Positions 1 through 64,000 of a stretch of DNA of 64,000 nt are shown here, piece after piece. Source of the DNA: Marinitoga sp. 1197 (GTDB lineage: Bacteria; Thermotogota; Thermotogae; Petrotogales; Petrotogaceae). The translations under genes and the position numbers were made by a program. The DNA lies in contig NZ_AZAY01000048.1 of assembly GCF_001021165.1 (NCBI RefSeq), positions 149-64,148 of the forward strand, read 5' to 3'. Every line of letters starts with the position of its first letter. The stretch's first letter is position 1. Under the pieces are notes generated by a model that did not search any database, was not told where the DNA came from, and was given only the letters and a program-made list of their open reading frames with translations.

Positions 1-1
1 G

Positions 2-691
2 AAAAAAGAAAAAGAATTAATGATGAAAATATTATTTGAACCAAATAATGTAGAATTTAATATATATGATGAAAACATAAAATTCTTATATATAAACGGA
101 GTAATAGATAATTGTGAAGGTATATGCTGTGTAAAAGTGCCGTTGTATTACAAAGCATTATATGCAAGATTCAAACCACAAACTAATGGAGAAAGAAATA
201 AAATGCTAAAATTTGAAGAAGATTTAAATAAATATATAGATGAGAATAAAAATTTAAAACTAAATGAACTGCTAAAAAGATATACAGAATACATAAAAAG
301 TAGAGGAGCAGTAATGTTCAAAGGCAGAAACTATTATGAAGGGGTGTATCAATATAATCTTGACCAATTCTTAAGTGCATACATAGAATTACTTGGAGGA
401 AAAGTATATCCAGAAACACAAATAGGCGGAGGAAGAATAGATTTAATGGTAATGTATAACAGAAAAGAATATTTAATAGAAATAAAAGCAAACATAATAA
501 AATATGAATACGAAATAGCCAAAAGACAAATAAAAGAATATATAAAAAGAAAAGGGCTAAAAGAAGGATGGTTAATAATATATTCAAATACAATAAAAGA
601 TTTTGAATATATAACAGAAGGAGAAAATGGAATAAAATTACATATTTGGTTTATAAAAACCAATTTTGAAAATCCTTCAAAAGCAAAATAA
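2..691 (+). CDS. PD-(D/E)XK nuclease-domain protein, C-terminal part
   Basis: This is the end of a protein whose reading frame is open to the left edge of the window; the first ATG codons (20 and 23) have no ribosome binding site, so the gene very probably begins outside. The second half carries a PD-(D/E)XK nuclease signature: Asp in GGGRIDLMV followed about 16 residues later by the E-x-K of YLIEIKAN. The preceding helical region resembles the linker of the AAA-ATPase-like/PDDEXK_9 proteins (about 500 residues), which occur in many copies in anaerobes. I infer that the missing N-terminal part is the AAA-like domain. The biological role of this family is unknown; a mobile-element or defence link is often suspected but nothing here proves it. 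Confidence is good for the fold, low for function. Confidence 0.7.
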   Translation, partial: KKEKELMMKILFEPNNVEFNIYDENIKFLYINGVIDNCEGICCVKVPLYYKALYARFKPQTNGERNKMLKFEEDLNKYIDENKNLKLNELLKRYTEYIKSRGAVMFKGRNYYEGVYQYNLDQFLSAYIELLGGKVYPETQIGGGRIDLMVMYNRKEYLIEIKANIIKYEYEIAKRQIKEYIKRKGLKEGWLIIYSNTIKDFEYITEGENGIKLHIWFIKTNFENPSKAK

Positions 692-780
692 AACAAATCT
701 AAATCTAAATCTAACTTTTTAGAAAATATATTAATTTAAGAATTCTTAAAAAATACAATATTGAAAATTTTCATACAAAT

Positions 781-810
781 AAAAACACCGGATTTTAGAA
801 CCCGGTGTTT
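781..810 (-). terminator. Rho-independent terminator of cysK
   Basis: A 9-bp perfect stem (783-791 with 802-810) with a 10-nt loop is followed on the minus strand by a T run. It lies 13 bases beyond the cysK stop codon. Confidence 0.85.
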
Positions 811-822
811 GTTTGAAAGTTT

Positions 823-1704
823 TTAAATCAAACTCAAATATTTATCTCCAGAATCTGGTGCAATTGTTACTATCTTTTTTTCAGGATATTTTTGTGTTAA
901 TTTAATTGCTGCAAAAATGTTTGCAGCAGCTGAAATCCCTACAAATAAACCTTCTTTCTTAGCTAAAATATCTTGCATTTCAAATGCTTCTTCATCTTTT
1001 ATGGTTATAACTTCATCTAAAATTGTTACATCTAAATTCTTTGGAATAAATCCTGCTCCAATTCCTTGGATTTTATGTTTCCCAGGTTCTTTACCTGAAA
1101 TAACAGCTGAATTTTCTGGTTCAACTGCAACTATTTTTATTTTATCTTTAAAAAATTTTTTTAAAACCTTTCCAACTCCAGTTATTGTTCCGCCAGTACC
1201 AACACCAGCTACAAAAATATCTAAATTGTAATCCATTTGTTTTAATATTTCTGGACCTGTGGTCAATTCATGAGCTAATACATTTGCAGGATTTTCAAAT
1301 TGATTTGGCATAAAAGCATCTCTTTCTTTCACTATTTCCAATGCTTTTTCTATCGAACCTTTCATCCCCTTGTCTGCAGGAGTTAATATCAACTCAGCAC
1401 CATATTTTTCCAAGATTTTTCTTCTTTCAACACTCATACTTTCAGGCATTGTTAAAATTACAGTATATCCTCTACTTTTTCCAATTGCTGCCAGAGCAAT
1501 TCCTGTATTTCCGCTTGTTGGTTCAACTATTATTTTTTTCTTTAATGCTCCATCTACTTCTGCTTTTCTAATCATAAAATAAGCTGCCCTATCTTTTACG
1601 CTACCTGTTATATTGTTTTTTTCAAGTTTAACAAATATTTTGTTTGGTTTTACAATTTTCGAGAGCATTATTATTGGTGTTCCGCCAATTCCTCTATCAA
1701 TCAT
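823..1704 (-). CDS. cysK: Cysteine synthase (O-acetylserine sulfhydrylase)
   Basis: This PLP enzyme makes cysteine from O-acetylserine and sulfide in the cytoplasm. The 293-residue length fits the CysK family (about 300). Visible motifs are the N-terminal IGGTPI, the PLP lysine Lys37 in TGSVKDRAA, the TSGNTG substrate loop near residue 63, the phosphate-binding GTGGTITG loop, GIGAGFIP and the C-terminal PDSGDKYLS. A GGGAGGG ribosome binding site precedes the ATG. The gene stands alone with its own consensus promoter and terminator. The serine acetyltransferase that supplies its substrate is 43 kb away (cysE, 45015). CysK-like enzymes can also be cystathionine synthases; the motif set favours CysK. 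Confidence 0.93.
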   Translation of the reverse strand: MIDRGIGGTPIIMLSKIVKPNKIFVKLEKNNITGSVKDRAAYFMIRKAEVDGALKKKIIVEPTSGNTGIALAAIGKSRGYTVILTMPESMSVERRKILEKYGAELILTPADKGMKGSIEKALEIVKERDAFMPNQFENPANVLAHELTTGPEILKQMDYNLDIFVAGVGTGGTITGVGKVLKKFFKDKIKIVAVEPENSAVISGKEPGKHKIQGIGAGFIPKNLDVTILDEVITIKDEEAFEMQDILAKKEGLFVGISAAANIFAAIKLTQKYPEKKIVTIAPDSGDKYLSLI

Positions 1705-1768
1705 ATTTCTCCCTCCCTAATGAAATTTATCACAAAAATAGGATAATTTTTATCTGAATTATATTTTT

Positions 1769-1797
1769 ATTATATCAAATCGGATACAAAAAGTCAA
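1769..1797 (-). promoter_or_regulatory. Consensus sigma-A promoter of cysK
   Basis: On the minus strand TTGACT (1792-1797), a 17-bp spacer and TATAAT (1769-1774) lie about 65 bases upstream of the cysK start. No T-box or other leader structure is evident between it and the gene. Confidence 0.8.
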
Positions 1798-1882
1798 GTT
1801 TTATTATCAAATTTTATAATACAGATATATTTTATTTATGCTATAATATATTAAATAGTACTAATTGATAGGGGGGAGTTTT

Positions 1883-3355
1883 ATGAATTATTATTTAGCT
1901 ATCGATGAAGGAACAAGCAGTACAAGAACTTTGTTATTTGATGAAAGTTTTAATTTAATTGATTTATCGCAAAAAGAAATAAATATGATTTATCCAAAAC
2001 CAGGATGGGTTGAACAGGATGCGGAAGAATTATATCATAAAACAGAAGAAACTATGGTTGAAGTGGTTGAAAGGAATAATCTCAGCTGGAATGATATTAT
2101 TGGAATAGGAATTACAAATCAAAGAGAAACTATTGTTGCATGGGATAAAAATACTGGAAATCCATTAACAAATGCTATAGTATGGCAATGTAGAAGAACT
2201 GATGAATTAATTAATAGATATCCAGCCGAATTCTGGAGGGAGGTAAAAAGAAAAACCGGATTGGTAAAAGACCCTTATTTCTCAGGTTCTAAAATCGTAT
2301 GGATGATAGAAAATGTACCAGCAGTAAAAGAAGCCTATAAAAACGGAAATTTAAAGGTTGGAACTATTGAATCCTGGTTGACATTTAAATTATCTGGAAA
2401 ACATGTTACTGATCTTTCAAATGCATCAAGAACACAATTATTGAACATACATGCTCTTGATTGGGATGATGAAATTTTAAAGACATTTGGACTTTCAAAA
2501 GATATTTTACCTGAAGTTGTTGGTACTGCCATTGATAAAGGTTTTGAAACAAAATTTGGACCAAAGATTTATGGAATGATTGGTGATCAACAATCTGCGT
2601 TATTTGGTCAAAGAGCATTTGAAATAGGAGATGCAAAGTGTACTTATGGTACAGGTGCTTTTGTTTTGATGAATTCTGGAGCCATGCCACCAAAACCCCA
2701 TCCCGGATTAATAACCTCAATTGGATGGAAAATAGACGATGAAATTATATATTCACTTGAAGGTAGTATTTTTACCGTTGGTGCGTTTTTTAAATGGTTA
2801 AAAGATATAGAAATGATTAAAGAGTATACAGATTTAGAAAAATATTCGAGGAATATTGAAAATGGAGGAGTTTACATTGTTCCAGCTTTAAGCGGACTTG
2901 GAACACCTTATTGGGATTCAGATGCAAGGGGTTTGATTATAGGATTAACAAGGGCAACAAAAAAAGAAAATATTATTAGAGCTGCTTTAGAATCTGTTGC
3001 CTTTAGTGTAAGAGAAGTTATAGATTCCATGCAAGAAGCAGTTTGGACAAAGATAAGAAAAATGAATGTTGATGGAGGTGCTACAAAAAATAAACTTTTA
3101 ATGGAAATACAAAGCGACTTATTAAACGCAGAAATTTTTGTTCCTGAATTTCAAGAAATCACAGCTTTAGGTGCAGCTTTTATGGCCGCTATTGGTTCAA
3201 AAAATCTTTCTATTAATGAAATAAAAAATTTGCAATTTTCAGGTATAAAGATAATGCCAAAAGACAATGAAAAATTAGAAAAGGACTATTATATCTGGAG
3301 GGAGGCAGTATTAAGATCAAAAGGCTGGATAAAATCAACGAACATAAGTTATTAG
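1883..3355 (+). CDS. glpK: Glycerol kinase
   Basis: The enzyme phosphorylates glycerol to glycerol 3-phosphate with ATP, feeding glycolysis or lipid synthesis. FGGY-family motifs are in order: DEGTSSTRTLLFD (phosphate 1), the substrate pair Arg-Glu in NQRETIVAW, GDQQSALFGQ with the catalytic Asp, GTGAFVLMN, GTPYWDSDARG and the adenosine loop DGGATKNK. The frame is open from an earlier ATG at 1865, but the GGGGGGAG at 1871-1878 only serves the ATG at 1883, giving 490 residues, the usual size. A TATAAT at 1842-1847 may be the -10 box; the -35 is weak. No glpF or glycerol-phosphate dehydrogenase is adjacent. Its 3' end overlaps the proposed start of tsaE. Confidence 0.95.
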   Translation: MNYYLAIDEGTSSTRTLLFDESFNLIDLSQKEINMIYPKPGWVEQDAEELYHKTEETMVEVVERNNLSWNDIIGIGITNQRETIVAWDKNTGNPLTNAIVWQCRRTDELINRYPAEFWREVKRKTGLVKDPYFSGSKIVWMIENVPAVKEAYKNGNLKVGTIESWLTFKLSGKHVTDLSNASRTQLLNIHALDWDDEILKTFGLSKDILPEVVGTAIDKGFETKFGPKIYGMIGDQQSALFGQRAFEIGDAKCTYGTGAFVLMNSGAMPPKPHPGLITSIGWKIDDEIIYSLEGSIFTVGAFFKWLKDIEMIKEYTDLEKYSRNIENGGVYIVPALSGLGTPYWDSDARGLIIGLTRATKKENIIRAALESVAFSVREVIDSMQEAVWTKIRKMNVDGGATKNKLLMEIQSDLLNAEIFVPEFQEITALGAAFMAAIGSKNLSINEIKNLQFSGIKIMPKDNEKLEKDYYIWREAVLRSKGWIKSTNISY

Positions 3356-3783
3356 AAATTGCCAAAATAATATCAAAACATTCATTTCCAGGAATGAAAA
3401 TATTATTATATGGTGATTTAGGAACAGGAAAAACTACTTTTACAAAAGGATTTATAAAAAATTTGTTAAAGGATGAAAATTTAACTGTTACTTCTCCAAC
3501 ATTTGCTCTAGTCAGGGTTTATGATAATTCTGTTAGAATTTATCATGCTGATTTATACAGACTATCAGATCCTGAAGAAATCCCATATGTTGGATTGTTT
3601 GAAGATAATGATGGAATATATTTAATTGAATGGCCAGAACGGCTTGAATATTATTTGCCTGAGGAATATCTTCAAATACATTTGTTTTATAACAGTGATA
3701 ATATGGAATATAGAGATATTGATATAATACCAGTTGGAAAAAGATATATAGATATATTCGAAAAATTAAAGGAGGAATTATGA
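3310..3783 (+). CDS. tsaE: tRNA threonylcarbamoyladenosine biosynthesis ATPase TsaE, probable ATT start
   Basis: TsaE is the P-loop ATPase of the complex that makes t6A37 in tRNAs reading ANN codons. The Walker A motif is GDLGTGKTTFTKGF, followed by the family stretch TSPTFALVRVY and the LIEWPER segment. The first ATG (3394) would place the P-loop at residue 8 and remove the N-terminal helix that every family member has. The same frame continues upstream without a stop and encodes a fitting helix and strand (INEHKLLEIAKIIS, then a strand). There an ATT codon at 3310 follows a strong GGAGGGAGG (3297-3305) at good spacing. With that start the protein has 157 residues, the family size. It overlaps glpK by 46 bases and the next gene by ATGA. 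The function is certain; the ATT start is an inference. Confidence 0.85.
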   Translation: MKIKRLDKINEHKLLEIAKIISKHSFPGMKILLYGDLGTGKTTFTKGFIKNLLKDENLTVTSPTFALVRVYDNSVRIYHADLYRLSDPEEIPYVGLFEDNDGIYLIEWPERLEYYLPEEYLQIHLFYNSDNMEYRDIDIIPVGKRYIDIFEKLKEEL

Positions 3784-4862
3784 TGAAGATAGGAATTTTA
3801 GGTTTACCTTTAACAGGAAAGACTACAATTTTTTCGTTATTGACTAATAAGCCATATGATGGTAGTTATAAGAAAGATGCGGAAGAAAGAGTGGCAAATG
3901 TTAGAGATGAAAGAATTGAAAAGTTAGCTGAAATGTATAATCCTAAAAAAACTGTATATGCTACATTAAATTTTATTGATATTCCAAGTTATAATCCTGC
4001 AGCCGATAGAAAAGAAAAGAATAGGATTTTACAGATGATTCAAACTGTTGATGCAATAATTCTTGTTGTTAGGGCATTTAAAAATGATTCAGTACCATTT
4101 CCAGAAGGTGCAGAAAGCCCTGTAGATCAGCTTGATACTTTAAAAACTGAAATGATTATTAGAGATTTAGAAGTTGTTGAAAACAGATTATCAAGACTCA
4201 TTGAACAAAACAGAAAAAAGAAACCAACAAAAGAGGAAGAAAGACAGGTGAAAATTTTAGAAGAAATAAAACCGATATTAGAAGATGGAAAATTTGCTTC
4301 TAAAATTGAATTAAGTGATGAAGATAAAAAACTAATAAGTTCTTTAGCTTTATTTACATTAAAACCAATAATAGTTGTGGTAAATGTTGATGAAGACCAA
4401 TTAATGGAAGAAGAATATCCAGAAAAAGAAGAATTGGTAAACGCATGTAAAGATGAAAATTTTGCATATATTGAGATTTGTGGTAAGACTGAAGCCGATT
4501 TAGTAGAACTTGATGATGATGAAAGAGAAGAATTTATGAAAGAACTTGGAATTGAAAGACCCGGAATCGATAGACTATCAAAAACAGTTTATGATCATTT
4601 AGGCTTAATAACTTTCTTTACTGTTGGGGAAGATGAAGTAAGAGCATGGACTATAAACCAAGGAACTACTATGAAAAAAGCTGCAGGGAAAATCCATACT
4701 GATTTAGAAAAAGGATTTGTTAAAGCGGAAGTTATGCATTATGAAGATTTAATTAATTTAGGCAGTGAAGATGAGGTTAAAAAGGCTGGATTATGGAGAT
4801 TAGCCGGTAAAGAAGAAATAGTAAAAGATGGAGAAATCTTAACAATTAGAGCGAATGCTTAA
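3780..4862 (+). CDS. YchF/OLA1-like P-loop NTPase with TGS-like domain, divergent
   Basis: The 360-residue layout matches YchF/OLA1 (about 365): an N-terminal GTPase-fold domain, a helical hairpin (about residues 130-180) and a C-terminal DUF933/TGS-like domain with the recognisable LGLITFFTVGEDEVRAW. YchF proteins bind ATP rather than GTP and associate with ribosomes. This copy is divergent: the P-loop reads GLPLTGKTT instead of GLPNVGKS, the switch II DxxG is replaced by DIPSYN, while the base-recognition segment VVNVDEDQ is retained. I infer a paralogue or lineage-specific variant rather than the housekeeping YchF. It starts inside the tsaE stop codon, so it is translationally coupled, and it is followed by queA. 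Confidence 0.75.
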   Translation: MMKIGILGLPLTGKTTIFSLLTNKPYDGSYKKDAEERVANVRDERIEKLAEMYNPKKTVYATLNFIDIPSYNPAADRKEKNRILQMIQTVDAIILVVRAFKNDSVPFPEGAESPVDQLDTLKTEMIIRDLEVVENRLSRLIEQNRKKKPTKEEERQVKILEEIKPILEDGKFASKIELSDEDKKLISSLALFTLKPIIVVVNVDEDQLMEEEYPEKEELVNACKDENFAYIEICGKTEADLVELDDDEREEFMKELGIERPGIDRLSKTVYDHLGLITFFTVGEDEVRAWTINQGTTMKKAAGKIHTDLEKGFVKAEVMHYEDLINLGSEDEVKKAGLWRLAGKEEIVKDGEILTIRANA

Positions 4863-4877
4863 AAAATGGAGGTTAAA

Positions 4878-5912
4878 ATGAAAAAGCCGTTGTATGAAGT
4901 AAATGATTTTGATTATTATTTACCCGAAGAATATATTGCACAAAAACCAGCTAACCCCAGAGATTCATCCAGATTAATGGTTTTAAACAGAAAAAAACAA
5001 AATATCGAACATAAAATTTTTAGAGATATTATTGATTACTTAAAACCAGGTGATTTAATGGTTATAAATAATACAAAAGTTATTCCGGCAAGATTATATG
5101 GTCAGAAAACAACAGGTGCAAAAGTAGAAGTTTTGCTATTGGAAAAAACACATGAAGACAATACTTGGAAAGCTCTAGTAAGACCTGGGTCAAAGCTAAA
5201 AAAGGGTGCAGAAATAAGGTTTTCTGACGATTTATATGCAAAAATCATTGAACATAATTCTGATGGTTCAAGGATAATTAATTTTATTTCAGATAAAGAT
5301 GTATGGGAAGAAATTGAAAAAATTGGAAATATGCCATTACCGCCATATATAAAAAATCAGGATGTTCCAAAAGACAGATATCAAACGGAATATGCTAAAA
5401 TACAAGGTGCAGTTGCCGCACCAACTGCAGGGCTTCATTTTACAAAAGAGTTATTGGAAAAGATTAAAAATAAGGGAATAGAGTTTGCAGAAGTTACATT
5501 ACATGTAGGGCTTGGAACTTTCAGACCAGTAAAAGTTGAAAGAATTGAAGAACATGAAATGCATGAAGAATATTATGAAGTTCCTGAAAATACCGTAAAA
5601 AAAATTAAAGAGTATAAAAAAAATAATGGAAGAATTATAAGTGTAGGAACAACTGTTGTCAGAACTCTTGAAACAATTGCGTTATTACCTGAACAAAAAG
5701 CGTATATGGGAACTACAGATATTTTTATTTATCCACCATATGAATTTAAGTTAATAGATGCGTTGATAACGAATTTTCATTTACCGAAATCGACGCTTTT
5801 AATGCTTGTTTCATCATTTGGAGGATATGATTTTATTATGAAAGCTTATAAAACAGCGGTTGAAGAAAAATATAGATTTTTTTCATTTGGAGACTCAATG
5901 TTTATATATTAG
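4878..5912 (+). CDS. queA: S-adenosylmethionine:tRNA ribosyltransferase-isomerase
   Basis: QueA transfers the ribosyl part of SAM to preQ1 in tRNA to form epoxyqueuosine. The family signature is clear: the N-terminal DFDYYLPEEYIAQKPA, SRLMVLNR, VINNTKVIPARL, GAVAAPTAGLHFT, LHVGLGTFRPV and the C-terminal TNFHLPKSTLLMLV. Length 344 matches the family. An in-frame ATG at 4866 sits on the Shine-Dalgarno itself (GGAGG 4868-4872), so the ATG at 4878 is the start. It is part of the forward run that includes tsaE, another tRNA modification gene. No preQ1 synthesis genes or riboswitch are visible nearby. Confidence 0.95.
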   Translation: MKKPLYEVNDFDYYLPEEYIAQKPANPRDSSRLMVLNRKKQNIEHKIFRDIIDYLKPGDLMVINNTKVIPARLYGQKTTGAKVEVLLLEKTHEDNTWKALVRPGSKLKKGAEIRFSDDLYAKIIEHNSDGSRIINFISDKDVWEEIEKIGNMPLPPYIKNQDVPKDRYQTEYAKIQGAVAAPTAGLHFTKELLEKIKNKGIEFAEVTLHVGLGTFRPVKVERIEEHEMHEEYYEVPENTVKKIKEYKKNNGRIISVGTTVVRTLETIALLPEQKAYMGTTDIFIYPPYEFKLIDALITNFHLPKSTLLMLVSSFGGYDFIMKAYKTAVEEKYRFFSFGDSMFIY

Positions 5913-5931
5913 TCTTAATGGTGGTGGTAAT

Positions 5932-6807
5932 TTGAAAAATAAAACTATAGGTATAATTTACATGTGGATTACCATAATATTTTGGGGCATTTCTTTTGTA
6001 GCTACAAAAATTATAGTTCATTCTGTTCCACCAATTACAGCTGCGTTTCTAAGGTTTTTTTTATCGAGTTTAATTCTTATTATTTTTATAAGAAAAGATA
6101 TAAAATATGAAAAAAAAGAATTTTTTTATATGATGCTTGCTGGTTTCTTTGGGGTAACAGCATATTTCTTATTCGAAAATACAGCGTTACAATTTACAAC
6201 ACCATCTAATGGTTCTTTAATAATATCAGCAACTCCCGTAATGTATTTATTATTTTCAGATATTTTAAGAAAATCTTTTTCTCATAAAATACGTTATTTA
6301 GGAACTTTTTTGGCTTTTTCAGGAGTTTCAATAATTGTTTTAAATGGACGATTTGTGTTAAAGTTAAACCCTTTAGGTGATTTATTAATGTTTGGAGCGT
6401 CTTTTAGCTGGATTTTTTATACTATTTTTATAGAAAAGCTACATCATCATGATAATTTAATAATAACAAAAGATTTGAATTTTTATGGAATGATATTCTT
6501 TTTACCATTTGCTTTTTTTGAATTAAAAAATGCTGGGACATGTCCAAATTTTCAGTTGTGGATACAGCCAAAAATATTAATTGCCTTTATTTATTTAGGT
6601 GTTTTTTGTACAGCGCTTGGATATATATGGTGGAATAAAGCTATAAGATTAGCAGGTGCAAAAACTACAACAAATGGAATATTTTTTATACCTATAGTTA
6701 CAGTTATTGCTGATTCGATTATGTTAAAAAATTATCCAAATATATATACGATTATTGGAGCTACATTGGTTTTATTTGGAAATTATATAGCTGAAATCAA
6801 AGATTAG
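5932..6807 (+). CDS. EamA/RhaT-family transporter (drug/metabolite exporter type)
   Basis: A 292-residue inner-membrane protein with about ten hydrophobic segments arranged as two EamA halves; the first helix contains ITIIFWGISFVATK, and each half has the short polar loops of the family. Members export amino acids, metabolites or drugs; the substrate cannot be read from sequence. The open frame extends upstream into queA, but GGTGGTGG at 5920-5927 points to a TTG start at 5932, 19 bases after the queA stop. It closes the glpK-queA run and has its own terminator. Confidence is high for the family, none for the substrate. Confidence 0.85.
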   Translation: MKNKTIGIIYMWITIIFWGISFVATKIIVHSVPPITAAFLRFFLSSLILIIFIRKDIKYEKKEFFYMMLAGFFGVTAYFLFENTALQFTTPSNGSLIISATPVMYLLFSDILRKSFSHKIRYLGTFLAFSGVSIIVLNGRFVLKLNPLGDLLMFGASFSWIFYTIFIEKLHHHDNLIITKDLNFYGMIFFLPFAFFELKNAGTCPNFQLWIQPKILIAFIYLGVFCTALGYIWWNKAIRLAGAKTTTNGIFFIPIVTVIADSIMLKNYPNIYTIIGATLVLFGNYIAEIKD

Positions 6808-6852
6808 ATTAAATCAGTTTCTGTTCTAGAAAATATTAAACATATTCAAATT

Positions 6853-6893
6853 AAACTCTATATTTTTCTTTAAGAAAAATATAGAGTTTTTTT
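6853..6893 (+). terminator. Rho-independent terminator after the EamA gene
   Basis: A 15-16-bp stem (6853-6868 with 6874-6889) with a short loop is followed by a T run. Confidence 0.9.
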
Positions 6894-7001
6894 ATTTCTA
6901 AGTTTTTTCTAAGAAAAGATTAAGGTTATTCTAAGTAATGAAGTATATTATATAAGTGTCGAAAGAATAAAAAAAATAAATTAAATCAGGAGGCGATTTT
7001 T

Positions 7002-7709
7002 ATGAAAAAAAGTATTTTAATAGGTTTAATGGCGTTATTGTTGATTGCTGTATCGTTTGCTGGAGGATTTTTCAATAATCCATCAGTAGCAGTTGAGAGC
7101 TTACCCGTTGAATCATTAACATCGAATGAAATAAACGGATTATTACAAATGAGAGAAGAAGAAAAACTGGCAAGGGATGTATATTTAACCTTATACGACA
7201 CATGGGGGTTACAAACATTTTATAATATAGCTCAAGCGGAACAAACTCATATGAATGCTGTAAAGACAATTCTGGATAAATATGAAATAGAAGATCCTAT
7301 CACAGACTATACAGTTGGAGTTTTCAAAAATGCAGAATTACAAAAATTATATTATGATTTGGTAGAAGAAGGGAAAAAATCTGCAATTGAGGCATTAAAA
7401 GTTGGAGCAACTATTGAAGATTTAGATATTTATGATTTAGAAAAATTGCTAAATGAAACAGACAATCAGGATATAACTCTTGTATATAATAATTTAAAAC
7501 AAGGATCAGAAAATCATATGAGAGCGTTTGTCGGTACATTAGAAAGATATAATTCAACATATTCAGCACAATATATATCTTCTGAAGAGCTAAATAAAAT
7601 ATTAAATAAGTCAGATATGAATAATTCAAGTATGGAAAATTCAAGTACTCAATATAATTCAGGTAATTCTTCTCACATGGGTAAAGGGTATAGAGGTGGA
7701 AGAAAATAA
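7002..7709 (+). CDS. Secreted DUF2202 (ferritin-like) protein
   Basis: A signal peptide (Lys-Lys, hydrophobic core, cleavage near FAGG at about residue 20) is followed by a DUF2202 domain: REEEKLARDVYLTLYDTWG, NIAQAEQTHM and SENHMRAF. The spaced Glu and Glu-x-x-His residues resemble the di-iron sites of the ferritin-like fold. The role of DUF2202 proteins is not known; oxidative or metal stress in the periplasm is a plausible guess. The last 40 residues are rich in Asn, Ser and Gly and look disordered. An AGGAGGCG ribosome binding site sets the ATG. The gene stands alone between two terminators. Confidence 0.85.
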   Translation: MKKSILIGLMALLLIAVSFAGGFFNNPSVAVESLPVESLTSNEINGLLQMREEEKLARDVYLTLYDTWGLQTFYNIAQAEQTHMNAVKTILDKYEIEDPITDYTVGVFKNAELQKLYYDLVEEGKKSAIEALKVGATIEDLDIYDLEKLLNETDNQDITLVYNNLKQGSENHMRAFVGTLERYNSTYSAQYISSEELNKILNKSDMNNSSMENSSTQYNSGNSSHMGKGYRGGRK

Positions 7710-7718
7710 TAAATAATT

Positions 7719-7750
7719 AAAAAAGTTTCGGGAGCTCCCGAAACTTTTTT
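7719..7750. terminator. Bidirectional terminator
   Basis: A fully symmetrical 32-base palindrome (arms 7719-7734 and 7735-7750) with A/T flanks ends the DUF2202 gene on the plus strand and the convergent small gene on the minus strand. Confidence 0.9.
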
Positions 7751-8024
7751 AATATATATATTTTAATCTATAAAAATTATCTCCGCTTATAACATATAAA
7801 GTGTCTTCTTTATTTAATTTATAAGGATTTTCATTTACTTTAATATCAATACCCAGAATTTCACTTATTTTTTTCGCTTGTTCTTCACATCTAATATGAC
7901 TTTCAAAACCATTTCTAATACCGTGTTTTAATTCTTCTAAAGTTATTTTCTCAACTCTTAAATCTTCTACCGGTTTTAATAATATCAAATCTAAATCAAC
8001 TCTATCAGCAATATATTTAGCCAC
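7749..8024 (-). CDS. Small protein resembling DUF1874 (STIV B116-like)
   Basis: A 91-residue cytoplasmic protein with a GTG start after GGGAGGGA. The central part (LKHGIRNGFESHIRCEEQ, then SEILGIDIKVNENPYKL and DTLYVISG) follows the pattern of DUF1874, known from Sulfolobus virus protein B116 and Bacillus YddF: an alpha/beta fold with an S-x-I-x-x-x-x-x-A motif and a conserved asparagine before a basic or polar pair. The match is by eye and partial; the usual GH pair after the Ser-x-Ile is Arg-Cys here. The viral members bind DNA. It has its own promoter and shares a terminator with its convergent neighbour. Function unknown. Confidence 0.55.
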   Translation of the reverse strand: MAKYIADRVDLDLILLKPVEDLRVEKITLEELKHGIRNGFESHIRCEEQAKKISEILGIDIKVNENPYKLNKEDTLYVISGDNFYRLKYIY

Positions 8025-8056
8025 ATATATCCCTCCCTGAATTTTTTTACACTAAT

Positions 8057-8085
8057 ATTATACCATTTTTTTAAGAAAAAGTTAA
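8057..8085 (-). promoter_or_regulatory. Promoter of the DUF1874-like gene
   Basis: Minus strand TTAACT (8080-8085), 17-bp spacer, extended TGG plus TATAAT (8057-8062), about 33 bases before the GTG start. Confidence 0.75.
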
Positions 8086-8128
8086 GGGGTATAAATGATT
8101 TAAAAATTTCAAGTTGATTTTATGCTTT

Positions 8129-9415
8129 TTATCTAATTAAAAGATTGTTTTTTATTATTTTATTTAAAAAACTACCTTTTGCTAATATTTCTATTTCAAA
8201 ACCATTTTTCATCTCTTTTTGTTGTTTTATACCGATATCTTTTTTTAATTTTTCAATCTTCCATATTTTGTTGAAGTCAACAAATATTTTGGTTGATTGT
8301 ATAACTCCGAATGATATTAATTTATTTTCCAGTTTTAACAAAAATTCATAAACACTTTCTTTGGATTTTGAACTAACAAAAATAGCATCTGGATATAATA
8401 TTTTTATGTGTTTAATTTTTTCAAAATTTAAAAGATCTATTTTATTAAATACTATTATTTTTGGAATATTTTCTTTTAGTATATCATTTATAATATTATC
8501 TACTATTTTTAGTTTATTTTCAAAATTATTTTCACTAATATCAATCAATTCTATAATTGCATCAGAATAATTTATTTCATCCAATGTTGATTTAAACGAT
8601 TCTATTAATTCAACAGGTAATTTTCTGATAAATCCAACAGTATCAGAAAAAATAGCAGGTAATCCAGAGGGGAATTGAACCTTTCTAGATAAAGTTGAAA
8701 GAGTAGAAAACAATTTTTCCGATGTAAAAATATCTTTATCTTCTGATAACGCTTTTAACAATGTTGATTTACCAGCACTTGTATAACCTAATATAGATAT
8801 TTGTGGAATATATGATTCATTTCTTTTTTTGTTTTTGATTTTTCTAACATTTTCTAGTTCTTTTAATTGTTTTTTTAAATAATTTATTCTATCTCTTATA
8901 TTCCTTCTTTTGTATTCCAAAAATGTTTCACCAGAACCTCTGGTTCCAGTTCCTGTCCCGCTAGCACCGCCGCCAATTCTTGACATTTCTTTTCCTAATC
9001 CTATTATTTTTGGTAATTCATATTTCAAAGTAGCTAATTCAACTTGTAATTTACTTTCAGCTGTTTTGGCGTTTCTTTTGAAGATTTCCAGAATCACTTC
9101 ATTTCTATCTAATATCTCAACATCAATTATGCGTTCCTGAATATTTTTTCTTTGGGAAAGTGATATTGAATCATTAAATATTAAAATTTCAGCTTTAAAT
9201 GCAGAGATTATTTCTGTCAATTCATTTATTTTTCCTTTTCCTATATAAGTTTTTTTATCTATATTCTTTCTTTTTTGTATAACCTCTGTTACTATATTTA
9301 TGCCAATGTTTTTACATAAAATTTTAAGTTCTTCAATTTGTTTATCAAAATCCAAATCTCCTCTATTAACAGCTACAATGATACCCTGAATTAATTCATT
9401 TTTATTTTTTATCAT
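8129..9415 (-). CDS. hflX: Ribosome-associated GTPase HflX
   Basis: HflX splits stalled or hibernating 70S ribosomes, notably after heat stress. The 428-residue protein has the N-terminal HflX domain (including IGKGKINELTEI and NDSISLSQRKNIQERI), the glycine-rich linker GGGASGTGTGTRGSGET, a long coiled helix, and the G domain: P-loop GYTSAGKST, DTVGFIRKLP and FNKID. The start follows GGAGATGA. A TATAAT on the minus strand at 9468-9473 may be its -10. No hfq or miaA is adjacent. The assignment is secure. Confidence 0.95.
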   Translation of the reverse strand: MIKNKNELIQGIIVAVNRGDLDFDKQIEELKILCKNIGINIVTEVIQKRKNIDKKTYIGKGKINELTEIISAFKAEILIFNDSISLSQRKNIQERIIDVEILDRNEVILEIFKRNAKTAESKLQVELATLKYELPKIIGLGKEMSRIGGGASGTGTGTRGSGETFLEYKRRNIRDRINYLKKQLKELENVRKIKNKKRNESYIPQISILGYTSAGKSTLLKALSEDKDIFTSEKLFSTLSTLSRKVQFPSGLPAIFSDTVGFIRKLPVELIESFKSTLDEINYSDAIIELIDISENNFENKLKIVDNIINDILKENIPKIIVFNKIDLLNFEKIKHIKILYPDAIFVSSKSKESVYEFLLKLENKLISFGVIQSTKIFVDFNKIWKIEKLKKDIGIKQQKEMKNGFEIEILAKGSFLNKIIKNNLLIR

Positions 9416-9537
9416 TAAATCATCTCCATATTTGATATATATACAACAGATATTTCTATTAAAAATATTATATCATAAACATTAAATATAAGAAATTATC
9501 GTATATTTAAATATACAATTAGATCAATGATTAAATT

Positions 9538-9570
9538 AAAAAAGGATTGGCAAACTGCCAATCCTTTTTT
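9538..9570 (-). terminator. Terminator of the TSUP/ggt operon
   Basis: A 15-bp stem (9538-9552 with 9556-9570) whose core is GGATTGGCA, with a 3-nt loop and A/T runs on both sides, directly follows the ggt stop codon on the minus strand. Confidence 0.85.
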
Positions 9571-9573
9571 AAT

Positions 9574-11166
9574 TTAATATACTGCTATATATCCATCAGC
9601 TCTTTTTTCTGTACCAGCAACATAGAAATCTTTTTCTTTGATTATTATTTGTCCCCGTCCAAAAGGTCCTGAACTAAGAGAAACCTTTATTTCATGACCC
9701 ATTCTTTCTAATTTTTCAGCAATATGAGAAGGAAAATCTTTTTCTATTAAAATAGTTTTTTTCTCTAACCATTGCCACCTCGGAGCATCTAAAGCAGCTT
9801 GTGGATTTAAGTTTTTATCTATCATATTTAAAATAACCTGCAAATGACCTTGAGGTTGCATATATCCACCCATAACACCAAAAGGTCCTATTGGATTATT
9901 ATTTTTGGTAATAAATCCTGGGATAATTGTATGATAAGGCTTTTTTAATGGTTCTAAATAATTGACATGATTTTTATTGAGCGAAAAACTATGACCTCTA
10001 TTTTGAAGAGCAATTCCTGTTTTGGGAACCACTATTCCTGATCCAAACCCCATATAATTACTTTGAATAAATGAAACCATATTTCCCCACTTATCAGCTG
10101 TGGCTAAATATACAGTATTTGAAGAAGGAATTTTGCCAGGTGTTGGTTCAAGTGCATAATTTGAAATTAATTTTGATCTTGTTTTAGCATAATTTTCTGA
10201 GAGCATTTCTTCAATCTTAACTTCCATTTTTGAAATATCTGTAATATATTCTTTCCCATCAATAAATGCTAGTTTCAACGCTTCAATAGAATTATGAAAT
10301 AGCTCATATTCATTGTTATATGTGGTATTTTTTAAAATATTTAAAGCCATTAAGGTAATAATCCCCTGAACATTTGGAGGAAGTTCCCAGATATCATATC
10401 CCATATAATTTATACTTACTGGCTCAATTAATTCACTTTTAAAATTTTCAAAGTCAGAATAATCAAAATATCCATTATATTTTTTCGAAAATTGAATAAT
10501 TTTTTCTGTTAAATTACCATTATAAAATTCTTTTGCGTTAGATTCAGATATTTTTTTTAGTGTTTCAGCATGATAAGGTAACCTTATTATTTCGCCTGGA
10601 TTTGGAGCTTTTTCACCAAAGGTTTCAAACCAATATTTAAAAATCTCTCCTTTTAATTTTTGTTTATAAATTTTATTAGCTCTTTTCCAATAATATGATA
10701 CAATAGCTGAAACAGGATAACCTTCATTAGCATATTTAATTGCAGGTTCAAAAAGTTTTTTAAAATCCAATTTACCAAAGTTTTTCCAAATCAAATTCCA
10801 ACCTGATGGAGTTCCGGGTACAGTAACGGCTTCCCAACTATGAGGTTTTATTTCATTAATGCCTCTTTTATGTAATTCTTTTATTGATAGATTTTTAGGA
10901 GAGTAACCACTTGAATTCATTCCATATAATTTACCATTATACCAAATTATAGCAAAATTATCTGAACCTATACCATTAGAGGTTGGTTCTACTACAGTTA
11001 GAGCAGCTGCTGTAGCTATAGCAGCATCTATAGCGTTTCCGCCTTTTCTTAATATGTCTATTCCTGCTTGTGCAGCTAACGGCTCACTTGTTGCAACAAC
11101 ACCATTTTTTGCAAATACACATGTTCTTTTTGAAGAATAAGGATATTCTAGATAATCAAAATTCAT
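9574..11166 (-). CDS. ggt: Gamma-glutamyltransferase family Ntn-hydrolase
   Basis: GGT-family proteins cleave gamma-glutamyl bonds and self-process at an internal Thr. Visible motifs: VVATSEPLAAQAG, GGNAIDAAIATA, the processing-site Thr351 in SSNTVYLATADKWGN, the QSNYMGFGSG segment, and MGGYMQPQGHLQV near the C terminus. At 530 residues it has normal length, but there is no signal peptide. It therefore resembles the cytoplasmic YwrD-type members or the related cephalosporin acylase-like enzymes rather than classical secreted GGT. It follows a TSUP transporter gene by 10 bases and is probably transcribed with it from 11961. I infer intracellular cleavage of a gamma-glutamyl or similar amide compound. 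Confidence 0.85.
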   Translation of the reverse strand: MNFDYLEYPYSSKRTCVFAKNGVVATSEPLAAQAGIDILRKGGNAIDAAIATAAALTVVEPTSNGIGSDNFAIIWYNGKLYGMNSSGYSPKNLSIKELHKRGINEIKPHSWEAVTVPGTPSGWNLIWKNFGKLDFKKLFEPAIKYANEGYPVSAIVSYYWKRANKIYKQKLKGEIFKYWFETFGEKAPNPGEIIRLPYHAETLKKISESNAKEFYNGNLTEKIIQFSKKYNGYFDYSDFENFKSELIEPVSINYMGYDIWELPPNVQGIITLMALNILKNTTYNNEYELFHNSIEALKLAFIDGKEYITDISKMEVKIEEMLSENYAKTRSKLISNYALEPTPGKIPSSNTVYLATADKWGNMVSFIQSNYMGFGSGIVVPKTGIALQNRGHSFSLNKNHVNYLEPLKKPYHTIIPGFITKNNNPIGPFGVMGGYMQPQGHLQVILNMIDKNLNPQAALDAPRWQWLEKKTILIEKDFPSHIAEKLERMGHEIKVSLSSGPFGRGQIIIKEKDFYVAGTEKRADGYIAVY

Positions 11167-11176
11167 ATAACTCCCC

Positions 11177-11920
11177 CTATTTATTTAATGCATTAAAAAT
11201 ATAATATATTCCTATTATAATCAATATTACAAATAAAATTCGTTGAATCCATTTTGAACCCTTTTTTATTGAAAAAGAACTTCCTAAATAACCTCCTGAA
11301 ATACTTCCTAAAGCCAATACAAAACCAGCTAAATAATTCACCTGATTATTTAATGCAAATACTATAAAGGCAAATAAAGTATATATAAGTACAAGGAAAA
11401 CTTTAATGGCATTAGTTTTTACAAGATCATATCCTTCTAATAACACCAGGGCAGACATTAGGAAAAAACCTACACCAGCTTGAATAAAACCTCCATATAT
11501 ACCTATTAAAAAGAAAACGACAAAACTTAAAATATTATTTTTCTTAACTTTTCTTTCTTTGGTCCAAATATCTGGTTTCCATACTAAAAATACACTCATA
11601 ATAATTAAAATAAATCCTACAATACTTTTTAATAAAGCTCTATCTATGTTAACAACAATATTCGCACCTACCAGTGCTCCCAGAGTTGCAGGAATAGACA
11701 AAAATATTGCTCTTTTTAGATCTAAAACATCGCTTTTTCTAAACTTTGTTGTAGCTGTTATGTTTTGAAAAATTATACCTATTCTATTTGTTCCATTTGC
11801 AATATCAATAGGTAATCCTAATAGATTTAAAACAGGCAATGTGATTAATGATCCACCACCAGCTATAACATTAATAAATCCACTAAATAATCCTGCTAAA
11901 TAAACTAATATATATAACAT
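11177..11920 (-). CDS. TSUP (TauE/SafE) family membrane transporter
   Basis: A 247-residue protein with about eight hydrophobic segments arranged as two repeats, each opening with a glycine-rich loop (FINVIAGGGSLITLP; IYGGFIQAGVGFF). TauE/SafE proteins move sulfite, sulfoacetate or related anions. The neighbouring gamma-glutamyltransferase suggests, but does not prove, a link to sulfur-containing peptides or glutamyl compounds. It is the first gene after the promoter at 11961-11989. A second TSUP paralogue lies at 13271, again next to an amino-acid enzyme. Confidence 0.85.
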   Translation of the reverse strand: MLYILVYLAGLFSGFINVIAGGGSLITLPVLNLLGLPIDIANGTNRIGIIFQNITATTKFRKSDVLDLKRAIFLSIPATLGALVGANIVVNIDRALLKSIVGFILIIMSVFLVWKPDIWTKERKVKKNNILSFVVFFLIGIYGGFIQAGVGFFLMSALVLLEGYDLVKTNAIKVFLVLIYTLFAFIVFALNNQVNYLAGFVLALGSISGGYLGSSFSIKKGSKWIQRILFVILIIIGIYYIFNALNK

Positions 11921-11960
11921 AAATTCCCCCTCCTAAAAATTCGTTAAGCTAATTACTCTA

Positions 11961-11989
11961 ATTATATATAAAAAATAGAATTTTGTCAA
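11961..11989 (-). promoter_or_regulatory. Consensus promoter of the TSUP/ggt operon
   Basis: Minus strand TTGACA (11984-11989), exactly 17 bp, TATAAT (11961-11966). This is a perfect sigma-A promoter about 40 bases before the ATG. Confidence 0.85.
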
Positions 11990-12079
11990 TTAAAAAATAA
12001 TATAATAAAAAGTGTGATAAAATATTTTTGGGGGTAATTAGAAGATTTTTCAATTTTAAATTTCGAAAGTCCTATTGAT

Positions 12080-12247
12080 ATGATTGTAGAATTTGCTGAT
12101 ACTTTAAGAACAGATATGGTAGAATCAATGCCATTAGTTGAACGAATTGATGGAAGAAAGGTGAAGTTAATTCATAACGATTATAATGTTGTCTTTGAAG
12201 GGTTATTGGCAATGACATATATAACTTTAGAAGCTAAATATATATAA
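12080..12247 (+). pseudogene. Short forward ORF, probable 3' remnant of a lost gene
   Basis: The 330-base gap between two minus-strand genes contains a plus-strand frame open from 12038 to the stop at 12245-12247. It encodes a protein-like, charged sequence (VEFADTLRTDMVESMPL, then IHNDYNVVFEGLLAM) with codon use like its neighbours. There is no good start codon with a ribosome binding site: the first ATG is at 12080 and lacks one, and a stop at 12035 closes the frame upstream. The sequence reads like the end of a larger protein, so I regard it as a gene remnant left by a deletion. A short real gene with an odd start cannot be excluded. I do not recognise the family. Confidence 0.35.
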
Positions 12248-12248
12248 T

Positions 12249-13259
12249 TTATTCAATATAATGTTTTTTAATGTATGGTGAATTCATCATAAAAAGCAGA
12301 CCCCCATATGATAAATTAAATTTAACTGAATCATTTAAATTTAATCTGTTTTCTGAATTTGTAATATCAAGGACTATGTAATCATCGTTAATATCTATTA
12401 TTTTTATTTTTTTATCTAAAGGAACTAAATATTCCTTTTTTAATTCTGGTATATTAATAACACATATACCTATTTTCTTAGTTACACCTTTAAATGTTTT
12501 ATTTTTTATTTCAACAAATTCAGTTACAAATTCACATGTATCCTGATGAAGATAATCAAAAGGTGTATCATTAAGCCCTATTCCAAGGGCTATAGATGCA
12601 CCACATCTCAATTGATTGATCTCTTTTGGAATATTTATTTTTTCAAATAAAGATAATGTTCCAGAACTCCCTCCTGATATTTCTTTAATTTCAATATTGA
12701 AATCCTTTTCTAATTTATATTTTATATTTATCAGGGTATTAAATTTATCTTCAGTGGGTATTACACCACCAAAGCAAGAAAAATTTGTACCTAATCCTCT
12801 AAGATTAATATTTTTCATTTTCAATATTTCTTTTACATAAAAATATAATTCATCATAATTTTCAAAATAAACACCTTCTCTTAAATCACCAATATCTATC
12901 ATCAATATGATATCATATACTTTATTATAATTATTTGCATATTCATTGATTTCTTTTATAGTCTCTAATTCCGAAACTAATGAAATATCTGTATATTTCA
13001 CAACATTCTCAATTTCACTTTTCATCGGAATTCTTATTAACATTTTTTCTACAGAGAAAGTATTAAATCTTTTTAAATTTAATAGTCTAGAATCTGCTAA
13101 AATATCAATTCCACAATTTATTATATTTTCAATTATTTTAAAATCACCGGCAAAAACCTTGGTTACCGCTGCAACCTTAATGTTTTTTTCTTTACATTTT
13201 TCAATAACCCTTATTGTATTTTCTCTAATTTTTTTCAAATAAACCGAAAGATATGGAAT
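12249..13259 (-). CDS. Alanine-racemase-fold PLP enzyme, ornithine racemase-like, probable ATT start
   Basis: A PLP protein of the alanine racemase N-terminal (fold type III) family: PLP lysine Lys34 in AAVTKVFAG, the phosphate-binding segment SGGSSGTLSL, and RCGASIALGIG near residue 225. The closest known family is ornithine racemase (Orr) and YhfX-like racemases; the substrate is not determined. The first conventional start is a TTG at 13238 that would cut off the first beta strand. The frame continues upstream and encodes IPYLSVYLKKIREN, exactly the expected N-terminal strand, with a full AGGAGG seven bases before an ATT at 13257-13259. That gives 336 residues. It is 11 bases downstream of a TSUP transporter gene and probably cotranscribed with it. 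Confidence 0.75.
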   Translation of the reverse strand: MPYLSVYLKKIRENTIRVIEKCKEKNIKVAAVTKVFAGDFKIIENIINCGIDILADSRLLNLKRFNTFSVEKMLIRIPMKSEIENVVKYTDISLVSELETIKEINEYANNYNKVYDIILMIDIGDLREGVYFENYDELYFYVKEILKMKNINLRGLGTNFSCFGGVIPTEDKFNTLINIKYKLEKDFNIEIKEISGGSSGTLSLFEKINIPKEINQLRCGASIALGIGLNDTPFDYLHQDTCEFVTEFVEIKNKTFKGVTKKIGICVINIPELKKEYLVPLDKKIKIIDINDDYIVLDITNSENRLNLNDSVKFNLSYGGLLFMMNSPYIKKHYIE

Positions 13260-13270
13260 AACAATTCCTC

Positions 13271-14035
13271 CTAAATAATATCATACAAAATTTTTATTAA
13301 TAGAATTAGCAATACAACTAACATAATTGGTTTTATAATTTTACTTCCTTTTTTTAATGCTAAACCAGAGCCAATCCAATTACCAGCTATTCCAAAAAGA
13401 GCTGCAGGTAATCCAATAGAAAATATAACCTTTCCTCCAATTATAAAAGTAATTAACGCACTAATATTTGAAGCTAAATTAACAATTTTAGCTGTTCCTG
13501 AAGCTTTTACATGGTCAAAAGATAATAACGTTACATATAAAATAATCAAAAATGTTCCTGTTCCTGGTCCAAAAAAACCATCATACATACCAATAATAAA
13601 ACCAATAAAACTTGATAAAAATATTGTTTTTGTATGTGTTAAATTTTTAATTTTATTATCTTTTTTGATCGGTTTTTTTATTAATATAAAAGTAGCAGCA
13701 ACAGGAATTAGAACTGTTAAAACTATTTTTAAAGTATTATCAGGAATAACAAGCGCAAGTTTAGCTCCTAAAAAAGAACCTAGAAAAGAAAAAATAACAG
13801 AAAAAATCCCCACTTCAAAAATTATAGCTTTTCCATTTGCATACCTTAATGTACTAATTGTTGTTCCAATTGATGATGATAATTTATTAGTAGCTAATGC
13901 ATTATGGCTAGGAAGTCCGATAAACAAGTATGCTGGTAAAGAAATTAACCCTCCACCACCTGCAATAGAATCAACAAACCCTGCTAAAAAAATTAAAGGA
14001 AATAATATTATTTTGTTTATTAAAGTTATATCCAC
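13271..14035 (-). CDS. TSUP (TauE/SafE) family membrane transporter
   Basis: About 254 residues with eight or so hydrophobic segments and the duplicated TSUP loops (VDSIAGGGGLISLP; IGMYDGFFGPGTGT). It is a paralogue of the gene at 11177. The GTG at 14035 is chosen because AGGAG lies at normal distance before it; the longer frame begins inside that signal. It heads an operon with the racemase-like gene, which suggests transport of a compound handled by that enzyme. The substrate is unknown. Confidence 0.8.
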   Translation of the reverse strand: MDITLINKIILFPLIFLAGFVDSIAGGGGLISLPAYLFIGLPSHNALATNKLSSSIGTTISTLRYANGKAIIFEVGIFSVIFSFLGSFLGAKLALVIPDNTLKIVLTVLIPVAATFILIKKPIKKDNKIKNLTHTKTIFLSSFIGFIIGMYDGFFGPGTGTFLIILYVTLLSFDHVKASGTAKIVNLASNISALITFIIGGKVIFSIGLPAALFGIAGNWIGSGLALKKGSKIIKPIMLVVLLILLIKILYDII

Positions 14036-14072
14036 ACCATCACTCCTCAAAAATTTGTTAGCATATAGAACT

Positions 14073-14100
14073 ATTATATCATAAAATTTAGGCTAAGCAA
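14073..14100 (-). promoter_or_regulatory. Promoter of the TSUP/racemase operon
   Basis: Minus strand TTGCTT (14095-14100), 16 bp, TATAAT (14073-14078). The -35 hexamer lies inside the 3' part of the upstream rhomboid terminator hairpin. Confidence 0.65.
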
Positions 14101-14115
14101 ATATGCCTAGCCTAA
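14088..14115 (-). terminator. Terminator of the rhomboid gene
   Basis: Arms 14088-14095 and 14108-14115 (TTAGGCTA/TAGCCTAA, extended by GC pairs toward the loop) are followed on the minus strand by ATTTTAT. It overlaps the next promoter. Confidence 0.65.
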
Positions 14116-14153
14116 ATAAAGTAGTTGTTTGCAATAATATTTTTTTATTATTT

Positions 14154-14840
14154 TTAATAATAATATGATTCTCTCTTATATTTTTTTGCTAAATAAATAC
14201 CATATATAAACCCGCCTATATGCGCCCACCAAGCTACGCCTGAGCCATAATATGGACCTACTAAAGATAATAATCCATTAAATACTTGGGTTAAAAACCA
14301 TAAACCAATGAAAATAAATGCTGGAATGTTTACAAAAAACGGAAACCATAATAATAAAAATAAAGTTTGAATCTTTGCAAAGGGAAATAAAACAAAGTAT
14401 ATACCAATAACACCCGCTATTGCTCCAGATGCACCTATAGTTACTACAGGAGAATTTATATTAAAAATATAATGAGTAAATGATGCGATATAACCACTGA
14501 TAATATATACTAATAAAAATTTAAAATGCCCCAATTTATCTTCCACATTATCTCCAAATAGCCATAATGACCACATATTACCGATAATATGCATAAAACT
14601 ACCGTGTAAAAACATACTTGTGAAAATAGATATTATGTTTAATCCTATATAGCTAATGGATCTATAAACTATGGCATTTGTTAGTTCCTTTGGTATAAAA
14701 CCATAATAATGGATAAAAGCTTCTCTAATATTAAAAGGTAATATCAACTCAAATAAAAAAATAATTATATTGATAATTATTATACTTATAGTAACTATAG
14801 GTTTCTTACTACTAGGATTAATATCTCGTAACGGAAACAT
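14154..14840 (-). CDS. Rhomboid-family intramembrane serine protease
   Basis: A 228-residue membrane protein with about six or seven helices that cleaves transmembrane segments of other proteins. The catalytic dyad is visible: Ser138 in GASGAIAGVIG and His207 in WWAHIGGFIYG. The conserved FLHGSFMHIIGNMW loop (HxxxxHxxxN) is also present. The N terminus has the short cytoplasmic MFPLRD typical of prokaryotic rhomboids of this subfamily. The start follows GGAGGTAG. Substrates are unknown. Confidence 0.93.
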   Translation of the reverse strand: MFPLRDINPSSKKPIVTISIIIINIIIFLFELILPFNIREAFIHYYGFIPKELTNAIVYRSISYIGLNIISIFTSMFLHGSFMHIIGNMWSLWLFGDNVEDKLGHFKFLLVYIISGYIASFTHYIFNINSPVVTIGASGAIAGVIGIYFVLFPFAKIQTLFLLLWFPFFVNIPAFIFIGLWFLTQVFNGLLSLVGPYYGSGVAWWAHIGGFIYGIYLAKKYKRESYYY

Positions 14841-14911
14841 TTTCTACCTCCAAATTTTAATTACATCGTACAAATTAAATTGATATCAGGATACTAGATA
14901 ATTATATACAT

Positions 14912-16072
14912 TTAATTCTCTGTAGTTTTCCTTTTAATCAATGCTACTGATTCAAGGTGCTTTGTGTGTGGAAACATATCAACAAAAACAAATTTTTCTA
15001 TTTCATAAAGTTCTTTTAAATAAATCATATCTCTTGCAAAATTCGAAGGATTGCATGAAACGTATATTACGTTATCAAATTTATTTTCCATAATAAAATT
15101 AATAACATTTTTATGTAATCCCGCTCTTGGAGGATCTACGACAATTGTATCTAATTTATCATCTATTTGTTTAACTATATCTTTTGCGTCTCCCAAATAA
15201 AATTCAACATTTTTTACATTATTGTCTTTTGCATTTTCTTTAGCTGCATTTACAGCTTCTTTGATTATTTCAACACCAACCACCTTTTCCAATTTTTTTG
15301 CCATTAATAATGTTATTGTTCCGGCACCACAATATAAATCCAATCCTGTTTTAGCATTGCTATCAAGATATTCTAAAACTTTGTTGTATAAAACTTCAGA
15401 ACCCAATGTGTTTGTTTGTAAAAAAGAAAAGGGCCCAACCTTAAATTTTATTCCCAAAATCTCTTCTTCAAAATAATCTTTTCCATATAATTTTATTAAT
15501 TTATCTGCTTTAACAACAGTGGATTTAGCATCAGTGATTGTATGATAAATACTAACAATATTTCCTTCTAATTCTAAATTTAAAATTTCTTTAGCCCAAT
15601 TTTCAACATATGAATGGAAGAGTTCTGAAGATGTTGAGATATTTAATAAAATTTCATTGGTTTTAAATCCTTTTCTCATAACAAGATGTCTTAAATAACC
15701 CTTATGTTTTCTATAATTCCTAAACGGTAAATCTTTAAAAAACTTTTCAGAAAACTCAATTATTTTTCCAAAATCTTCAGGAGCTATTTTACAAGTTTTT
15801 GCAGAATATACATCATAAAATTTTCCTTTTCCTCTTAATCCTATTGTTAAAGGTCCATCTTTAAATTCGTTTCCAAAAGAATATTCCATTTTATTCCTAT
15901 AATGATAAATTAATGGAGAAGATAAGACTCCTTCGTAATTTTTTATTTCAATATTACTATCTTTTAAAATTTTGAGAATATCTTCTGTTTTTTTTGATAA
16001 TTGTTTTTCATATTCAATATTTAAATAAGCACAACCTCCGCATTTTCCAAATACATTGCAAATATCAGACAT
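14912..16072 (-). CDS. RNA m5U methyltransferase, TrmA/RlmD (RumA) family
   Basis: A SAM-dependent uracil-5 methyltransferase with an iron-sulfur cluster. The N-terminal cluster cysteines are in CNVFGKCGGC plus a later Cys near residue 75. The Rossmann domain has LDLYCGAGTITLLM, and the catalytic centre has VDPPRAG and VSCNP, where the Cys attacks the uracil. No TRAM domain precedes the cluster. The frame extends 28 codons upstream, but GGAGG just before the ATG at 16072 defines the start (386 residues). Whether the target is 23S rRNA (U1939 or U747) or tRNA cannot be read from sequence. It is the last gene of the operon that begins at 20827. Confidence 0.88.
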   Translation of the reverse strand: MSDICNVFGKCGGCAYLNIEYEKQLSKKTEDILKILKDSNIEIKNYEGVLSSPLIYHYRNKMEYSFGNEFKDGPLTIGLRGKGKFYDVYSAKTCKIAPEDFGKIIEFSEKFFKDLPFRNYRKHKGYLRHLVMRKGFKTNEILLNISTSSELFHSYVENWAKEILNLELEGNIVSIYHTITDAKSTVVKADKLIKLYGKDYFEEEILGIKFKVGPFSFLQTNTLGSEVLYNKVLEYLDSNAKTGLDLYCGAGTITLLMAKKLEKVVGVEIIKEAVNAAKENAKDNNVKNVEFYLGDAKDIVKQIDDKLDTIVVDPPRAGLHKNVINFIMENKFDNVIYVSCNPSNFARDMIYLKELYEIEKFVFVDMFPHTKHLESVALIKRKTTEN

Positions 16073-16086
16073 TAAAAAACCTCCAT

Positions 16087-16563
16087 TTAATTTTGTAGTT
16101 CTTTTATTTTGTTTAAAACTTCTTCCACATGACCTTTTACTTTTACTTTTTCCCATACATAAGCAATTTTACCTTCAGGATCTATTAAAACTGTTGTTCT
16201 TACAACACCATAATACTCTTTTCCAAACATTTTTTTCTTTTGCCATACTCCAACTCTTTCTAATAATTCCTTATTTTCATCTGATCCCAATTTAATTTTT
16301 AAATCATGCTTTGAAATAAATTTTTTATGTTTTTCAACATCATCTGGACTTATGCCAATAACTTCAGCATTTAATTTTTTAAATTCATCAATTAAACTAG
16401 AAAAATCTTTTGCTTCAGTAGTACATCCGGGCGTATTATCTTTTGGATAAAAATATAATACTATCCATTTTCCTTTTAAATCCTCATTTTTAATAATATT
16501 CCCATTTGTTTCAATAATTTCAAAATCAATAGGATCTCCAATATTATATTTGAAATATTTCAT
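16087..16563 (-). CDS. bcp: Thiol peroxidase, Bcp/PrxQ family peroxiredoxin
   Basis: A 158-residue peroxiredoxin that reduces hydroperoxides with a peroxidatic cysteine: the motif DNTPGCTTEAKDF carries the conserved Pro, Thr and Cys. The PrxQ-type resolving Cys five residues later is absent, so it belongs to the one-Cys or atypical group. The start at 16563 follows GGAGGTAAAATT; the longer frame overlaps fruK. The gene sits in the operon between fruK and the methyltransferase. For a strict anaerobe it would be a protective enzyme. Confidence 0.92.
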   Translation of the reverse strand: MKYFKYNIGDPIDFEIIETNGNIIKNEDLKGKWIVLYFYPKDNTPGCTTEAKDFSSLIDEFKKLNAEVIGISPDDVEKHKKFISKHDLKIKLGSDENKELLERVGVWQKKKMFGKEYYGVVRTTVLIDPEGKIAYVWEKVKVKGHVEEVLNKIKELQN

Positions 16564-16577
16564 AATTTTACCTCCAA

Positions 16578-17501
16578 TTATAATTTTTCTATTTTTATTT
16601 TTGGTAGTAATGAAAGAACATCTTTCTTTTTGCATAATTCTGTACCAGGAGTTAGAACAGCTGCATTTCCTGCAGCATTTGCTAATTTAAATGCTTCTAA
16701 TGTATCCTCTTCATATTTTAGTATATATCCTGCAAGAAATGAATCTCCTGCACCAACAGCACTTTTAACTTCTAAATCTACTGGATATGCATAATATGCT
16801 TTGTCCCAATTGGCATAGACACTTCCATATTTTCCCATTGAAACCAATATTTCTGTTAAATTATATTTTTCCAGTGTTTTTTTTGCATATTTTGCAATTA
16901 TATTTTTGTCTCTTTCATCTATTTCTTCTTCTAATAATCTTGATAATTCATGAGTGTTTGGTTTAATACAATATGGTTCAGCTTCCAGCCCTGCTTTTAA
17001 ATTTTCTCCATCAGAATCAAAAAATACAGTTGCATCCCATTGTTTTAATGAAAAAATCAATCCTGTATAATAATCCGGATCTACTCCTTTTGGTAAACTT
17101 CCAGATATTATAATAGTATCTCCATTTCTTACCAATGAATGCAAAATATCAAAAACTTTCTGTAACTTTTCTTTTTTAACTTTTTCACCAGGCATACTCA
17201 TTCTATATTGTGTCTTTTCTTCTAATATTATATTCATTCTCGTTTCATGGTCTATCCTTATTGAAGAATATATAACACCTTCTTCATCCAGCATTTCTTC
17301 AATTCTTCTACCGTTATGTCCTCCTAACAAAGAAATAGCTACAGAAACTCCCCCTAATTCTTTTATTACTCTCGATACATCAATTCCTTTACCAGCAGGA
17401 TAATCTACTAATTTTTTAGCCCGAATTGTATCATCAGGTACTAATTCATCAATATAAATATATCTGTCTAATGATGGATTCATAGTTAAAGTAAATATCA
17501 T
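16578..17501 (-). CDS. fruK: 1-phosphofructokinase family sugar kinase (PfkB)
   Basis: A PfkB/ribokinase-fold kinase of 307 residues. It has the 1-phosphofructokinase N terminus TLTMNPSLDRYIYID, the GKGIDVSRV motif, IISGSLPKG, and the catalytic anion hole SAVGAGDSFLAGY. FruK and tagatose-6-phosphate kinase (LacC) cannot be separated by eye; no fructose PTS or FruR gene is nearby. Its ribosome binding site lies in the last codons of the dynamin-like gene, so the two are coupled. Confidence 0.85.
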   Translation of the reverse strand: MIFTLTMNPSLDRYIYIDELVPDDTIRAKKLVDYPAGKGIDVSRVIKELGGVSVAISLLGGHNGRRIEEMLDEEGVIYSSIRIDHETRMNIILEEKTQYRMSMPGEKVKKEKLQKVFDILHSLVRNGDTIIISGSLPKGVDPDYYTGLIFSLKQWDATVFFDSDGENLKAGLEAEPYCIKPNTHELSRLLEEEIDERDKNIIAKYAKKTLEKYNLTEILVSMGKYGSVYANWDKAYYAYPVDLEVKSAVGAGDSFLAGYILKYEEDTLEAFKLANAAGNAAVLTPGTELCKKKDVLSLLPKIKIEKL

Positions 17502-17504
17502 GTT

Positions 17505-19193
17505 TTACCCCTCCAAAGAATTAATATAATTATCAATTTTTCTTATATATCTATTTAGTGTTTTTTCTAATTCTTCAATTGTTTCCTTTTCCTTTAATAT
17601 ATTAGATTTAAAATCTGAAAATAGAATATCAATATCATTGTAAATTAAATCGACTATTCCATATAAATTCGATTCTAAATTGTTTTTAATTATTTCTTCA
17701 CCTTCATCAAACTTTTTTCCAATCTTTCTTAGTATTTTTTTCTTTTTAAAAGCAGCAAAAAACGTTCCTGTCATAACTCCTATACCTGTTATAATTCCAC
17801 CACTTATATCAAATATAGAAATCTGTGTTGACATCATTATTATAATACCTAATACAGACAATCCAGTTCCGCTAAATACTGTAGTATTAATTGATTTTAA
17901 TTTTTCTTCTTTTATTAGTTCTAAGAATTTTTCTTCTTTTATATATGAATCGATTTTTTCTATAGTATTTTCTATTAATTTTTTTCTTTGTTCTCCAAAA
18001 TCATAAAACATATCTTTTAAGTCTATATTTTTTTCTATATTTTTTAATTCTTCTAAATTTCTATTCAACATATTTTTAATATTTTCGATAAATTTTGAAG
18101 ATCTTTCTGCAGAGATTTGTTTGGTAGATTCTAAAAGGTTATTAATAAATATATCTTTTATTTCATCTTCCAGAATTTTTAGATTTTGAGTTTTTGAAAA
18201 TGCTCTTTTTAATAGATTCCAGAGTGTTATTTCTTCTTCTAATTTCCTTTTTATTTTTTTTGCCGTATTTCTATAATTTTCCAATATTATTTTTATCCAT
18301 AATTCAACCTCATTCAAAGAATTCTTTTTTGATATTTCTATATTTTTTTCTATTGTGTTTAATATATTTTCCTGATTTAATAAATTATTTTTTCTATCAT
18401 ATATGTCTTCTTTTATAGAATTTATCAATGATCTTATTTGATTGGCTAAAGATTCTAATTTTCCGAATTCTCTTTTACTACCTGTCACTGTATTTAATAT
18501 AAAATTCCTTATTTCTTCAAATCCAGAATCACTAATACCTTCAAATTCCAAATCTGAAGAAGTTATAAATACCGGAACTTCTTTTCCTTTATCTTTGGCA
18601 CGTATTTTAGCATTTTCATAATTAATTCTGATTTGTTCATCTTTTGCAATATCTTTCATTGTGAGAACTATTATGATATTTTTATTATATTTTTTTACAA
18701 TTTTTTCAAAAAAATTCCAGGCACTACCTGCTTCAATGTTATTCGCAGGAAAAACAAATATAATAAGGTCAGCATTTGGTATAAAGGATTCGGTAATTTT
18801 TTCATGTTCAGTAACCATACTATTTGTTCCTGGAGTGTCTACAATTCTAATATTTTTTAATATTTCAAAAGACCTTCCAATATATTTAGTGTATTTATCT
18901 GGTAACTCTTTTTCATATGGTTTGTCAGAATATTCTATAATATTTATTTTGTCTGTACATGTTTGGGGAGAAACTTTTGCCAATTCTTTACTTTTAAGCA
19001 ATGCATTAACAAAGCTGCTTTTTCCTGAGTTTACTTCCCCAACAATCATAAATGTATAAGGTTCACTAATTCTATTTTTTATTTCTTCTAATATTTTATC
19101 CTTTTTCATTGGTTTCAATATTAATTTTAAATCATCTATTAAATTACATAATTCCTGTTTTCTTTCAATTACATTTTCATCAATAATATTCAA
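17505..19193 (-). CDS. Dynamin-family large GTPase (bacterial dynamin-like protein)
   Basis: A 562-residue GTPase likely to remodel or bind membranes. G1 is VGEVNSGKSSF (near residue 55), G3 is VDTPGTNS, and a G4-like LTMKD follows. Residues about 230-420 are long charged helices (stalk), then a hydrophobic hairpin (about 430-475, two stretches rich in Ile, Gly and Met) that would act as membrane paddle, and a terminal helical segment. This is the layout of bacterial dynamin-like proteins, which help membrane fusion, fission or repair. It lies between the aldo/keto reductase and fruK genes. No second dynamin gene, frequent as a partner elsewhere, is adjacent. Confidence 0.85.
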   Translation of the reverse strand: MNIIDENVIERKQELCNLIDDLKLILKPMKKDKILEEIKNRISEPYTFMIVGEVNSGKSSFVNALLKSKELAKVSPQTCTDKINIIEYSDKPYEKELPDKYTKYIGRSFEILKNIRIVDTPGTNSMVTEHEKITESFIPNADLIIFVFPANNIEAGSAWNFFEKIVKKYNKNIIIVLTMKDIAKDEQIRINYENAKIRAKDKGKEVPVFITSSDLEFEGISDSGFEEIRNFILNTVTGSKREFGKLESLANQIRSLINSIKEDIYDRKNNLLNQENILNTIEKNIEISKKNSLNEVELWIKIILENYRNTAKKIKRKLEEEITLWNLLKRAFSKTQNLKILEDEIKDIFINNLLESTKQISAERSSKFIENIKNMLNRNLEELKNIEKNIDLKDMFYDFGEQRKKLIENTIEKIDSYIKEEKFLELIKEEKLKSINTTVFSGTGLSVLGIIIMMSTQISIFDISGGIITGIGVMTGTFFAAFKKKKILRKIGKKFDEGEEIIKNNLESNLYGIVDLIYNDIDILFSDFKSNILKEKETIEELEKTLNRYIRKIDNYINSLEG

Positions 19194-19205
19194 GTTATTA
19201 CCTCC

Positions 19206-20105
19206 TTATGGTACCCTATGCCCTAATGCTGCTTCATAAATAATATACCATTGTTCCGGTGAAAGTTTTAATTCAAGTGATTTAACAGCATTTTCTAATC
19301 GTTCAATTTTTCCACTACCTGAAATTGGTATTATTCCAGCTGGATGGCTTAATAACCATGCATAGGCAATTGTGTCTAATGAATCAATACTAAAATCTTT
19401 TCCAATTTCTTTTAGTGCATAAAATATTTTACTGGCTTTTTCAGAATTAATTTTAAATAAATTCCCTCCAGCTAAAGGTGACCATGCCATTGGATTAATT
19501 CTTTTTTCCATTAAGAAATATATATTATCATTTTCAAAATGTTCAATATTATAAGGTGAAATTTCTATTTGATTTGTAATTAGCGGGACATTAACCCATG
19601 ATTGCAATGTTTTGAATTGTTGAATAGTAAAATTAGAAACACCAAAATATAAAACTTTCCCAGAATTATATAATTCATCAAAAGCTTCTGATATTTCTTC
19701 TGGATTCATAAAAGGATCTGGTCTATGAATTAGTAACAAATCAATATGATCAGTATTTAAATTTTTCAATGAATTTTCAACAGATTCTATTATATGTATT
19801 TTACTGGTATTATAATGTTTAACTCTTCTTTGATACTTTTCATTTTTTACCATTATACCGCATTTAGTAATGATTTGTATTTTATTCCTTAATGAAGAAT
19901 TTGATTTTAGCGCTTCTCCAAAAATCTTTTCACATGTGTAATTGCCATATATATCAGCATGATCAAATGTTGTCACTCCAAAATCAATAGCTTTCAAAAT
20001 AAAGTTTTCTAATTCTTTTTTTGAAAACCCCCATTCATTTAAACGCATCATCCCTTGAACAATTCTAGAAAGTTCTAATCCGCTTTTTGACATATTTATC
20101 TTCAT
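19206..20105 (-). CDS. Aldo/keto reductase (YdhF-like)
   Basis: An NADPH-dependent oxidoreductase with TIM-barrel fold. The catalytic tetrad is visible: Asp and Tyr in FDHADIYGNY, Lys in IITKCG, His in LLLIHRPDP. The C-terminal IPISGSGKIERL segment binds cofactor phosphate. The best match is the E. coli YdhF-type subfamily of unknown substrate. The ATG at 20105 has GAGGTGG before it; an earlier ATG at 20120 overlaps the upstream stop codon. It is the second gene of the operon from 20827. Confidence 0.9.
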   Translation of the reverse strand: MKINMSKSGLELSRIVQGMMRLNEWGFSKKELENFILKAIDFGVTTFDHADIYGNYTCEKIFGEALKSNSSLRNKIQIITKCGIMVKNEKYQRRVKHYNTSKIHIIESVENSLKNLNTDHIDLLLIHRPDPFMNPEEISEAFDELYNSGKVLYFGVSNFTIQQFKTLQSWVNVPLITNQIEISPYNIEHFENDNIYFLMEKRINPMAWSPLAGGNLFKINSEKASKIFYALKEIGKDFSIDSLDTIAYAWLLSHPAGIIPISGSGKIERLENAVKSLELKLSPEQWYIIYEAALGHRVP

Positions 20106-20119
20106 CTTTCCACCTCGCA

Positions 20120-20827
20120 TTAAATTTCTAATGTTGTACCTGCACCAAATTTAATGATCCTACCTTTAAATTCAACATTCATAACATTAATAGCTTCAAT
20201 TCCTGTACAATGTGAAGGTAATAAAAATTCCACACCAGTCTTTTTAATCCTATCCAGGCGAATAAATAATTTTTCTTCATACAATTTATAAAAATGAAAT
20301 CCACCTATAACAGCATGAAGTTTTTCATCAAAATGTTCTTTTGAAAAGGTTAAAATATTTTCTATTTTTGGATGAGCACACCCTGCAATTACTATTATCC
20401 CTTTTTTTGTTTTTAACACAATAGAATGTTCTGGAATATCTGCGTCGAATGTCCCTGTAGAATAAATATTTTCATCTATTTTTGTGATAGTATTACAAAT
20501 TACAATTTCGGATTTTTCTTTTATTTTTTTTATCAGATTGTCTGGAAATTTAGCAGGAATAAAAACCTTGTCAATTATAGAATTTGATAATATATATTCC
20601 AAACCTCCTGTATGGTCATTATGATAATGGCTTAAAAATAAATAGTTTATTTTTTTAAATTTATTTTCTAACCCTAAATGTTTAATATTATGTTCTAAAA
20701 TTCTGTAATCGTTTCCTGTATCAAAAAGCAGTGTTTTATCGTTATTTTCAATAAATATTGAAAGTCCCCAATCACGTTTTAATAAAGGATGAATTTTAAA
20801 ATTGTCAACAATACCTGTTATTTTCAC
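20120..20827 (-). CDS. Metallo-beta-lactamase fold hydrolase (MJ0301-like)
   Basis: A 235-residue MBL-fold protein with the zinc motif LSHYHNDHTGG (HxHxDH), a further ligand His in AGCAHPKIENI and a C-terminal LPSHCTG. This arrangement matches the small subfamily annotated as 7,8-dihydropterin-6-yl-methyl-4-(beta-D-ribofuranosyl)aminobenzene 5'-phosphate synthase (MJ0301, TM0207 type). That name is doubtful outside methanogens. It starts at GTG after GGAGG and heads a six-gene operon. Confidence 0.85.
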   Translation of the reverse strand: MKITGIVDNFKIHPLLKRDWGLSIFIENNDKTLLFDTGNDYRILEHNIKHLGLENKFKKINYLFLSHYHNDHTGGLEYILSNSIIDKVFIPAKFPDNLIKKIKEKSEIVICNTITKIDENIYSTGTFDADIPEHSIVLKTKKGIIVIAGCAHPKIENILTFSKEHFDEKLHAVIGGFHFYKLYEEKLFIRLDRIKKTGVEFLLPSHCTGIEAINVMNVEFKGRIIKFGAGTTLEI

Positions 20828-20857
20828 ATTATCGCCTCCAATAAAATATTCAAAATA

Positions 20858-20866
20858 ATTATAACA
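20858..20866 (-). promoter_or_regulatory. Extended -10 promoter of the 20827-14912 operon
   Basis: Minus strand TGTTATAAT, an extended -10 element, lies about 30 bases upstream of the GTG start; the -35 region is weak. Confidence 0.55.
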
Positions 20867-20884
20867 TATATCATATAAAAAAGA

Positions 20885-20910
20885 AAACCTCAGTCTTTAG
20901 ACTGAGGTTT
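20885..20910 (-). terminator. Terminator of the lipoprotein operon
   Basis: An 11-bp perfect stem (20885-20895 with 20900-20910) and TTTA loop, followed on the minus strand by a T-rich tract. Confidence 0.9.
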
Positions 20911-20920
20911 GGAAAATATA

Positions 20921-22276
20921 TTATTCAACAATATTTGATGGACTTAAATTCATATTAAATACATATTCTATAGATCTTCTAAGTAATAAAACAAACCATT
21001 CACTATCATTTTTAGGATTTTCCACATAAAATTCAAGTGGAGTGGTTGAAGCTATAACTCTACCATTTCCATATCTATATTCAATATATGTTGAATATTG
21101 TTCATATGATGTTGATTCTTTAATAAATACTACAGGATTTTCTATATCACTATCTTCTAAATTATCAAATCCTCCGTGACTTGCATAATTTCCATATAAA
21201 TAACGTTCATTTGGAAATTCATATAATAAAGGATGTGTTTTATTTACAATTTCATTATAATTATCATAATAATCTCTCCAAGTCACACCTCCTGGAAGTG
21301 TTCCGGTAAAATCTCCTCCATTCCAGCCATTATCACAAGCAATCCAGAACAATGTTCCACCATTATTGACAAAAGAGTCGAATTTTTCGGAATTTGCTTT
21401 ATATATATCATAAAAACTTGTTGACTGATCTCCTTCGATGATAATTGCCCAAGTTGGATCAAATGAATCAATATTATTTATATCATTAGAATTTTTGATT
21501 TCATATTGATTTATACCCAAACCTTCTGTAAACCCTATATCAATTAAAATATTCGGAATTGCATCTGGAGAACTCCAAGGTGCTAAATCTCTAAAAATAA
21601 CAACATGTTCAGCAGCTTTCCTTAATATTAAATCCGGAGCATTAGTAGTTTTTGTATTTTCAATAATTATAGGAGCAGCATCTGACGAATAATTAGAATT
21701 CTCAGATGGATCACGAGCATATATAACATAATTACCAATAGGAATAAAATCGAAATAATAGTCACCTTCTTCATTAGAAAAAGTAAACATTCCTGGTAAT
21801 GGTTCTCCTTCTGGAGTTCTAATTTCTAATAAAATCCCACTATGAATACTCTTATCAATAAATTTCACATTACCTTCAAGCATACCATAATCTCCTAATG
21901 GATAAAGAATTAAAGATGAATCAAGAGTAATCTCAGATTCTTCTTTTACTTCAATGAATTGTTTAGTTGGAAAATATCCTTCATGTTCTGCTTTAATGAT
22001 ATAATTTCCTGCAGGTATATTTTCTATTTTAAAATTACCATTAGAATTAGTAATACTTTTTCCGATTTCAGATATAGTATTAATAGGGCTAAATCCCTCA
22101 CCAGAACTTTCTAATCCATCTATAGAAACTTTTATATTCTCATGATTTTCGCTATTACTTAATTCCGCAACTCCGCCAATATTACTATTTCCCAGTAAAG
22201 GGTCTATTTTTTGACACGATGAAATTAAAAATATCGAAAATAATAAAAGGATAATTGTATAAAAAATTTTTTTCAT
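20921..22276 (-). CDS. Surface lipoprotein with carboxypeptidase-regulatory-like domains
   Basis: A signal peptide with lipobox LISSC (lipidated Cys21) is followed by two beta-sandwich domains of the carboxypeptidase regulatory type (about residues 35-125 and 130-215; motifs NGNFKIENIPAGNYIIKAEHEGY and DYYFDFIPIGNYVIYA-like). A C-terminal alpha/beta domain (about 225-440) follows with FVNNGGTLFWIACDNG and YRYGNGRVIASTTPLEF. The last part resembles a glutamine-amidotransferase-like (ThuA/DUF4350-type) fold without an evident catalytic Cys. Function unknown; I infer a cell-surface binding or scaffolding protein. It follows the barrel-like gene at 22288 by 11 bases, with GGGGGGAG before the ATG. 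Confidence 0.75.
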   Translation of the reverse strand: MKKIFYTIILLLFSIFLISSCQKIDPLLGNSNIGGVAELSNSENHENIKVSIDGLESSGEGFSPINTISEIGKSITNSNGNFKIENIPAGNYIIKAEHEGYFPTKQFIEVKEESEITLDSSLILYPLGDYGMLEGNVKFIDKSIHSGILLEIRTPEGEPLPGMFTFSNEEGDYYFDFIPIGNYVIYARDPSENSNYSSDAAPIIIENTKTTNAPDLILRKAAEHVVIFRDLAPWSSPDAIPNILIDIGFTEGLGINQYEIKNSNDINNIDSFDPTWAIIIEGDQSTSFYDIYKANSEKFDSFVNNGGTLFWIACDNGWNGGDFTGTLPGGVTWRDYYDNYNEIVNKTHPLLYEFPNERYLYGNYASHGGFDNLEDSDIENPVVFIKESTSYEQYSTYIEYRYGNGRVIASTTPLEFYVENPKNDSEWFVLLLRRSIEYVFNMNLSPSNIVE

Positions 22277-22287
22277 GTTCTCCCCCC

Positions 22288-22758
22288 TTAGAATCTAAAA
22301 CCTAAATTTGCAAAAACGCCATAAATACCAAAAGTTTGTTGAAAAGATAAATCAAATACAGTATTCACTCCACCTGAAATTACTAATGGACCTAAATATA
22401 ATGCAATACCGGCTTTTGTCAAATACATCGTATAAGAATATAGCGAAAATTTGTTGTCATAAAACTGAATAATAGGACTTATTCCACCGTAAATTTTTAA
22501 ATACTTTAATGGAATTTGCAATAATATAAATGTTGTTGGTTGTAAATATGTTATTTCTCCAGTTTCAATTATATCTGTAGGAGAAAACACACCTAATTCT
22601 AAACCAATTATACTTTTATCTGCAAATGTGACTTTCAATCCATAAAAAGTTCTTTCATATCCAGATAATTCCATAAAATATGATCCAGATACTTCAAAAC
22701 CAAATGATACAATGCTAAAAATAATAATAGATATTGATATAAATATTAAATTCTTCAC
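22288..22758 (-). CDS. Small secreted beta-rich protein, possibly outer-membrane
   Basis: A 156-residue protein with an N-terminal signal peptide (about 20 residues, ending VSFGFE). The rest alternates hydrophobic and polar residues in strand-like stretches with aromatic belts and ends in Phe, as outer-membrane barrels do. I cannot name a family. It starts with GTG after AGGGGTGG and is cotranscribed with the lipoprotein gene, so both probably act in the outer envelope (toga). Confidence 0.6.
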   Translation of the reverse strand: MKNLIFISISIIIFSIVSFGFEVSGSYFMELSGYERTFYGLKVTFADKSIIGLELGVFSPTDIIETGEITYLQPTTFILLQIPLKYLKIYGGISPIIQFYDNKFSLYSYTMYLTKAGIALYLGPLVISGGVNTVFDLSFQQTFGIYGVFANLGFRF

Positions 22759-22848
22759 GCTTCCACCCCTTTTTTAAATAAGATGTTATAATTATATCAT
22801 TATTATATGAATATAATGTTTCTGATTTTATTTGAATAATTTTTAAGA

Positions 22849-23252
22849 TTGTCTAAAAAGTCAAATTCACTCAGACAGCTCGATTACTTATCCTTAAAAT
22901 TATTCATTCTCAACCGTCGCTCAAACAATACATCGTGTATTGTTTCGCTCAAAATTACTTCCATGTAATTTTGACGGCTTCCATTTACGCTTAGATTTTT
23001 TAGGTATAAAAAATCTAAGGAAAAAGGATTTATAATTATATAATAAAAATTATTTTTTCCAATTACCTGCTGTAAGAGAGCAATAGCTCAAAGGTTTTTT
23101 TATTAAAATCCAATTTTTTAATCCAATAACCCACCGTAGGTGAGCGGTAGCTCAAAAGTTTTTTATAAAATCAAAAATATTTAAATCAATACCCGCAGTA
23201 GCGTGTAAGGGCAATCTTCGAGTCTTCATTTCATTTGAGACTTTTTAGACAA
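22849..23252. repeat. Structured dispersed repeat, copy 1 (with insertion)
   Basis: The 404-base element is bounded by 14-base terminal inverted repeats (22849-22862 and 23239-23252; TTGTCTAAAAAGTC and its complement). Inside are two strong hairpins (AACAATAC...GTATTGTT and AAAATTAC...GTAATTTT) enclosed by CCGTC/GACGG. It shares the whole frame with copy 2 at 25039 but has about 220 extra bases (22986-23205) just after the inner hairpins. No coding frame is present. It lies downstream of the chemoreceptor gene and in the same orientation as copy 2. Confidence 0.85.
23059..23216. repeat. Three degenerate 64-bp tandem repeats inside repeat copy 1
   Basis: Units start at about 23059, 23123 and 23186. 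Each begins C/T-CAAT-T/A-ACC, contains a small GAGC...GCTC hairpin (units 1 and 2) and continues with CTCAAAAG and a T-rich stretch. The third unit is shortened. They are absent from copy 2. Confidence 0.6.
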
Positions 23253-23264
23253 CTCATAAAACTA

Positions 23265-23299
23265 AAAAAATCCCCTTTGTATTACAAAGGGGATTTTTT
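23265..23299 (-). terminator. Terminator of the chemoreceptor gene
   Basis: A 16-bp stem (23265-23280 with 23284-23299, core ATCCCCTTTGT) with a 3-nt loop and T run on the minus strand. Confidence 0.9.
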
Positions 23300-23319
23300 A
23301 TATAAGTTTTTATATAATT

Positions 23320-24978
23320 TTAGAATTTAAATTCAGATAGAGCATTATTTAATAAATCAACACTTGTTTGCAAATCAGAAGCTATTTCAGCTAAATTATC
23401 AGACATTGCTTGTATTTCATTGCTGGATTCTTTCATGTTTTGAACGTTTTCAAAATATCTATTAAGCGATTCATTTACATTGGAGAAAGCTTCCGCAATT
23501 GTTTGAGATGCTGCATTTTGTTCTTCTGCTGAAGCAGCTAATGTTTGAGCCCTTTCCGAAAGAATGGATGTTTGACCTAAAATTTTGTTTAGTTCGTCAT
23601 TTAATACTGAAGAATTTTTTGTAACTTTTTCGACAGTATCTTTTACTGAAAAAATTTGTTTCGTTGATTTTTCAACATTTGTTTTTATAGATCCTAAAAT
23701 ATTGGAAATTTCATCAGTGGCTTTTCTTGTTTCTTCAGCTAATTTTCGTATTTCATCTGCAACAACAGCAAAACCTTTTCCAGCTTCACCGGCCCTTGCT
23801 GCTTCGATTGCAGCGTTTAATGCTAATAGATTTGTTTGTTCTGCGATATTTGAAACCTGATCTATAACTTCTGTAATTTTCCCTGCATAATTTTCAAGTT
23901 CTTTTATTTCTTCAATGGTTTTTAATGTTTCTTTAGAAGCATTTGTTATAGCTTCTTCTAAAGAAAACATTACATTTTTACCTTCATTAGTTACCTGTTC
24001 TAAAACACCTGCAACATTTGCAAGATCAATTGCAGCATTTGCGACTTCATCAGTTGAACGAGATATCTCTTTAATAGAATCGGCTGTTCTATCAGTTTCT
24101 CTCTCCATTATTTTAGATTCTTCCGCCATCATATCAAAACCAGCTTTGAATTCTTCTATAATTGCGTTTGCTTCCTGAGCACTACCCGAAACATTATCTG
24201 AAGAAATTTTAATACCTTCCATACTTCGCTTTATAAAATCAAATGTTGGCCTTAATTTTTCTCCAACAAGATGGTACATTTTTTTTGCTATAATGCCAAT
24301 TTCATCGTTTGATGTGATATTTGCCGAAACTGTTAAATCACCTTCTGCGATTTTTTCAAGGTCTTTTAAAGGAGTAAGAGATTTTTTTAAAATATAAAAT
24401 GCATAAATACCTATTAAAAGATTAATAATAAATAAAGTTAATTGAATTTTTTTCATCAAAGAAACCTTTTTTTCCGATTCTTTTTGGAATAAAGTTACTC
24501 CATTGTTCATCTCAACAAGTAAAGGAATATTATTCTCTAATATATATTTTAAAGAATTTTCATCATCATTTTTTAGAAATTTATCCATATGCGCATAAAA
24601 TTCATCCCATAATGATTTTATTTTTTCAAGCTGAGCCTTAGCCTCAGGTTGTGCAGGCGGAACGTTCACCATTTTTTTCCATGCGAGATCAAAAGGAGCT
24701 TTTCCACCATCTTTTAATGCGTTTAAAGTAGTATCAAAGACCTTTATTGTATTTAATAAACTATCTTTTGTTTTTTGATCTTTATATATATAATAGGTTA
24801 AAGCTTCTTTCGACATCCTTTGAGTTAACATTCTCTGTCTTCCTGCAAGATTTACAACAAGTCCATCATCTTTTTGCATTTTAGTGATGGTAAAGGTTGA
24901 AATATATGTAATAAGAGATAATAAAACAAACAGAACTATTGGTATACCTAATTTCACATAAAGACTACTTTTTTTCAT
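23320..24978 (-). CDS. Methyl-accepting chemotaxis protein with PilJ-type sensor domain
   Basis: A 552-residue chemoreceptor. An N-terminal transmembrane helix (about 10-30) is followed by a periplasmic PilJ/NarX-like four-helix domain with the signature [20 protein letters not shown] second membrane helix (about 175-198), a HAMP linker ([13 protein letters not shown]) and the signalling hairpin tip [19 protein letters not shown] complete it. The extreme C terminus lacks a CheR-tethering pentapeptide. GGGGGAAT sets the ATG at 24978; the longer frame to 24996 is spurious. PilJ-type sensors often bind small anions such as nitrate, but the ligand here is unknown. The gene is flanked by direct copies of the structured repeat. 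Confidence 0.93.
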
Positions 24979-25038
24979 AAAAATTCCCCCTAACATTATT
25001 TTTTAGACAAACTTTTAAATTTTTGTATAACATTATGA

Positions 25039-25228
25039 TGTCTAAAAAGTCAAATTCACTCAGGCAGCTTGATTGCTTATCCTTAAAATTACTCATTCTC
25101 AGCCGTCGCTCAAACAATACATCGTGTATTGTTTCGCTCAAAATTACATCCATGTAATTTTGACGGCTTCCATTCATAATTTTAAGGGCAATCTTCGAGC
25201 CTTCATTTCATTTTAGACTTTTTAGACA
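25039..25228. repeat. Structured dispersed repeat, copy 2 (compact form)
   Basis: 190 bases with 13-base terminal inverted repeats (25039-25051 and 25216-25228). The arms pair in nested blocks: AGGC/GCCT, GATTGC/GCAATC, CCTTAAAATTA/TAATTTTAAGG, GCCGTC/GACGGC. Two inner hairpins follow: ACAATACA...TGTATTGT and CAAAATTACAT...ATGTAATTTTG. It resembles a non-autonomous mobile element or a folded RNA. A further half-match to the terminal repeat (TTTTTTAGACAA) lies at about 24999-25010, between it and the chemoreceptor start. Confidence 0.85.
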
Positions 25229-25258
25229 ATCTATATAACATTATTATAATATATTTTT

Positions 25259-25948
25259 TTACATAAAATCAATATTATTTTTATTGTTATGAATTTTTTT
25301 ACATTTTAATCTAAAGACACACATATCACACAAGGGCTTTTTTTTGCATATATTTTTAGAATGTTCAACTATTAAACCGTGAAAATTTTTGTATATTATC
25401 AAATCTTCAGGTAAATTTTTCTCAAAAAAATTTTTGTATACAATATAATTTTTCTTTATTTCAATACCAAATCTCGAAAACATTCTTATAGTATATGCAT
25501 CAATCACGAAACTCAATTTGTCTAAAGAGTATAGTAAAATGGAATCAGCAGTTTCATTTCCTATACCTTTAATAGAAAGAAGCTCTTTTCTTAATATTTT
25601 CACATTTTTTTTACTCAACAATTCAAATGAAAAATTATAAATTTTGAACCATTCTAATAGGTTTTTTAGATATTTTGCCTTAACTTTGTAAAAGCCAGAT
25701 GGCTTTATTAATTCTTCTAATTTTTCAATATTTAAGTAATATAGTTTTTCTGGTGATAATAAATTTTGTGATTTAATATTTTTTAATGATTTTTCTACAT
25801 TATTCCAGTTTGTATTTTGTGTTAATAGCGCTCCAATCATAATTTCAAATTTATTCTCTCCTGGCCACCAACCATCTGGTATAATATATATTTCTGATAG
25901 TTTATTATATATATTTATTAAATCAATATACATTGTTCGGTGGAACAT
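25259..25948 (-). CDS. Endonuclease III-family DNA glycosylase (HhH-GPD, 4Fe-4S), MagIII-like
   Basis: A base-excision repair glycosylase of 229 residues. The helix-hairpin-helix is SIKGIGNETADSILLY, and the catalytic Asp is in VIDAYTIRMF. A C-terminal iron-sulfur loop has Cys residues in CKKKPLCDMCVFRLKC. The position that holds the catalytic Lys in endonuclease III (GVGRKTA) is Glu here, so it should be a monofunctional glycosylase like the 3-methyladenine enzyme MagIII rather than an AP lyase. The start is uncertain: the ATG at 25948 touches its GGAG, and the ATG at 25933 is rather far from it. It overlaps the dehydrogenase gene by 26 bases. Confidence 0.85.
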   Translation of the reverse strand: MFHRTMYIDLINIYNKLSEIYIIPDGWWPGENKFEIMIGALLTQNTNWNNVEKSLKNIKSQNLLSPEKLYYLNIEKLEELIKPSGFYKVKAKYLKNLLEWFKIYNFSFELLSKKNVKILRKELLSIKGIGNETADSILLYSLDKLSFVIDAYTIRMFSRFGIEIKKNYIVYKNFFEKNLPEDLIIYKNFHGLIVEHSKNICKKKPLCDMCVFRLKCKKIHNNKNNIDFM

Positions 25949-26888
25949 CTCCTTTTAATGCAGCTATAACATTTTCCGCAACCATTTCAGCCATTTTATT
26001 TCGTGTTTCGAATGTTGCACTACCAGTATGAGGCGTTAATACAACATTATCCAAATCTAAAAGTTCTTGTGGAATATGTGGTTCTTCTTCATATACATCT
26101 AATCCAGCACCGGCGATTTTTCTTTCTTTTAAGTATTTTATTAAAACTTTTTCATTTATAACTGGACCTCTTGCAGTATTTATAATAATTGTATTTGGTT
26201 TCATTAGCCTAAATTCTTCTTCATCCAATAAATGATAGGTTTCTTCAGTAAGTGGTGTATGCAAGGATATATAATCAGATTCTTTTATTAAAGTTTTAAG
26301 ATCAGCATATTCAACACCTAAATTTTTTTCTTCATTTTCAGAAAGTCTGTTTCTTTTATAGTATAACACTTTCATTTCAAACCCTTTAGCCCTTTTTGCC
26401 ATTTCTTTTCCAATTCTCCCCATCCCAATTATACCAAGGGTTTTTCCTTTAATATCATAACCCAAAAATAATTTAGGTCTCCAACCCACAAATTCCCCAT
26501 TTCTAACAAACTTATCACTTTCAACAATTTTTCTTGCAACGGCAAATAATAATGCCCAGGCTAAATCAGCAGTAGCATCACTTAAAACACCTGGTGTGTT
26601 TGTTACATAAATTCCAGCTTTTTTAGCAGATTCAACATCAATATTATTATATCCAACAGCATAATTGGAAATAATTTTTAAATTACCATTTTTTCCAGTG
26701 CGAATTACTTCTTCATCTATTTTATCGCTTAATAAAGTTATTAAAGCATCATATTCTTTTGCCAGATTAACAATTTCTTCATGAGATAACGTTTCGTTTT
26801 TTCTGTTAATCCATACTTCAAATCCTGCGTTAATTAATTTTTTTTCTGCTATTTCAGGAATTTCATAAGTAAAAGCGATTTTTGCCAT
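25923..26888 (-). CDS. D-isomer-specific 2-hydroxyacid dehydrogenase (glyoxylate/hydroxypyruvate reductase-like)
   Basis: A 321-residue NAD(P)H-dependent reductase of 2-oxoacids. The coenzyme loop is GIIGMGRIGKEMAKRA. Catalytic residues are Arg in NTARGPVI, Glu in DVYEEEP and His in LTPHTGSAT. The N-terminal catalytic half contains the NYAVGYNNIDV segment typical of the GyaR/GhrB group. The exact substrate (glyoxylate, hydroxypyruvate or another) is open. It starts after GGAGGTGA and overlaps the downstream glycosylase gene. Confidence 0.9.
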   Translation of the reverse strand: MAKIAFTYEIPEIAEKKLINAGFEVWINRKNETLSHEEIVNLAKEYDALITLLSDKIDEEVIRTGKNGNLKIISNYAVGYNNIDVESAKKAGIYVTNTPGVLSDATADLAWALLFAVARKIVESDKFVRNGEFVGWRPKLFLGYDIKGKTLGIIGMGRIGKEMAKRAKGFEMKVLYYKRNRLSENEEKNLGVEYADLKTLIKESDYISLHTPLTEETYHLLDEEEFRLMKPNTIIINTARGPVINEKVLIKYLKERKIAGAGLDVYEEEPHIPQELLDLDNVVLTPHTGSATFETRNKMAEMVAENVIAALKGDVPPNNVY

Positions 26889-26931
26889 AAATTCACCTCC
26901 AGATTTTGTTTTATTCCTATATGATTATAAC

Positions 26932-26958
26932 AAAAAAACCGGCCTTTTTAAAGCCGGT
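26932..26958 (-). terminator. Terminator after tRNA-Leu
   Basis: Stem ACCGGC/GCCGGT (26938-26943 with 26953-26958, with further A-T pairs inside) followed on the minus strand by seven T. Confidence 0.75.
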
Positions 26959-26962
26959 ATAA

Positions 26963-27051
26963 TGGTGCCGAGAGTGGGACTTGAACCCACACGAGGTTTC
27001 ACCCTCAGTGGATTTTGAGTCCACCGCGTCTGCCAATTCCGCCATCTCGGC
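26963..27051 (-). tRNA. tRNA-Leu (anticodon CAA)
   Basis: On the minus strand a class II tRNA: acceptor stem GCCGAGA/TCTCGGC, D arm with GGCAGACGC, anticodon stem GTGGA/TCCAC around the loop CTCAAAA (anticodon CAA), a variable arm (CTGAGGGTGAAACCTCGTG region), T arm GTGGGTTCAAGTCCCAC, and an encoded CCA (26963-26965). The long variable arm fits tRNA-Leu. It reads UUG codons. Confidence 0.95.
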
Positions 27052-27114
27052 AAAACCAGGATTATTATACCATTAAAATTTAAATTAGTCAAGAGATTTT
27101 TTGAAATTTAATTA

Positions 27115-27492
27115 TTATTCAATATAAATTTTAACAATATCTCCGTCTTCAGAATTAACATCAATTATATTTTCACCTTCAAATTCATCAAAGTTAATAT
27201 TCTCCAATGCTTCCATAATCTGGTCGATTTGTTCTTTACTCATATTGGTCCCTTGCTGAGCAAGACTTAATGGTATCATTGCTTTTGCCATTTTTATTAA
27301 TCCCAACGGAATTTTGACATTGACCTTATCTCCGTTTGAAGAGTTAACTTTAATCACTAATTTTCTTTTTTGAGTTGAATTGCTTTTTGTGTTTTTGGTG
27401 TCATAAAATGTTTCTATTAGTTCTGCTGCTTCTTCAATTTCTACAGTTCCGTTTTTAACCATGTTTAAAATTCTTATCAATTCTTCTTTCAT
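27115..27492 (-). CDS. SHOCT-like (YvlB-type) domain protein
   Basis: A 125-residue cytoplasmic protein. Residues 1-28 (LIRILNMVKNGTVEIEEAAE) form the short helical SHOCT-like segment found at the N terminus of YvlB-type proteins. The rest has a strand-rich pattern with VKIPLGLIKMAKAMIP and a terminal DVNSEDGDIVKIYIE. The same pattern recurs in the C-terminal half of the membrane protein at 27960. Its start overlaps the DUF2089 stop by one base. Function unknown; the cluster resembles envelope-stress loci in Firmicutes that pair DUF2089 or PspC-like genes with SHOCT proteins. Confidence 0.6.
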   Translation of the reverse strand: MKEELIRILNMVKNGTVEIEEAAELIETFYDTKNTKSNSTQKRKLVIKVNSSNGDKVNVKIPLGLIKMAKAMIPLSLAQQGTNMSKEQIDQIMEALENINFDEFEGENIIDVNSEDGDIVKIYIE

Positions 27493-27893
27493 TATTTAAC
27501 CCCCTTTAATAATTTTAATTTTTCAATTGCCTCTTTTGGACTTATTAATCCTTTTTCTAAATCATCGATGATCTTCTTTTTTTCAAGATTTGTATCATCC
27601 TGCTTTATATCTGTATTTATTTCTTCAGTTGAAACATATCCCAAGTCAGATAAGAGCTTATTAAATTTGTTTAAAGTAGTTGGATAAGATATTTTTAATA
27701 CTTCCGAAACTTTTGATAAGTTTCCTCTATTTAACAAATAAAGCCTTAAAAATTCAACATTTTCGCTACTCAAAGATGCAAATTCATTCATTTCAAAAAT
27801 ACCTTCTAATTTAGAGTTGCATTTTGAACATCGTAAAACTTCTATATGCATTTTTTCTCCACAAATTGGGCAAATTGTAAGTGCTTTATACAT
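27492..27893 (-). CDS. DUF2089 zinc-ribbon/helix-turn-helix protein
   Basis: 133 residues: a zinc ribbon (CPICGEKM...CSKCNSKL), then a helix-turn-helix region with the family pattern SSENVEFLRLYLLNRGNLS and YPTTLNKFNKLLSDLGY, then a C-terminal tail with LEKGLISPKEAIEKLK that resembles a SHOCT segment. DUF2089 proteins are thought to be transcription regulators. It lies between the membrane protein and the SHOCT protein in one operon, so I infer that it controls or is controlled by them. Confidence 0.85.
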   Translation of the reverse strand: MYKALTICPICGEKMHIEVLRCSKCNSKLEGIFEMNEFASLSSENVEFLRLYLLNRGNLSKVSEVLKISYPTTLNKFNKLLSDLGYVSTEEINTDIKQDDTNLEKKKIIDDLEKGLISPKEAIEKLKLLKGVK

Positions 27894-27959
27894 ATTATCA
27901 CCTCTTTAACAAACCATTGTAATTATCACTTGATTTTAAAAATAATATATTTTACTTTT

Positions 27960-28487
27960 TTAGGCAACGTATATTTTTATCTTTGTTTTTCCTTCATCTG
28001 TTTCTACATCTATAAATTCACCATAAAATTCAGAAAGATAATCAATCGTTTCAATAATCATGTTTATGATAATATTAAAATCAAAATCTATTTTTATTCC
28101 TTTTTTTGAAAAATTCGATTTTAAAGCTTCTTTTAAAAATGGTTTTAGAGTATATAATATTGGTTTCATGGAAATTAAGATTCCTAACGGAAAAACCAAT
28201 TTAACGTTTGTATCAACAGAATTTACATTAATTACAAATTTTGTTCCTATAGGATATTTTATTTTTTCTGCAATTATATGTGCTGCTGTTTCAGGGTTAT
28301 TTTCTTTTATTAATTTAATAATTGATTTTTCTAAAATTTTTTTCTGTATTTTTTTTCGTTTAAAAGCAGAATAATAAGTATAAAATATATATGTACCTAA
28401 ACCAATAAAAAAGAATGCCCAAAAATATTTCGTTCCCAGAAAAATCAATACTACTCCATAAAATAATAAGATAATGGCTCCCACCAT
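27960..28487 (-). CDS. Two-helix membrane protein with SHOCT/YvlB-like C-terminal domain
   Basis: About 175 residues. Two N-terminal membrane helices (about 2-20 and 22-40) are followed by a basic linker, a short helix with NPETAAHIIAEKI and a soluble domain. That domain's pattern (VNSVDTNVKLVFPLGILISMKP...DVETDEGKTKIKIY) matches that of the soluble protein at 27115. The ATG at 28487 is preceded by GAGGAGGTGA, while the longer frame starts within that signal. I infer a membrane sensor paired with a soluble paralogue. It is the first gene of the operon after the consensus promoter at 28512. Confidence 0.6.
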   Translation of the reverse strand: MVGAIILLFYGVVLIFLGTKYFWAFFFIGLGTYIFYTYYSAFKRKKIQKKILEKSIIKLIKENNPETAAHIIAEKIKYPIGTKFVINVNSVDTNVKLVFPLGILISMKPILYTLKPFLKEALKSNFSKKGIKIDFDFNIIINMIIETIDYLSEFYGEFIDVETDEGKTKIKIYVA

Positions 28488-28511
28488 ACAAATCACCTCC
28501 TCATATAAGAT

Positions 28512-28540
28512 ATTATAAAATATTTTTTATATTTTGTCAA
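28512..28540 (-). promoter_or_regulatory. Consensus promoter of the DUF2089 operon
   Basis: Minus strand TTGACA (28535-28540), 17 bp, TATAAT (28512-28517); a perfect sigma-A match, 25 bases before the ATG at 28487. Confidence 0.85.
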
Positions 28541-28648
28541 GTGTTATTTTATATTTTCTCATATATTATATATATTATTTTATATTTTACTTTTATATTT
28601 TATAAAATAGAATATTTATTTTTCGGTTTTTCTTTTTTTTATATTTTG

Positions 28649-28657
28649 TGTTATAAT
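28649..28657 (+). promoter_or_regulatory. Extended -10 promoter of the ZnuA-like gene
   Basis: TGTTATAAT (TG 28649-28650, -10 hexamer 28652-28657) 30 bases before the ATG; no clear -35. Confidence 0.55.
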
Positions 28658-28686
28658 ACTTTTTGACTAATCATTGGAGGGGAAAT

Positions 28687-29412
28687 ATGAAAAATCTAAA
28701 CATTTTCTTTACTATACTTATTATTTTAATTATCAACAGTTGTCTTTTTGCATTAAACATACTTACTTCTATAAAACCTTTAGAACTTATTGTTAGAGAA
28801 ATTTCTCCAGAAGCTAATATAATAAACCTATTCAATTCATCTGAAGATTTTAAAAACGCAACTTTTGATGAAAGTATATATAGTAATATGGATTTAATTA
28901 TACTTTTAAATAATGAAATATCCTTTAAAAATGATTCCAATAAAATTGTTTTATCTGAAGGTGTATTATATTATCCTTATCAAAAAAATCCTTTTTTATG
29001 GTCAGATCCATTGTATACAGTTGTTATAGCTTATAAAATAGAGAAAAAGATGGAAAGTTTAGATCCGAAAAATGCTATTAAATATAGAGATAATTTATTA
29101 CGTTTTACTCAAAGGTTAGTTGAACTGTCTGATTACGTTTCAAAAATCGCAAAAGATTCTAAAATTAAAATTATAGATATGAATAATCTTTTGACCCATT
29201 TTTACAACAGATATAACATTAACTATTATTTATACAGAGATGATATTACAATAACCAGACAAGATGTATTAATTTCAAGTATTAAATATAATAATTCCAC
29301 ATTTAATAATCTTAAAAATAAAAAAATTTCAATTGATATTTTTTTATCCGGGTATAATACTATTATAGAATTTTATAAAAATATAATAGATGATATTTTT
29401 GATGATGAATAA
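28687..29412 (+). CDS. Orphan ZnuA/TroA-like substrate-binding protein, metal ligands lost
   Basis: About 241 residues with an N-terminal signal that ends in IINSC, a possible lipobox. The mature part begins NILTSIKPLELIVREI, the usual first strand of zinc or manganese cluster A-1 binding proteins. It also has NPFLWSDPLYTVVIAYKI where the family has DPHxWLDP. The ligand His of that motif is replaced by Phe, and no His-rich loop is present, so metal binding as in ZnuA is doubtful. No permease or ATPase gene is adjacent. GGAGGGG sets the ATG at 28687. It may bind another ligand or be a degenerate copy. Confidence 0.6.
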   Translation: MKNLNIFFTILIILIINSCLFALNILTSIKPLELIVREISPEANIINLFNSSEDFKNATFDESIYSNMDLIILLNNEISFKNDSNKIVLSEGVLYYPYQKNPFLWSDPLYTVVIAYKIEKKMESLDPKNAIKYRDNLLRFTQRLVELSDYVSKIAKDSKIKIIDMNNLLTHFYNRYNINYYLYRDDITITRQDVLISSIKYNNSTFNNLKNKKISIDIFLSGYNTIIEFYKNIIDDIFDDE

Positions 29413-29431
29413 TTATTATAGATAATTATAT

Positions 29432-29457
29432 TGGGCAGTCGTTGGCTGTCCATTTTT
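29432..29457 (+). terminator. Probable terminator after the ZnuA-like gene
   Basis: Stem TGGGCAG/CTGTCCA (one G-T pair; 29432-29438 with 29446-29452), then five T. It sits just before the ribosome binding site of the next gene, so read-through is possible. Confidence 0.55.
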
Positions 29458-29473
29458 AATTGGAGGAATGAAA

Positions 29474-30664
29474 GTGCATGACGTGATAATTATTGGTGGA
29501 GGACCGGCAGGATTATTTTGTGCAGCAAATATAAATGATAAAAATGTTCTTATTTTAGAAAAAAATGAAAAAGTTGCAAAAAAATTATTGGTATCCGGCG
29601 GAGGAAAATGTAATTTTACCAATATCAATCCTGTTAATGATTTGATATCTCATTATGGAGATAAAAAAAATTTTGTAAAAAAAACTCTATACAATTATTC
29701 AAATGAAGATTTACTTAAAGAGATCGATTTTGAATATATAATTACTGATGAAGGTAAAGTTTTTCCAAAAACAATGAATTCTCAAACGGTTTTAAACTGG
29801 ATTTTGAAAAAAATAAAAGATAGAGGTAAAATTGAAGTAAAAACAAATTTGAAAGTAATAAATATCGAAAGAAGCGAAGATAAATTTTATATTAAAACAA
29901 ATAAAGGAATTTTTTTATCTAAAATTCTTGTTATTTCAACTGGTGGAAAATCTTATCCAGCACTAGGTACCACAGGAGACGGTTTTAATTTTGCAAAACG
30001 ATTTGGACACAATATAATAACTCCAAAACCCGCATTAACACCTGTAATAATAAAGGACTATTTATTTTCTGATTTATCTGGAAGTTCCATGGAAGTCAGG
30101 CTTAAGATTAATAAGAAACTTTTTAAAGGGACACTATTGTTTACACATAAAGGTTTTTCAGGGCCTGTCATTTTAAATTCTTCGAGATATTTAAAAAATG
30201 GAGAAAAAATAAAAATATCTTTTGCAGACTTTAAAAACGAAGATCTTTTTAGAATCGACTTTTTAAATGTTTTGAATAATAACAAAAATAAAAGTCTCTA
30301 TGATATTTTAAAGAAAAAATATAATTTGACAAAAAGATTTGTAGCAATTATGTTTAAAACTTTGAAGTTTGATAAAAGTAAAAAATGCAATTCTATAAAT
30401 AAAAATGAACGAAATAAAATAATAAATTACTTATACAATCATGAATTTTTTATTGAAAAACTGGGCGGTTTTGATGTTGCGATGGTGACTGCTGGTGGTG
30501 TTGATACAAAAGAAATAAATTCAAAAACAATGGAATCAAAACTTATAAAAAATCTTTATTTTATTGGGGAAGTTCTTGATGTCGATGGGGATAGTGGTGG
30601 TTATAATATCCAATGGGCTTTTTCTTCAGCAAAATCTGCTGCTGATAATATAAACATTTTTTAA
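29474..30664 (+). CDS. FAD-dependent HI0933/BaiN-like flavoprotein
   Basis: An aminoacetone oxidase/BaiN-type flavoprotein of about 396 residues. The FAD dinucleotide loop is VIIIGGGPAGLFCAAN, followed by the family signature SGGGKCNFTN, STGGKSYPALGTTGDG, FTHKGFSGPVIL, TAGGVDTKEI and FIGEVLDVDGDSGGYN. The physiological substrate is unknown; one relative reduces bile acid intermediates. GGAGG at 29462-29466 is only one base from the ATG at 29468 but seven from the GTG at 29474, so I prefer the GTG. The gene precedes the phosphatase by 15 bases. Confidence 0.9.
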   Translation: MHDVIIIGGGPAGLFCAANINDKNVLILEKNEKVAKKLLVSGGGKCNFTNINPVNDLISHYGDKKNFVKKTLYNYSNEDLLKEIDFEYIITDEGKVFPKTMNSQTVLNWILKKIKDRGKIEVKTNLKVINIERSEDKFYIKTNKGIFLSKILVISTGGKSYPALGTTGDGFNFAKRFGHNIITPKPALTPVIIKDYLFSDLSGSSMEVRLKINKKLFKGTLLFTHKGFSGPVILNSSRYLKNGEKIKISFADFKNEDLFRIDFLNVLNNNKNKSLYDILKKKYNLTKRFVAIMFKTLKFDKSKKCNSINKNERNKIINYLYNHEFFIEKLGGFDVAMVTAGGVDTKEINSKTMESKLIKNLYFIGEVLDVDGDSGGYNIQWAFSSAKSAADNINIF

Positions 30665-30679
30665 AATGGAGGTTATATT

Positions 30680-32749
30680 ATGAAAAGATTTTTATTTTTT
30701 TTCTTTATGTTTTTTATAATGATTAGCGTTTTTTCTGCAGTATCTATCGAAAAAATTTCAAATAACACAATCCTTCCAAATTTCTCAAAGGCTAAGGTTG
30801 GTGATTATCTGATTAAAAATGAAAAAATAAGTTTCATTGTAGGTTCAGAAAAAAGAAAAGACATTTATCGCGGAAAAATTATAGAAGCTTATACTAATGA
30901 TTTAAAAAGAAATTTAATTGATAATTACAAGATTTTTATTCAAAATAAAATGCTTAGTTTTGAATCATTTAACATAAAAAAGAGAAGAGAATATATAGAA
31001 TTTACTATTAACAACAGAGAATTTAACGGTTTAAAAATTTCAACAATTTACTCTTTAAAAAAAGATAAAAATTATATTGAAATAACAAATAAAATAATAA
31101 ATAATTCTAAAAATAAGGCAAAAATCTTAATTAAGGATATTGTTTCGTTTAATGAACTTTTTCCCATAATAATAAAGACTAAGGAAAAAGAGAGAAAACT
31201 TTTAATGATTCAAGAAAATTTAATATCTTATTCTTTTCTTTCAGATGAGAAATTAATTTCATTAAGAACCTTATTTTCAAAAAATTTCGGAGGGATTATA
31301 TATAAACCATTTTATTTGGAAAGAGAAAAAGAAATAAACGTTTCAAGAAAAATGTACATTACAAAGGATATAGAGGAAGTTAGAAGTATTTTATACAGTA
31401 ATTATAATACTATATATGGAAAAATTATCGGAAAAATTAATTCTAAAGAATTTATTCCAATATTAGCTTATGATAAAAACAATAATCCTGTTTCTTTAAA
31501 GTATACTGATAAAAACGGAGATTTTTCATTTTCTAATCTGGATTTTGAAGGTTATCTTTCATTTGAAAAGGAAGGTTTTTTAAATCAAAAATTAATGTTA
31601 AAAACGAAAAAGGCCAGAATTATAAAAATAATACCAGAATTTATCTCATATAATTTTGTATGGCCACCATATTTAACCAATCACACACAAAATTCTGTTA
31701 TTTTAAACTGGAAAACAAATATACCTTCAACAGCAAAAATAGAACTATATAATGAGAACCGAAAATTAATAAAAACTATAGTAACGATATTTCCCGCAAA
31801 TATTAATCATGTAGAGATAAAAGATTTGGATGCTGGAAAAAAATATTTCTATAGCATAAACATTAAAAATTATTATATTTATTCAGATTTAAATTATAGT
31901 GGATCTTTTAAAACTAAATCTATTAAAGACGAAAATTTGAAATTTGCAATATACGGTGATACAAGAACATATCATGAATGGCATACTTATGTTGCTAAAA
32001 AAATTGCCCAGGATAATCCTGAATTTGTTATAAATACTGGTGATTTAGTAGAAAAAGGTGACTATTTACCTGATTGGAATTCATTCTTTAAAGAAATAAA
32101 AGAACTTTCAAAAAAGTCTATTTATTATCCTCTTTTAGGTAATCATGAAAGAAATAATTCCTATTACTATCAGGCCTTTTATTTGCCAAATGGAAGTGGC
32201 GATTATAATAAAAGATGGTATTATTTCGATTATAAAAGATTAAGATTAATTTTTCTTGATTCAAATGCCATTGGCACTAAACAATTGGAGGAAAAACAAT
32301 TTAATTGGCTTATCAAGACTTTAGAAGACGCAAAAAATAAAACTGTATTAGTGTTTTATCATCATCCATTCTGGAATAACTGTAAAGGATATAATTATGG
32401 TATGGAAATTCACCTTGAAGAATTATGGAGACCCTTATTTGAAAAATATGGAGTTAAAGCCATATTTAATGGACATGTACACTCCTATGAAAGACATAAA
32501 AAAAATAATATTATATATGTTATAACCGGCGGTGGAGGTGCACCTCTTGAAATTTATACAAATAAAACAAAAGTACCAACAACAGTAAATTTGAATTATG
32601 GCAGTTTACATTATATTTTAGCAGAAATAAAAAATAATGAAATATTTTTTACCGTTAAAGGTGTTGCAAAAATTAAAAATAAAAATAATGATAGAGATCT
32701 GGAAAAAATCGATTTTATAATAGATACGTTTAAAATTCCTATAAAATAA
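30680..32749 (+). CDS. Secreted metallophosphoesterase, purple acid phosphatase-like, multidomain
   Basis: A 689-residue exported protein with a clear signal peptide (residues 1-20). Residues about 20-250 form an unassigned beta-rich domain, then a carboxypeptidase-regulatory-like sandwich (about 250-315, GDFSFSNLDFEGYLSFEKEGF-like). An Fn3-like purple acid phosphatase N domain follows (about 325-415), then the calcineurin-type catalytic domain. Metal motifs in order are YGDTR, NTGDLVEKGD, GNHERN, YHHPF and NGHVHSYERH. It should hydrolyse phosphate esters outside the cytoplasm. It is close behind the flavoprotein and has its own terminator. Confidence 0.88.
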   Translation: MKRFLFFFFMFFIMISVFSAVSIEKISNNTILPNFSKAKVGDYLIKNEKISFIVGSEKRKDIYRGKIIEAYTNDLKRNLIDNYKIFIQNKMLSFESFNIKKRREYIEFTINNREFNGLKISTIYSLKKDKNYIEITNKIINNSKNKAKILIKDIVSFNELFPIIIKTKEKERKLLMIQENLISYSFLSDEKLISLRTLFSKNFGGIIYKPFYLEREKEINVSRKMYITKDIEEVRSILYSNYNTIYGKIIGKINSKEFIPILAYDKNNNPVSLKYTDKNGDFSFSNLDFEGYLSFEKEGFLNQKLMLKTKKARIIKIIPEFISYNFVWPPYLTNHTQNSVILNWKTNIPSTAKIELYNENRKLIKTIVTIFPANINHVEIKDLDAGKKYFYSINIKNYYIYSDLNYSGSFKTKSIKDENLKFAIYGDTRTYHEWHTYVAKKIAQDNPEFVINTGDLVEKGDYLPDWNSFFKEIKELSKKSIYYPLLGNHERNNSYYYQAFYLPNGSGDYNKRWYYFDYKRLRLIFLDSNAIGTKQLEEKQFNWLIKTLEDAKNKTVLVFYHHPFWNNCKGYNYGMEIHLEELWRPLFEKYGVKAIFNGHVHSYERHKKNNIIYVITGGGGAPLEIYTNKTKVPTTVNLNYGSLHYILAEIKNNEIFFTVKGVAKIKNKNNDRDLEKIDFIIDTFKIPIK

Positions 32750-32779
32750 AAACTCCAGGGATCCCTGGAGTTTTTATTT
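32748..32779 (+). terminator. Terminator of the phosphatase gene
   Basis: Fully symmetrical 28-base palindrome (arms 32748-32761 and 32762-32775) with a T run, overlapping the stop codon. Confidence 0.9.
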
Positions 32780-33023
32780 TATATATAAATCTTCTGTTTT
32801 TCAAAATGAGCAGATATTTCTGACTTTGATAGAAAAATGACTGTCAAATTCTGGAAAACAGTATTCACAAAGAATTTTTGATAATATATTAAATTTAAAA
32901 TAATTTTTTAATATTATTATGTGAATATTTTTAATGATTATTATGTTTTATTATTATTTCATTAAAAAGTAATTAATTATATATAAGTAAATATTACAAA
33001 AAATAAAATAAGTTCAATAACTG
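32780..33023. other. Intergenic stretch without a gene; possible small folded RNA at its left end
   Basis: No coding frame is visible. Between 32794 and 32861 an outer stem CTGTTTT/AAAACAG encloses two short hairpins (CAGA...TCTG and TTTGA...TCAAA). The remainder is featureless A/T sequence up to the promoter at 33024. Confidence 0.3.
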
Positions 33024-33050
33024 TTGACAATATAAAGAGATAGGTATAAT
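33024..33050 (+). promoter_or_regulatory. Promoter of the 3-hydroxyacyl-CoA dehydrogenase gene
   Basis: TTGACA (33024-33029) with TATAAT at 33045-33050 (15-bp spacing) or TAATAT at 33047-33052 (17 bp). Confidence 0.65.
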
Positions 33051-33107
33051 ATTATTAATAGGTATATAGTTATGTTTTCTTATAATAATATTTAAGGGGT
33101 GAGTTAT

Positions 33108-34016
33108 GTGGAAATTAAAAATGTTATGATCGCAGGAGCTGGAGTATTAGGATCACAAATTGCATGGCAAGTTGCTTTTAGTGGTTTTAATGTTGTAGTA
33201 TATGATGCTTTTGAAAAAGGTATAAAGGCTGGAAAAGACTTTCATAATAATTTTGCAAGACTTTTTGAAGAAAAAGGTATGGCGACTAAAAAGCAAATAG
33301 AAGAAACTTTTTCAAGATTAACTTATACTACAAATTTAGAAGAAGCTGTTAGAAATGCTGATTTAGTGAGTGAATCTATACCTGAGGTGGAGGAAATAAA
33401 GAAGTCTTTTTATTCGGAATTATCAAAAATTGCTCCAGATAAAACAATTTTTACGACAAATTCCTCTACAATGCTTCCAAGTATGTTTGCTGAATATACA
33501 GGAAGACCAGAAAAGTTTTTAGCATTGCATTTTGCAAATCCTGTATGGGAAGCAAATATTGGTGAAGTGATGATGCATGAAAAAACAGATAAAAAATATT
33601 TTGATATAGTTTTAAAATTTGCCTCAGATATTGGAATGATACCTATACCAATTTATAAAGAACAACCTGGTTATGTTTTAAATTCTTTATTAGTTCCTTT
33701 ATTAAAAGCGGCAAGAACCCTTCTTTTTAGAGGTATATCAGATCCATATAGCATTGATAAAACATGGATGATTAGTACTGGAGCAAAAATAGGACCTTTT
33801 GGTATTATTGATATGGTTGGTATGGACACTGTATATAATATCGCTTTAAGAAATGGTAAAATTAATAATGATGAAGAGTCACTGAAAATGGCAGAATACT
33901 GTAAGAAAAATTATATAGATAAAGGTAAAAAGGGAATTAAAACCGGAGAAGGATTTTATAAGTATCCAAATCCTGCTTATCAAAATCCAGAATTTTTATC
34001 TGCTAATAAAGAATAA
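33108..34016 (+). CDS. 3-hydroxyacyl-CoA (3-hydroxybutyryl-CoA) dehydrogenase
   Basis: A 302-residue NAD-dependent dehydrogenase that interconverts 3-hydroxyacyl-CoA and 3-oxoacyl-CoA. The N-terminal Rossmann loop is VMIAGAGVLGSQIAWQ. The catalytic part has SIPEVEEIK, TNSSTMLPSM, the active-site His in ALHFANP, and a C-terminal helical domain with TGAKIGPFGIIDMVGMD. A GTG at 33099 lies inside the GGGGTGAG signal, so the GTG at 33108 is preferred. No other butyrate-pathway CoA genes are adjacent, though the butyrate kinase/Ptb set is in the same window. A hydroxyacid dehydrogenase acting on a free acid is possible. Confidence 0.85.
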   Translation: MEIKNVMIAGAGVLGSQIAWQVAFSGFNVVVYDAFEKGIKAGKDFHNNFARLFEEKGMATKKQIEETFSRLTYTTNLEEAVRNADLVSESIPEVEEIKKSFYSELSKIAPDKTIFTTNSSTMLPSMFAEYTGRPEKFLALHFANPVWEANIGEVMMHEKTDKKYFDIVLKFASDIGMIPIPIYKEQPGYVLNSLLVPLLKAARTLLFRGISDPYSIDKTWMISTGAKIGPFGIIDMVGMDTVYNIALRNGKINNDEESLKMAEYCKKNYIDKGKKGIKTGEGFYKYPNPAYQNPEFLSANKE

Positions 34017-34070
34017 AGCATGTTTTTTTTTGATTTTTTGATAAAATTGTAGTGTGGAAAAATAATAAAT

Positions 34071-34101
34071 AAAATAGCCTGGAATTTTTCCAGGCTATTT
34101 T
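34071..34101. terminator. Bidirectional terminator
   Basis: A 12-bp stem (34071-34082 with 34090-34101, core TAGCCTGG) with A/T runs on both sides serves the convergent dehydrogenase and amidohydrolase genes. Confidence 0.9.
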
Positions 34102-34109
34102 TAAAAGTT

Positions 34110-35243
34110 TTATAACACTTTTTTCCCTTCTATATAAACGCTTTCTGCTTTTGCTTTTATGTCAAACGGGTGATAATTCCAGATTACAATATCTGCGTCT
34201 TTTCCTGGTTCTAATGATCCTACTCTATTGTCAATTCTCAATATTTTTGCCGGATTTATTGTAAGCATTTTTAATAAGTCTTCTTCTTTTGCTCCGTATC
34301 TCATTCCTAATGCAGCCTGAACATTTGCGTGTTCTAAATGCAATACGGGATGATCACACATTAATCCTGCAAGGATTCCCTTTTCATTTATTATTCTTAA
34401 CGCTTCAAAAGACATATCCTTTAATTCTAACTTTGTTCTGAAACCAAATAATGGTCCCAATACAAGAGGAATGTTTTTTTCTTTTATGTAATCCACTACT
34501 TTATACGCTTCAGTTGCATGTTCTACTACAAGGTCAAATCCAAATTCTTCAGATAATCTTATGGCTGTTAATATATCATCTGCTCTGTGCGCGTGAATTC
34601 TAGCTGGAATTTCTCTTTTTAACACTTTTTCGCCAATCTCCATTTTTAAATCAAATTCGTTAAAATCTTCTTTTTCTTTCTTTTTCATATAATTTTTTAC
34701 TTTTAAGAAGTATTCTCTTATTACTGCTACACTCCCTAATCTCGTTGCTGGCAACTTGCTTTGGGAACCATATACTCTTTTTGGATTTTCACCCATTGCC
34801 ATTTTTAAACCTGCTGGTTCTTTTATCACCATTTCGTCTACTATTTTTGATTTAAATTTTAAAATTGCTCCCTGTCCTCCTATTGGGTTAGCACTGCCAG
34901 GAACAACCATTACTGTAGTAACTCCACCTTCTAATGCTCTTTTTATCGCAGCATCTTCAGGATAAAAAGCATCTATTACTCTAACTTGTGCAGTATTTGG
35001 ATCTGTCATTTCATTACCATCTTGATAGCTCATACCAACGCCTTCTTCAAATACACCAATGTGAGAATGGGCATCTACAAATCCTGGAAATATATACTTC
35101 CCTTCAATATCTATTATTTTATCTGCCTGTGTTTTTATATTTTCACCAAGCTCTTTTATTTTCCCATCTTCAATTAATAAATCCCCCTTAAATGGTTTTG
35201 ATGTAATTGGATAAATATTAGCACTTTTAAAAAGAATTTTCAT
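34110..35243 (-). CDS. Amidohydrolase (imidazolonepropionase/dihydroorotase superfamily)
   Basis: A 377-residue metal-dependent hydrolase. Motifs: the first metal pair in VDAHSHIGVFEEG (HxH), His in ARIHAHRADD and VVEHATEAY, and Asp in LMCDHPVLHLEH. The chain closes with the small beta-sandwich segment GSLEPGKDADIVIWNYHP. This matches the COG1228-type amidohydrolases common in Thermotogota; substrate unknown. The carboxylated Lys of binuclear members is not obvious. AGGAGGGGAT precedes the ATG. Single gene. Confidence 0.85.
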   Translation of the reverse strand: MKILFKSANIYPITSKPFKGDLLIEDGKIKELGENIKTQADKIIDIEGKYIFPGFVDAHSHIGVFEEGVGMSYQDGNEMTDPNTAQVRVIDAFYPEDAAIKRALEGGVTTVMVVPGSANPIGGQGAILKFKSKIVDEMVIKEPAGLKMAMGENPKRVYGSQSKLPATRLGSVAVIREYFLKVKNYMKKKEKEDFNEFDLKMEIGEKVLKREIPARIHAHRADDILTAIRLSEEFGFDLVVEHATEAYKVVDYIKEKNIPLVLGPLFGFRTKLELKDMSFEALRIINEKGILAGLMCDHPVLHLEHANVQAALGMRYGAKEEDLLKMLTINPAKILRIDNRVGSLEPGKDADIVIWNYHPFDIKAKAESVYIEGKKVL

Positions 35244-35390
35244 ATGATCCCCTCCTGTTTGAATTTTTATTATTTAAATTATATCATAAAATGATTCGTA
35301 AAGCAAATTAAATTTATACAAAATCTTAACATTTTCATCTAAGTTTTTCTAATATTGATTTTGGAATTTCTCTACTTAATTTGTCACATA

Positions 35391-35438
35391 TACATACATA
35401 TTGTATTTATTTATATTATATGATACAATATATCGTGT
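35391..35438 (+). promoter_or_regulatory. nrdDG promoter with probable paired NrdR boxes
   Basis: TTGTAT (35401-35406), 17 bp, TACAAT (35424-35429) forms the promoter. Two 16-base sites, 35391-35406 (TACATACATATTGTAT) and 35423-35438 (ATACAATATATCGTGT), lie exactly 32 bases apart and overlap the -35 and -10. The second matches the known NrdR box consensus (acaCwATATaTwGtgt) closely and the first partly. Repression of nrdDG by NrdR is inferred; nrdR is not in the window. Confidence 0.65.
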
Positions 35439-35466
35439 TAAATTTGTTTTTTGGAGGTGGGGTTTT

Positions 35467-37341
35467 GTGAATTTGATTTATAATTATATTAATAACAGCG
35501 ATTGGAAAGTTAGAGAAAATTCAAACATGCAGTACTCTTTACAGGGTTTAAACAATCATATTCATCAGGAGATTACAAAACAATTTTGGTTAAATGAGGT
35601 TTATGATAAACACAATAAGAAGATAAGTGAATATCATAATAATGGATTTATGCATATACATGATCTTGGTGCTTTATCTGCATATTGTGTTGGATGGGAT
35701 TTAGAAGAATTATTAAGAAAAGGATTTAACGGTGTTTCTGGGAAAGTCGCATCTGGACCCGCAAGGCATTTTAGGACAGCGTTAGGACAAATAGTTAACT
35801 TCTTATATACAATGCAAGGAGAGGCAGCTGGTGCTGTAGCATTTTCAAATTTTGATACACTTTTAGCTCCGTTTATAAGATATGATAACTTAAATTATAA
35901 ACAAGTTAAACAATCAATGCAGGAATTCAAATTTAATATGAATGTTCCAACAAGAGTAGGGTTTCAATCACCATTTAGTAATATTACTATGGATTTAACT
36001 GTACCTTCAACACATAAAGATAAACATGTTATTATTGGCGGTAAAGAAAAAGAAGAAACATATAGTGAATTTCAAAAAGAAATGGATATTTTAAATAAAG
36101 CGTTTATAGAAGTAATGCTTGAAGGTGATTATGATGGAAGACCATTTTCATTTCCAATTCCTACATATAATATTACAAAAGATTTTAACTGGGACAGCGA
36201 AGTGGCAACAATGATTATGACTATGACAATGAAATACGGAACACCATATTTTGCAAATTATGTAAATTCCGATATGAATCCTGAAGATGCTCGTTCAATG
36301 TGTTGCAGGTTAAAATTAGATAACAGACAGGTATTAGAGCACATGCAACAGCTTTCATTTGGTTTTGTTAATGAAGACAAAAAAGAGAATGAAAATACAG
36401 AAATAAAAAGGAGAGGCGGGTTATTTGGTTCTAATCCATTAACAGGTTCTATAGGAGTAGTTACTATTAATATGCCGAGATTAATGTATTTGTCAAATGG
36501 TAATAAAAATAAATTTTACTCAATGTTAGATGAAGTGATGGATTTAGCAAAAGAGAGTCTGGAAATAAAAAGAATATATGTTGAAGAATGGACAAAACAA
36601 GGATTGTATCCATATACAAAGGTTTATTTAGATGGTGTTTATAAACTAACAGGTCAATACTGGGCAAATCATTTTTCGACTATTGGATTTGTTGGAATGC
36701 ATGAAGGGTTATTGAATTTTGGTATTGAAAATGGCATTGCGAGTACAGAAGGTAAAGAGTTTGCTCAGGAAGTAATGGATTACATGCTTGGAAAATTAAA
36801 TGAATTTAATAAGGAAACAGGAAATTTATATAACTTAGAAGCATCACCAGCAGAAGGAACGACATATAGATTAGCAAGAATAGATAAAAATGAGTTTGGT
36901 GAAGATATAAAACAATCTGGTTCAAAGGAAAAACCATATTATACAAATTCAGTTCATCCACCAGTAAATTATTTTGAAGATCCGTTTGATTTATTAGAAC
37001 ATCAAGAAGGATTACAAAACAAATGGACAGGTGGGACAGTAGTTCATATTTTTGTAGGAGAAAAAATTACAGATACAGAAGCTTTGAAAGAATTTATTAA
37101 ATTTAGTTTTGAAAATTATTCTTTACCATATATGAGCATAACACCGACATTTTCTATTTGTCCTGAACATGGATATATAGCAGGAGAACATTTTAAATGT
37201 CCGCATTGTGGAAAGGATACAGAAGTATATTCAAGGGTTGTAGGATATTATAGACCAGTTCAAAATTGGAATGATGGAAAGCAACAGGAGTATATAGACA
37301 GAATTCAATTTAGAATTAATAGTGAGGTTTTGAGGAGCTGA
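35467..37341 (+). CDS. nrdD: Anaerobic ribonucleoside-triphosphate reductase (class III)
   Basis: The oxygen-sensitive glycyl-radical enzyme makes deoxyribonucleotides. The C-terminal radical motif RVVGYYRPVQNWNDGK places the radical at Gly593. A zinc-type CPEHGY...CPHCG pair precedes it, and the active-site Cys region is ARSMCCRLKLD. The protein has 624 residues with no N-terminal ATP cone, close to the compact Thermotoga enzyme. The long frame starts at 35401, but the GGAGGTGG signal directs translation to the GTG at 35467. nrdG follows 4 bases after the stop. Presence of this class and absence of class I genes here fits strict anaerobiosis. Confidence 0.95.
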   Translation: MNLIYNYINNSDWKVRENSNMQYSLQGLNNHIHQEITKQFWLNEVYDKHNKKISEYHNNGFMHIHDLGALSAYCVGWDLEELLRKGFNGVSGKVASGPARHFRTALGQIVNFLYTMQGEAAGAVAFSNFDTLLAPFIRYDNLNYKQVKQSMQEFKFNMNVPTRVGFQSPFSNITMDLTVPSTHKDKHVIIGGKEKEETYSEFQKEMDILNKAFIEVMLEGDYDGRPFSFPIPTYNITKDFNWDSEVATMIMTMTMKYGTPYFANYVNSDMNPEDARSMCCRLKLDNRQVLEHMQQLSFGFVNEDKKENENTEIKRRGGLFGSNPLTGSIGVVTINMPRLMYLSNGNKNKFYSMLDEVMDLAKESLEIKRIYVEEWTKQGLYPYTKVYLDGVYKLTGQYWANHFSTIGFVGMHEGLLNFGIENGIASTEGKEFAQEVMDYMLGKLNEFNKETGNLYNLEASPAEGTTYRLARIDKNEFGEDIKQSGSKEKPYYTNSVHPPVNYFEDPFDLLEHQEGLQNKWTGGTVVHIFVGEKITDTEALKEFIKFSFENYSLPYMSITPTFSICPEHGYIAGEHFKCPHCGKDTEVYSRVVGYYRPVQNWNDGKQQEYIDRIQFRINSEVLRS

Positions 37342-37345
37342 TAAT

Positions 37346-37987
37346 ATGATATTAGCTGGAATAAGAACATTTAGTTTTGTTGATTATCCTAAACATATAT
37401 CGGCAGTAGTATATACTGGCGGTTGTAATTTCAGATGTAAATGGTGTCATAATTGGAAAATAGCATATTCAAATGATTATAATTCAATTTCTGAAGAGAA
37501 GATTATTGATAAATTATCTGCGTTAAGAAAAAGGTTAAACGCTGTGTGTGTTACTGGTGGAGAGCCAACAATACATAATGATTTGCCAGAATTTATTAGT
37601 AAAATAAAAGAACTTGGCTATTTAATAAAATTAGATACTAATGGAACAAATCCTGAAATTGTAGAAGAATTAATAAGTAAAAATCTAATTGATTATGTTG
37701 CTATGGATGTAAAAGCTAAACCAGAGAATTATTGTAAATTGATAAACGTTCAAGAAAATTATTGGAATACAATTTCCAGAACAATAAATATATTGAGAAG
37801 CTCAAATATAGATTATGAATTTAGAATGACATATGTTCCAAATCTTTCAACAGAAGAAGATATAGAATTTTTTGAAGAGTTTTTAAAAGAAGATGAAAAG
37901 GGATATGTAACAATAGCAAATTCAACAGAGATTTTTAAAATTAAAAACAATAAGAAAATCGAATTAAAAAAATCAATTTTAAGATAA
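37346..37987 (+). CDS. nrdG: Anaerobic ribonucleotide reductase activase (radical SAM)
   Basis: A 213-residue radical-SAM enzyme that makes the glycyl radical on NrdD. The cluster motif is GGCNFRCKWCHN (CxxxCxxC), followed by the SAM-binding VTGGEPTIHNDLPEF and KLDTNGT. It is coupled to nrdD and ends at a terminator. It belongs to the pyruvate formate-lyase-activase-like subgroup found with Thermotoga NrdD. Confidence 0.93.
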   Translation: MILAGIRTFSFVDYPKHISAVVYTGGCNFRCKWCHNWKIAYSNDYNSISEEKIIDKLSALRKRLNAVCVTGGEPTIHNDLPEFISKIKELGYLIKLDTNGTNPEIVEELISKNLIDYVAMDVKAKPENYCKLINVQENYWNTISRTINILRSSNIDYEFRMTYVPNLSTEEDIEFFEEFLKEDEKGYVTIANSTEIFKIKNNKKIELKKSILR

Positions 37988-38010
37988 GGTCCGCTATGCG
38001 GACTTTTTTT
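37988..38010 (+). terminator. Terminator of nrdDG
   Basis: GTCCGC/GCGGAC stem (37989-37994 with 37998-38003), TAT loop, seven T. Confidence 0.9.
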
Positions 38011-38018
38011 ATTTTTTA

Positions 38019-38027
38019 TGGTAAAAT
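38019..38027 (+). promoter_or_regulatory. Extended -10 promoter of the lipid kinase operon
   Basis: TGGTAAAAT (TG 38019-38020, hexamer 38022-38027), directly after the nrdDG terminator and 29 bases before the ATG. Confidence 0.5.
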
Positions 38028-38055
38028 ATAATAAATCATATTCTGGAGGAATAAT

Positions 38056-38979
38056 ATGGAAAAGATTTTTGTGATAGTTAATCCCAATTCAGCAGGTTCT
38101 AAGACAAAAGAAATATGGCCGGATATCAAAGCATATCTTAAAAAAGCAGGGTTTAGTTTCAAATATGCATTTACTAAAGGTAAAATGCACGCAAAAGATT
38201 TAACTATTGAGGCTATAAAAACAGGGTTTAGCAATATTATTTGTGTCGGTGGTGATGGAACACTCAATGAAATTGTAAATGGTGTTTTTTCTCAGAATTT
38301 TAAAAACCCAGAAGACATTGTTGTTGGAATTATTCCATCTGGTACAGGAAATGATTGGGGGAAAACCGTGGGAATACCTGATAACTATATTCAAGCAATT
38401 GATGTTTTAAAAAGAAAACGTATTTTTGTGCAGGACGTTGGAAAAGTTGAGTATTATAGAAATGATAAGAAACTGGAAAGATTTTTTGTCAATATTGCAG
38501 GTATGTTTTTTGATGCTGAAGTTACAAGAAATGCCAATAAGTCAAAGGAGAAAAATAAAGGAGGTTCATTTTCTTATTTATTAAACCTTCTTACAACATT
38601 ATTTAAATATAATTCTCAAAGTGCTGAAATAACAATTGATAATTATTCTTTCAAAGAAAAGATTTTCACTATGGCTGTTGGTATTTGTAAATATAGTGGT
38701 GGTGGAATGAAAATCCTTCCACACGCAATACCAGATGACGGATTTTTTGATATTACACTGGTTAAGGATGTTCCGAAATTATTAGTTATTAAAAATATTA
38801 AGAAAATTTTTGATGGAAGCTTTGTAAAATTAAAATGGGTAAAACAATTTAAAGCTAAAAAAGCTGAAATAAAGTCTAAGGAAAAAATTTATTTAGAAGT
38901 AGATGGTGAAAGTTTAGGTCATACACCTTTTAGATTTACTATTTTAAAAAAAGTTTTAAATATTTATGGGGGTGAATAA
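38056..38979 (+). CDS. Diacylglycerol/lipid kinase (YegS/DgkB/BmrU family)
   Basis: A 307-residue soluble lipid kinase. The catalytic domain has VIVNPNSAGSKTKE, the nucleotide loop VGGDGTLNEIVNGV and IIPSGTGNDWGKT; the C-terminal domain has LPHAIPDDGFFDI and a terminal VDGE motif. It probably phosphorylates diacylglycerol or a related lipid at the membrane. It starts the forward run lipid kinase-DUF554-Ogg2-GGDEF and touches the DUF554 gene by a single base gap. Confidence 0.9.
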   Translation: MEKIFVIVNPNSAGSKTKEIWPDIKAYLKKAGFSFKYAFTKGKMHAKDLTIEAIKTGFSNIICVGGDGTLNEIVNGVFSQNFKNPEDIVVGIIPSGTGNDWGKTVGIPDNYIQAIDVLKRKRIFVQDVGKVEYYRNDKKLERFFVNIAGMFFDAEVTRNANKSKEKNKGGSFSYLLNLLTTLFKYNSQSAEITIDNYSFKEKIFTMAVGICKYSGGGMKILPHAIPDDGFFDITLVKDVPKLLVIKNIKKIFDGSFVKLKWVKQFKAKKAEIKSKEKIYLEVDGESLGHTPFRFTILKKVLNIYGGE

Positions 38980-38980
38980 A

Positions 38981-39646
38981 ATGATTCCAACTTTTGTAAA
39001 TGCATTAGCCGTTATAATAGGAAGTTTATTGGGACTTGCTGCTAAAAAAGGGGTACCCGATAGACTAAAAACCATTCTTTTTTATGCTGTGGGACTAACT
39101 ACTTTAGGAATTGGAATAAATATGTCAATGTCAGCAAATAATTTTTTAATAGTATTGGGCTCTATGGCTTTGGGGGGTATTATTGGTGAATTAATTGATA
39201 TAGAAGGTTTTTTAAAAAGAATTGGAGATTCAATGCAAGAAGGAGATTTTTCCACCGGATTTGTTATGTCTTCGATTTTGTTTTTGGTTGGCCCTTTAAC
39301 TATTATTGGATCCATTAATGCCGGATTAACAAATGACGGAACTTTAATTTATACAAAATCATTGTTAGATGGAATTTCCTCCACAGTATTATCATCAATA
39401 TACGGATTAGGAGTGATGATTTCTGCTGGTTCAGTTCTTGTGGTTCAGGGAAGCATAGTTTTATTGGCCTCACAATTATCTTTTTTAACAAATAAAATAT
39501 ATTTAAATGATTTAGTTGCAGTTGGTGGTATAATGGTATTGGGAATAGGATTAAAAATTCTTGAAATAAAAGATACTAAAGTTGGTAATTTTTTACCCGC
39601 ATTAATTATTGCGCCTATTTTGGTTTGGATAGTTTCATTTTTTTAA
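38981..39646 (+). CDS. DUF554 membrane protein
   Basis: About 221 residues with seven hydrophobic segments. The start PTFVNALAVIIGSLLG and the internal GPLTIIGSINAGLTND are characteristic of the DUF554 (YdfK) family, of unknown function, perhaps a transporter. A longer frame begins at 38966, but GGGGGTGA places the start at the ATG 38981. Confidence 0.88.
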   Translation: MIPTFVNALAVIIGSLLGLAAKKGVPDRLKTILFYAVGLTTLGIGINMSMSANNFLIVLGSMALGGIIGELIDIEGFLKRIGDSMQEGDFSTGFVMSSILFLVGPLTIIGSINAGLTNDGTLIYTKSLLDGISSTVLSSIYGLGVMISAGSVLVVQGSIVLLASQLSFLTNKIYLNDLVAVGGIMVLGIGLKILEIKDTKVGNFLPALIIAPILVWIVSFF

Positions 39647-39665
39647 TAGAATGAGAGGTGAAAAA

Positions 39666-40289
39666 ATGAAGTTAATTAAAGATATAGAAAATATTTACAC
39701 TGAAGCAAAACCGTTGGTCGAAAAAAGATGGAATGAATTTGTTTCTTTGGGAAAAAACGGAAGTGAAAAAGAGTTATTTTCTGAACTTTCTTTTTGTGTT
39801 TTAACAGCTAACTGGAGTGCTAAAGGCGGGATAAAAGCTCAAAAAGAAATAGGAATAAATGGTTTTACTGAACTCGAAATAGATGATTTGGAATATGCAT
39901 TGCGAAGAGTCGGACATCGTTTTCCAAAAGCAAGAGCTCAGTATATAGTTTCTAATAGATGGATTATTGGAACCATAAGGCATTTATTTGTTTTGCCATA
40001 TTATCAAATAAGAGAATTTCTGGTAAAGAATATTAAAGGTATTGGCTGGAAAGAATCCAGTCATTTTTTAAGAAATGTTGGTTATGGTGATGTTGCTATA
40101 TTAGATAAACATATTCTCCGACTTATGTTGGAAAATGAATTGATAGATTCTATTCCAAAAGGATGGACAAAAAATAAATATTTAGAATACGAAAAAAGAT
40201 TAAAGATTTTAGAAAAGCATTTTAATGAACCAATTGGAAAATTGGATTTATATTTATGGTATCTTGTAAAAAAAGAGATCGATAAGTAG
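39666..40289 (+). CDS. ogg: 8-oxoguanine DNA glycosylase/AP lyase, Ogg2 type
   Basis: A 207-residue HhH-GPD glycosylase without an iron-sulfur cluster. The hairpin is IKGIGWKESSHFLRNVG with the catalytic Lys after Trp, and the catalytic Asp is in AILDKHILRLM. The N-terminal SFCVLTANWSAKGGIK matches the Thermotoga/Methanocaldococcus Ogg2 group that removes 8-oxoguanine and cuts the strand. The ATG at 39666 follows GAGAGGTGA. It is close to the DUF554 gene and probably in the same transcript. Confidence 0.88.
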   Translation: MKLIKDIENIYTEAKPLVEKRWNEFVSLGKNGSEKELFSELSFCVLTANWSAKGGIKAQKEIGINGFTELEIDDLEYALRRVGHRFPKARAQYIVSNRWIIGTIRHLFVLPYYQIREFLVKNIKGIGWKESSHFLRNVGYGDVAILDKHILRLMLENELIDSIPKGWTKNKYLEYEKRLKILEKHFNEPIGKLDLYLWYLVKKEIDK

Positions 40290-40298
40290 GCGAATAAT

Positions 40299-41198
40299 AT
40301 GAAATTATTAATTGTTGAAGATTCAAAACTTGAAAGAAAATATTTAATTGATTATTTTAACAAACATGATAGTTTTGAAATTTTAGAAGCTCAGAACGGA
40401 TTAGAGGCGTTAAATATTTATGAAAAAGAAAAAAATATTGACTTGATTATATTAGATTGGATTATGCCTGAGCTTGATGGTTGGGATGTGTGTAAAAAAA
40501 TTAGAAGATTAGAAAGAGAAAATGGAAATTATTCTTATATAATAATGTTAACCGCAAAGACTTCTAAAGAAGATATTATAAAAGGTTTTGAAATAGGGGT
40601 AGATGATTACATAACGAAACCTTTTGATGAGGATGAATTGGCCGTAAGAGTCTCTGTTGGAAAAAGAATCTTGAATATGTATAATAAAATAAAGGAATTA
40701 AATAAAAAACTCGAATTTGAAGCTACTCATGATGAATTAACAAAAATTTATAACAGGAGAAAAATTTATGAGATATTAGAAAAATCTATATCTATAAATG
40801 ATAATGAAGTGTTTCTATCAGTTGTAGATGTTGATCATTTTAAGAAAGTTAATGATAAATATGGACACCAAGCGGGAGATTTTATTTTGATTAAAATGAC
40901 AAAAATTATAAGTAAGTTAATAAATACATATGGTTATTTTGGTAGGATTGGTGGAGAAGAATTTTTAATGTTTTTTATAAATTTTAAAAAAAAGAAGGGG
41001 TTAGATTTAATGGATATAATTCGAAAAACCATTGAAACTACAACATTTAAATTTAAAGATAACAATATAAAAATAACAATAAGTATAGGTTCTACCCTTT
41101 ATAAAACTGGAGAAAGTATAGATAATTTAATATCTAGAGCAGACAATAATTTATATAAAGCAAAAGAATTAGGAAGAAATAATGTAATTTTTGAATAG
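40299..41198 (+). CDS. Response regulator with GGDEF diguanylate cyclase domain
   Basis: Residues 1-120 form a receiver domain with the acidic pair VEDSKLE, the phosphoacceptor Asp near residue 53 (LDWIMP), MLTAKTS and the conserved Lys in YITKPF. A coiled linker leads to the GGDEF domain (about 140-299) with DVDHFKKVNDKYGHQAGD and GRIGGEEFLMF. The catalytic GGEEF is intact, but the RxxD inhibitory site is absent (TYGYFGRI precedes it). It should make cyclic di-GMP when phosphorylated. The ribosome binding site is weak. The cognate kinase is not adjacent. Confidence 0.93.
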   Translation: MKLLIVEDSKLERKYLIDYFNKHDSFEILEAQNGLEALNIYEKEKNIDLIILDWIMPELDGWDVCKKIRRLERENGNYSYIIMLTAKTSKEDIIKGFEIGVDDYITKPFDEDELAVRVSVGKRILNMYNKIKELNKKLEFEATHDELTKIYNRRKIYEILEKSISINDNEVFLSVVDVDHFKKVNDKYGHQAGDFILIKMTKIISKLINTYGYFGRIGGEEFLMFFINFKKKKGLDLMDIIRKTIETTTFKFKDNNIKITISIGSTLYKTGESIDNLISRADNNLYKAKELGRNNVIFE

Positions 41199-41220
41199 CC
41201 AGAACAAAAGTTCTGGCTAT
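41195..41220. terminator. Bidirectional terminator overlapping two stop codons
   Basis: An 11-bp stem (41195-41205 with 41210-41220) and AAAA loop lie between the convergent GGDEF and alanyl-tRNA editing genes and include both stop codons. Confidence 0.85.
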
Positions 41221-42320
41221 AAGTATTTTTTAATATCTTCAATTTTTATATTTCCGATAAGGCTTCCGCGATTCACTCCTCCGCCGCCTTTTATTTCTGA
41301 GTAATCGTTTTTAATATTGTTTATCAATTCTTTGCAATTTACAATTCCAGATGAAATTTCTAATTTATTGTCTTTTTTTACTATATATAAAACTTCATCC
41401 ATGGGCAAAAATTTAGGTAAATAATTTACAAAATCTTCTTTTGTTTCTAAATAAATAAATTTTATATTATTTATTTTTTCTGCTTTTGAAAAAATATCTT
41501 TAGCCATTAATTCAGCATATTTTTCATTAATTTTTTCATATTTTGATTTGTATTCTTTCATTTTTTTTAGAGTTTCTTCTACTCTTAGTGGAGTATCTTC
41601 AACTTTTGCCGTTAATAAATTCGAGATATTCTTTGTAATTTTTATTTTTTCATCATAATCATTTATAGCTCTAAAACCAGCTAAAAAATATAATCTTGTC
41701 AAATTTCCTTTTACCTTTTCTTTCGAAATAATTTTTACCAATCCAATTTCTCCTGTATTTTTAACATGAAAGCCTCCACATGGATTAATGTCAAAATCTC
41801 CTATTTTAATTAGCCTTATATTACCTCGCACTTTATCACTTAAACCTTTTCTTAAATTATATTTTGAGATTTCGTCTTTTGTAGTAAATATTTCTTCAAC
41901 ATTTAAACATTTTTGAATTATTTCATTTGATAATTTTTCAGCTTCTTTTTCAATATTTTCTGGTAAGTTTGGAATTTCTAAATCTATAGTTGTATACTCT
42001 TCTGCCATTCTAAAACCAACTGTATCTAAGTCCGCTATTTGTTCAAAAGCTGCTGAAAGTATATGCTGAGCTGTGTGTTGCTGAGATATATCTTTTCTTC
42101 TTTTTTCATCAATTTCAAAATTATATTCCCCCACTTCAATCATTTTGTCAATTAAATGGTAGTATTTTCCATTTTTAAATTCAACAAATAAAACATTTGT
42201 GTTTCCAATTTTTCCTCTATCACCAAGTTGTCCGCCTTTTCCATCAGGGTAAAATGGAGATTCTTCAGAAATTGCATATATTTTCTTTTTTTCTTCAACT
42301 ATTTCTGTAATCTTTATCAT
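41217..42320 (-). CDS. Alanyl-tRNA editing hydrolase (AlaX) with DHHA1 domain
   Basis: A trans-editing factor that deacylates Ser- or Gly-tRNA(Ala). The 367-residue protein has the AlaRS-like TPFYPE-type start (SPFYPDGKGGQLGD), the zinc motif QQHTAQHILSAAF (HxxxH), and the second pair CGGFH. A coiled region and a C-terminal DHHA1-like domain with IKGGGGVNRGSLIGN follow. This is the long AlaX form. It follows the YgjP-like gene by 14 bases. Confidence 0.92.
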   Translation of the reverse strand: MIKITEIVEEKKKIYAISEESPFYPDGKGGQLGDRGKIGNTNVLFVEFKNGKYYHLIDKMIEVGEYNFEIDEKRRKDISQQHTAQHILSAAFEQIADLDTVGFRMAEEYTTIDLEIPNLPENIEKEAEKLSNEIIQKCLNVEEIFTTKDEISKYNLRKGLSDKVRGNIRLIKIGDFDINPCGGFHVKNTGEIGLVKIISKEKVKGNLTRLYFLAGFRAINDYDEKIKITKNISNLLTAKVEDTPLRVEETLKKMKEYKSKYEKINEKYAELMAKDIFSKAEKINNIKFIYLETKEDFVNYLPKFLPMDEVLYIVKKDNKLEISSGIVNCKELINNIKNDYSEIKGGGGVNRGSLIGNIKIEDIKKYL

Positions 42321-42334
42321 TTAAAAATACCCCC

Positions 42335-43045
42335 TTATAATATCAATTTCCTTCCATTTTTTCTAAACCATTTTCGACTTTCAATATAATCATCGCAATA
42401 TTTCCCAACATAATTCCAAAAAGTTTTTTGATGATGTTTGTATATAATATGGGCTAATTCATGAACTATTATGTAGTCTAATTTTCTTTTTGGTGCCATA
42501 ATTATTTTATAATTAAAATTCAAATTATTTTTTTCAGAGCAACTACCCCAACGTGTTTTTTGATCTCTTATATATACTTTTCCATAATTTAAACTCATCA
42601 ATTTAGAATAATATTTTAATCTTTCATTTATTATTTTCTTTGCCTGCTTTTTATACCATTTAATAATCATGTTTCTCTTTAATTCATAATTATCAAAAAA
42701 ATCTTTTTTTAAAGATACGTATATAAAATTATCTTGAATACCAACACCATAATTACCTTCAAAAATCATTAATTTATAATTTTTTCCCAGAAATAAAAAT
42801 TCTTCACCTGTTTCATAATTTCTTTTTGTTATTGGGTTTTCTTTAAATTGCATTATTTTTGAAATGATCCAACTTCTTTTATCAAAAACAAATTTTTTCA
42901 CTTCGAAATCTGATAACCATTTAGGTGCTTTAACTAAAACTTCTCCAGTTTCATCAATTATGATTGAGAGAGTTTTTCTTTTTGATTTAATTATTTTATA
43001 ATCTATATCAAAATATTCCGTTTTCAATATATATTGATTTTTCAT
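42335..43045 (-). CDS. YgjP-like zinc metallopeptidase (UPF0758/M48-related)
   Basis: A 236-residue protein with the zinc signature IIVHELAHIIYKHH and the downstream FWNYVGKYCDDY helix of the YgjP (WLM/SprT-related) family; the conserved RWGSCSEKNNLNFNY strand precedes it. It is sometimes linked to restriction loci but also stands in housekeeping contexts. The ATG at 43045 follows GAGGTGG, which is inside the longer frame. Substrate unknown. Confidence 0.88.
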   Translation of the reverse strand: MKNQYILKTEYFDIDYKIIKSKRKTLSIIIDETGEVLVKAPKWLSDFEVKKFVFDKRSWIISKIMQFKENPITKRNYETGEEFLFLGKNYKLMIFEGNYGVGIQDNFIYVSLKKDFFDNYELKRNMIIKWYKKQAKKIINERLKYYSKLMSLNYGKVYIRDQKTRWGSCSEKNNLNFNYKIIMAPKRKLDYIIVHELAHIIYKHHQKTFWNYVGKYCDDYIESRKWFRKNGRKLIL

Positions 43046-43200
43046 AAGAGCCACCTCTAATATATATTCAGTGAGAATTATAACATATTAATACTTTTTT
43101 TACAAACTCTTATTTTTAATGCATTTTATATTCAGAAATTTTACAATGATTTGATAAAATTATAATAAGTATTATATTGATATATTGAGGAGGAAGTAAA

Positions 43201-43944
43201 ATGCTCAAATTAAAAAATATAAGTTTTAAAACTGGCTCGAGAAAGATACTTGAAGACATTTCTTATAAGTTCGAAAAAGGTAAAATTTATGCTGTTTTGG
43301 GAAATAATGGAGTTGGCAAATCAACATTAGCGAGAATAATCATGGGATTGGATGGATATATTAGGAAACATGGTGGTTTAATAATTTTTAACGGTGAAGA
43401 TATCACAAATCTCAATATAACAGAAAGAGCAAAGCGTGGAATAACAATGGCATGGCAAGAACCCGTAAGATATGAAGGATTAGGAGTCAGAGAATATTTA
43501 ACTTTAGGTAAGAGAATAAACTTAAATGATTCTGAACTAATTGAAATATTGAATTTAGTAGGATTAAATCCCTTTTATTTACATAGAAAAGTAGATAAAA
43601 CTCTTTCAGGTGGAGAAAGGAAAAGAATTGAATTGGCTTCATTAATTATTTTAAAACCTAAATTTGCAATTTTTGACGAACCAGATTCTGGTATTGATAT
43701 GATGTCAAATATTATGATTGAAAGGATATTTAAAATAATAACTGCAAATGGTGGAACTGTTTTGAGTATAACTCATAGAGAAGAAATAGCTGAAATTGCT
43801 GATGAAGCTTTCCTTATTTGTTCTGGAAAAATAAAAGCTGAAGGTGATCCTAAAAAAGTTTCTGAAGTTTACAAATCCACATGTGATAACTGCACTCATA
43901 TAAATGTTCCAGTTGAATTCACTGAAGACGAGGTGAAATTATGA
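43201..43944 (+). CDS. sufC: Fe-S cluster assembly ATPase SmsC/SufC
   Basis: An ABC-type ATPase of 247 residues that energises iron-sulfur cluster assembly on SufB-like scaffolds. Walker A is GNNGVGKST, the Q-loop region is AWQEPVRYEGL, the signature LSGGERKR, Walker B FAIFDEPDSGID, and the H-loop SITHREE. The C-terminal tail carries CDNCTHINVP, a Cys pair absent from E. coli SufC. It overlaps the scaffold gene by 4 bases. Only these two genes are present, with no SufD, SufS or SufU, matching the minimal SMS system. Confidence 0.9.
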   Translation: MLKLKNISFKTGSRKILEDISYKFEKGKIYAVLGNNGVGKSTLARIIMGLDGYIRKHGGLIIFNGEDITNLNITERAKRGITMAWQEPVRYEGLGVREYLTLGKRINLNDSELIEILNLVGLNPFYLHRKVDKTLSGGERKRIELASLIILKPKFAIFDEPDSGIDMMSNIMIERIFKIITANGGTVLSITHREEIAEIADEAFLICSGKIKAEGDPKKVSEVYKSTCDNCTHINVPVEFTEDEVKL

Positions 43945-44900
43945 ATATAGAAAAAAACTATGCAAAAGAATTTGAAATGATTGAAAAAGCATATGAGCAA
44001 GCTGGTGGTGATATTAGCAATTTATTAAGTAAAGACATAGTATCTATAATTATAAGCGGAGATAGAATACTTGGTAAAAATACAGTTGATGGTATAACTA
44101 TAAATGTTAAAAGTGCAGAAAATGGAAAAGTTGAATATGAAATGATAATAGAAGATAATTTAAAACTTGATAAACCCATACACATGTGTGTTGGTTTTCT
44201 AAAAAAGCAGGGAGAACAATATATAAAATCCACATATAAAATTGGCAAAAATTGCGACATAAAATTTTTATCACATTGTTCATTTCCGTTTGGTAAAATT
44301 CATCATAAAATGGAATCAGAAATGTATATTGATGAAAATTCAGTTGTATTTATGGAAGATGAACATTTTCATAATGAAAAAGATGGAATATTCTTAGAAA
44401 CATATTATTATACGAAAGTTTCAAAAAACTCTGTTTTTGATAGTAGATTTAAATTAACAAAATCAAGAGCAGGTAATTTGAAAATTCACATGACGGTTGA
44501 TTTAGATGAAGATGCAAAAGCGCTATTAGAATCAAAGGTCTGGGGAAAAAATGATGATAAAATTGAAATAAAAGAAATAGTAAATTTAAATGGTGAAAAA
44601 TCTTCTGGAATTGCAAAAACGTATGTTTTTGCTCAAGACTCAACAAATGCAGAAGTTATCAATGAAGCTTATGGTAATGCGCCTTATTCAAAAGGACATA
44701 TTGAATGTACGGAAATTAGCAAAGGTTCAAATGTTCATGTAAGTACCATTCCAATTTTGAGAGTAAATAATGATTTAGCAGAATTAACTCATGAAGCTTC
44801 TGTAGGAAGGGTTAATCCACAGCAATTAGAAACATTAATGGCAAAAGGACTAACGGAAGATGAAGCGACAGAACTAATAATTAAAGGTATTCTAAAATAA
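43941..44900 (+). CDS. sufB: Minimal SufB-like Fe-S scaffold (SmsB)
   Basis: A 319-residue SufB/SufD-family protein, much shorter than E. coli SufB (about 495). It has the beta-helix core and the C-terminal part RVNNDLAELTHEASVGRVNPQQ with the family Glu and His residues, ending LTEDEATELIIKGIL. Candidate cluster residues are Cys in LSHCSFPFGKIHHKM and in HIECTEI. It pairs with the ATPase just upstream. This two-gene form is the proposed ancestral SMS machinery known from archaea and anaerobes. Confidence 0.88.
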   Translation: MNIEKNYAKEFEMIEKAYEQAGGDISNLLSKDIVSIIISGDRILGKNTVDGITINVKSAENGKVEYEMIIEDNLKLDKPIHMCVGFLKKQGEQYIKSTYKIGKNCDIKFLSHCSFPFGKIHHKMESEMYIDENSVVFMEDEHFHNEKDGIFLETYYYTKVSKNSVFDSRFKLTKSRAGNLKIHMTVDLDEDAKALLESKVWGKNDDKIEIKEIVNLNGEKSSGIAKTYVFAQDSTNAEVINEAYGNAPYSKGHIECTEISKGSNVHVSTIPILRVNNDLAELTHEASVGRVNPQQLETLMAKGLTEDEATELIIKGILK

Positions 44901-44920
44901 AAACCCGTATGGGTTTTTAT
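44897..44920 (+). terminator. Terminator of sufCB
   Basis: Stem AAAACCC/GGGTTTT with a 4-nt loop and a T run immediately after the stop codon. Confidence 0.8.
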
Positions 44921-44967
44921 TTTTATATTTTTTTAACATGAAAATAGATAAAAATTATCTTATTTTG

Positions 44968-44976
44968 TGTTATAAT
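44968..44976 (+). promoter_or_regulatory. Extended -10 promoter of cysE
   Basis: TGTTATAAT (hexamer 44971-44976) 39 bases before the ATG. Confidence 0.5.
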
Positions 44977-45014
44977 AATTATGACAAAACTACTCGTATT
45001 TGGAGGGAGAGATA

Positions 45015-45620
45015 ATGAAAATAATAATAAATGCTATTTTAGATTTTTTAAATATATTTATTTACTTAAATCAAGATTTAAATGAATATTTAAAGAAAGA
45101 TCCTGCTTCAAAGTATAAATTAGGTGTAATACTTTTTAATACTGCTTTTCATGGATTGATATTTTATAGAATTTATCATTATTTTTATAAATATAAAATA
45201 TATCCTTTATCTTATTTTTTATATATGATAAGTAAAATTTTATATTCAATGGACATACATCCGGCAGCTAAATTGGAACCAGGAATAGTTATAGATCATG
45301 GATTGGGAATTGTAATAGGTTCTACTGCAACTGTTGGCAAAGGGACTCTCATATATCATCAAGTGACTCTTGGGGCAAAACATATTAAAAAAGGCAAAAG
45401 ACATCCAGATATAGGCGAAAATGTAATTATAGGAACAGGCTCTAAAATATTAGGAGATATTTCAGTAGGAGCTAATTCTGTTATCGCAGCTAATTCTGTT
45501 GTTTTAGAAAATATCCCATCTAATTGCCTTGTTGCTGGAATTCCAGCAACAATAAAAACTTTTGAATATAATCAAGATAAAATTTATGAAATAAATCATA
45601 ATTTTGATTTTGTTATTTGA
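45015..45620 (+). CDS. cysE: Serine O-acetyltransferase
   Basis: A left-handed beta-helix acetyltransferase of about 201 residues that makes O-acetylserine for CysK. The hexapeptide region shows MDIHPAAKLEPGIVIDHGLGIVIGSTATVG, split here by the usual turns, with the catalytic His in IDHG and the second His in LIYHQVTLG, then KRHPDIGENVIIGTG. The N terminus (DLNEYLKKDPAS, FHGLIFYRIYHYF) is the short EpsC-type form. The ATG at 45015 follows GGAGGGAGAG; the frame extends upstream from a TTG. It ends just before the opu promoter. Confidence 0.9.
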   Translation: MKIIINAILDFLNIFIYLNQDLNEYLKKDPASKYKLGVILFNTAFHGLIFYRIYHYFYKYKIYPLSYFLYMISKILYSMDIHPAAKLEPGIVIDHGLGIVIGSTATVGKGTLIYHQVTLGAKHIKKGKRHPDIGENVIIGTGSKILGDISVGANSVIAANSVVLENIPSNCLVAGIPATIKTFEYNQDKIYEINHNFDFVI

Positions 45621-45622
45621 TT

Positions 45623-45650
45623 CAAAGTTTGACATTGGTACAAAACTTTG
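45623..45650 (+). promoter_or_regulatory. Inverted repeat, candidate operator of the opu operon
   Basis: CAAAGTTT (45623-45630) and its complement AAACTTTG (45643-45650) are separated by 12 bases and overlap the -35 box and spacer of the opu promoter. The centre-to-centre distance is about two helical turns, as for a dimeric repressor. Confidence 0.5.
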
Positions 45651-45657
45651 ATATAAT
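45629..45657 (+). promoter_or_regulatory. Consensus promoter of the opu operon
   Basis: TTGACA (45629-45634), 17 bp, TATAAT (45652-45657): a perfect sigma-A promoter, 28 bases before the first ATG. Confidence 0.85.
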
Positions 45658-45685
45658 TTTACAAAAGAGAAACAAAGGTGATATA

Positions 45686-46345
45686 ATGAACTATCTTAAT
45701 TATCTCTATATTAATCAAGAAAAAATCATAAAAGAATTAATAAATCATATTCGTATAATTGGAATTGCGTTACCTTTTGCCGTTATAATCGGCATTGGAA
45801 TTGGTTTCATTATTTCTAGAAATCAAAAAATGTCTAAAATTGTATTATATATTGCAGGAATTTTGATGACAATTCCAAGTCCAGCATTATTTGGTATAAT
45901 GGTTATACTTCTTGCTCCTTTCCATATGAGTTTAGGAAGACCTCCTGCCATTATTGCTTTAGTAATTTATTCACTGCTTCCAATGATTAGAAATACTTTA
46001 GTTGCAATTCATACTTTGGATAAAGGTATTATTGAATCTGCACGAGGAATGGGAATGAATGAAAGGCAAATTTTATTTAAAATAAAATTGCCACTTTCAA
46101 TTCCTATTATTATGTCTGGAATAAGAAATTCTGTTGTTATGGGTGTCGGAGTTGCAACTATAGGATATTATATTGCAGCTGGAGGCTTAGGATATTTTAT
46201 TTTTGCAGGTTTAAGTAGAGGAAGATATGAAATGATTATCACAGGTGTAATTTTGTTGGCGATTTTAGGAGTTGGTCTTAATTATATTATGCTAAAATTT
46301 GAGGAATTAATCACGCCAAAAGGTTTGAAAGTTAAGATTAATTAA
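45686..46345 (+). CDS. opuBB: Osmoprotectant ABC transporter permease (first)
   Basis: A 219-residue BPD-type permease with about five or six helices and the EAA loop ESARGMGMNERQILFKIKLP. The GGLGYFIFAGLSRGRYEMI segment is typical of glycine betaine/carnitine/choline transporters of the OpuB/OpuC type. The frame opens upstream at 45617, but AGGTGATATA directs the start to 45686, after the promoter. It lies first in the order permease-ATPase-permease-binding protein. Confidence 0.9.
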   Translation: MNYLNYLYINQEKIIKELINHIRIIGIALPFAVIIGIGIGFIISRNQKMSKIVLYIAGILMTIPSPALFGIMVILLAPFHMSLGRPPAIIALVIYSLLPMIRNTLVAIHTLDKGIIESARGMGMNERQILFKIKLPLSIPIIMSGIRNSVVMGVGVATIGYYIAAGGLGYFIFAGLSRGRYEMIITGVILLAILGVGLNYIMLKFEELITPKGLKVKIN

Positions 46346-46356
46346 TGGAGGACATT

Positions 46357-47382
46357 ATGAGTATTGAATTAAAAAATGTGTCTAAAAAATATAACGATAA
46401 ATTTGCAGTAAAAGATTTGAATTTAAAAATTGAGGATGGAAAAATAACAGTTTTGATAGGTCCATCTGGGTGTGGAAAAACAACCACATTAAAATTATTG
46501 AATAGATTAGTGGAAAGAAGTGAAGGGGAAATATTTTTTGATGGTATTTCGATTGATGACATTGATAAAATTCAGTTGAGACGAGGGATAGGTTATGTAA
46601 TTCAAGAAATTGGATTATTTCCTCATTATAATGTTTTCGATAATATTGCGGTAGTTCCAAAGCTGTTGGGTTGGAATAAAAGAAAGATAAAGGAAAAAGT
46701 AAAGGAACTTTTGGAACTTGTAAATTTAGATTATGATTCAATAGTTAATAAATATCCTTTAGAATTATCAGGTGGTCAAAGGCAGAGAGTAGGTGTAGCA
46801 AGAGCATTAGCAGCAGATCCGAAAATTTTGTTGATGGACGAACCTTTTGGGGCCATAGATCCGATTAATAGAGAAATTTTACAAGATGTTTTGTTGGATA
46901 TACAAAATAAATTAAAAAAAACAATTGTATTTGTTACACATGATATAAGAGAGGCAATTAAATTAGGAGATAAAATTGCCATTTTTAATAATGGTGAATT
47001 AGTTCAATTCGGTAGTACAGTTAATATAATTAAACAGCCAAAAAATGATTTTGTTAAAGAATTATTAGGTAAAAATGCTGAATTAAACTTTTTAGAATTT
47101 GTTAAAGTGGAAAAAGTTATAGATGATGATTATGCTTTAATAAGCTCTTTAGATGAAATAAATAAGTTAAAAAAGAATTGTTATATTTTGTATAATAATA
47201 AATATGCAGGTTTTTTTATAAATAATAATATAAAGAAGTTAAGAAAAGAATATATTAATTATAATGATAGTGTTTTAGAAGGAATAAATATTATGTTTAA
47301 GAAAAATATTAATTATTTACCTGTTTTGAAAAATGGAAAAGTTTTAGGAGTGTTAAAATACGAATCAATTATGGAGGATTAA
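46357..47382 (+). CDS. opuBA: Osmoprotectant ABC transporter ATPase with CBS region
   Basis: A 341-residue ATPase of the OpuA/OpuC class. Walker A GPSGCGKTT, Q-loop VIQEIGLFPHYNV, signature LSGGQRQRVGVARAL, Walker B LLMDEPFGAIDP and the switch His in VTHDIREA are all present. The C-terminal 100 residues include one recognisable CBS-like repeat (INYLPVLKNGKVLGVLKYES), the part that senses ionic strength in homologues. The ATG at 46357 follows GGAGGACATT. Confidence 0.93.
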   Translation: MSIELKNVSKKYNDKFAVKDLNLKIEDGKITVLIGPSGCGKTTTLKLLNRLVERSEGEIFFDGISIDDIDKIQLRRGIGYVIQEIGLFPHYNVFDNIAVVPKLLGWNKRKIKEKVKELLELVNLDYDSIVNKYPLELSGGQRQRVGVARALAADPKILLMDEPFGAIDPINREILQDVLLDIQNKLKKTIVFVTHDIREAIKLGDKIAIFNNGELVQFGSTVNIIKQPKNDFVKELLGKNAELNFLEFVKVEKVIDDDYALISSLDEINKLKKNCYILYNNKYAGFFINNNIKKLRKEYINYNDSVLEGINIMFKKNINYLPVLKNGKVLGVLKYESIMED

Positions 47383-47383
47383 A

Positions 47384-48031
47384 ATGGATTTATTTTCATA
47401 TTTTATAAATAATTTTGATGTTGTTATGCAAAGAACATTAGAACATCTATTTATCTTTTTTATTTCATGGATTTTATCAGTTGTTGTAGGAGTTTTTATA
47501 GGGATATATATTACAAGAGAGAAACGAAAAAGATATACTAATTTAGCTTTAACAATAACGGGTATAACGCAATCTATACCAAGCGTAGCTGTTATAGCTT
47601 TGATATTTTTATTTATGGGAATAGGTAAGTTAACAGCTATTATAGCATTGTTTTTATATGGTTTAGTTCCAATAGTTTTTAATACAACATCTGGAATTGT
47701 AAGTATCAGTCCTAAAATTATTGAAATTGCAAAAGGAATGGGAATGAATGAAAAAGAAATTTTATATAAAATAGAGATACCAATTGCTTTACCAGCAATC
47801 TTTTCTGGGTTAAGAAATTCAGCAATTATAAACATAGCTACAGCAACAGTTGCTTCAGTAATAGGCGGAGGTGGATTAGGAGTAATTATTTTCACGGGAT
47901 TATCCCATTATAATGCATCTATTATTTTTGCTGGTGCTTTACCTGTATCAGTTTTAGCGATAGGAATAGATATTGTGTTGGAACTTTTTGAGAAAAAATG
48001 GGTTTCTAAAGGATTAATAAATGAATTTTAA
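47384..48031 (+). CDS. opuBD: Osmoprotectant ABC transporter permease (second)
   Basis: A 215-residue permease, paralogous to the one at 45686, with the EAA loop EIAKGMGMNEKEILYKIEIP and GGGGLGVIIFTGL. Two different permeases per operon is the normal OpuB/OpuC arrangement. It starts one base after the ATPase stop. Confidence 0.9.
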   Translation: MDLFSYFINNFDVVMQRTLEHLFIFFISWILSVVVGVFIGIYITREKRKRYTNLALTITGITQSIPSVAVIALIFLFMGIGKLTAIIALFLYGLVPIVFNTTSGIVSISPKIIEIAKGMGMNEKEILYKIEIPIALPAIFSGLRNSAIINIATATVASVIGGGGLGVIIFTGLSHYNASIIFAGALPVSVLAIGIDIVLELFEKKWVSKGLINEF

Positions 48032-48043
48032 GGGGGAATTGTT

Positions 48044-48928
48044 ATGAAAAAAATTTTTATCGTATTGTTAGTTTTAGTTTTAAGCTTTAATTTATTAGCA
48101 GCAAAAACAATTGTTGTTGGTTCTAAGATGTTTACTGAAGGGTATGTTATCGCAAATATGATTTCATTATTGCTTAAAGATGCGGGTTTTAGGGTTGAAG
48201 AAGAATTTGGTTTAACATCATTTCCATTAAGAGCGGCAATTGAGAATGGACAAATAGATATATATTCTGAATACACAGGAACTGCATGGGCTGCGTATTT
48301 TAAACAAACGAAAAATATATATGATCCCTATGAATTATTTAATAAAGTTGCTGAAATGGATTATAAGAAAAATAAAATTATTTGGATAAATATGATACCA
48401 TTTAATGATACTTATGCAATGGCTGTGAAAAGCAAATTTGCTGAAGAAAATAATATAAGAACATTATCAGATTTATCAAAATTTGTTAATGCAGGTAATA
48501 AGGTTATTTTTGGAGTTAATCCAGAATTTTATGAACGAGCTGATGGTTTTTTTGCAATGGCAAAGTCCTATAATATGAACGTCCCCAAAAAATATGTAAA
48601 AACAATGGAAGCAGGATTGACTTATGAAGCAGTTTCCTCAGGAAAGATAGATGTAGCAATGGTTTATTCGACAGATGCTAAGCTTTTAAAATATAAATTG
48701 ACTGTATTAATAGATGATAAACGTTTTTTTCCATTATATAATCCTGCTATCTTAGTCAGGGAAAAAGTTTTAAATAAATACCCTGAAATAAAAGAAATAT
48801 TAAAACCTTTAACTTTATACTTAAATGAAAATATAATTATTAGACTAAATTATCTTGTTGATGTAAAAGGTTACGAACCTGAAATAGTGGCAAAAAATTT
48901 CTTAAAAGGATTAGGATTGATTAAATAG
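48044..48928 (+). CDS. opuBC: Osmoprotectant substrate-binding protein
   Basis: A 294-residue exported binding protein with signal peptide (residues 1-20, ending LLAAKT, no lipobox). The OpuAC domain has VVGSKMFTEGYVIANMI, QIDIYSEYTGTAWAAYF and the late GKIDVAMVYSTDAKL. Aromatic residues for quaternary ammonium binding are plausible, but the ligand (betaine, choline, carnitine or ectoine) is open. Only 9 bases separate it from the heme-protein gene pair, which suggests a shared transcript. Confidence 0.9.
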   Translation: MKKIFIVLLVLVLSFNLLAAKTIVVGSKMFTEGYVIANMISLLLKDAGFRVEEEFGLTSFPLRAAIENGQIDIYSEYTGTAWAAYFKQTKNIYDPYELFNKVAEMDYKKNKIIWINMIPFNDTYAMAVKSKFAEENNIRTLSDLSKFVNAGNKVIFGVNPEFYERADGFFAMAKSYNMNVPKKYVKTMEAGLTYEAVSSGKIDVAMVYSTDAKLLKYKLTVLIDDKRFFPLYNPAILVREKVLNKYPEIKEILKPLTLYLNENIIIRLNYLVDVKGYEPEIVAKNFLKGLGLIK

Positions 48929-48937
48929 GAGGGTTCT

Positions 48938-49342
48938 ATGGAAGAATTAGTAGAATTTTTAGGAACATTAAATATATTTTTTTTAGTGTTTAATTTATCT
49001 TTATTTTTTGTCAGAAGAATATATAAATATTTTATAACTGAAAAACAATCAAAAATAGCAAAATTAATTTTATTTATAATGAAAATATTAAAAAAATATC
49101 ATAAAATCTCTGGAATATTATTAATTGTTGTTGGAATAACGCATGGCTATTTGGCTTTAAATGGAAATTTATATTTACATACAGGATTGATTTTATGGAT
49201 AGGTATAATTTTTATGTTTTTAATTTATACATTGGGTAAAATAAATATTTTTAAAAATACATGGATTAAATGGCATAGATATATAGGGATGTTTTTAATT
49301 ATTTTATTAATTATTCATTTGGTTGATCCATGGCTATTATAG
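48938..49342 (+). CDS. Four-helix membrane protein with two bis-histidine heme sites (b-type cytochrome-like)
   Basis: 134 residues and four membrane helices (about 5-25, 54-74, 80-99, 110-130). Helix 2 carries His55 and His69 and helix 4 carries His113 and His127; both pairs are 14 residues apart, the spacing of the stacked hemes in cytochrome b561 and ferric-reductase-like domains. His81 opens helix 3. I infer a two-heme transmembrane electron carrier. It is 9 bases after the binding-protein gene and overlaps the longer frame of the secreted b5-like gene (real starts 11 bases apart). A quinone or flavin partner is not evident. The fold is inferred from the histidine pattern, not from a family match. 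Confidence 0.65.
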   Translation: MEELVEFLGTLNIFFLVFNLSLFFVRRIYKYFITEKQSKIAKLILFIMKILKKYHKISGILLIVVGITHGYLALNGNLYLHTGLILWIGIIFMFLIYTLGKINIFKNTWIKWHRYIGMFLIILLIIHLVDPWLL

Positions 49343-49353
49343 GAGGAGATAGA

Positions 49354-50355
49354 ATGAAAAAGGTATTATTAGTATTGATGGTTATTTTAAGTTTAGTTGT
49401 ATACGCTGAATATGTGAATATAATAGATTTAAATTATGATGAATTTGGAGTGAAATATAAAATAATTCCTTATAATAAATTAATAGAAAATAATGGCAAA
49501 AACAGCAAAGAGTCTTTTGTTGCAATTAGCGGAATTGTGTATGATGTTACCTATGAAAAACCATGGGAAAAAGGCTATCATGAAGGCTATAACGCTGGCT
49601 CAGAACTAACATTTGAAATTTTAAGACTTTCACCTCATGGTGTGAGTAAATTAAAAGATATTGATCATATTGGAATTTTAGCTTTTACTTATGATGAATT
49701 AAAAAAATTCAATGGGAAAAATGGAAATAAAGCGTATATAGCAGTAAATGGAATAGTATATGATGTGTCGCACTCTAAATTGTGGGAAAACGGTGAACAT
49801 AAAGGAAAACATGAGGCAGGAAATGATTTGACGTATGAAATAACAAAGTTGTCGCCACATGGGTTAAAAAAATTAGATAATGTTTTTCCAGTTGGTATAT
49901 TAATATATAGTTTTGATGAATTAAAGAAGTTCAATGGAAAAAATGGAAATAAGGCATATGTAGCAGTAAATGGAATAGTGTATGATGTATCTCACTCTAA
50001 ATTGTGGAAAAATGGAGAACATAAAGGAAAACATGAAGCTGGAAATGATTTGACATATGAAATAACAAAGCTGTCGCCACATGGATTAAAGAAATTAGAT
50101 AATGTATATAAAGTTGGATATATAGCTTTAAATAAAAATGAATTAAAAAAGTTTAACGGAAAAAATGGAAATAAAGCATATGTAGCAGTTAATGGAATAG
50201 TGTATGATGTGTCGCACTCTAAATTGTGGGAAAACGGTGAACATAAAGGAAAACATGAGGCAGGAAATGATTTGACGTATGAAATAACAAAGTTGTCGCC
50301 ACATGGGTTAAAGAAATTAGATAATGTATATAAAGTAGGATTTTTATTGTATTGA
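49354..50355 (+). CDS. Secreted protein with four tandem cytochrome b5-like domains
   Basis: 333 residues: a signal peptide (about 1-20), a short linker, then four units of about 74 residues. Each unit follows the bacterial short cytochrome b5 pattern: F/Y-x-x-x-x-L-x-x-x-NGKNG, AYVAVNGIVYDV, LWENGEHKGKHEAGND, and LSPHGLKKL. The His in NGEH/KGYH and the His in SPHG are the expected heme ligands and are present in all four units, so four hemes may bind. Unit 1 is diverged; units 2-4 are nearly identical even in DNA. GGAGGAGA sets the ATG at 49354. Together with the membrane cytochrome-like protein it suggests an extracytoplasmic electron relay. Binding of another ligand by b5-like folds (steroid, as in MAPR) is an alternative. 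Confidence 0.82.
   Translation: MKKVLLVLMVILSLVVYAEYVNIIDLNYDEFGVKYKIIPYNKLIENNGKNSKESFVAISGIVYDVTYEKPWEKGYHEGYNAGSELTFEILRLSPHGVSKLKDIDHIGILAFTYDELKKFNGKNGNKAYIAVNGIVYDVSHSKLWENGEHKGKHEAGNDLTYEITKLSPHGLKKLDNVFPVGILIYSFDELKKFNGKNGNKAYVAVNGIVYDVSHSKLWKNGEHKGKHEAGNDLTYEITKLSPHGLKKLDNVYKVGYIALNKNELKKFNGKNGNKAYVAVNGIVYDVSHSKLWENGEHKGKHEAGNDLTYEITKLSPHGLKKLDNVYKVGFLLY
49693..50355 (+). repeat. Three 222-bp in-frame tandem repeats
   Basis: The units begin at about 49693, 49915 and 50137, each 222 bp (74 codons). Long stretches of unit 1 and unit 3 of this set are identical, including synonymous positions, while the middle unit differs at scattered third positions. These encode the last three cytochrome b5-like domains. 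Confidence 0.9.
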
Positions 50356-50380
50356 CAAAATAAAATTTTTAATATATAAT
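50352..50380 (+). promoter_or_regulatory. Consensus promoter of the small winged-helix gene
   Basis: TTGACA (50352-50357), 17 bp, TATAAT (50375-50380). The -35 box overlaps the stop codon of the b5-like gene (50353-50355). Confidence 0.85.
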
Positions 50381-50405
50381 TATTTTTGTAAGAGGAGGGG
50401 TTTTT

Positions 50406-50585
50406 GTGAATACAATCGAATTAGTTGTTAAAGTATTATCAGAATCAAAAGAGCCGTTAAAAGCTGGAGAAATAGCAGAAAAAGCTGGGATTGATAAAAA
50501 AGAAGTAGATAAAGCAATAAAAAAATTAAAAAAAGAGGAGAAAATTGAATCTCCAAAAAGATGTTACTATACTATAAAGAAATGA
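50406..50585 (+). CDS. Small winged-helix DNA-binding protein
   Basis: A 59-residue protein with a GTG start after GAGGAGGGG. It is a bare winged helix: helix LVVKVLSESKEPLKAGEIAEKA, here interrupted only for quotation, then the recognition helix DKKEVDKAIKKLKKE and a short wing ending RCYYTIKK. The VLSESxxPLKAGEIAEKxGxxxKEVxKxIKxLKxxG pattern is common for tiny regulators in Thermotogota and archaea. It has its own strong promoter and a strong terminator, so it is expressed alone. Targets are unknown; the adjacent heme operon is a candidate. Confidence 0.8.
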   Translation: MNTIELVVKVLSESKEPLKAGEIAEKAGIDKKEVDKAIKKLKKEEKIESPKRCYYTIKK

Positions 50586-50588
50586 GTG

Positions 50589-50626
50589 TAGGCTGAAACC
50601 TTAAGGTTTCAGCCTATTTTTTTTTG
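50589..50626 (+). terminator. Terminator of the small winged-helix gene
   Basis: A 12-bp perfect stem (50589-50600 with 50605-50616), TTAA loop, then ten T. Confidence 0.95.
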
Positions 50627-50654
50627 ATAACTTAAATAGAAAGGAGAGAAATAT

Positions 50655-51926
50655 ATGAGAATTGCTGTAATTGGTTTTGGTGCTGCAACTGTAGGTTTTT
50701 TGAAGGAAGTAGATACAACCAAAAATGAGGTAATAGTTTTTGAAATGAATAAAGACATTTTTTCATCTTCAATCAGCGGTATAAGAGCAGATGGAAAACT
50801 GTTCGTTTCTTCGGAAATGGGAGGAGATTTAGAGGAAATACTTTTTGATAAAAAGTTGCAAAAAGAAATAGTGAATTATTATTCTGAGTTATCTGAGACA
50901 GAACCAGAAGTTGGATCAAGAGAGAATATCGAAGAATTAAAAAAAAGATTTTTCATTAATGGTTTTAAGTTAGTTGAGTCGGAATTTTTCCATATTGGTA
51001 CAGATAAATTAAAAATATTTCTTAAAAATGCACATAATGAATTTATAAAAAAAGGTGTTAATTTTAAATTTAATTCTTTTGTGAAAAATATTGATGTACA
51101 AGAGAAAATATTAATTGAATATATAGATAGAAAAACTAGAGCTGAACTAAAAGATTATTTTGATAAGGTTTATGTTGCAGTAGGGCGTAGTGGTTTTAAA
51201 TTAATTGACACTTTAACGAAAAAATATCCCGACATAATATTATCTAACACGAAAGTGGATTTAGGTGTAAGATTTGAATTACCAGATATTGTAGTTAAAG
51301 AATTAAATGAAGCTTTATATGAGTTTAAAGTTAAATTTAAGTCATCTAATGGGCAATTAATAAGAACATTTTGTAATAATCCGTCTGGGTATGTTGTGAC
51401 AGAAAAATATGCAGATTTTATAACTGTAAATGGGCATGCAATACACGATCAAAAATCTACAAATACTAATTTTGCAATTTTGGTAACGCACTCTTTTACT
51501 AAACCATTTAATGACCCAAATGGTTATGGATCATATATTGCTAAGCTTTCTAATATTTTAGCTGGAGGTAATAAAGTTATACTTCAAACATATGGAGATT
51601 TTAAAAAAGGAAAAAGAACAAAAAAATTATGGAAAGTTTTTCCAACATTAAGTAATAATGAATATGTTTTAGGCGATTTGAATCTAGTATTTCCAAGTAA
51701 AACATCGATATCTTTAATAGAATTTATAGATAATTTAAATCAAATTATACCGGGTATTGCTGATGAAGAAAATCTTTTATATGGTGTTGAAGTAAAATTT
51801 TATGGTAAAAAATTAAATAACAATTTATTTGAAAATATTAAATTTATAGGGGATTGTTCAGGTCATACGAGAAGTATTGTGCATGCAACAGCTCATGGAA
51901 TTATAGAAGCAAGAAAAATCAAATAA
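50655..51926 (+). CDS. FAD-dependent dehydrogenase (COG2509-like)
   Basis: A 423-residue flavoprotein. The dinucleotide loop is AVIGFGAATVGFL, a second conserved stretch KVYVAVGRSGFKLID lies in the middle, and the C-terminal FIGDCSGHTRSIVHATAHG binds the flavin. The overall arrangement fits the uncharacterised FAD-dependent dehydrogenases found in many anaerobes. Substrate unknown. It starts after AAAGGAGAG. It stands between the winged-helix gene and arsR. Confidence 0.8.
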   Translation: MRIAVIGFGAATVGFLKEVDTTKNEVIVFEMNKDIFSSSISGIRADGKLFVSSEMGGDLEEILFDKKLQKEIVNYYSELSETEPEVGSRENIEELKKRFFINGFKLVESEFFHIGTDKLKIFLKNAHNEFIKKGVNFKFNSFVKNIDVQEKILIEYIDRKTRAELKDYFDKVYVAVGRSGFKLIDTLTKKYPDIILSNTKVDLGVRFELPDIVVKELNEALYEFKVKFKSSNGQLIRTFCNNPSGYVVTEKYADFITVNGHAIHDQKSTNTNFAILVTHSFTKPFNDPNGYGSYIAKLSNILAGGNKVILQTYGDFKKGKRTKKLWKVFPTLSNNEYVLGDLNLVFPSKTSISLIEFIDNLNQIIPGIADEENLLYGVEVKFYGKKLNNNLFENIKFIGDCSGHTRSIVHATAHGIIEARKIK

Positions 51927-51959
51927 AACTAATTTTTTAATTTTGTTTTGAAACTATCG

Positions 51960-51993
51960 TAAAGTTAATACTTTATACTTATTATGATATAAA
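51960..51993 (+). promoter_or_regulatory. arsR promoter with overlapping inverted repeat
   Basis: TTAATA (51965-51970), 17 bp, TATAAA (51988-51993) with extended TG. The inverted repeat TAAAGT-N4-ACTTTA (51960-51975) covers the -35 and could be the ArsR autoregulatory operator. Confidence 0.5.
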
Positions 51994-52024
51994 CAAAAAT
52001 TTATAAATAATGGAGAGTAATATT

Positions 52025-52336
52025 ATGGACGATTGCGTATTGGTCGCTGAAATATTTAAGGCATTATCACACCCTACACGATTAAGAATATTAAAATTAT
52101 TAAATGAAAAAAAATGTAATGTTATTGATATTTCTGAAGAATTATCACTAACTCAGTCAAGTGTTTCTCAACACCTTAAAATTTTAGAAAATTCTGGAAT
52201 CATAAAAAAGGAAAAAGAAGGAAATGTTGTTTTTTGCGAAATTAAATATAAAAGTATATTTAAACTATTTGATGATGCAAAAAAGATTCTTTATGAAGAA
52301 TTAAACGCTGCACATAATATAATTAAAAATTCTTAA
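52025..52336 (+). CDS. ArsR-family transcriptional regulator
   Basis: A 103-residue winged-helix repressor. The core is IFKALSHPTRLRILKLLNE, the recognition helix LTQSSVSQHLKILENSGI, and the wing KKEKEGNVVFCEIKY. Cys residues occur at position 4, in KKCNV and in VFCEI, but the classical ELCVCDL metal motif is absent, so the effector is uncertain. The ATG at 52025 follows GGAGAG (an upstream ATG at 52010 is inside that region). Its last 26 codons and terminator recur at 53783-53887, bracketing a three-gene cassette. Confidence 0.92.
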   Translation: MDDCVLVAEIFKALSHPTRLRILKLLNEKKCNVIDISEELSLTQSSVSQHLKILENSGIIKKEKEGNVVFCEIKYKSIFKLFDDAKKILYEELNAAHNIIKNS

Positions 52337-52361
52337 TCCACATCATCAGATGTGGATTTTT
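52257..52361 (+). repeat. 105-bp direct repeat, left copy (arsR 3' end plus terminator)
   Basis: Identical to 53783-53887 except for one base (52321 A versus 53847 G). It covers the end of arsR, its stop codon and the whole terminator hairpin. Confidence 0.95.
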
Positions 52362-52362
52362 T
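52335..52362 (+). terminator. Terminator of arsR
   Basis: A 10-bp stem (52335-52344 with 52349-52358) and T run overlapping the stop codon. Confidence 0.9.
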
Positions 52363-52777
52363 ATTCTTTATTTTTTTTAAAATGTTTTACTGTATATTTA
52401 ACTACAATACCTATAACAAAATGATCTATTGAAATTTTAAAATATAAAATATCTATAAACTGTTTGAAAATAAAATTCATAAAATGTGCATAAATATATA
52501 TTATAACTATATATAAAAGGATTGAGGTTAAAAAATATATATATTTTCTTTTTTCTCTTTCTTTAAATATACATATTTCTCTAATTATTGCAATTATTAT
52601 AATCATTATACAAGTAAAAACAAACCCCATAGAAAAAATTGAGGGATACTTATAACTAAAAATACGTTTAGAAGTTCCAAAAGTAGGTAGAATATACCAA
52701 AAATAAAAGCAATCAAAAATAACAAAGTATAAAAAATCCTTTATATTTAGTGGAATTCTTTTTTTTATATCAATCAC
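52361..52777 (-). CDS. Small membrane protein of the arsR-flanking cassette
   Basis: 138 residues with three or four hydrophobic helices (about 12-35, 47-67, 80-105 and perhaps 118-130) separated by Lys/Arg-rich turns. No family is recognised. It is the last of three minus-strand genes between the two arsR-derived repeats; its stop codon touches the left repeat. In bacteriocin-like clusters such a protein would be an immunity or export protein, but that is only an inference from the company it keeps. Confidence 0.55.
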   Translation of the reverse strand: MIDIKKRIPLNIKDFLYFVIFDCFYFWYILPTFGTSKRIFSYKYPSIFSMGFVFTCIMIIIIAIIREICIFKEREKRKYIYFLTSILLYIVIIYIYAHFMNFIFKQFIDILYFKISIDHFVIGIVVKYTVKHFKKNKE

Positions 52778-52778
52778 C

Positions 52779-53345
52779 TCAATAAGTATATAATACTTTC
52801 TTGAATTCTATTTCAGTTGAAAAAATTTCGTATCCTGCTATATAAAAATCAATGTTATATAATCCTAAAAAATTTTTTGTGTTTTGTTTAAATACTACTG
52901 TAATGTTTTTATTTGGATTTGTGAAATCTGGAGATATAACATTATAATATGTATTATATATTATATCATCTTTTGTTAATACACAAAAAACAGGTAAATA
53001 TTTATCGCTTTTTAGTATTTTTTTGATTCTTAAATTTACTAAAATTTCATTTTCAACGCCACTATAAAAAACAGATTTATTATTTTTTGATTCATTTGAA
53101 AATATGCTAAATTTCATATTTTCATATTTAAAACTACTAGATTTCTTACGATTACATATACCATATCCATTAATTATTTCAAATTTATGTGTATTAAAAG
53201 GAATTGGATAGAAAACCTTTTTCCTAATTTTTAACATATAATAATCATAATCATTATATTTTGATTTTTCTTCTAATGGAATTGAGGATATGACCTTCAA
53301 ATTTTTATTGAGTATAATTATTGATATTTCTTTATATTTTTTCAT
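52779..53345 (-). CDS. Unknown protein of the arsR-flanking cassette
   Basis: A 188-residue soluble protein rich in Lys, Asn, Tyr and Ile with alternating strand-like segments. No signal peptide, motif or family is recognised. It lies one base upstream of the membrane-protein gene and two bases downstream of the glycine-zipper gene, so all three form one transcript. Its composition is even more Asn/Lys-rich than that of the surrounding genes, which fits recent acquisition. Confidence 0.55.
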   Translation of the reverse strand: MKKYKEISIIILNKNLKVISSIPLEEKSKYNDYDYYMLKIRKKVFYPIPFNTHKFEIINGYGICNRKKSSSFKYENMKFSIFSNESKNNKSVFYSGVENEILVNLRIKKILKSDKYLPVFCVLTKDDIIYNTYYNVISPDFTNPNKNITVVFKQNTKNFLGLYNIDFYIAGYEIFSTEIEFKKVLYTY

Positions 53346-53347
53346 AA

Positions 53348-53653
53348 TTAATTAATTTTTTTTGGATGATATAAATCATTGGTGTCTACTATTTTAAAAT
53401 CGGACGAAAAATACCCATCCAAAAAACCTTTTGCAAAACCTACAGCAGCTCCTGTAACTGCACCTCCTATACCTCCGCCAAATTTAACACCAGCATAAGC
53501 GCCTAATACAGCATTTTTTACACCGCTGTTAATTCCATTTGCGGTTCTTCTTGCGACTTCTTCATTTTTTCCTGTTACTTCATCGCGCAATTCCATATTA
53601 TATTGTTTCCAATAATCACTAGAGTCATGAGAAATACCATTGTTAATATACAT
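53348..53653 (-). CDS. Glycine-zipper peptide, bacteriocin/toxin-like
   Basis: A 101-residue protein. Residues 1-40 are polar and charged, about 41-80 form a small-residue amphipathic stretch (AVLGAYAGVKFGGGIGG then AVTGAAVGFAKGFLDG) with repeated GxxxG spacing, and a polar tail follows. Glycine zippers of this length occur in two-peptide bacteriocins, pore-forming effectors and some lysis proteins. There is no signal peptide and no double-glycine leader, so it is not a canonical class II bacteriocin. GGAGGGAT precedes the ATG. It is the first gene of the cassette. A membrane-active role is inferred only. Confidence 0.55.
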   Translation of the reverse strand: MYINNGISHDSSDYWKQYNMELRDEVTGKNEEVARRTANGINSGVKNAVLGAYAGVKFGGGIGGAVTGAAVGFAKGFLDGYFSSDFKIVDTNDLYHPKKIN

Positions 53654-53735
53654 ACTATCCCTCCTATTTTAAAATTTTAGAGAAACAATTTTTAAAGTTA
53701 TTATATATAGTTATTTAATTCAAAATAATTTTATC

Positions 53736-53754
53736 AAAAAAAAAAAAAAAAAAA
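53736..53754 (+). repeat. Run of 19 A
   Basis: A 19-base poly-A tract (T on the transcribed minus strand) sits upstream of the glycine-zipper gene and 28 bases before the right direct repeat. Such tracts are slippage-prone. Confidence 0.9.
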
Positions 53755-53782
53755 CAATTAATGTAAATTTTATGTAAAGCAG

Positions 53783-53887
53783 TATTTAAACTATTTGATG
53801 ATGCAAAAAAGATTCTTTATGAAGAATTAAACGCTGCACATAATATGATTAAAAATTCTTAATCCACATCATCAGATGTGGATTTTT
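53783..53887 (+). repeat. 105-bp direct repeat, right copy (duplicated arsR 3' end)
   Basis: This copy contains the last 26 codons of arsR in a headless form (stop at 53860-53862) followed by the duplicated terminator (stem 53861-53870 with 53875-53884). The upstream flank is unrelated to arsR. It ends immediately before the promoter of the GGDEF gene, so the original junction was probably arsR-terminator-GGDEF. Confidence 0.95.
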
Positions 53888-53888
53888 A

Positions 53889-53897
53889 TGGTATAAT
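53889..53897 (+). promoter_or_regulatory. Extended -10 promoter placing transcription start at the ATG (leaderless)
   Basis: TGGTATAAT (TG 53889-53890, hexamer 53892-53897) lies only 6 bases before the ATG at 53904. A start 7 bases downstream of the -10 would be the A of ATG, and no ribosome binding site is present. Confidence 0.6.
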
Positions 53898-53903
53898 AGT
53901 AAT

Positions 53904-54683
53904 ATGATTGCAATTGAAAAGAATATTTTAAATATGCTTGAATTAAAAAAACTTAAACATAAATATATAATTTTTGATGAAAATACAGAAATTAATTCTG
54001 TAGATGTTTTTGTTTCTTCAACTATACAAAACAATCATTATACAATATTGATTGCAGATAATTTAAGTAATAAAATATTAAAAGCTGATGATTTTATTTT
54101 GAAACCTTTTGATATTGAAGAATTAAATTATAGAATAGAATTAGGATTAAAAAAGGTTAAAAGAATTAAAGAATTGGAGAGATTATCTTTAATTGATTAT
54201 CTAACAGGTGTATATAATAGAAGAGCAATTACAGATTTATTAAAGAAAGAAATAGAAAGATCAAAAAGAGAAAATAAATTTTTTTCTGTTATTATGCTAG
54301 ATTTTGATAACTTTAAAAGTGTTAATGATAAATATGGCCATGATGCTGGTGACGAGGTATTAAGAAAAACTGTTGAATTAATTAGACAAAAAATCAGATA
54401 TTATGATTTAATAGGGAGACTTGGTGGAGAAGAATTTTTAATTATTTTATCTAATATTTCAATAGAAAATTCCTTAAAGGTTAGTGAGAGAATACGAAAA
54501 GCCATTGAAGAGAATATTGTATATATAAATGGTCATAAAATTAAAATTACGGTAAGTCAGGGAGTGTCAATGTTTAATGGAAATAAAAATATTGATCAAT
54601 TGATAAAGGAAGCAGATTTAGCTCTTTATGAAGCAAAGGAAAAAGGAAAAAATAAGGTAATATTATATAACAACCCCCGGTGA
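53904..54683 (+). CDS. Diguanylate cyclase with degenerate receiver-like N terminus
   Basis: A 259-residue GGDEF protein. The catalytic domain (about 95-259) has the DYLTGVYNRRA start, MLDFDNFKSVNDKYGHDAGD, and LGGEEF at about residue 173. An RxxD inhibitory site (RYYD) stands five residues before it, so product inhibition is expected, unlike the cyclase at 40299. The first 80 residues end in ADDFILKPFDIEEL, the tail of a receiver domain, but lack the phosphoacceptor Asp and the N-terminal acidic pair. This is a truncated or degenerate receiver. No ribosome binding site is visible; the promoter suggests a leaderless message. Confidence 0.9.
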   Translation: MIAIEKNILNMLELKKLKHKYIIFDENTEINSVDVFVSSTIQNNHYTILIADNLSNKILKADDFILKPFDIEELNYRIELGLKKVKRIKELERLSLIDYLTGVYNRRAITDLLKKEIERSKRENKFFSVIMLDFDNFKSVNDKYGHDAGDEVLRKTVELIRQKIRYYDLIGRLGGEEFLIILSNISIENSLKVSERIRKAIEENIVYINGHKIKITVSQGVSMFNGNKNIDQLIKEADLALYEAKEKGKNKVILYNNPR

Positions 54684-54699
54684 GTTTCCGGGGGTTGTT
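54669..54699. terminator. Bidirectional GC-rich terminator
   Basis: A 12-bp stem (54669-54680 with 54688-54699; AACAACCCCCGG) between the convergent GGDEF and oxidoreductase genes; the GGDEF stop lies in the loop. Confidence 0.9.
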
Positions 54700-54700
54700 G

Positions 54701-55243
54701 TTATTTCACTAAAGCATTCATGCCTGCTTCTATAGCTTTTAAATTTATATCCAATAAATCTGCTTTTTTTCCTTTTAGTGATTTTTCCAATGCAGCTTTT
54801 ACAGATTCAAAAGAAACAGCATTAGTCGCTTTCAAATATGCACCTAACATAACCATATTCTGAACTTTTATATTCCCTAATTCATCAGCGATATCATTAG
54901 CAGGGATTTTATATATTTGAACATCTTTTCTTTCAGGTTCTCTATCAATAACTGAGGAATTTAACAATAATATACCATTTTCAGGCAATAATTTTTCGAA
55001 TTTATACATTGAAGGAATATTAAATGCAATAACTTCAGTTGGTTGATCAACTACAGGTGAAGCAATGTATTTTTCAGAAACTACTACTGTACAGTTAGCC
55101 GTCCCCCCCCTCATTTCCGGACCATATGATGGTAACCATGTTGTATATAAGTTTTCATACATTGCAGCTAAAGACAATATTTTTCCAAATAACATTACAC
55201 CTTGGCCACCAAAACCTGCAGCTATGAATGCATGATGTTTCAT
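54701..55243 (-). CDS. vorC: 2-oxoacid:ferredoxin oxidoreductase, gamma subunit
   Basis: A 180-residue gamma subunit of the branched-chain 2-oxoacid:ferredoxin oxidoreductase, which binds CoA. Family motifs: [34 protein letters not shown] and the later [14 protein letters not shown] run of eight G codes for MRGG within the conserved PEMRGGTAN and is intact. It is the last gene of the operon and overlaps the beta-subunit gene by 4 bases. The enzyme oxidatively decarboxylates 2-oxoacids to acyl-CoA while reducing ferredoxin. Confidence 0.9.
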
Positions 55244-55995
55244 TTTTCATCACCCACCTTATCTACATAAACGCCTAATGGAAATTCAGGTACTAAATTT
55301 TCTTCTAACCATTTATTTGCTTCAACTGGTGGAATTCCCCAGTTTGTTGGACATGTTGATAACACTTCAACCATTCCAAAACCTTTTCCCTGAATTTGAG
55401 CTAAAAATGCTTTTTTTATCATCTTTTTCGTTTTTAAAACATCTTGAGGTTTGTTAACTTTTGTTCTTGCTAAATAAGCTACACCTGGCAAATTTGATAA
55501 AATTTCAGCCATATGTAAAGGATAACCTTCATTTTCAGCACTTCTTCCGTATGGCGAAGTTGTGGTTTTCATTCCTAATAATGTAGTTGGAGCCATTTGA
55601 CCACCAGTCATTCCGTAAATAGCATTGTTAATAAATATTGTTGTGATTTTTTCTCCTCTGTTTGCTGCATGTAATATTTCAGCTGTACCTATAGCAGCCA
55701 AATCTCCATCACCTTGATATGTAAAGACAACATTTTCTGGCATAGCTCTTTTCATTCCAGTTGCAACTGCTGGAGCTCTTCCATGAGGTGCAACTGTTCC
55801 ATCAACATCAAAAAATTCATATGCGAAAACTGAACAACCAACAGGAGCTACCATCAAAGTTTTTTCTCTTATTCCTAATTCATCTATAATTTCAGCAACT
55901 AATCTATGAACTATTCCATGATGACAACCTGGACAATATGTGAATTCTTTTCCACTCAATGATTCAGGACCTTTAAACTTTATTTTATAAGACAT
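55240..55995 (-). CDS. vorA: 2-oxoacid:ferredoxin oxidoreductase, beta (TPP) subunit
   Basis: The 251-residue thiamine diphosphate subunit. It has [13 protein letters not shown] at the N terminus, [16 protein letters not shown], the TPP-Mg motif [15 protein letters not shown] followed by [16 protein letters not shown], and [12 protein letters not shown] near the end. Short four-subunit enzymes of this kind serve 2-oxoisovalerate or 2-oxoglutarate. Confidence 0.93.
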
Positions 55996-56010
55996 AATTT
56001 TCCTCCTTTC

Positions 56011-57066
56011 TTATATCAATTCCATTAATTTTGCTAATACTTCATTTGGCGTTGGAACAACCCCTCCGGTTCTACCATAAAATTCAACGGGTTTTTTTCC
56101 ATTAACTGCTAATTTTACATCTTCAACCATTTGACCCATACTCATTTCCACTGTAAAGAATAATTTTGCTGAATCAGCTAATTTTGCCAAAGCATCATAT
56201 GGATAAGGCCATAAGGTTATAGGTCTGAATAATCCAGCTTTTACGCCTTTTCCTCTTGCCATATCAACTATTGTTTTTGCTATTCTTCCCATTGTACCAT
56301 AAGCAACTATTACTAGTTCAGCATCTTCTGCTTTGTATTCTTCCCACATTTGCTCATTTTCAATAATTTTTTTATATTTTTCTTGATATCTTAAATTCAT
56401 TTTTTCTAATACATATTCATTTATATCAAATGATGTAATTTTATGAGGTTCGCGACCCTTTGCTCCCTGCATTGCCCAGGAACTATGATCTGGTAATGTG
56501 TTTAAATCTCTGAAATCTGGAAATTCAACAGGTTCCATCATTTGCCCTAACATACCATCAGCAAGAATTAAAGCAGGATTTCTGTATTTATCAGCAACAT
56601 CAAAAGCTTTAGCTGTTAATTCCACAGCTTCTTGCAAAGATTCTGGACCATACACAACTAATCTATAATCACCATGACCGCCACCTTTTGTTGCCTGGAA
56701 GTAATCACTTTGAGCAGGTTGTATGTCTCCTAAACCAGGTCCTCCTCTAACAACATTAACAAATACAACAGGTAATTCTGCGCCTGCAATATACGATACA
56801 CCTTCTTGCATTAAACTGTAACCAGGTGAAGAAGTTGATGTCATAACTCTATGACCAGTAGAAGCGGCACCATATAACATATTCACTGCAGCAACTTCAC
56901 TTTCAGCCTGTAAAAATACTCCATCTACTTGCGGCATTCTTCTTGACATATATTCAGTTAATTCACTTTGTGGTGTTATAGGATATCCAAAATATAATCT
57001 ACATCCAGCTCTTATGGCAGCTTCACCAATTGCTTCTGTACCTTTAACCATCACTTTTTCAGCCAT
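56011..57066 (-). CDS. vorB: 2-oxoacid:ferredoxin oxidoreductase, alpha subunit
   Basis: A 351-residue alpha subunit closely matching clostridial VorB (3-methyl-2-oxobutanoate dehydrogenase type): KGTEAIGEAAIRAGCRLYFG, GYPITPQSELTEYM, the TSTSSPGYSLMQEG loop, GGPGLGDIQPAQSDY and DGMLGQMMEP. Domain I (pyrimidine-binding) and the C-terminal domain II (AYGTMGRIAKTIV) are complete. It lies between the ferredoxin-like and TPP subunits. Confidence 0.93.
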   Translation of the reverse strand: MAEKVMVKGTEAIGEAAIRAGCRLYFGYPITPQSELTEYMSRRMPQVDGVFLQAESEVAAVNMLYGAASTGHRVMTSTSSPGYSLMQEGVSYIAGAELPVVFVNVVRGGPGLGDIQPAQSDYFQATKGGGHGDYRLVVYGPESLQEAVELTAKAFDVADKYRNPALILADGMLGQMMEPVEFPDFRDLNTLPDHSSWAMQGAKGREPHKITSFDINEYVLEKMNLRYQEKYKKIIENEQMWEEYKAEDAELVIVAYGTMGRIAKTIVDMARGKGVKAGLFRPITLWPYPYDALAKLADSAKLFFTVEMSMGQMVEDVKLAVNGKKPVEFYGRTGGVVPTPNEVLAKLMELI

Positions 57067-57079
57067 TCAATATCCCTCC

Positions 57080-57310
57080 TTAAGCCTTTGCTTTTTCTAA
57101 TGTTGAAACTGTTATACATACATCGGGACACATCTGATAACAGAATCCACATCCTATACATTTTTCCGGATTTAAAACAGCTGCAGGATGATACCCTTTA
57201 GCATTAAATCCTTCAGAGAAACCTAAAGTTCCAGTTGGACATGCATCTATACAAAGACCACATCCTTTACATCTTTCCTGATCAATTTCAACTTTGTTCT
57301 TGTATTCCAT
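57080..57310 (-). CDS. vorD: 2-oxoacid:ferredoxin oxidoreductase, delta (2[4Fe-4S]) subunit
   Basis: A 76-residue ferredoxin-like subunit with two full cluster motifs, CKGCGLCIDACP and CIGCGFCYQMCP, that passes electrons from the TPP subunit to soluble ferredoxin. It precedes the alpha gene by 13 bases, with GGAGGGAT before the ATG. Confidence 0.93.
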   Translation of the reverse strand: MEYKNKVEIDQERCKGCGLCIDACPTGTLGFSEGFNAKGYHPAAVLNPEKCIGCGFCYQMCPDVCITVSTLEKAKA

Positions 57311-57331
57311 CGTATCCCTCCTTCTATTTAA

Positions 57332-59989
<2,658 letters not shown>

Positions 59990-59998
59990 ATTATCACC

Positions 59999-61060
59999 TC
60001 ACATTTCCCATTCTTTAGCTTTTTCTTCAGACTTTAAAATTCTTAAAGCACCTTCAGCTAAAGCTTCCATTTCAAATGACCCTGGGTATAACATTATTAA
60101 AGCTATTTTTGAAACTCTTTGTTTTATCATGTCAATAAAAATCTCATTTCTTGCCATTCCGCCGGTAATAATTATCGCATCAACATCCCCTTTTAAGACT
60201 GCTGCCATTCCACCTATTTCTTTTGAAATTTGATATGCCATAGCTTCAACCACTTTTTTAGCATAATCATCATGTTCGGCTTTTTTCATTGCTACTCTCA
60301 AATCATTAGTACCTAAATATGCAACCAAACCACCTTTACCAATATATCTTTTTTTCAATTCTCTTTTATCATACTTTTTGGAAAAAGCTATTTTAACTAG
60401 ATCGCCAACTGGTAATTCTCCAGTTCTTTCTGGACTAAATGGGCCTTCATCATTTGCATTATTAACATCTATCATTTTACCTTTTCTTTGAGCACCTATA
60501 GATATACCTCCACCAAGATGTACTATAATAAAATTGCATTCTTCATAATTTTTTTTCAATTCATTTGCTGCTTTGCGAGCTACACTTTTCATATTTAATG
60601 CATGAAATAAACTTTTTCTTTCTATTTCTGGGATACCAGATATTCTTGATTCTGGTATAAATTCATCTACTGATACAGGGTCTGTTATAAAAACAGGAAT
60701 TTCATTATTTGCCAATTCCCACCCGATTACTGCGGCTAAATTTGATGCATGTTCTATTTTTGTTTTATTTTTTAAATAATCAACCATTTCTTCATTAACT
60801 TTATATGTACCACTTTCAAGTGGTGGCAAAACACCTCCTCTAGCAGCAATAGCATCAAAATCTATCATTTTATATCCATACTTTTCTATAAATTCTACGA
60901 TTTCATTTTTTCTTAATTCTATCTGATCCATTAATCTATTATATTTATCTAATTCTTCAGTAGAATGTGTAACTTCTTCTGAAACAATTATTTTATTTTC
61001 TTCAAATACAGCTATTTTTGTTGATGTGGAGCCAGGATTAATTACTAATATTCGATACAT
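59999..61060 (-). CDS. buk: Butyrate kinase, copy 2
   Basis: About 353 residues, paralogous to the gene at 57993, with the same motifs: [66 protein letters not shown] and IITGGMARNEI. The ATG at 61060 follows GAGGTGG; the frame opens 15 bases earlier. Two kinases around one transferase suggests different acid chain preferences or a recent duplication, though the two are clearly diverged. Confidence 0.92.
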   Translation of the reverse strand: MYRILVINPGSTSTKIAVFEENKIIVSEEVTHSTEELDKYNRLMDQIELRKNEIVEFIEKYGYKMIDFDAIAARGGVLPPLESGTYKVNEEMVDYLKNKTKIEHASNLAAVIGWELANNEIPVFITDPVSVDEFIPESRISGIPEIERKSLFHALNMKSVARKAANELKKNYEECNFIIVHLGGGISIGAQRKGKMIDVNNANDEGPFSPERTGELPVGDLVKIAFSKKYDKRELKKRYIGKGGLVAYLGTNDLRVAMKKAEHDDYAKKVVEAMAYQISKEIGGMAAVLKGDVDAIIITGGMARNEIFIDMIKQRVSKIALIMLYPGSFEMEALAEGALRILKSEEKAKEWEM

Positions 61061-61079
61061 TTTTCCACCTCGCATAGAA

Positions 61080-62327
61080 TTATTTTATTTTTAAATTAAT
61101 TCCTTTTTTCTTTGCATATTCTTCAATAGTTTCCCTTAATCTTTTTGTTCCTTCTTCAAGTTCTTCAAATGAAGGAAGACAGAAGGAAACTCTCATTGTG
61201 TTTCTTTCTGGTTCTTCTACATAGAATGTTTCCCCAGGAATATATATTATTTTCTTTTCTTTTGCAATCTCAAACATTTCCATTGTATCAAAACCTTCTG
61301 GCAATATTATCCAGGAAAATAATCCACCTTCAGGATGTATCCATTCAATATCTTCAATATCCCCTAAATATTTATCCAATGCTTCCATAAATTTATCCTT
61401 CTTTTCTTTATATAATTTTATCGTTGGTTGAATTTCTTCGAATAAATCGTGTTTTTCCATAAATCTTGCAGCTATTCTCTGGGTTAATGTCGATGAACAA
61501 AGATCCATTCCCTGTTTTGCAAGGACCATTTTTCTAATTAATTCTTCATTTGCAATTATTACACCAATCCTTAAACCAGGAGATAAAACCTTACTAAAGG
61601 TATTTAATAATATTACCCTTTTTCCTTCATTTAATTTAAAAATACTTGGAAGTTTTTCTCCTTCAAATCTTAGTGCGCCATACGGATCATCTTCAATAAT
61701 TATGAAGTCATATTTTTCTGCTAATTCTATTAATTTCTTTCTTTTTTCTAATGACAAGGTTATTCCTGCAGGATTGTGAAAATTACTTACAGTATATACA
61801 AATTTAAATTTATCAATCTTTCCTTCTTTTTCAAGTTTTTTTAATTCACTTTCTAAAATATCTAAATTCATACCATCTTTTTCTAACGGAATACTTATAT
61901 AATTAGGATTTCTCTGATTAAATGCACTTCCAGCGCCTAGATAAATTGGCTTACTTACTGCACAATAACTATCTTCATCTAAAAATACTGTCCCCAATAT
62001 AAATAATGCCTGTTGAGAACCTGTTGTAATCATTATATTTTCTTCATTTAAACAATGTATGTCTTCGTATTTTTTTAATAATCTAATATACTGTTTTATC
62101 AATTCAGGATCACCTTCAGTTGAACCATATTGCAACGCAACCTTGTATTCATTCATTATTACATCATTTGCTATTTTAGATAATTTTTCTACTGGAAACG
62201 TTTCAGGATCTGGTATTCCACCACCAAAAGAAATAATTCCTTCTGCTGTTGCTGTTTTTAACAATTCTCTAATGATGTTTGATTTAATTCTGTTTACTGT
62301 TACAGAATATTTACTTTCAAATTTCAT
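61080..62327 (-). CDS. PLP-dependent aminotransferase (2-aminoadipate/branched-chain/aromatic type)
   Basis: A 415-residue class I aminotransferase of the LysN/Kat-like group: [14 protein letters not shown] near the N terminus, [37 protein letters not shown], the PLP lysine in [14 protein letters not shown], and TMRVSFCLP near the end. There is no GntR domain, so it is not a MocR regulator. As first gene of the fermentation operon it would produce the 2-oxoacid for the oxidoreductase. GGAGGGGTGA serves the ATG at 62327 rather than the GTG at 62336. Confidence 0.9.
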
Positions 62328-62366
62328 ACATTTCACCCCTCCGAATTTAGTTTTTTTCTCATTTTT

Positions 62367-62395
62367 ATTTTACACTTTTAAATATATTTTTACAA
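62367..62395 (-). promoter_or_regulatory. Promoter of the aminotransferase-vor operon
   Basis: Minus strand TTGTAA (62390-62395), 17 bp, TAAAAT (62367-62372), 40 bases before the ATG. Confidence 0.6.
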
Positions 62396-62452
62396 AGTTG
62401 ATTATGGGGGTATATATCGAGTTATATAGAATTATATGTGATTATATGCTGT

Positions 62453-62468
62453 GTGAAAAATTTTTCAC
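62453..62468. promoter_or_regulatory. 16-bp perfect palindrome in the divergent intergenic region
   Basis: GTGAAAAATTTTTCAC lies between the divergent promoters of the fermentation operon and glyA. It may be an operator; it is followed on the plus strand by a T run, so a weak terminator is an alternative. Confidence 0.4.
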
Positions 62469-62490
62469 GAAATTTTTTTCAATAATGTTG

Positions 62491-62520
62491 TTGGCTTTTC
62501 ATTATAATATATTGTATAAT
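62491..62520 (+). promoter_or_regulatory. Promoter of glyA
   Basis: TTGGCT (62491-62496), 18 bp, TATAAT (62515-62520), 36 bases before the ATG. Confidence 0.65.
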
Positions 62521-62556
62521 AGGGGTAGAAATTTTTATTTAAGAGGAGGAATAAAA

Positions 62557-63828
62557 ATGTGGGAAAACTTAAAAACCGTTGATCCTGAAATTTATGATAT
62601 TGTTATGAAAGAATTAAAAAGGCAGGAGTTCGGATTAGAATTAATAGCTTCAGAAAATTTTGCATCTCAGGCTGTAATGGAAGCAATGGGGAGTGTATTA
62701 ACAAATAAATATGCAGAAGGTTATCCTAAAAAAAGATATTATGGTGGTTGTGAATTTGTTGACGAAGCTGAAACTTTAGCAAGAAAAAGAGCTAAAGAAT
62801 TATTTGGGGCAAAATATGCTAATGTTCAACCACATTCAGGTTCTCAGGCAAATATGGGTGTTTATTTAGCGTTAATGGAAACAGGAGAAACATTAATGGG
62901 AATGTCGTTAAGTCATGGCGGACATTTGACACATGGAGCTTCTGTTAATTTTTCTGGTAAAATATTCAATGTAGTTCAGTATGGAGTTAACGAAGAAACA
63001 GAGGTTATCGATTATGACGAGGTTGAAAAGCTAGCTATTGAACATAATCCGAAAATTATAGTAGCTGGCGGAAGTGCGTATGCGAGGATTATTGATTTTA
63101 AGAGATTTAGAGATATTGCAGATAAAGTAGGAGCTTATTTAGTTGTTGATATGTCACATTTTGCAGGTTTAGTTGCTGCTGGTTTATATCCCCATCCTTT
63201 GGAATATGCACACGTTGTTACTACTACTACACACAAAACATTAAGAGGTCCTCGTGGTGGTATGATTTTAACTAATGATAAAGAAATATATAAATTAATC
63301 AATAAAAGTATATTTCCAGGAATTCAAGGTGGCCCTTTAATGCATGTTATTGCTGCAAAAGCTGTAGCTTTCAAAGAAGCTCTATCTTCAGAATTTAAAG
63401 AATACCAAGCTCAAGTTGTTAAAAATGCCAAAAAATTAGCAGAAGAAATGGAAAAATTAGGGTTCAGAATAGTTTCTGGGGGCACAGATTCACACCTTTT
63501 CTTAGTTGATTTAACAGAAAAAAATGTAACGGGTAAAGCTGCTGAAAAAGCTTTAGAAGCTTCTGGTATTACTGTTAATAAAAATACTATACCAAAAGAA
63601 ACAAGATCACCATTTGTTACAAGTGGAATTAGAATAGGAACACCTGCTGTTACAACAAGAGGAATGAAAGAAAGTGAAATGAAAATTATTGCTCAATTAA
63701 TCAATGAGGTTATTATAAATATAAAAGACGAAGATGGTAGTCTGGATGATGAATTTAAAGAATCGATTAAATTCAAAGTTAAAGAATTATGTGAAAAATT
63801 CCCTTTATATAAAGGAAAAATATTTTAA
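62557..63828 (+). CDS. glyA: Serine hydroxymethyltransferase
   Basis: A 423-residue PLP enzyme that interconverts serine and glycine with tetrahydrofolate. Motifs: [60 protein letters not shown], and the PLP lysine in [15 protein letters not shown]. The frame is open from 62059, but AGAGGAGGA directs the start to the ATG at 62557 and the upstream part is antisense to the aminotransferase gene. It has its own promoter and terminator. Confidence 0.97.
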
Positions 63829-63866
63829 AATCATAAAAAAGCCCCAAAAGGGGCTTTTTTATGATT
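63829..63866 (+). terminator. Terminator of glyA
   Basis: A 17-bp perfect stem (63829-63845 with 63850-63866) with AAAA loop and internal T run, starting right after the stop codon. Confidence 0.95.
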
Positions 63867-63950
63867 CTTTTTTCTTGTTGAAAAAATTAAGTTATCTTTA
63901 GATATTATTTTAATAAAAATTTTTAAATATATTCGGAAAGGTTAAGAATA

Positions 63951-63974
63951 AAAAAAACGGAGCTTATAGCTCCG
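63951..63974 (-). terminator. Terminator of a minus-strand gene beyond the right edge
   Basis: CGGAGCT/AGCTCCG stem (63958-63964 with 63968-63974), followed on the minus strand by seven or more T. It implies a gene entering from the right; the last 25 bases are too short to identify it. Confidence 0.8.
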
Positions 63975-64000
63975 CAAATTCCTTAGTTTATTTTAAGGAG

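Follow-up and report, generated by a model that had tools for sequence, protein, structure and literature searches.

A Thermotogota-wide gene pair that probably makes a transmembrane heme wire and a secreted multi-heme partner

Membrane b heme conduits that serve an extracytoplasmic redox domain are known from CYBDOM-type proteins (DOMON fused to cytochrome b561) and from MsrQ–MsrP. The gene pair analysed here, which we call mem and b5, differs from both in being bacterial and encoded by separate genes, in its four-helix membrane part, and in the occurrence of b5 and DOMON versions of the partner within a single phylum. The NOX/ferric reductase (PF01794) and b561 (PF01292) membrane proteins resemble Mem in having helices that carry two histidines each, with a predicted transmembrane diheme stack, but Mem has only four helices and 134 residues, includes no flavin/NAD domain, and scores far below the cut-offs of these families. 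The nearest precedent is in Thermococcus barophilus, in which a DUF4405-type half-b561 is fused to a b5 domain (PMC5898192). The half-b561 proteins (DUF4405, PF14358; arCOG04002) share with the Thermotogota pair the two-helix, two-histidine unit, predicted b heme electron transfer, and the union with a b5 domain; by contrast, Mem has four helices, and thus both halves, and scores 23.3 bits against the PF14358 cut-off of 26.7, while its b5 partner is a separate, secreted, four-domain protein that can be replaced by DOMON. The original prediction of a system without described counterpart is therefore too broad, given this archaeal fusion, and holds in part. To our knowledge, based on the open-access literature, no described system from heme-auxotrophic anaerobes can exchange a b5 for a DOMON partner.

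The window (the whole 64,000-nucleotide stretch of Marinitoga sp. 1197 DNA that was analysed) carries mem and b5 downstream of the genes for an OpuC-type osmoprotectant transporter (Table 1). The predicted coordinates, lengths, and spacing of mem, b5, and the OpuBC-type gene are correct: mem begins 9 bases past the end of the OpuBC-type gene and has its own GGAGG site, and the likely start of b5 is preceded by its own AGGAGG site. The reported lack of a terminator was also borne out, there being no terminator-like site between the OpuBC-type gene and the end of b5; the next on the + strand is at 50588. The transporter genes, mem, and b5 are probably co-transcribed, in Marinitoga only. Judged by its match to the consensus, the downstream promoter would start a separate unit for the gene at 50406–50585, which encodes a 59-aa winged-helix protein (85–97% identical across Marinitoga) and has, besides this 12/12 promoter match, its own terminator-like hairpin. 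Just upstream of the transporter block, the window encodes a SufB-like protein (43941–44900), for which the closest relative is SmsB of a minimal SUF system.

Table 1. Features of the mem/b5 locus (positions refer to the window)
Feature	Position	Strand	Description
Sigma-70-like promoter match (12/12)	45629..45657	+	Upstream of the transporter genes; consensus match only
OpuC-type osmoprotectant ABC transporter (permease, ATPase, permease, substrate-binding protein)	45683..48928	+	Upstream of mem
mem	48938..49342	+	134-aa four-helix membrane protein; putative diheme b-type cytochrome
b5	49354..50355	+	333 aa, signal peptide, secreted, four cytochrome b5 domains
Sigma-70-like promoter match (12/12)	50352..50380	+	Overlaps the b5 stop codon; consensus match only

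Profile searches of 103 Thermotogota genomes identified mem in 43 and b5 in 44, with both genes in 36 genomes, mem only in seven, b5 only in eight, and neither in 52 (Fisher P 4e-13, a value that ignores phylogeny). The two genes are adjacent and on the same strand in 25 genomes of ten genera (mem first in eight, b5 first in 17), and are apart or on other contigs in the remaining 11 genomes that have both. Counting the DOMON proteins described below, which accompany mem in two of the seven genomes that have mem only, Mem with a secreted heme-type partner is a conserved module. Certain single species carry frameshifted or broken copies of mem (G072:C52, G076:C1, and G066:C1) or of b5 (G029:C1 and G025:C40), and hence the module is sometimes being lost. 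A single-protein scan of genome contigs with Mem gave a match only in Marinitoga lauensis, and no mem was found in viral contigs. Likewise, mem was absent from a plasmid collection, in which the relatives of b5 are single-domain Bacillota genes with no mem-like gene annotated alongside (one record is unannotated). In one genus (g25 of family f5; L088, L089, L127, and L128), a lone b5 domain is joined in one protein to another kind of membrane domain, ~170 residues long.

Two genomes from two genera of the same family (G010 and G011) encode Mem and have no b5; instead, the gene directly after mem encodes a secreted DOMON protein of 171–180 residues (DOMON match, E 1e-12 to 3e-14). These two proteins were the only ones recovered when all 103 genomes were searched for DOMON, and a sequence search of the DOMON partner against the PDB gave no match. 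Beside mem, one extracytoplasmic heme-type domain is thus replaced by another. Modules of the DOMON type bind heme or sugar and occur in extracellular electron-transfer proteins, for instance as the cytochrome domain of cellobiose dehydrogenase. No other single observation argues as strongly as this swap for Mem serving a heme carrier outside the cytoplasm. Viewed as a natural experiment, the swap suggests a core formed by the membrane part and an outer heme carrier that can be exchanged.

In the AlphaFold model of Mem (pLDDT 93.9), four long helices span residues 2–32, 39–73, 82–99, and 108–129; H55 and H69 lie in helix 2, and H113 and H127 in helix 4, with 14 residues between the members of each pair. 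This histidine arrangement, already noted in the original prediction, is real and conserved in all of the 23 homologues that cover the positions: H55, H69, and H113 never vary, and just one sequence, which is ended by a contig edge, lacks H127. The fifth histidine of Mem, H81, is not conserved. Basic residues are concentrated in loop 1 (eight) and loop 3 (three), with none in loop 2, which under the positive-inside rule would place both termini outside; H55/H113 are accordingly predicted to face the cytoplasm and H69/H127 the outside.

No Pfam family matches Mem above its cut-off. The sub-threshold DUF4405 match falls on two stretches of the protein, which suggests a duplicated two-helix unit. 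A relationship to the cytochrome b561 and ferric reductase families, for which a profile search had been proposed, takes the form of weak matches and not of membership (PF01292, 11.4 bits, cut-off 30.1; PF01794, 11.1 bits, cut-off 28); the window's genome contains no PF01292 members. Mem does have the PF01794 trait of two helices with two heme histidines apiece (H55/H69 and H113/H127), and may work like a ferric reductase membrane domain without being a member of that family. Across the 23 homologues, sub-threshold matches were obtained to DUF4405 (13, taken at E up to 1), Ni_hydr_CYTB (11), and Ferric_reduct (nine), and these matches, all of them below cut-off, agree on heme membrane families. 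The best Foldseek match of the model is the NOX5 membrane domain, at a query TM of 0.60 with a non-significant E-value; NOX5, b561, hydrogenase cytochrome b, and b6f are among the best fold matches (query TM 0.4–0.6, no significant E-value). A sequence search of Mem against the PDB gave no match.

The b5 protein has a signal-peptide-like N-terminus followed by four repeats. The claim that these are four b5-like domains was upheld by profile and predicted structure: Pfam Cyt-b5 (PF00173) matches in four stretches (E 1.9e-26; 92.3 bits, cut-off 23.7), and the AlphaFold model aligns with the solved b5 domains 6nzx and 6vz6 at a target-normalised TM of 0.89, compared with only about 0.59 for bovine b5. 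The two former structures are archaeal single-domain proteins with 46–49% identity to one b5 repeat and the same GxH, HxAG, and PH histidines, but the window b5 is a secreted protein of four tandem repeats that is paired with a membrane cytochrome, and in it the HxAG histidine seems dispensable. Repeats 2–4 share 87–89% mutual identity, and repeat 1 is about 45–47% identical to the others.

Both candidate heme histidines had been predicted to be kept in every domain. This is true of the GxH/xPH pairs (H76/H95, H149/H169, H223/H243, and H297/H317), and fails for the HPGG-like HxAG histidine, which is missing from domain 1. Among 102 distinct b5 domains of relatives, GxH and xPH occur together in 85, are jointly missing from 13, and are discordant in four (some of these truncated; PGH/QGH variants were accepted in scoring the xPH column), and 20 domains that retain GxH and xPH lack HxAG. 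Because GxH and xPH covary and HxAG seems dispensable, the former two are the better candidate heme ligands. Two Marinitoga genomes (G001 and G006) have no HxAG histidine in any of the four b5 repeats, which seems to be a sign of concerted evolution between the repeats.

The core of the original prediction, a bis-histidine membrane cytochrome with a multi-b5 protein, is supported by conservation and fold, by the co-occurrence and adjacency of the genes, and by the DOMON swap. We consider it reasonably likely that Mem and b5 form a minimal transmembrane b heme electron conduit with exchangeable secreted partners, for which we infer heme occupancy and the direction and terminal acceptor of electron flow. 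Mem would be a four-helix cytochrome b built of two DUF4405-like hairpins, with helices 2 and 4 in parallel and binding two b hemes, the first near the cytoplasm through H55/H113 and the second near the outer face through H69/H127, an arrangement as in NOX/ferric reductase and b561 domains. The secreted b5 protein would dock on the outside, where its b hemes (four at most, with GxH and xPH as the probable ligands of each) would share the charge; it would thereby shuttle or buffer electrons between Mem and a partner outside the cytoplasm, whether donor or acceptor. The most likely source of the electrons would be the NADH/ferredoxin pool, and the heme cofactor would be imported. Candidate partners are an NQR-type complex without NqrA, the external FMN of which could exchange electrons with b5, and the oxidoreductases that adjoin the pair in other genera.

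With regard to these oxidoreductases, one genus (g24) has an rnf/nqr-type operon running divergently from the pair, or from mem where it stands alone. The pair is located 3′ of 2-oxoacid:ferredoxin oxidoreductase genes in two genomes (G060 and G087), and precedes an NfnB-like oxidoreductase pair in another (G044). The window's genome also has an rnf/nqr-type operon, away from the pair (contig C10, L106 8459–12307), which family models identify as NQR (NqrF, 316 bits, cut-off 295); it encodes NqrB, C, D, E, and F, and no NqrA. A reading of this second NqrB/RnfD-type locus as an Rnf complex without RnfC was rejected because NCBIfam models show NqrF and NqrD. The locus is followed by a gene for a 156-aa protein without matches, which is kept beside NqrBCDEF in other genera. 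NqrA-type matches in the phylum lie about 1.0–1.3 kb from the other, canonical Rnf locus (with a few exceptions in unrelated long frames), and would be RnfC. NQR-type NqrB was found in 37 of the 43 genomes with mem and 16 of the 60 without (counts that ignore phylogeny); six genomes with mem lack the NQR locus, and Marinitoga G002, which lacks the pair, also lacks NQR. The link between NQR and mem/b5 is a correlation, from which we advance a hypothesis that we rate as quite unlikely in its full form: that NQR without NqrA passes electrons from an outer flavin to the secreted b5 (or DOMON) hemes and the diheme wire of Mem, with scavenged heme standing in for quinone within a sodium-pumping respiratory chain of heme-auxotrophic Thermotogota.

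Ferrochelatase was not found in any of the 103 Thermotogota genomes, and ALAD was found in only four, which do not include the window's genome. Unless an unknown route exists, heme must therefore be imported or scavenged, and these cells appear unable to make it. The total of up to six hemes in the original prediction is a putative figure. AhbD gave no match above cut-off in the 103 genomes, with many radical-SAM background matches. The best AhbD match is at a locus in one genome (G040:C56 21733–24821), where an ALAD gene lies between two AhbD-like radical SAM genes; this is the sole Thermotogota genome of the set with a possible siroheme-type heme pathway.

The apparent lack of heme synthesis weighs most heavily against a constitutive heme relay, and in favour of either conditional use or heme capture. 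For the latter, the secreted multi-b5 protein would be a hemophore that catches environmental heme in the manner of NEAT-repeat proteins, and Mem would receive the heme or pass it inward in a heme auxotroph. Besides the apparent auxotrophy of the phylum, the b5 repeats fit this role as near-identical heme domains, variable in number and ligand set, and the membrane histidines could relay heme as well as electrons. The four histidines of Mem are, however, spaced and placed in their helices as for stacked bis-histidine electron-transfer hemes, and in several genera the pair adjoins redox enzymes, with no heme transporter seen next to it. The replacement of b5 by DOMON, a domain known mainly from electron-transfer proteins, also argues against heme acquisition, which we consider unlikely.

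The electron conduit could alternatively serve detoxification, exchanging electrons with oxygen species or with oxidised components of the envelope and so protecting a strict anaerobe, like the Escherichia coli superoxide oxidase CybB or MsrQ–MsrP. CybB and MsrQ are both small membrane proteins that carry heme and have their substrates or partners in the periplasm, and the patchy distribution of an easily lost module would suit such a function. Nevertheless, the loci examined showed no recognisable peroxidase, methionine sulfoxide reductase, or lipocalin beside the pair, and the CybB-family match is weak (best E 0.0042 in any Mem family member), making this role distinctly improbable.

A functional role for Mem and b5 within the osmoprotectant operon, such as redox sensing of envelope stress, is extremely improbable: the nine-base spacing without a terminator speaks for it, as does Marinitoga G002, in which the block from serine acetyltransferase to b5 (including the transporter and mem) is missing and a Transposase_31 gene stands in its place (L107 9074–10120), but transporter genes lie beside the pair only in Marinitoga, and in other genera the pair is found without them. 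The predicted attachment to this operon is thus valid for Marinitoga, and a functional link, with the operon as part of the system, was rejected.

Thermotogota are usually described as fermenters without cytochromes. The pair probably makes, across this phylum, a transmembrane heme wire and a secreted multi-heme partner; if so, these organisms would have a cytochrome-based electron route that runs on scavenged heme, and about two fifths of the genomes searched would encode an envelope heme module.
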